In this document: in pieces, positions 1 to 13,618 of the stretch | How positions within the stretch are numbered: position 1 is the first letter of the stretch | Layout of the letters: every line of letters starts with the position of its first letter | Source: Nanobdellota archaeon | GTDB taxonomy: Archaea; Nanobdellota; Nanobdellia; Parvarchaeales; Parvarchaeaceae | DNA length: 13,618 bases | Assembly: GCA_021818905.1 (NCBI GenBank) | Contig: JAKASS010000019.1 | Location: 1 to 13,618 of the forward strand | Direction of reading: 5' to 3' | Notes under the pieces: generated by a model | Database searches by the model: none | What the model saw: the letters and a program-made list of their open reading frames with translations, nothing else | What the model was told of the DNA's origin: nothing | Translations under genes and position numbers: made by a program

Positions 1-250
1 GATCTACATCGAAATATTTATGGATCACGACGTCGCGTAAACCTATAAAATCTTTTATTATTTTATCATCCGAAAACTCCGGAAAATGTAGGGCCATCTG
101 CTTAAGAGCTTCGCCTATCTTTTCTAGGTTAAACACAATGATGTCTTCTCGATTTTTAGAAGCTAAGAATTGTGCTTCGGAGCCCAGATTATTTTCTATT
201 TGTTGTATGAAACTTAGGATTTCTGATACGTATAGTTTTACATCTCTCAT
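1..250 (-). CDS. hepT: HepT-like HEPN ribonuclease toxin, 3' end outside window
   Basis: Minus-strand reading frame starting with ATG at 250-248 and still open at base 1, giving the first 83 residues. The visible end contains RDVVIHKYF, which is the HEPN RX4HXY motif typical of HepT/DUF86 proteins; Arg and His are the RNase active-site residues and the Tyr is the residue that the partner antitoxin AMPylates in characterised HepT/MntA pairs. The start overlaps the stop of the nucleotidyltransferase gene by 4 bp (ATGA), so the two are translationally coupled in the usual antitoxin-toxin order. Family assignment rests on the motif and on the partner. The missing C-terminus prevents a length check. 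Confidence 0.88.
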   Translation of the reverse strand, partial: MRDVKLYVSEILSFIQQIENNLGSEAQFLASKNREDIIVFNLEKIGEALKQMALHFPEFSDDKIIKDFIGLRDVVIHKYFDVD

Positions 251-663
251 AACGCCCCTACTCCTTCTTTGTCGACACTGTCTTTTAATAATGGATTAAG
301 GTAATCCCATGAAACTAAATCGACCTTGATCCCTAGTTTTCCTTCCAATTCTTTCCAAAGACGCATATAATCCAAACCATCCATTTTGTCGTAATCAAAC
401 TCCACCAATATATCTAGATCGCTGTCTTTATGCTGTTCTCCCCTTGCGAAGGAACCAAAAATGACCGCTCTTTTGATGTGATACTTGGAGAGTATGGGCC
501 CGATTATTTCCTTTATTTCTTTTAGACTGTCTTTTCCTTTTACATTTTGTGCCCAGGCAGGATTTTTTAGATTTGCCCTGCACACCGGACAAACTATATA
601 TTTTCGTTTGACCTCGTTTCTCGCGGTGTATTTCCACTCATATCCACAAGATCCACATTTCAT
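247..663 (-). CDS. mntA: MntA-type minimal nucleotidyltransferase antitoxin with N-terminal zinc ribbon
   Basis: 138 aa. Residues about 65-118 are a minimal nucleotidyltransferase: GSFARG at 70-75, SDLDIL at 81-86 giving two metal-binding Asp (D82, D84), and a third Asp at D115 in VDLVS. MntA-family enzymes transfer AMP from ATP to a Tyr of the HEPN toxin and so neutralise it. The gene precedes and overlaps the HepT gene by 4 bp, as expected for this module. Unusual is the first 30 residues, with C3-x2-C6 and C25-x2-C28, a compact zinc ribbon that ordinary MntA proteins of about 100 aa lack. It may bind DNA for autoregulation or aid recognition of the toxin; this is inference. A TATA box about 27 bp upstream makes ATG 663 a leaderless start. 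Confidence 0.88.
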   Translation of the reverse strand: MKCGSCGYEWKYTARNEVKRKYIVCPVCRANLKNPAWAQNVKGKDSLKEIKEIIGPILSKYHIKRAVIFGSFARGEQHKDSDLDILVEFDYDKMDGLDYMRLWKELEGKLGIKVDLVSWDYLNPLLKDSVDKEGVGAL

Positions 664-684
664 ATTTTTATAATACTCATACTC

Positions 685-694
685 ATTTAAATAC
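685..694 (-). promoter_or_regulatory. TATA box for mntA-hepT
   Basis: On the minus strand GTATTTAAAT lies about 22-31 bp upstream of the mntA ATG. That is the normal TATA-to-start-site distance in archaea, so transcription should begin at or next to the start codon, giving a leaderless mRNA. Confidence 0.6.
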
Positions 695-830
695 TTTTAA
701 ATTTGAATTTTTTCATTATGCTAAAAATAGTCCGCACTAAAAACTTTTCTGTCGTTTCAGGCCTTTCCATAGAATCTATTCGATGCGCCAAAATCAATAC
801 AAACGTTTAGCTTTTAAAGTTTTCGAAATA

Positions 831-846
831 TCGAACATATATTCGA
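831..846. repeat. Short TCGAA inverted repeat in intergenic DNA
   Basis: TCGAACATATATTCGA has 5-bp arms around an AT spacer and sits among further TCGA motifs (tcgaaatatcgaac). A regulator-binding site is possible, but there is no clear promoter beside it. Confidence 0.2.
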
Positions 847-876
847 TTTATAGAACGATAGCTGAGGTGGTCGAGT

Positions 877-913
877 TATGCACATGCCTATTGCAATTAT
901 ACGCTTGTGCATA
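877..913. repeat. Back-to-back IS-end inverted repeat
   Basis: TTATGCACATGC (877-888) and GCTTGTGCATAA (902-913) are inverted repeats matching at 11 of 12 positions, with 13 bp between them. Both arms belong to the GTGTGCATAAGT end motif found at 1845-1858, 1933-1946 and 4053-4065. Two ends this close suggest a nearly complete internal deletion of an element. Confidence 0.6.
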
Positions 914-1031
914 AGTCCCTTAAACAAGCCCAGATATGTCCGACTCGTTTGGATCTTCTCTTTGCTGACGCTTCAGCCGATCAGCTGGTCGTGAAGCATC
1001 GCCTTCAGCTCGGGCTCGTCCTGCACGGACT
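898..1031. repeat. 134-bp direct repeat, copy A
   Basis: Identical to 4048-4181 except at positions 990 (C versus T) and 993 (G versus A), in the same orientation. It begins with the IS-end motif GTGCATAAGTCCCTTAA. On the minus strand its far end reads as the last 18 codons of a protein ending in ELKAMLHDQLIG followed by TGA. The two differences between copies change residues there (H to Y, D to N). Its end is 7 bp from the stop codon of the next gene. Confidence 0.9.
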
Positions 1032-1038
1032 TCCATCT

Positions 1039-1404
1039 TTAATTTACGATCTTTACAGGCCTACGCCCGATGCCTTTAGAAACGTCGGTTTTATCCGCAG
1101 TCTCGCTTATCATCTTATTGATAGAATACTCGATCAACCCATCGTAGGTTCTCATCAAAACTTTGACCAGCGGGCTATCCCTGTTTGCTTTGAACATGTC
1201 TTGTTTCCCCACGCGTCTAGTCTTTATTATGATCTCTGACTCCAACAACCATGTCCATATCGAAGCGAGGGTGTTCCAGGACACCTCTGAATTTTCTGCG
1301 ATGTCCTTCTTTGAGTAATCGAAGTCCCTCGAGGTAAAAAGAAAGTCAAGTACTTTTACAGTAGGCGATCCACCGAGTACTTTAACGAATATCGATCCTT
1401 CCAT
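1039..1404 (-). CDS. Small winged-helix DNA-binding protein
   Basis: 121 aa, start ATG at 1404. Residues about 14-73 fit a winged helix-turn-helix: helices over TVKVLDFLF and YSKKDIAENSEVSW, a recognition helix near WNTLASIWTWLLE, then a basic hairpin wing (KTRRVGKQDMFKAN). The remainder is helical with a basic C-terminus and may dimerise. Such short archaeal wHTH proteins are generally transcription regulators, but the target cannot be read from the sequence. It diverges from the 93-aa gene and shares a palindromic TATA box with it, so it may control both. The stop lies only 7 bp from a 134-bp IS-end repeat, meaning the gene borders a recombination or insertion junction. It is not tied to a named family. 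Confidence 0.75.
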   Translation of the reverse strand: MEGSIFVKVLGGSPTVKVLDFLFTSRDFDYSKKDIAENSEVSWNTLASIWTWLLESEIIIKTRRVGKQDMFKANRDSPLVKVLMRTYDGLIEYSINKMISETADKTDVSKGIGRRPVKIVN

Positions 1405-1435
1405 TCTTTTGCTCTTATTATTACTGGTCTGGCAA

Positions 1436-1445
1436 TATTTAAATA
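1436..1445. promoter_or_regulatory. Palindromic TATA box shared by two divergent genes
   Basis: TATTTAAATA is its own reverse complement. Its centre is 28 bp from the ATG at 1469 (leaderless start for the plus gene) and 36 bp from the ATG at 1404 (short leader for the minus gene). No second comparably placed box is seen for either gene, although ACTTTAAATG at about 1445-1454 could serve the minus gene. Confidence 0.55.
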
Positions 1446-1468
1446 CTTTAAATGTTACATGATAATAT

Positions 1469-1750
1469 ATGAAAGTTTCAATTAATGATTACAACTTTAT
1501 AAAAGCGAAGATTTTACGTAAATTGACGATACAAGACATTTGGGGCGCAAAACATACGGCGTACGATAATATTCCGAAGGGATTGCCGAAAGACAAGCGC
1601 GGTTTTGCAAAAGACGTCGCAGACGATCTTATAAAAGAAGGTATTATCCTCGAAAAGCCGACCAATTATGGCCTGCACGTTTCGCTGAATCCCGAGAAGG
1701 CGCTGGAAATAAGAGACTTCTTATTGGCCTATGATAAAAGCCAGACATAA
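1469..1750 (+). CDS. Conserved small archaeal protein, probable winged-helix-like fold
   Basis: 93 aa. The pattern of an amphipathic helix, then a conserved-looking core around HTAYDNIPKGLPKDKRGFAK, a helix DVADDLIKEGIIL, and a hairpin KPTNYGLHVSLNP resembles small archaeal proteins with a winged-helix-type ending in which a Lys-rich hairpin follows the recognition helix. No catalytic residues, signal peptide or membrane segment are visible. The start is supported by a TATA box centred about 28 bp upstream. It diverges from the 121-aa winged-helix gene, and a perfect hairpin lies 8 bp after its stop. Function unknown; a DNA-binding role is the most likely guess. Confidence 0.65.
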   Translation: MKVSINDYNFIKAKILRKLTIQDIWGAKHTAYDNIPKGLPKDKRGFAKDVADDLIKEGIILEKPTNYGLHVSLNPEKALEIRDFLLAYDKSQT

Positions 1751-1758
1751 GCCCGGCT

Positions 1759-1779
1759 TTACTAAGCTGCACTTAGTAA
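1759..1779 (+). terminator. Hairpin after the 93-aa gene
   Basis: TTACTAAG, a 5-nt loop, and CTTAGTAA form a perfect 8-bp stem starting 9 bp past the stop codon at 1750. A T-run (1828-1834) follows about 50 bp later. It could act as a terminator or protect the mRNA 3' end. The stem is AT-rich, so weak. Confidence 0.4.
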
Positions 1780-1844
1780 CTCTGGGGATACTATAAAACA
1801 GTGTAAAGAATAAATTGATTTATAGGCTTTTTTGTTATTTATAT

Positions 1845-1946
1845 GCGTGTGCATAAGTCCCTTAAATAAGCCTAGGTCCGTCTGGATTTTCTCTTTGCTG
1901 GCTTCCTTGCAGAAGCAGTGATCCTATAAAGCACTTATGCACACGC
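1845..1946. mobile_element. 102-bp MITE-like element with perfect 14-bp terminal inverted repeats
   Basis: GCGTGTGCATAAGT (1845-1858) and ACTTATGCACACGC (1933-1946) are exact reverse complements. The inside is a diverged, partly deleted copy of the 134-bp repeat (shared CCCTTAAAtAAGCC and TTCTCTTTGCTG blocks). It has no coding capacity. I see no clear target-site duplication. The right repeat also serves as the 3' boundary of the adjoining minus-strand transposase remnant, so the block may be a piece of a larger element, not an independent MITE. Confidence 0.6.
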
Positions 1947-1947
1947 C

Positions 1948-2086
1948 TAAACAAAACCGGCTCTGTAGAAATCCTAAGCCATAAATAAAAAATGGCGCCT
2001 TTAAGGACGACGTACCTATGGATATCGTACACGATGTCGACCAGACAAATGAGGCCCACGTTATTTTGTATTGTCATTATTATCAA
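1948..2086 (-). pseudogene. C-terminal remnant of a DDE transposase
   Basis: The minus-strand frame reads VDIVYDIHRYV, which lines up with IDVVYDIRRFI in the larger remnant at 3617-4050, and the following DNA block TAGGATTTCTACAGAGCC (complement of 1959-1976) is identical in both. Only the last 40-45 residues of the transposase remain, without catalytic residues. It lies immediately upstream of the abiEi promoter, in the opposite orientation to the remnant downstream of abiEii. The frame continues into the 14-bp inverted repeat at 1933-1946. Confidence 0.6.
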
Positions 2087-2093
2087 AAAAGAT

Positions 2094-2103
2094 AATTATA
2101 AAT
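2094..2103 (+). promoter_or_regulatory. TATA box for the abiEi-abiEii operon
   Basis: ATTATAAATA is centred about 27 bp upstream of ATG 2126 in an AT-only stretch, so the mRNA should be leaderless. It lies only about 8 bp outside the end of the transposase remnant. Confidence 0.55.
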
Positions 2104-2125
2104 ATACGAATATACATAAATTCCT

Positions 2126-2815
2126 ATGAAAAGTCAAGAACTGCTCGAAATTCTAAAGGAAAATGTTCTTAATGTATTCTCTCCTCTAGACGTTTATAGA
2201 ATAACCAGAAAAACAAAACATTATGTAAATCTGCTCCTATATAGGATGACAAAAAAGGGGCTGATAATGAGAATAGAACGGGATAAATATGCACTTAAAA
2301 TCGCGCTCTACATAATCGCATCCAACATAATCCGCCCGTCTTACGTTAGCTCAATGTTTGCATTTTCTTATTATGGCTTGACTACCCAATTGCCCGCCAA
2401 AATAGATGTGATATGTACAAAGCAACACAAAACACTGGATTTGGAAGGCATCAAGATAAGATTCATTAAGACTGACAAAACGCGTGTTTTTGCATTCCTT
2501 AAGGATTCAAACAATGCATTTGTAGCCGAACCAGAAAAGGCAGTCATAGATTCACTTTATTTTAATACCCTTTCTTTTGGTTCAATAAGCGAAGCGGTTT
2601 CTATCGGTCTCAACAAGAACGTGCTAAACGTCAATAAATTGAACGATTATGCGCTGCGAATGAAAAATACAGCTCTTATGAATAAACTTGGCTTTTTACT
2701 GGCAGATAATGGCATAGATGATAAAAATATATATCCCGATATCTCCAAAAATTATGTAAAATTATCAAAGAGCGGCGCAAAAATAGACAAAAGGTGGAAG
2801 ATCATATATGGCTGA
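2126..2815 (+). CDS. abiEi: AbiEi-like antitoxin, transcriptional regulator
   Basis: 229 aa. The N-terminus (about 1-56) is a winged helix: helix ELLEILKENV, then SPLDVYRITRKTKHYVNLLLY with the recognition helix, then a wing LIMRIERDKYAL. The middle and C-terminal part (about 60-190) has the shape of the AbiEi C-terminal domain, including a YYGLT motif, repeated short strands and VAEPEKAVIDSLYF, the characteristic EpEkALlD-type motif of AbiEi/DUF2971-like antitoxins. AbiEi proteins bind their own promoter and antagonise the AbiEii nucleotidyltransferase without a stable complex (type IV). It overlaps the toxin gene by 8 bp. A TATA box at -27 supports the start. Good match in context and order; the subfamily is not resolved. 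Confidence 0.85.
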   Translation: MKSQELLEILKENVLNVFSPLDVYRITRKTKHYVNLLLYRMTKKGLIMRIERDKYALKIALYIIASNIIRPSYVSSMFAFSYYGLTTQLPAKIDVICTKQHKTLDLEGIKIRFIKTDKTRVFAFLKDSNNAFVAEPEKAVIDSLYFNTLSFGSISEAVSIGLNKNVLNVNKLNDYALRMKNTALMNKLGFLLADNGIDDKNIYPDISKNYVKLSKSGAKIDKRWKIIYG

Positions 2816-3608
2816 AATAGACAAGTGGCGGAATTATTCTTCGATGCTTAACTTCCCAAGGCCCGAGAACGCAGAAAAAGATTTTTTACAGGAACTCTTA
2901 CTTAAGGAAATATATGCGAAAACCGAAGGCATAGTATTTAGAGGCGGCACGGCACTGTCAAAATTTTATGGTTCGGGCAGATTCTCAGAAGACTTAGATT
3001 TTGTAATGGCCGATGAAAGCTATACTAAACGTGTAGAAAACGTGCTCTCTAAAATAGAGGCCGGCATAAAAAATGTTGGGAACTATTTCAAAGCAAATTT
3101 TTGCAAGACCGCATATAAAGACATGTTCGAATATTCAATAAGAATAGAAGGACCTCTCTTTGTCAGCTCTGGGAATCCCGCTGCACTACAGAAAGTATCA
3201 ATAGACTTGAACTCCAGAGAAATCGTATCTTTGAAACCTAGACTGGTGTTCCGTAACCCAATGTATGAAAATATGAGAAACTACACCATATTAGTTGAAG
3301 AATTGGAAGAGTTGCTTGCGGACAAGGTAAAAGCATTGATAGAAAGGCACGCAAAAAGAAAGGGGAGCTACGTAAGGGATTTGTACGACATATGGTCTGT
3401 TTTGAAGAAATATGACACAAAGATAAATCTCGATTTAGTAAGGGAGAAAATGCAGAGGTATGGAAAAAAGGAGTTTTCGTTGCTTGACTTTAAAACGGCT
3501 TTAAAGGACGCCAAAGACACATGGGAAGTGGAAATCAGTGCGGTCATGAGGACCTATCCGACATACGATGACGTAAAGAGCACAATAGAAAAGAAAGCCC
3601 ACCTCTAA
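2808..3608 (+). CDS. abiEii: AbiEii-like nucleotidyltransferase toxin
   Basis: 266 aa. Diagnostic motifs of the AbiEii/AbiGii nucleotidyltransferase superfamily are all present: GGTALSK at 46-52, RFSEDLDF at 58-65 with the two metal Asp, a central Asp in SIDL (D133), LADKVKAL at 170-177 with the catalytic-type Lys K173, and RDLYDIW at 190-196. Characterised members modify tRNA 3' ends with nucleotides and stop growth or abort phage infection. The start ATG lies inside the abiEi 3' end (8-bp overlap). All motifs look intact, so the enzyme is probably active. The gene ends only 8 bp before a truncated transposase gene, marking an old insertion or recombination boundary. Confidence 0.9.
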   Translation: MAEIDKWRNYSSMLNFPRPENAEKDFLQELLLKEIYAKTEGIVFRGGTALSKFYGSGRFSEDLDFVMADESYTKRVENVLSKIEAGIKNVGNYFKANFCKTAYKDMFEYSIRIEGPLFVSSGNPAALQKVSIDLNSREIVSLKPRLVFRNPMYENMRNYTILVEELEELLADKVKALIERHAKRKGSYVRDLYDIWSVLKKYDTKINLDLVREKMQRYGKKEFSLLDFKTALKDAKDTWEVEISAVMRTYPTYDDVKSTIEKKAHL

Positions 3609-3616
3609 TAATAAAT

Positions 3617-4050
3617 AGGTCCAGGAAATCGTATAAGACCTTCATACCGCTCATGAAGAAAGCCGCCGAAATGGTAAAGATCGGTAAGATACTGGCTGAT
3701 AAAGGCTACGATCCGTAGAGAGACCACAGGTTTTCAAGGGAGAGACTTCACGCAGGATCCATCATCCCTGCAAGGAACGAAGGCGTTCCGATATGGAGGA
3801 CTCACGGCAGGTGGAGGAAGCTGATGAAAGCGTCTTTTCCACTTGACGAGTACCACAAACGAAGCATCGTGGAGACCGTCAACTCCGTGGAGAAGAGGAA
3901 GTTCGGCTCCACCTTGGGCAGCCGGCTGCATCCGGACAAGCTGAAGGAGGTGAAGGTGATTGACGTAGTCTACGACATCCGGCGATTCATACAGCTTGCT
4001 TATATTATTATCATAGGATTTCTACAGAGCCTAATCCTTAGGCTCTGTAT
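3617..4050 (+). pseudogene. C-terminal half of an IS4/IS5-type DDE transposase, interrupted
   Basis: An open frame starts abruptly at 3617 with no start codon and shows ILADKGYD (second catalytic Asp region) and HKRSIVETVNSVEKRKFG (Glu region, with the typical VE-x5-K spacing), both hallmarks of DDE transposases. The first Asp domain is missing. A TAG at 3716-3718 interrupts the frame directly after KGYDP. The likely original end (GFYRA-like) appears frame-shifted near 4013-4030, after which the frame drifts into hydrophobic nonsense and the IS end. It is therefore dead. It begins 8 bp after the abiEii stop and mirrors the shorter remnant at 1948-2086. Confidence 0.82.
4023..4049. repeat. 11-bp-arm hairpin at transposase 3' end
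   Basis: TACAGAGCCTA, a 5-nt loop, and TAGGCTCTGTA form a perfect 11-bp stem. It sits between the transposase C-terminus and the IS-end motif, as a gene terminator or a structured element end would. The 1948-2086 relative keeps only one arm. Confidence 0.55.
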
Positions 4051-4181
4051 ACGCTTGTGCATAAGTCCCTTAAACAAGCCCAGATATGTCCGACTCGTTT
4101 GGATCTTCTCTTTGCTGACGCTTCAGCCGATCAGCTGGTTGTAAAGCATCGCCTTCAGCTCGGGCTCGTCCTGCACGGACT
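4048..4181. repeat. 134-bp direct repeat, copy B
   Basis: Same sequence and orientation as 898-1031 with two mismatches (4140 and 4143). Its first bases, ACGCTTGTGCATAAGT, form the outer end of the transposase remnant that precedes it. With copy A it brackets about 3.0 kb holding the two small regulator-like genes and abiEi-abiEii. Confidence 0.9.
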
Positions 4182-4192
4182 CCGTTTTTCTT

Positions 4193-4248
4193 GGCTTTGT
4201 TTATAAAGTCAAAATCTGTTTAAAAAGTGCTGCTTATCAAACAAAGCC
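4193..4248. repeat. 10-bp inverted repeat downstream of cdc6
   Basis: GGCTTTGTTT (4193-4202) and AAACAAAGCC (4239-4248) are exact reverse complements with 36 bp between. The right arm ends 2 bp from the cdc6 stop codon. On the cdc6 strand the loop contains CTTTTTAAAC, so this may work as a terminator; alternatively it is the footprint of a small excised element. Confidence 0.45.
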
Positions 4249-4250
4249 TG

Positions 4251-5522
4251 TCATTTCAGGTCGTTCCTTAGGATCTCTTCTATCTTTGTAAGCAGAGAAG
4301 GGGAGAAAGCTATGTTCAGTTCCCTCGTCCTGCCGTAACGACCGTTGCTTTTTACCCTAGACATTATCAATGAATTGTAATCCATGTCCGCTATAAGATC
4401 GGAGATCCTCCTGAACGTAAGCGCTTTCAATCCGTATCTTTCAGCTATCTTTATGTAAGCATCGTATACTTCGCCGCTATAGACCTTTCCTAATCTTTTA
4501 CTCCTGGCGACCACTATTATCGAATAAAGTATCGACTTGCTTTGTTTTGTCATCGACTTTATAATCTCTTCGGTTATGTTCTGTTCAAGAATTGCTGAAG
4601 CTTTATCGAGGTCTTCTTCTGTCAACCTGCTTCTTCCGCTTTGCTGCGCGTTCTCTCCGGCGACCCTCAAAAGGTTCAGGGCTTTCCTGATATCGCCATG
4701 TTCCTGTGCCGCAAGCGCCGCACATTTCTTGACGACACCCTCATCCATGGCGTTTTCGTAGAAAGATTCGCCGACTCGGACGTTTAGTATGTCCTCTATT
4801 TCTATCGCATTGTAAGGTTTGAACACAAGTTCGACGGGGCTCAAAGAGCTTTTTACCCTCTGGTCCAGCGAGGCCTTAAGATCCGTATTGTTGGATATGC
4901 CTATTATCGATATCTTTGCATGCTTCATTGATTCGTTCAGCCTAAGCAGGCTGTAAAGCACGCCATCACCTGCGTTTTGTATGAGTTTCTCTATCTCATC
5001 TAATATGATTATTATATATTTGTCCTCAATGTCCACTGCCGACACCATCTTCTTGTAAAGCTGGTTCACAGAAAGGCCGCTCGTAGGTACCTTGACGCCG
5101 AAAAACGTACACAGATTGGAGATAAGCCTGTACTCTGTGTTGTTGTTCTCAAGTCTGCAGTTTATATATATAGGAAGTATGTTTACGTTCTTGTCCATCG
5201 CAGTGGAAGCCAGGTTCTGTGCGATGTATCTAGTAACAAGGGATTTTCCTGTGCCTGAAAATCCATAGATCAGCATGTTCGACACTCTCTCCATCAAAAG
5301 GCTCGGCGCGAGGATGTTTGATATTTCTTCTATCTCCGTATCACGGTGCGAAATAGCCCCAGGCACGAACGATGATGAAAGGACCTCTTTATTTTTGAAT
5401 ATCCTTTTCTTGAGAAGGAATTGATTGAATATCTCTTTCGGATTTATTTTTGCTTTTTCGTTATCAGATGAAGTTTTGGAAGACGCGATTTTTAGATTGC
5501 CATCAAAAACTTCTTTAGTCAT
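4251..5522 (-). CDS. cdc6: Orc1/Cdc6 replication initiator ATPase
   Basis: 423 aa, a usual length for archaeal Orc1/Cdc6. AAA+ core: Walker A GFSGTGKS at 87-94, Walker B IIIILDEIEK at 170-179, sensor 1 around GISNNTD at 208-214, DQRVKSSL with a probable arginine finger R222, and sensor 2 GDIRKALNLL at 276-285. The C-terminal 320-423 is the winged helix that contacts origin boxes, with RRISDLIADM as recognition helix and a basic wing NGRYGRTRE. These proteins bind ORB sequences and load MCM. The gene reads away from an eight-box ORB-like array starting about 95 bp upstream of its start, the classical archaeal cdc6-next-to-origin layout. A TATA box about 38 bp upstream implies a leader near 11 nt. 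A 10-bp inverted repeat follows the stop. Confidence 0.95.
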   Translation of the reverse strand: MTKEVFDGNLKIASSKTSSDNEKAKINPKEIFNQFLLKKRIFKNKEVLSSSFVPGAISHRDTEIEEISNILAPSLLMERVSNMLIYGFSGTGKSLVTRYIAQNLASTAMDKNVNILPIYINCRLENNNTEYRLISNLCTFFGVKVPTSGLSVNQLYKKMVSAVDIEDKYIIIILDEIEKLIQNAGDGVLYSLLRLNESMKHAKISIIGISNNTDLKASLDQRVKSSLSPVELVFKPYNAIEIEDILNVRVGESFYENAMDEGVVKKCAALAAQEHGDIRKALNLLRVAGENAQQSGRSRLTEEDLDKASAILEQNITEEIIKSMTKQSKSILYSIIVVARSKRLGKVYSGEVYDAYIKIAERYGLKALTFRRISDLIADMDYNSLIMSRVKSNGRYGRTRELNIAFSPSLLTKIEEILRNDLK

Positions 5523-5554
5523 ATGATTTTTGATTAATATCTAATAGATTTTCC

Positions 5555-5564
5555 TATTTAAATA
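5555..5564 (-). promoter_or_regulatory. TATA box for cdc6
   Basis: TATTTAAATA, centred 37-38 bp upstream of the cdc6 ATG at 5522. It lies between the start codon and the nearest ORB-like box, so initiator binding at the boxes could repress its own promoter. Confidence 0.5.
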
Positions 5565-5617
5565 GATAATATAACTAAAAGATATATAACTTTGATTATA
5601 TAACTGTATTTCTATGA

Positions 5618-5648
5618 TTCCATAGAGACACCTACGTTTCCTATGGAG
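5618..5648. promoter_or_regulatory. ORB-like boxes 1 and 2, convergent pair
   Basis: TTCCATAGAGAC (5618-5629, two changes from the core) faces CTCCATAGGAAAC read on the minus strand (5636-5648), whose G-tract TAGGTGT overlaps the first box. These are nearest to the cdc6 promoter. Confidence 0.65.
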
Positions 5649-5692
5649 ATTATTTAAACTTCAAAAATCGCTTTCTAACCTTTTCTATCTTC

Positions 5693-5714
5693 TATTATTC
5701 TATATAGAATAATA
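5693..5714. repeat. 22-bp perfect palindrome in AT-rich origin core
   Basis: TATTATTCTAT followed by its exact reverse complement ATAGAATAATA, with no spacer. It is entirely A/T apart from one C and one G. It lies between the outward-facing ORB-like boxes, in the likely melting region. It could extrude as a cruciform or bind a dimeric protein. Confidence 0.75.
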
Positions 5715-5733
5715 TAAATATATAAAATATGCC

Positions 5734-5768
5734 TTCCACAGGAAATATAGGTGTGTTCCATAGGAAAC
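5734..5768 (+). promoter_or_regulatory. ORB-like boxes 3 and 4, tandem
   Basis: TTCCACAGGAAAT (5734-5746) followed by ATAGGTGT, and TTCCATAGGAAAC (5756-5768). They are 22 bp apart, two helical turns, so two initiator molecules would bind the same face. Confidence 0.75.
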
Positions 5769-5847
5769 ATCTAAAATCTCTTAAAACCAGTCGAAAGGAG
5801 ATATCAAACAAAAAATTAATTTTTGCAAACATTTTGAAAGGGGATCT

Positions 5848-5860
5848 TTCCACAGGAAAT
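5848..5860 (+). promoter_or_regulatory. ORB-like box 5
   Basis: TTCCACAGGAAAT, identical to box 3 in the 13-bp core but followed by T-rich DNA without the G-tract (a mini-ORB form). Confidence 0.65.
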
Positions 5861-5888
5861 TTTTCTTGGCCGATTTTTGAGAGCCATG

Positions 5889-5901
5889 TTTCTACTGGAA
5901 A
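5889..5901 (-). promoter_or_regulatory. ORB-like box 6, reverse orientation
   Basis: On the minus strand TTCCAGTAGAAAC, one base from the general archaeal core TTCCAGTGGAAAC, with no G-tract beside it. Weaker than the others in this array. Confidence 0.5.
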
Positions 5902-5975
5902 AAATCTTTAGCTTTTCACCGCTCAGACTATACAATATATTTGTTTGCTACTTTTTTGGAGTTAAATATAGAAAA

Positions 5976-5985
5976 ATTTAAATAC
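5976..5985 (+). promoter_or_regulatory. TATA box for the surface-protein/ATPase operon
   Basis: ATTTAAATAC is centred about 33 bp upstream of ATG 6014. It is the only good TATA-like sequence between the central ORB boxes and the 550-aa gene, so it probably drives the whole operon from within the origin region. Confidence 0.45.
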
Positions 5986-6013
5986 AACCGTCTCCTATTA
6001 CTTAGAATAATTT

Positions 6014-6217
6014 ATGGAAAAAGAAAAAAGCGGAGAAAAATTCTCCACAGGAAATGCAGGACTCGACTTTGAGATGATCGATAATAAAATTTACAGGGAC
6101 GAAATGTTTTTCATCGAAACAGAAACACGTTCCAGAGGAAACGGTGGTGTAGGTGTCATCTCGATTAATTTGTTATCAATATTATTGCTTTCATATAATC
6201 TGGGGTCTTTATGCTGA
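6014..6217 (+). CDS. Possible 67-aa leader ORF of the operon, overlapping the origin
   Basis: Starts at ATG 6014 after a TATA box and ends overlapping the next start by 7 bp (ATGCTGA), as true operon neighbours do. The N-terminal half is polar; residues about 45-64 (GVGVISINLLSILLLSYNLG) are hydrophobic enough for one membrane segment. Against it: two ORB-like boxes (6044, 6130) lie inside, so part of its sequence (FSTGN, SRGNGG) is dictated by the boxes, and it resembles no family I know. It could be a real small membrane protein, a leader peptide for translational coupling, or a chance frame. Confidence 0.38.
   Translation: MEKEKSGEKFSTGNAGLDFEMIDNKIYRDEMFFIETETRSRGNGGVGVISINLLSILLLSYNLGSLC
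6044..6055 (+). promoter_or_regulatory. ORB-like box 7
   Basis: TCCACAGGAAAT preceded by TC, with a GCAGG stretch after it. It is within the possible 67-aa ORF. Confidence 0.6.
6130..6156 (+). promoter_or_regulatory. ORB-like box 8, extended
   Basis: TTCCAGAGGAAAC (6130-6142) followed by GGTGGTGTAGGTGT, the most G-rich tail in the array and close to a full-length ORB. It is within the possible 67-aa ORF. Confidence 0.7.
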
Positions 6218-7863
6218 AAGAATTTAAACTATCGATTTTTGTCAGCATCGCGTTCCTCTTGCTACTGTCGATGGCGGGGACAGCAAAAGCTGAGCAGATA
6301 ACCGGTAACTTCACGGTATCTTCCCACTATACTATGATGTCAAACCTTAACTATTCGGGATGGATAATCATAGAGAACGGAGGCAGCCTTAACCTAAGCA
6401 GCTACGAAGCACAGGCTAAAGGGATAATATTGGAGAATGGCTCTTCGCTTTATGTAATGAAAGCCTCGGGTCTTTTTGGTCTTTCTTATATCTACAATAA
6501 CGGGACTATTTACTATCACAGGAATATCCTCAACGTAACTTTCTTGTCGAATTATGGGAAGATAATCCACCAAAGCTGGCTTCATTTCTACAACAGTCTT
6601 CCTATGTCATATGGAGGTTCTGGGGGCGGCGGAGGCACAAACGGCGATGCCAGCGCCACGGAAGGCCTTAACACTAGGGTAAGTGGCGGTGCGGCGGGCG
6701 ATAACCCGGCAGGCGCCGGTGCAGAAGCTCCTCTTCTTGGGGATCTATCTTCGCCGATATTTAATGAGTCTATTTTGAGCGGGGCTTCGGGAGGCAACTC
6801 TTCATGTGAAGCTGGTTCCGAAGGGGCGTATGGTCTTATAATCAACACCTCTACATTTGAGAATTTTGGCTCTATCTTTAACCAAGGGGGATCTGCCGGG
6901 ACTCCCTGCTATAGTCCGGAGTACAATGGCGGCGGGGGAGGGGCGGGAGGAGGCGGCGTGCTAGAAATAGTGTTTTCTTCCATGTATCTAAACAAAGGAG
7001 TATACAACCTGAGCGGAGGAAGCCTAAACTCATATTATTTTAGCGATCCAGATGCCTTTTACAAAGGATGGGGCGGCGAAGGAGGCGCTGGGCAACTCGT
7101 CATCGTAAGGGTCGCGCATGACCCGGCCAGCGGGCAAAACACGACCGTAGCAAACGCCGCTTCAAACGCCTCGGTTTCGATCCCGATCTCAGCGCTTAGC
7201 TACATAAACAAGACCCTCGTCGACCTGACTTCCGAAATATCAGGTTATCAGGAGGCGATATCGGGTTACCAAGGTGAGATATATGCGCTGAACAAAAGTT
7301 ATCATGACGTCGAAGCTACGCTGTCTGGGGTCAACGACACGCTTTCCGGGTTGGTATCCAAGGACAGCGGTTATCAGGCGGAGATATCCGGCCTCGGCAC
7401 CCGTTACGGCGAGATACAATCGTCACTTTCTGACATTTACGACGAGGAAAGTCTGATCCAGAACCAGACGGCGCTTATCCAAGCCAAGGCCGCGGGCTAT
7501 AATTACACCGCAGGATTTTCTGGGCTGGAAGCGAGTGACAAGGCCATACTTTCCGGGTTGGCGTCTGTCGAAGACCAGGAGTACTGGATCCAGAGTGGAC
7601 CATCGAGCGATTATTACCGGTACACTTCAAACCTTTCGAATGGCACGATCTTTCTTGCAAATATATCGGGGCACGAAGACTACAGCGAAGCGCCTTATCT
7701 GCATGAGGATCTTGCGCCGGTCACGGTCGTAAGCAGCCCAAATTACTCGTTGTTCGGCAGGCAGCAACCGGCAGCAGACCAGCCGAGCATCCTTTCCGAG
7801 ATATATTCCGGGTTCGTGCAGGTCGTCACGTTCATACCCGACATGGTGGCTAGGGACGTTTGA
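6211..7863 (+). CDS. Secreted Gly-rich, coiled-coil surface protein
   Basis: 550 aa. Residues 1-27 are a Sec signal peptide (KEFK, hydrophobic core to about 22, cleavage after AKA). Residues 30-130 are rich in Tyr, Asn and NxS/T sites and short beta strands (IIIENGGSLNL, IILENGSSLYV), suggesting a repetitive beta fold. Gly-rich linkers lie at 135-145 and 240-249. Residues about 330-460 form a heptad-rich region with SGYQ repeats (344, 351, 386) spaced like a coiled coil. There are two Cys (199, 233) and no clear C-terminal membrane anchor or cell-wall signal. Many glycosylation sequons suit an extracytoplasmic archaeal protein. It overlaps the preceding ORF by 7 bp and is followed within 2 bp by the zinc-binding protein gene. 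It may form a surface fibre or adhesin serving the ATPase encoded downstream; family not recognised. Confidence 0.85.
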   Translation: MLKEFKLSIFVSIAFLLLLSMAGTAKAEQITGNFTVSSHYTMMSNLNYSGWIIIENGGSLNLSSYEAQAKGIILENGSSLYVMKASGLFGLSYIYNNGTIYYHRNILNVTFLSNYGKIIHQSWLHFYNSLPMSYGGSGGGGGTNGDASATEGLNTRVSGGAAGDNPAGAGAEAPLLGDLSSPIFNESILSGASGGNSSCEAGSEGAYGLIINTSTFENFGSIFNQGGSAGTPCYSPEYNGGGGGAGGGGVLEIVFSSMYLNKGVYNLSGGSLNSYYFSDPDAFYKGWGGEGGAGQLVIVRVAHDPASGQNTTVANAASNASVSIPISALSYINKTLVDLTSEISGYQEAISGYQGEIYALNKSYHDVEATLSGVNDTLSGLVSKDSGYQAEISGLGTRYGEIQSSLSDIYDEESLIQNQTALIQAKAAGYNYTAGFSGLEASDKAILSGLASVEDQEYWIQSGPSSDYYRYTSNLSNGTIFLANISGHEDYSEAPYLHEDLAPVTVVSSPNYSLFGRQQPAADQPSILSEIYSGFVQVVTFIPDMVARDV

Positions 7864-7865
7864 TC

Positions 7866-8495
7866 ATGGAAGAAGATATCAGCAAGCTGTACGAAGCGCT
7901 GCTTAAGCTGAACAAGAAAGTCTCCGAGCTCGACCAGCGCAACACGGAGATACAGGCAGCGATCTCCTCGATGAGTCCGCCGGCAATCGGAGAGGAGAAA
8001 CCTGTAATAGATCAGGAGACTACTATGCTCGATGCCTATAACATAAGCGGCTATAAGAGCCTGTCTTTGCCGGACGGCGGCTTCGTAAGATTAAAGTCCA
8101 GGTCTCTTTGCGTCAACGGAAGACACGTAGTAGACAGCACCGACAAGATGCTTTTTTGTTCGAAATGCGATGCGATAATCTGCACGGACCACCGCTATGA
8201 CCTTGACGAGACCGTCTGCGCCGGCTGTCTGGAGAAAAGGATAAGCGATTTCGACAGCATGAGCCTATATGTCCTTTTTGCGCTGGAGAACGGCATCTCG
8301 ATAAGGAAGCTCAGGAAGCGGCTGAACATCCCATGGAAAGAAATCGAAGCGGCGCTAGACAAGCTGCAGAAATCAAATTGCATCTTCAGGGACCTGCTCT
8401 TCAGGTACCGGATAAACATATACGGCGAGAGCGCGGTGGACACGGCCAAGCTGATAATGGACTTTTCTTTCCTGGAGCCGCCGGCAAAGGACTGA
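7866..8495 (+). CDS. Coiled-coil / B-box-like zinc / winged-helix-like protein
   Basis: 209 aa from ATG 7866; an in-frame TTG at 7860 overlapping the upstream stop would add two residues and is less likely. Residues 1-35 are a coiled coil. Residues 82-121 hold eight possible zinc ligands: C82, H87, C98-x2-C101, C106-x2-H109, C118-x2-C121, the spacing of a two-zinc cross-brace of the B-box/RING type. Residues about 130-200 are helical (SLYVLFALENGISIRKLRKRL, then IPWKEIEAALDKL) and look like a winged helix for DNA or protein binding. No signal peptide, so cytoplasmic. Gaps of 2 bp on both sides tie it to the surface protein and the ATPase, and it may be the adaptor of that complex. I know no named family with this architecture. 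Confidence 0.8.
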   Translation: MEEDISKLYEALLKLNKKVSELDQRNTEIQAAISSMSPPAIGEEKPVIDQETTMLDAYNISGYKSLSLPDGGFVRLKSRSLCVNGRHVVDSTDKMLFCSKCDAIICTDHRYDLDETVCAGCLEKRISDFDSMSLYVLFALENGISIRKLRKRLNIPWKEIEAALDKLQKSNCIFRDLLFRYRINIYGESAVDTAKLIMDFSFLEPPAKD

Positions 8496-8497
8496 GC

Positions 8498-10168
8498 ATG
8501 GAAACAGCCGACGATCTTCTGGCAGGGGTGATCCAGGCCATCGACAAGTACGGGAAATCTACGGACGTTTCCGGCATCGTGCGTCTTTTGGAGCGATATT
8601 CCAAGACGCCGAGCGACAACGGACGGGCGTTCCTTTTGCGCAGCATGCTGCTGAAGGTAGAAGCGATGCAAAGAAGGTCCCCCATGGCCTGTCCGGTCCA
8701 GGCGCCGGTCCCGGAAAGCATGGCGGACGGCGTGATTGCGGGCAGAGTGGTCCCCGGCGGGGCCGAGTTCAAGCTGTCAAAGACGGACCTGAACAGGAAT
8801 ATTTTGGTGGCGGCTTCCGTCGGTCACGGGAAGACCTCGTTGGTATATAACATACTAAGCAGACTCGGGGACGAAGGCCTCACCTACATGCTTTTTGATC
8901 TCAAGCGGGATTACCGCGCCCTCGCTTACGGCGACGACACTTTTTATTTCGATGAAAAGAACCTGAGGATAAACCCGCTCGAGCCCCCGCCCGGCGTGTC
9001 CAAGACGGAATGGGCAGTCCACTTCGCGGACGCCTTCTCGCATTCGTTCGCCCTTTTGATAGGGAGCAGAGATTTCCTTCTGGAGAAAGTCCTTGAACTC
9101 TATGAGAGCTGGACGGGTCCGGAAACGCCGTCTCTCATGGACCTGCTTTTGCTGCTGGAGACGACTACGGCAAGGAACGAATACCTAAAGGTCGTGAGAG
9201 GCAGGATAAAGGCTTTGGTCTCCTCCACGAAGGCTTTCAGTAGCAGGACCGGCATCTCTCTGCAGGGACTCGACAAAAGCAACGCCATATTCGGGATAGA
9301 CACTTTTGGTTTCGCCGAGCAGGGCTTCATAGTCTCGATAATGCTGTCGTATCTTTTTTACATGAACCTTTCCCAGGCGGAAAAGCGGGGCAAAGTCTAC
9401 AAGATAATCTGCATAGACGATGCTCATACGATACTCGACGTAAGAAAGGAAAAGGATTACGCACTCGGCATACCGCTGCTGCACCAAGTGATATCCAAGA
9501 TGCGCGAACTCGGCGTCGGCTTTATCTTTTCCGACCAACAGGCATCGTCGCTTTTGTCCAGCGTGATACAAAATTCCAACACAAAATTCATAGGACGGAT
9601 AAACCTGGCCGAAGACATCCCAAGGATATTCGGAGACAGGGCCGCGCCGGAAATAGGATCCGCCATCCAGAACCTAAAAGTCGGGGAGTTTTTGGCGCTG
9701 TCTCCGAGCGTCTCGCCTTATTGCGTGATAAAAGCGGATGCGGTGTCCATAGACAAAGACATCGATGCCGGGCTGATAAGCCTTAGGTCGAGGAGACTGG
9801 AAAAGACTTCTCTTCGCAGGGCAAAGACGCCAGCACCGGACGGCGTCGTCGCGCTGAAGAAAAAGATGACCTCCGTCCTGTCTGGAAAAGGTCTTGATTT
9901 CGATGACGACGGCTTCGGCCTCCTTGTAAGACGGGCGGGCGAATGTAAAAAGATCTACATGATATTTATGGCCACGATCGAAGACCTGTTCAGGCTTCTC
10001 GACACCAAATTCGACTTGCTCATAGACGTGGTAGAAGAAGGCACGGACAAGGAGGAGATGATCAAAAGACTGGGCTCCGCAGGGACCCTTAAGCCGTTTT
10101 TCAACCTGGACACCTTAAAGGTATGTTATCCAAGCGATTTTTCTTTGGGTGTCTTGGGTGAATGTTGA
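8498..10168 (+). CDS. HerA/VirB4-like (DUF87-type) P-loop ATPase
   Basis: 556 aa from ATG 8498, 2 bp after the previous stop; the frame is open further upstream, but that part is only antisense-like overlap with the neighbour. Walker A ASVGHGKTS at 106-114, Walker B YKIICIDDAH at 301-310, a polar Gln sensor SDQQASSLL at 345-353, and NTKFIGRI with a candidate arginine finger R367 match the HerA/FtsK/VirB4 translocase class, including the separate N-terminal domain (about 80-100) leading into NRNILVAASVGHGKT. The usual Asp-Glu of Walker B is Asp-Asp (D307, D308). The C-terminal 440-556 is an extra domain. Members are hexameric motors that move DNA or remodel proteins; here the partners are a secreted protein and a zinc protein, so a surface-linked transfer or assembly motor is one possibility. 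Confidence 0.85.
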   Translation: METADDLLAGVIQAIDKYGKSTDVSGIVRLLERYSKTPSDNGRAFLLRSMLLKVEAMQRRSPMACPVQAPVPESMADGVIAGRVVPGGAEFKLSKTDLNRNILVAASVGHGKTSLVYNILSRLGDEGLTYMLFDLKRDYRALAYGDDTFYFDEKNLRINPLEPPPGVSKTEWAVHFADAFSHSFALLIGSRDFLLEKVLELYESWTGPETPSLMDLLLLLETTTARNEYLKVVRGRIKALVSSTKAFSSRTGISLQGLDKSNAIFGIDTFGFAEQGFIVSIMLSYLFYMNLSQAEKRGKVYKIICIDDAHTILDVRKEKDYALGIPLLHQVISKMRELGVGFIFSDQQASSLLSSVIQNSNTKFIGRINLAEDIPRIFGDRAAPEIGSAIQNLKVGEFLALSPSVSPYCVIKADAVSIDKDIDAGLISLRSRRLEKTSLRRAKTPAPDGVVALKKKMTSVLSGKGLDFDDDGFGLLVRRAGECKKIYMIFMATIEDLFRLLDTKFDLLIDVVEEGTDKEEMIKRLGSAGTLKPFFNLDTLKVCYPSDFSLGVLGEC

Positions 10169-10317
10169 TCTGCACGGGCAAGTACCCTATCAAATAAACG
10201 CTTTTGGCAGGATTGGCTGAGCATGGGAACGATGGTGCGGCCACGAATGCGAACAGGTCTCGCCTTAACGTCTCCTTTCTACAATGCGATCAGAAAGAAG
10301 GAAACAATTATAAATTC

Positions 10318-10336
10318 TTTCCTTATTTAAAGGAAA
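10318..10336. repeat. 7-bp hairpin TTTCCTT/AAGGAAA
   Basis: Perfect arms with a 5-nt AT loop, about 150 bp after the ATPase gene. It may be a terminator for the operon or an operator; no T-run follows. Confidence 0.35.
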
Positions 10337-10422
10337 AGCCTAAATAAGTGGTTTCTAGACGAAAAATGCAAATGACCACAGTGGAAACGGTAATATGGCA
10401 TAGCCAGCTTTAAGTAATATTC

Positions 10423-10437
10423 TGCTCTAACAGAGCA
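10423..10437. promoter_or_regulatory. 6-bp inverted repeat before the TATA box
   Basis: TGCTCT-AAC-AGAGCA ends 3 bp before the TATA element of the following gene, covering the TFB-recognition position. It is placed where an operator would block or help transcription. Confidence 0.4.
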
Positions 10438-10440
10438 AAC

Positions 10441-10450
10441 ATTTAAATAA
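10441..10450 (+). promoter_or_regulatory. TATA box for the DUF4143 ATPase
   Basis: ATTTAAATAA centred about 26 bp upstream of ATG 10471, giving a leaderless mRNA. No ribosome binding site is visible before the ATG. Confidence 0.6.
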
Positions 10451-10470
10451 ACTAGGCCCCATAGAAAATC

Positions 10471-11751
10471 ATGGCCTCGATGTCTGACATAAAGTCTGCA
10501 ATAATAGAAAGGGAGCGCGAGATATCGGATATATTCGATAAGGAGAACATAATAAATCGCGAATTGAAGCTAAACAGAAAGGACATCGGGTTCGGTGCCG
10601 CAAATATAATCACGGGACCAAGGAGATCAGGCAAGTCGATTTTCGCTTTTCAGCTATTCAAAGGAGAAAAATTTGGATATGTAAATTTTGAGGACGAAAG
10701 ACTGAAAATAGACGGTCAAGAACTTAATAATGTCTTAGAGGCGATATACTCTATAAAAGGGAAAACCAAAAATCTGGTCTTTGACGAAATCCAAAATGTG
10801 AACGGCTGGGAGCGATTCGTTTCTAGGCTAGCGCCTTCCAACCGCGTCGTCATAACCGGGAGCAATTCTAAATTAATGAGCAAAGAACTAGGAACCTTCC
10901 TTACGGGACGGCACATAGATCATCTACTTATGCCTTTTAGCTTCCGGGAATTGCTTGAATATAAGGGGCTAAGATTCAGCGAAGAAGAATCATACCTGAC
11001 AGAAAAGAAAGCCGTATTAAAAAAAGTCATGGGGGAGTTTTTGATCAAAGGAGGATTTCCGCTCAGTTACGGCAAAGGCAAGCAGTATTTAGTAAATCTT
11101 TATAGCGACATCATAGAAAAAGACATAATCAATAGATATAACATAAAGTACGTCTCAAAGATCAGAGAATTGATTAAATACGCCCTCTCTAACTTTTCTG
11201 GCGAGATAACCTTAAACAAGCTTAAAAATATTTTCAATCTAAAAGGGGACCATACAGTAGATAATTGGTTAAAGTACGCGGAAGACGCATATCTTCTTTT
11301 TAAGCTAGAGAGATTCTCTTTTAAACTTAAGGAAAGATACATCGCACCCAAAAAGATCTATTCTATCGATACCGGCCTTTTGAACGCGATCCTGTCCGAA
11401 TCTGCAGAAAGCAAGGGCAGGCTAATGGAAAACGTCGTCGCTATAGAATTGCGCATACGAAAAAATTATTTCGAGCCCGACTTAGAGTTATACTATTGGA
11501 AGGATCACGTTGGCAACGAAGTAGACTTTGTATTAAGGTCCAAAAACACTGTAAAACGGCTTATTCAGGTGACTTATGCCAGTAGCAATCTAGACCTAAA
11601 GCCGAGAGAAACAAAGGCGTTGCTTAAGTCTGCCAATGAACTAAGATGCAACGACCTTCTCGTCATAACCTGGGATTACGAAGCAGAGGAAAAGGTAAAA
11701 GGAAAGAAGATAAGGTTCGTACCGTTGTGGAAATGGCTCCTGAACCTTTAG
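10471..11751 (+). CDS. AAA_14 / DUF4143 family ATPase
   Basis: 426 aa. N-terminal ATPase: Walker A GPRRSGKS at 49-56, Walker B NLVFDEIQ at 101-108, sensor TGSNSKL at 129-135, followed by the LTGR turn and FSFREL that are typical of AAA_14 proteins. The C-terminal part (about 210-370) matches DUF4143 with a degenerate PD-(D/E)xK-nuclease-like pattern: E326, GNEVDFVL at 348-355 and IQVTY at 365-369. The family is very common in archaea and bacteria, often near mobile or toxin-antitoxin genes; its biochemical role is not settled. Start chosen because the TATA box is 26 bp upstream; MSDIK at codon 4 would be an alternative. It is a single-gene unit and stands between the putative operon and the Fic region. 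Confidence 0.92.
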   Translation: MASMSDIKSAIIEREREISDIFDKENIINRELKLNRKDIGFGAANIITGPRRSGKSIFAFQLFKGEKFGYVNFEDERLKIDGQELNNVLEAIYSIKGKTKNLVFDEIQNVNGWERFVSRLAPSNRVVITGSNSKLMSKELGTFLTGRHIDHLLMPFSFRELLEYKGLRFSEEESYLTEKKAVLKKVMGEFLIKGGFPLSYGKGKQYLVNLYSDIIEKDIINRYNIKYVSKIRELIKYALSNFSGEITLNKLKNIFNLKGDHTVDNWLKYAEDAYLLFKLERFSFKLKERYIAPKKIYSIDTGLLNAILSESAESKGRLMENVVAIELRIRKNYFEPDLELYYWKDHVGNEVDFVLRSKNTVKRLIQVTYASSNLDLKPRETKALLKSANELRCNDLLVITWDYEAEEKVKGKKIRFVPLWKWLLNL

Positions 11752-11752
11752 A

Positions 11753-11890
11753 TTTACCTGAACAAACATGCTTGTAAATGCTTTTCATACTGATTTTGTC
11801 CAGCGGGTCGTTGCTGCCCATATAATCTAAACTGTCAACAAAGGCCGCCCAGTCAAGTTTCCCGCGCCCTTCCAGTAAAGTATCCCCCGA
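11753..11890 (-). pseudogene. Possible 3' gene remnant of unknown family
   Basis: A 46-codon minus-strand stretch between an upstream TAG (11891-11893) and the neighbouring gene reads like protein: LDWAAFVDSLDYMG, then NDPLDKISMKSIYKHV. The residue mix (Trp, Tyr, acidic and basic helix faces) is unlike noise, but no start codon lies before the middle Met and the frame runs on, antisense to the ATPase gene. It may be the C-terminal scrap of a small antitoxin-like protein. No family assigned. Confidence 0.28.
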
Positions 11891-11898
11891 CTATCAAC

Positions 11899-12018
11899 AT
11901 GTTTAGAGACTGGATTTATAGCATGCTAAACGGGCTGTATAAGGGACCAAAGAAAGACTCGCCGCCGTCGATGATAAATCCAGGACTACAAAGCTCGTCT
12001 TATGTCGTGTCTTTTTGA
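11899..12018 (+). CDS. Possible 39-aa ORF
   Basis: ATG 11899 to TGA 12018, beginning MFRDWIYSMLNGLYKGPKKD. The start resembles the amphipathic N-terminus of a larger protein, but no TATA box or ribosome binding site is seen and the rest is Ser/Pro-rich. It could be a truncated gene start. Weak. Confidence 0.18.
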   Translation: MFRDWIYSMLNGLYKGPKKDSPPSMINPGLQSSSYVVSF

Positions 12019-12033
12019 TCAGCTCAAAACGGC

Positions 12034-12174
12034 CTAAGCGAGGTAATGCCGGCACTTGGGGCAAAACATCACGGAATTCTTTGAATTTTTTGTTACATTC
12101 TCTTCGTGATTAGAACAATCGCTGCAATTGCAGAACACCTGCCGCCCCGCGTCATCATTACAATCTTCGCACAT
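12034..12174 (-). CDS. 46-aa Cys-rich zinc-finger-like protein
   Basis: A short minus-strand gene inside the 540-bp gap, 46 codons plus TAG. Metal-binding residues are densely placed: C2-x2-C5, C15-x-C17-x2-C20, H23, C38-x2-C41, H43. Nine candidate ligands allow two zinc sites, one ribbon formed by the first and last CxxC pairs. The last part, MFCPKCRHYLA, looks like the second half of a classic zinc ribbon. Chance preservation of this spacing is very unlikely. A TATA-like GAATAAATAG (12201-12210 region) is about 31 bp upstream of the ATG. It is read away from the Fic gene. Role unknown; a small DNA-, RNA- or protein-binding regulator is plausible. Confidence 0.62.
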   Translation of the reverse strand: MCEDCNDDAGRQVFCNCSDCSNHEENVTKNSKNSVMFCPKCRHYLA

Positions 12175-12260
12175 AACTATAATATCAGACCCGACGCCGA
12201 ATAAATAGGTTTTATACCGTCAATGGATTTCCTACCTCTACATATTTATATAAATAAGAA

Positions 12261-12270
12261 TATTTAAATA
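12261..12270 (+). promoter_or_regulatory. TATA box for the Fic gene
   Basis: TATTTAAATA centred about 26 bp upstream of ATG 12292. It fixes this ATG as the start over nearby ATGs at 12278 and 12288, which lie in other frames. Confidence 0.6.
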
Positions 12271-12291
12271 TATGTAGATGCCAAGAATGAC

Positions 12292-13170
12292 ATGGTATCG
12301 ATAAAGAGGAAGCGGGGGGGCGGAAAGACATATTATTACCTGCGGCACACTTACAGGTCAAACGGCCGGGTGCTCGCGAAAGAGAGATATATTGGTTCAA
12401 AGATGCCGAAAAACGCGGACGAGATGAAAAAGGACTTTCTATTTGAGATATACGGCGCGAAGTGGTTTTCCAGATTCGAGGAAATCCGCAAGAACCACCT
12501 GAAAACGCTGCGCGCGATGCCGGAATCAGAGAACGAAAAGAATATCGATACCTTCGCGATAAGATTCACGTATGATACCCAGCGTATCGAGGGATCCACT
12601 ATGACTCTGCGAGAAACGGCGAACCTGATAGAAAATGGTATTTCCCCACGTAACAAACCTGTCCATGATATAAAGGAGGCCGAGGCCAACCAAAGGGTAT
12701 TCAAAGAAATGCTGGCGACGGGGAAAGACCTATCGTATAATCTCATACTAGACTGGCATAGGAAACTTTTCCTCCAGACAAAGCCGGATATAGCGGGTAA
12801 ACTGAGAGTTTCTGACGTAAGGATGTCCGGAAGCAAGTTCGTACCTCCGACGCATCTTGAAGTTTATCCACTAATGAGAAGATTTTTCGGCTGGTACGAA
12901 AAGAACAGGACGACGATGAATCCGGTAGAACTCGCTGCCATGGTACACTTGAAATTAGTTACCATACGTCCGTTTGCCGACGGCAACGGGAGAATAAGCC
13001 GTCTGGCGATGAATTTCGTCCTGAATAAACGCGGTTTTCCCATGCAGAATATCGAGTATGAGAACAGGGACAGTTATTATAAAGCGCTCGAAAGGGCGCA
13101 GACAAAAAAAGATGATTCGATATTTCTAGTCTGGTTCTTCAAGAAGTACGTAAGGGAGAACTCACAGTGA
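12292..13170 (+). CDS. Fic-domain protein with N-terminal inhibitory motif and altered active site
   Basis: 292 aa. Residues 1-40 are a basic hairpin-rich domain (KTYYYLRHTYRSNGR, AKERYIG) seen at the start of many archaeal Fic proteins. T96QRIEG101 fits the inhibitory motif (S/T)xxxE(G/N), N-terminal to the Fic core as in class II Fic. The core motif is IRPFADGNGRISR at 225-237, where the canonical form is HPFxDGNGRxxR: the catalytic His is Arg226. The codon is CGT, one transition from CAT. All other loop residues (D230, G231, N232, G233, R234, R237) are intact. Fic enzymes transfer AMP or other groups to hydroxyls of target proteins, and the His is the general base, so this copy should be inactive or have a changed activity. 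Leaderless promoter, no partner gene on the same strand. Confidence 0.9.
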   Translation: MVSIKRKRGGGKTYYYLRHTYRSNGRVLAKERYIGSKMPKNADEMKKDFLFEIYGAKWFSRFEEIRKNHLKTLRAMPESENEKNIDTFAIRFTYDTQRIEGSTMTLRETANLIENGISPRNKPVHDIKEAEANQRVFKEMLATGKDLSYNLILDWHRKLFLQTKPDIAGKLRVSDVRMSGSKFVPPTHLEVYPLMRRFFGWYEKNRTTMNPVELAAMVHLKLVTIRPFADGNGRISRLAMNFVLNKRGFPMQNIEYENRDSYYKALERAQTKKDDSIFLVWFFKKYVRENSQ

Positions 13171-13207
13171 CGAAGCCCCAAAGAAAGGGCAAATTCGATG
13201 AACTTGC

Positions 13208-13224
13208 ATGCCACGAAGTGGCAT
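13208..13224. terminator. Hairpin between convergent genes
   Basis: ATGCCAC-GAA-GTGGCAT, a perfect 7-bp stem with a 3-nt loop, 38 bp after the Fic stop and 8 bp after the stop of the convergent small gene. An AT-rich run follows on the plus strand. It is well placed as a bidirectional terminator. Confidence 0.45.
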
Positions 13225-13231
13225 TTAAATA

Positions 13232-13396
13232 TTAAAAAGCCGATAAGTCGATTTCCGGATAAGAGCCTACAATAAAATCTGCGCCGCGGGGGCGTATGGA
13301 AAGAGAGAAAAAGCATATGATCACGGCTGCGCCCACAATCACTGCCGCCGCCCATGCATACCGAGCCGGGGGGCTTTTAGGACCGCGTCGTGCCAT
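13232..13396 (-). CDS. Possible 54-aa single-pass membrane protein
   Basis: ATG at 13396, TAA at 13234-13232. Residues 2-12 are basic (ARRGPK), residues about 13-33 form one hydrophobic helix (YAWAAAVIVGAAVIICFFSL), and a basic patch plus a short polar tail follows (about 34-54). The layout suits an N-in or signal-anchored small protein. A repeated AT-rich sequence upstream (13409-13440) contains TATA-like ACTAATAA at about the right distance. The frame is uninterrupted and convergent with the Fic gene. No family recognised; a chance frame cannot be excluded. Confidence 0.42.
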   Translation of the reverse strand: MARRGPKSPPARYAWAAAVIVGAAVIICFFSLSIRPRGADFIVGSYPEIDLSAF

Positions 13397-13511
13397 TCTC
13401 AATGCCTTTTATTAGTGTTATTAGTGTTATTAGGCTTATTACGCCTCTTTTCGCTTTTTTGCCCCCGTTTCTGTGGTGTTGTGCCCAGATGGGCTGTGGG
13501 ACAGAATTAGC
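13397..13511. other. 115-bp spacer between two minus-strand genes
   Basis: Apart from the tandem repeat, it holds a plus-strand T-rich stretch CTTTTTTGCCCCC and a short GCCC-AGAT-GGGC stem (about 13482-13493). No gene seen. Confidence 0.4.
13409..13435. repeat. Three tandem copies of a 9-bp repeat
   Basis: TTATTAGTG, TTATTAGTG and TTATTAGGC follow one another directly, then another TTATTA. They lie in the likely promoter of the minus-strand 54-aa ORF. Copy number could vary by slippage and change promoter spacing. Confidence 0.7.
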
Positions 13512-13618
13512 CTATTTCTTTAGTATCACGACGTAAGCCCGTTTTCCTCTGTATCTTCTAGGGGCATCTATCTTGGCGCTGTTGCCGAAAGGCGTCACCC
13601 TCTTCTCATAGAACGTTT
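13512..13618 (-). CDS. DUF2080-type transposon-associated protein, C-terminus only
   Basis: Minus-strand frame entering from the right edge and ending with TAG at 13514-13512. The visible 34 or so residues contain FYEKRVTPFGNSAKID and RRYRGKRAYVVIL, the pattern of DUF2080 proteins (V-x-PFGNS-x-K ... P-K/R-x-Y/W-x-GK ... V-x-V), short AbrB-like swapped-hairpin proteins usually encoded beside archaeal transposases of the IS200/IS605 or related groups. The 5' end lies outside the window. It suggests an insertion sequence just beyond the right edge. Function in transposition unproven. Confidence 0.7.
   Translation of the reverse strand, partial: TFYEKRVTPFGNSAKIDAPRRYRGKRAYVVILKK

Follow-up and report, generated by a model that had tools for sequence, protein, structure and literature searches.

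Why should a motor ATPase of the FtsK-HerA superfamily, a zinc protein and an exported protein be encoded one after the other beside the gene for the initiator Orc1/Cdc6? The question is raised by a Parvarchaeaceae genome of 945 kb, with an estimated completeness of 100%, one entire contig of which (13,618 bp) is the stretch of DNA analysed here and is referred to as the window. The Parvarchaeaceae are tiny acid-loving archaea, and both the segregation of the chromosome in the DPANN archaea and the way in which the surfaces of these archaea engage hosts are open questions. Those relatives of the ATPase that carry a name all come from Ca. Parvarchaeota, Nanoarchaeota, Acidifodinimicrobium or Rehaiarchaeum, groups that are taken here as the family Parvarchaeaceae, to which this genome belongs; GTDB assigns the order, Parvarchaeales, to the Nanoarchaeota (PMC10134863). 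As detailed below, the cdc6-linked three-gene operon (the trio) is real in this family and apparently unreported, the literature having yielded no account of such a linkage to cdc6.

Layout of the locus

The three genes are consecutive and separated by 2 bp at both junctions (Table 1), a spacing that ranges from -56 to +8 bp across the family. The adaptor is read from the ATG at 7866, an in-frame TTG being present at 7860, and the ATPase from the ATG at 8498, the start at 8333 given by the mechanical list of open reading frames falling within the adaptor. Genes of the AbiE, Fic and DUF4143 types flank cdc6 and the trio in the window.

Table 1. Features of the locus in the coordinates of the window
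Feature	Position	Strand	Details
orc1/cdc6 initiator	4251–5522	-	Cdc6_lid, 75 bits; Cdc6_C, 74 bits; divergent from the trio
Likely chromosomal origin	5523–6210 (688 bp)		Seven ORB-like repeats, AT-rich DNA
Small membrane-protein gene, probably decayed	6014–6217	+	Overlaps the 5' end of the secreted gene, together with two ORB-like repeats
Exported Gly-rich, glycoprotein-like protein, 550 aa	6211–7863	+	Hydrophobic signal-like N-terminus
Cytoplasmic adaptor, 209 aa	7866–8495	+	N-terminus helical, its coiled coil suggested by sequence only; two-zinc domain 8109–8228; winged-helix-like C-terminus ~8238–8444
FtsK-HerA superfamily ATPase, 556 aa	8498–10168	+	Walker A 8822–8836; DDAH 9416–9427; QQ 9536–9541

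The initiator gene and the likely origin

The cdc6 gene of the window, whose orthologues in the genus are 69–84% identical, accounts for the single Cdc6_C match of the genome and is thus the only Orc1/Cdc6 gene found there. The ORB-like repeats of the adjoining gap have the core TTCCANAGGAAA; one lies on the minus strand near 5624–5648, the others start near 5734, 5756, 5848, 5890, 6043 and 6130, and all strict-pattern matches in the window fall inside the gap. Thirteen loci of the family, that of the window among them, have similar arrays upstream of cdc6, many with a trailing GGTGTCTCTG. An Orc1/Cdc6 gene with ORB-like repeats next to it reproduces the features of archaeal Orc1/Cdc6-ORB origins and, because of these repeats and of the sole cdc6 found in the genome, the gap between cdc6 and the trio is likely to be the single chromosomal origin of replication. 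The placement at an origin, proposed in a previous interpretation of this DNA (the sequence-only reading), is supported accordingly at the level of sequence, and what is likely the family's chromosomal origin is now defined together with its type of repeat.

Within this region lies the remnant of what is probably a small membrane-protein gene. Longer homologous reading frames with a hydrophobic C-terminal part occur at six loci (L034, L036, L037, L038, L040 and L100), the changes in the hydrophobic part being mostly at third positions, and in the window GLYAERI, the homologous C-terminus, falls in another frame.

The motor

Walker A, Walker B and the glutamine that follows strand 4 on a HerA/VirB4-like core are all present in the ATPase, whose GHGKT, DDAH and QQ motifs are invariant in 17 homologues. 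It matches DUF87 with 23 bits and, among curated profiles, CedD best (3.3e-9), then TraC (2e-5) and VirB4 (5e-5), HerA also being matched. The fold model of an orthologue (L084; mean pLDDT 83) finds the C-terminal domain of DndH (Z 30.6), VirB4 (Z 27.9), HerA (Z 25.9) and also TrwB, these four scoring about 24–31. Judged by invariant motifs and modelled fold, the protein is therefore a motor of the FtsK-HerA superfamily, and its description as a HerA/VirB4-class motor in the sequence-only reading holds. In the models of its relatives the core is followed by a winged-helix-like and an alpha/beta segment, the former being missing from the ATPase of the window and from two others. A restriction-endonuclease-like identity was considered for the alpha/beta segment and rejected: the order of the elements is similar, but the invariant catalytic D/E/K is lacking.

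The adaptor and the exported protein

Eight putative zinc ligands of the adaptor (C82, H87, C98, C101, C106, H109, C118 and C121) are invariant in 20 homologues and its C-terminus matches the CheF winged helix (E 3.4e-4); TM-like segments were found neither in the adaptor nor in the ATPase. A cytoplasmic zinc/winged-helix adaptor is therefore what the sequence predicts, as had been proposed. The epithet "B-box-like" says more than these data do: the eight invariant ligands include a CxxC-x4-CxxH core, but the B-box of Pfam gives no match.

Beyond its hydrophobic N-terminus, which agrees with the export that had been postulated for the first protein of the trio, the 550-residue protein has no clear further TM-like segment, a hydrophobic C-terminal tail being carried by most of its homologues. 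It contains 21 N-glycosylation sequons against 6.5 in shuffled sequences (z 6.6), and the enrichment extends to the homologues (z 4.0 to 7.5). No Pfam family was matched, and a Foldseek search of the model against the PDB returned nothing significant (best E 0.17). The fibre-like character ascribed to the protein likewise says more than the data: residues 34–300 are predicted to be beta-rich, and residues 304–550, including the supposed coiled coil, have no confident prediction. The secreted protein evolves faster than its partners, with a mean distance of 0.71 vs about 0.6 and a dN of 0.19 vs 0.05–0.08.

Conservation and distribution

The order secreted gene–adaptor–ATPase is found on a single contig in 16 genomes, and partial copies in further genomes stop at contig edges; contig breaks within the trio are seen in many MAGs. 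Since dN/dS is 0.05–0.23 for the trio genes (close pairs with unsaturated dS), all three are, by this sequence-based measure, under purifying selection, and the recurrent order together with the low dN/dS takes the trio far beyond chance. The tight packing and the motifs, already remarked upon in the sequence-only reading, are confirmed; a lack of co-occurrence elsewhere, which that reading had set beforehand as refuting, is contradicted by these genomes. A trio gene adjoins cdc6 on 18 of the 19 informative cdc6 contigs, namely those that extend far enough upstream of cdc6; the 18 represent 16 of 17 genomes. In the sole exception (G022) the trio lies away from cdc6, at a place without ORB-like repeats, and in G006 just a shortened secreted gene is found beside cdc6; the order of the trio is intact even where it is no longer next to cdc6 (L162). 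The genomes apparently devoid of the trio are devoid of cdc6 as well, and one genome (G012) carries the trio on a small contig; the absences are thus attributed to missing sequence and not to loss.

Outside the family the picture is different. The cdc6 neighbourhoods (~6 kb on each side) of 60 genomes from other families of the class contain no related ATPase or secreted protein, the one adaptor-profile match near cdc6 being a PheRS-like protein, and no credible adaptor was found outside the Parvarchaeaceae in 371 genomes of the phylum. Three weak adaptor matches were discarded, namely a winged-helix regulator (G111), a PheRS-like protein (G083) and a stretch without an adaptor-like reading frame (G264). 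An ATPase with 26% identity (G051) was not counted, as it adjoins not cdc6 but a Fic gene and a coiled-coil protein of another kind, and a further match (G033) is an ordinary HerA-like protein.

A reduced arrangement occurs in Rehaiarchaeum (L054), in which cdc6, adaptor and ATPase are on the same strand, the adaptor starting 20 bp after cdc6 and the ATPase overlapping the adaptor. In this one genome, 77% complete, the secreted gene was found neither beside the pair nor elsewhere by profile, whereas it belongs to the operon in both other genera, Parvarchaeum and Acidifodinimicrobium. This suggests either a core unit of cdc6, adaptor and ATPase to which the secreted gene was added, or loss of the secreted gene in Rehaiarchaeum.

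A chromosomal locus

The genes flanking the locus in relatives are housekeeping genes, encoding SufS-like, YjeF, VIT1, V4R and DUF929 proteins in one genome (G010) and EF-2, uL13, uS9 and DP1, as read by eye, in Rehaiarchaeum, and for this reason the locus is considered chromosomal. The pairwise protein distances of adaptor and ATPase correlate with an r of 0.97, and those of each with cdc6 with 0.87–0.88, so that the whole range for cdc6 and the trio (0.87–0.97) is that expected of vertical descent. No relatives of the trio were found among viral contigs (IMG/VR) and phage records, a viral fold search gave only HerA/FtsK-like matches at the level of the core, and the plasmid matches to the ATPase are remote and cover nothing but the core of the motor, no full-length plasmid relatives of the trio having been found; one such match is an unannotated piece of a related ATPase on a Halanaeroarchaeum plasmid (33% over 158 aa). 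The contig has no terminal overlap, and a circular plasmid was accordingly dismissed. The operon thus looks, from these sequence comparisons, vertically inherited, and the "plasmid-like transfer module" of the sequence-only reading gains no support from them.

What the operon may do

The reading that we favor, tentatively and at somewhat less than an even chance of being correct, is that of a chromosomal DNA translocase which is linked to the origin, has a loader of its own and is expressed together with a surface glycoprotein. At its core would stand a ring motor of the FtsK-HerA class that translocates DNA, served by a dedicated zinc/winged-helix adaptor in the cytoplasm; the latter would attach to DNA or to the initiator in the vicinity of the origin and load the motor, which would then move or separate the newly replicated DNA of the chromosome. 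The motor pair of Parvarchaeum and Acidifodinimicrobium would be read together with the gene of the exported glycoprotein. In 8 of 12 loci this secreted gene begins about 70–155 bp past the final origin repeat, so that the timing of its expression could depend on the binding of Orc1/Cdc6. This reading is favored by the position of the trio beside cdc6 and its restriction to the family in the genomes compared, by the sole cdc6 found and the ORB-like arrays, by the proximity of adaptor and cdc6 in Rehaiarchaeum, by the motifs and fold of the motor, by the winged helix of the adaptor and the winged-helix-like segment of the ATPase relatives, by the correlated distances, and by the TM-free nature of both proteins. 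On the other hand, a place next to the origin may be a matter of gene dosage or of history, the secreted gene found in the operon of both other genera is left unexplained by a purely chromosomal role, and the correlated distances also fit plain vertical descent; furthermore, the trio of G022 resides away from cdc6 and from ORB-like repeats, Rehaiarchaeum is represented by one incomplete genome and the winged-helix-like segment is missing from three ATPases, that of the window included.

High dosage at the origin-proximal site and a shared promoter could indeed be the whole explanation, the glycoprotein and the motor pair being neighbors by position only, with separate jobs. The faster evolution of the secreted protein and the Rehaiarchaeum pair, which stays by cdc6 where the secreted gene was not found, speak for such an arrangement, but junctions of a few bases are kept across about 60% divergence and the gene order persists at L162, where the trio no longer adjoins cdc6; we consider it doubtful. 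A surface-linked machine for DNA transfer, in which the motor would move chromosomal DNA out or in through a contact made by the glycoprotein and the adaptor would pick origin-proximal DNA, is unlikely. The neighbors of the motor do include CedD, TraC and VirB4 by sequence and VirB4 and TrwB by structure, 16 genomes have the secreted gene within the operon and ARMAN cells touch Thermoplasmatales through pili-like structures (PMC5864196); yet the operon has no channel, pilin, relaxase or coupling protein, and the motor has neither TM helices like those of CedB/CedD nor a long N-terminal domain such as VirB4 possesses. An obligatory surface machine is further weakened by Rehaiarchaeum, where the pair sits directly behind cdc6 and the secreted gene was not found; what persists of this idea, first put forward in the sequence-only reading, is that exported protein, motor and adaptor are conserved together. 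Quite unlikely, in turn, is the more ambitious version in which an origin-encoded DNA pump is coupled through the zinc adaptor to the surface glycoprotein, so that replication or segregation would be physically tied to cell-surface or cell-contact events in ultrasmall archaea; if true, this coupling would be a kind of machine undescribed so far.

A motor that drives the glycoprotein's export or its assembly, in the manner of a minimal type IV or type VII secretion system, would accord with their common operon, with the hydrophobic tail of most secreted homologues and with the small membrane protein of one branch, but the ordinary signal-like N-terminus implies that Sec should suffice, and the motor pair is present where the secreted gene was not found; we hold this to be very unlikely. 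Least probable of all is a domesticated plasmid or virus module, consisting of cdc6 and a HerA-like motor, fixed at the origin of the chromosome. Archaeal mobile islands commonly carry HerA-like and Orc/Cdc6 families (PMC4158269), and both the AbiE, Fic and DUF4143 neighbors in the window and the ATPase piece on the Halanaeroarchaeum plasmid go in this direction; against it are the lack of relatives in IMG/VR and phage records and of the adaptor outside the family, and a cdc6 that is the only copy found and whose distances track those of the trio. The glycoprotein, be it an envelope partner or a passenger, makes through its presumed co-transcription a connection to the cell surface that can be tested, and the motor–adaptor pair kept across the family beside the only cdc6 found is a concrete candidate for origin-linked handling of the chromosome.

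Comparison with known systems

With HerA of the HerA-NurA system the ATPase shares the P-loop core, the glutamine after strand 4 and the fold (Z 23–26). Unlike HerA, which has a HAS barrel, it is modelled with a helical N-terminus (residues 2–58 helical, a single hairpin at 76–93 before Walker A, no HAS beta-barrel), and its relatives carry the extra winged-helix-like and alpha/beta C-terminal segments; a NurA profile had no match in nine genomes of the family, some of them incomplete, the controls being positive in 7 of 14. VirB4/TraC are approached in curated profiles and, for VirB4, in fold (Z 27.9), but the ATPase has ~100 residues before Walker A in place of VirB4's long N-terminal domain. 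CedD is the best curated-profile match, yet with 35.9 bits vs a curated cut-off of 600, and CedB/CedD have TM helices whereas the ATPase has no TM-like segment. The trio operon contains no channel or pilin gene, and thus neither the CedA channel nor the CedA1 pilin of the Ced system, as the sequence-only reading had correctly stated for channel and pilin. The ATPase thus fails the tested features of HerA-NurA, VirB4 and CedD. Its best structural match, the C-terminal ATPase domain of DndH (Z 30.6 over 331 residues, 19% identity), is part of a restriction system with other partners, none of which is seen here.

The locus as a whole resembles archaeal cdc6/ORB origins with linked replication genes, in which Orc1/Cdc6 likewise lies beside ORB-like repeats and conserved linked genes. 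Linkage of cdc6 and DP1 is known at origins of Euryarchaeota (PMC2643942), and DP1 is also found, as read by eye, ~10 kb from cdc6 in Rehaiarchaeum; unlike at those origins, the genes linked in the Parvarchaeaceae encode a motor and its zinc adaptor together with an exported protein.

Genes flanking the trio and their variation

The cdc6-linked trio (secreted gene, adaptor and HerA-like ATPase) lies among several further genes, collected in the table, and DUF4143 ATPase relatives likewise occur near the trio in four compared loci (L036, L038, L040 and L051). The small membrane-protein gene, within whose coding part ORB-like repeats sit, has longer versions in six relatives (L034, L036, L037, L038, L040 and L100), and the window copy is apparently frameshifted.

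Further features of the window
Feature	Position	Strand	Remark
AbiEi-like/AbiEii type IV toxin-antitoxin pair	2126-3608		near origin; AbiEii 110.8 bits, AbiEi weak
Small membrane-protein gene	6014-6217	+	overlaps start of secreted gene
AAA_14-DUF4143 ATPase	10471-11751
Fic protein	12292-13170

Neither cdc6 nor the trio was found when the whole genomes of the genus members G013-G016, G021 and G023 were searched, so that the origin region is absent en bloc: either it did not assemble, or these genomes lack it. Many MAG contigs stop partway through the trio or at its boundary (L039, L041, L043-L051, L053 and L056-L058), breaks that may be due to strain variation or to sequence common to co-occurring species. 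The secreted gene adjoining cdc6 in genome G006 (L163, 3297-5038) is shortened to ~305 aa, and an HTH gene comes next, an arrangement for which a mobile insertion and a misassembly are both possible.

Other HerA-like ATPases

The genome of the window encodes two further HerA-like ATPases (at C8:21299 and C7:74370), despite which a profile search of nine family genomes found no NurA. The Halanaeroarchaeum plasmid pHSR2-01 (L172) carries at 6001-6453 an unannotated ATPase piece with 33% identity to the window ATPase over 158 aa, possibly a pseudogene or a wider haloarchaeal relative.

What the first reader, a model, noticed from the sequence alone, without database searches (positions are those of the whole stretch)
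12292..13170. Fic protein with catalytic His replaced by Arg
The motif reads RPFADGNGRISR where HPFxDGNGRxxR is expected. Every phosphate-binding residue and the inhibitory T96xxxE100G101 motif are intact, so the protein should still bind nucleotide but lack its general base. One CAT-to-CGT transition explains it. It may be a recently inactivated toxin, a binding-only regulator, or a variant with another chemistry.
Basis: partly seen in the sequence, partly recalled or inferred. Interest (0 to 1): 0.6.

Follow-up and report, generated by a model that had tools for sequence, protein, structure and literature searches.

The report
Archaeal Fic protein lacking catalytic histidine
A small DPANN archaeon carries an otherwise perfect AMP-transferring (Fic) enzyme whose one essential histidine is an arginine, most likely a recently switched-off copy, although a survey shows that other microbes have kept Arg-type Fic proteins for a long time.

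Summary
Window 12292-13170 (+) encodes a 292-aa class II Fic protein reading R226-PFADGNGRISR, with T96xxxE100G101 and all other motif residues intact. It is the only Fic gene found in the genome. Its nearest relatives (72-73% identical, same genus and same family) read HPFADGNGR, and 47 of 49 aligned family members have His. Across 371 genomes of its phylum the Arg motif occurs in 2 and the His motif in 210. On a tree of the archaeal subfamily, Arg arose three separate times, each time as a lone tip beside a His sister. In the Thaumarchaeal kin three of the four Arg copies are broken genes. The window's gene is intact, sits on an unaccelerated branch and is predicted to fold like human FICD (pLDDT 94). 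Best reading: an isolated, recent loss of catalysis in a patchily inherited, self-inhibited Fic gene, leaving a protein that should still bind nucleotide. A sequencing error is not excluded. The surprise lies elsewhere: about a hundred Arg-motif Fic stretches turned up in other species, some forming clades under purifying selection (Fibrobacter, Niabella, Gemmatimonadota, Oscillospiraceae). So Arg is not always decay, and I found no description of this in the papers held here.

The parts
12292..13170 (+). Class II Fic protein, 292 aa, catalytic His replaced by Arg
   Evidence: ORF; PF02661 72 bits; AlphaFold pLDDT 94.2, best PDB match FICD, E 4e-15
12967..13002 (+). FIC motif R226-P-F-A-D-G-N-G-R-I-S-R237; codon 226 is CGT
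   Evidence: sequence; pattern hit at 12967
12523..12594 (+). Inhibitory helix (residues 78-99) ending in T96xxxE100G101
   Evidence: sequence and predicted helix H78-99
12298..12396 (+). N-terminal three-strand beta element (residues 3-35), shared with the archaeal relatives
   Evidence: DSSP of the model; Y16, L17, Y33, L34, G35 nearly invariant in 49 aligned members
12258..12275 (+). TATA-box-like A/T run just upstream of the start, promoter by inspection only
   Evidence: sequence; not tested

Best explanation
The gene is a patchily inherited, self-inhibited (class II) Fic AMP-transferase of an archaeal subfamily, caught shortly after losing its catalytic histidine. Shown: the ORF is intact, the predicted fold and every other motif residue are kept, relatives have His, and Arg is a lone-tip change. 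Inferred: with Arg at 226 the protein cannot deprotonate the target hydroxyl (AMPylation) or protonate the leaving group (deAMPylation), so it is catalytically dead or nearly so. It should still fold, still bind ATP through GNGRxxR, and still hold E100 against R237. The likely route is that loss of a costly toxin-like activity was tolerated or favoured, with further decay to follow as seen in its Thaumarchaeal kin.
For: R is absent from all close orthologues. The tree needs three independent R changes, each with an H sister, and the window is in a 100/100 clade with two H orthologues. In Thaumarchaeal kin three of four R copies are broken: L135 has an internal stop, L121 has frameshifts, L136 is a 71-aa remnant. 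By a hand count R genes are broken in 3 of 5 and H genes in 3 of 44, Fisher p 0.01. In the window's own order fic is present in few of 32 genomes and one of them holds a broken remnant. The window genome has no other Fic gene to act as partner. FICD His363 is required in both directions (PMC8373988). Neighbouring genes are toxin-antitoxin types: AbiEi/AbiEii and HepT/MNT, which suits a flexible, toxin-rich region.
Against: There is no second lesion: no stop, no frameshift, and no excess of changes (4 of 52 otherwise invariant sites, against 3 of 51 and 4 of 52 in the two orthologues; branch 0.23 against 0.18 and 0.22 for the orthologues from the same node). The inhibitory motif is kept. Conserved Arg-type Fic clades elsewhere show that Arg can be compatible with long-term retention. 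The broken-gene association rests on small, unevenly sampled counts.
Confidence: 0.55

Rival explanations
1. Functional pseudo-enzyme: the Arg-type protein is kept because it binds nucleotide or an AMPylated (or unmodified) target without turning it over, acting as a trap, competitor or regulator.
For: ORF and predicted fold intact with no rate acceleration. FICD H363A forms a long-lived trapped complex with AMPylated BiP (PMC8373988). BepC with a non-canonical motif acts by binding GEF-H1 (PMC8401265). Arg-type clades under purifying selection exist: Fibrobacter w 0.04-0.07, Niabella 0.09, Oscillospiraceae 0.08, Gemmatimonadota about 0.2-0.3; 56 of 56 sampled Arg ORFs are real Fic proteins.
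Against: The window's Arg is a singleton with no Arg sister, and its genome has no His-type Fic whose product it could bind. In Arg-type proteins elsewhere the inhibitory motif is kept less often (42/81 against 71/85), whereas here it is intact, more like a fresh change. That comparison set is not matched.
Confidence: 0.22
2. Assembly or sequencing error, or a minority variant: the population has His.
For: The genome is a fragmented assembly (25 contigs) and the change is a single transition from CAT.
Against: The rest of the gene reads without frame or motif faults, and Arg at the same place recurs in unrelated genomes including isolates. Random error would rarely hit this codon.
Confidence: 0.13
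3. Altered chemistry: Arg takes part in a different transfer or hydrolysis reaction.
For: Arg-type clades keep the anion-binding motif (though the search pattern imposed it). C. fetus Fic2, degenerate at the second Gly and last Arg, is still toxic (PMC5651007).
Against: Arg is a poor general base, and C. fetus Fic2 still needs its His (H184A is not toxic). Nothing in the window points to a new substrate.
Confidence: 0.06

Closest known systems
Human FICD/HYPE (PDB 6i7g, 4u04), class II Fic AMP-transferase and deAMPylase
   Same: Best sequence match (phmmer E 4e-25 over residues 70-270) and best fold match (E 4e-15, 27% identity); same T/SxxxEG inhibitory motif upstream and same motif apart from the His
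   Different: His363 is Arg226 here; no TPR domain, instead a short N-terminal beta element; archaeal
His-type archaeal Fic orthologues in the same genus and family (L003, L005) and in Nitrosopumilaceae-type Thaumarchaeota (L285-L306)
   Same: 72-73% and 48-57% identical; same N-terminal element (L005 is cut before it) and inhibitory motif
   Different: All have HPF at the catalytic position
Doc clade D2, His replaced by Gln (Khater and Mohanty 2015, PMC4454073)
   Same: A natural Fic/Doc group without the catalytic His
   Different: Gln not Arg, Doc-type NKR motif, a clade and not a lone tip
Bartonella BepC and other Beps with non-canonical motifs (PMC8401265)
   Same: Fic domain retained without canonical catalysis, acting by binding
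   Different: Motif changes lie elsewhere; secreted effectors
Arg-type Fic clades found here (Gemmatimonadota, Fibrobacter, Niabella, Oscillospiraceae, Opitutia)
   Same: RPFxDGNGRxxR
   Different: Other Fic subfamilies; Arg shared across species; inhibitory motif often lost

Membership tests
Fic/Doc family (PF02661) | Fic fold and significant match to the family profile | tested here: met
   72 bits against a 24-bit cut-off; AlphaFold model matches FICD and other Fic structures
Fic/Doc family (PF02661) | HxFx(D/E)GN(G/K)R with invariant catalytic His | tested here: not met
   R226 in place of His; the rest of the motif is met
Class II Fic (self-inhibited) | (S/T)xxxE(G/N) motif in a helix N-terminal to the Fic core | tested here: met
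   T96xxxE100G101 at the end of predicted helix 78-99
Active AMP-transferase / deAMPylase | AMP transfer to, or removal from, a target protein | not testable with these tools
   No biochemistry available; loss predicted from the FICD His363 requirement
FicTA toxin-antitoxin module (class I) | Adjacent small antitoxin gene carrying the inhibitory helix | tested here: not met
   No such adjacent gene seen among the ORFs listed; the inhibitory motif is in the protein itself
Pseudogene | Disrupted frame or relaxed constraint | tested here: not met
   Intact ORF, no excess of changes; a recent onset of relaxation cannot be seen

The most novel reading that the evidence does not exclude
Fic proteins with Arg in place of the catalytic His are a recurrent, naturally maintained class of pseudo-enzyme (or enzyme of another chemistry), and the window's protein is a new, independent recruit to it that works by holding nucleotide or an AMPylated target.
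Probability: 0.25. Interest if true: 0.6.

Novelty: new variant of a known kind. Interest (0 to 1): 0.33.

Why it matters
On its own the gene is a clean natural loss-of-catalysis variant, useful as a paired test with His-bearing orthologues. The wider result matters more: His is described as invariant in Fic proteins, yet Arg replaces it in many species, and in some lineages this has lasted long enough to be shared by diverged species under purifying selection. If those proteins bind but do not transfer AMP, they would be the Fic counterpart of pseudokinases, and automated annotation as 'adenylyltransferase' would be wrong for them.

Tried and rejected
The search for related loci with the single protein found nothing in genome contigs. 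Pairwise dS between the window and its orthologues is saturated, so dN/dS on the window's own branch could not be computed. H133N looked like a second loss of a conserved His, but that column is variable in the wider family, so it was dropped. A partner or antitoxin gene shared by the orthologues was sought and not seen in the two neighbourhoods listed: a ParE-type gene beside fic in L022, unrelated genes in L023. 'Arg is always decay' was rejected by the conserved clades. 'All orthologues have Arg' was rejected.

Full report
OBSERVATION. The ORF at 12292-13170 (+) is real: 292 aa, ATG start, one frame. It matches Pfam Fic with 72 bits. R226 (CGT) stands where the catalytic His belongs, followed by PFADGNGRISR; T96-QRI-E100-G101 is upstream. 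It is the only Fic gene found in the 944,665-base genome.

ORGANISM. The genome is small and its relatives are unnamed, but one same-class genome (G329) has a 17,020-base contig that appears to be the same record as JAJPEB010000010.1, a Woesearchaeota MAG. So the window most likely comes from a DPANN archaeon of that class.

ORTHOLOGUES. The closest relatives are G017 (same genus, 72%), G031 (same family, 73%, cut by a contig end) and G048 (same class, 54%); all read HPF. A search of 151 genomes in the family of a Nitrosopumilaceae archaeon gave many members, the closest 48-57% identical, nearly all His. In an alignment of 49 members, His is present in 47; the two exceptions are the window and L318. 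Within the phylum the Arg pattern is found in 2 of 371 genomes and the His pattern in 210.

TREE. A maximum-likelihood tree of 45 members needs three separate changes to Arg, and well-supported branches force all three. The window groups with the two His orthologues at 100/100 support. Its branch (0.23) is about as long as theirs from the same node (0.18 and 0.22). At 52 sites invariant in the other four relatives it differs at four, against three of 51 and four of 52 for the two orthologues. There is therefore no sign of general decay. Synonymous sites are saturated, so a very recent relaxation would be invisible.

ARG AND BROKEN GENES. Of four Arg copies in the Thaumarchaeal kin, one is intact (L112/L318), one has an internal stop (L135/L322), one is frameshifted (L121), and one is a short remnant (L136). 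Among His copies breakage is rare: by my hand count 3 of 44, including the remnant in G027 of the window's own genus. Fisher's test gives p of about 0.01. The counts are small and the Arg and His sets were gathered differently, so this is suggestive only.

ARG ELSEWHERE. A pattern scan of species-representative genomes for CGN-encoded RPFxDGNGRxxR stopped at its limit with 116 stretches, a minority of them in short frames that may be chance or broken. Among viral contigs there was one, against at least 120 with His. All 56 Arg ORFs scanned are Fic proteins. Several form groups across species. Lowest-dS pairs give dN/dS of 0.04-0.07 in Fibrobacter, 0.09 in Niabella, 0.08 in Oscillospiraceae and about 0.2-0.3 in Gemmatimonadota. 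In the order of one Gemmatimonadota genome, nearly all relatives whose motif could be read have Arg, with one Val and one His, down to less than 50% identity. Arg-type full-length ORFs keep the class II inhibitory motif less often than His-type viral ones (42/81 against 71/85, p 1e-5); the sets are not matched for ancestry. The Niabella Arg clade lacks the motif where its His relatives have SSQxEG.

STRUCTURE. AlphaFold gives pLDDT 94.2, with a three-strand N-terminal element, the inhibitory helix 78-99 and the Fic core. The best solved match is human FICD by fold and by sequence.

MECHANISM. From the literature, FICD needs His363 as general base for AMPylation and as putative general acid for deAMPylation; mutating it abolishes deAMPylation and yields a trapped complex with AMPylated BiP (PMC8373988). 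By analogy the window protein should be inert in both directions but able to bind. This is inference; no activity was measured.

CONTEXT. The contig is rich in toxin-antitoxin genes: AbiEi/AbiEii at 2126-3608 and a HepT/nucleotidyltransferase pair at 2-663. An AAA_14/DUF4143 ATPase precedes fic at 10471-11751. No antitoxin gene was seen next to fic. In G017 fic lies beside a ParE-type toxin gene; in G031 the neighbours are different again. Fic is thus a patchy gene with no constant partner.

LITERATURE. His is described as invariant (PMC4454073; PMC12409994). A His-to-Gln Doc clade is known (PMC4454073). Non-canonical Beps and C. fetus Fic2 have other motif changes. I found no paper in the held library on Arg at this position; subscription papers are missing from that library.

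VERDICT. A correctly observed, real-looking single-residue loss of the catalytic base in a class II archaeal Fic protein, most likely a recent inactivation. The recurrent and partly conserved Arg-type class across bacteria is the more interesting result and deserves its own study.

Noticed in passing
L060, L074, L085, L089, L092 and L365-L383 (Gemmatimonadota): A conserved clade of Arg-type Fic proteins, with one Val and one His member; the two such genomes scanned hold 13 and 10 Fic genes.
   Followed up: partly
L053, L056, L104, L105 (Niabella) and L359: Arg-type Fic clade that lacks the inhibitory motif kept by its His relatives.
   Followed up: partly
L048, L081, L094, L099, L130, L132, L133 (Fibrobacter): Arg-type Fic with dN/dS of 0.04-0.07, the strongest sign here that an Arg-type Fic protein is functional.
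   Followed up: partly
window 2-663 (-): HepT-like toxin and nucleotidyltransferase pair, cut by the contig end.
   Followed up: partly
window 2126-3608 (+): AbiEi/AbiEii type IV toxin-antitoxin pair.
   Followed up: partly
window 12034-12174 (-): 46-aa cysteine-rich ORF (zinc-ribbon-like) just upstream of and divergent from fic; no Pfam match.
   Followed up: partly
window 4251-5522 (-): Orc1/Cdc6 replication initiator on the same contig.
   Followed up: no
window 8333-10168 (+): HerA/CedD-like ATPase, below the Pfam cut-off, next to unmatched ORFs at 6211-8495.
   Followed up: no
L026 about 8937-9312 (-) (G027:C23): Broken fic remnant with stop codons and a degraded motif (IHPFGDGDGH) in a genome of the same genus.
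   Followed up: partly
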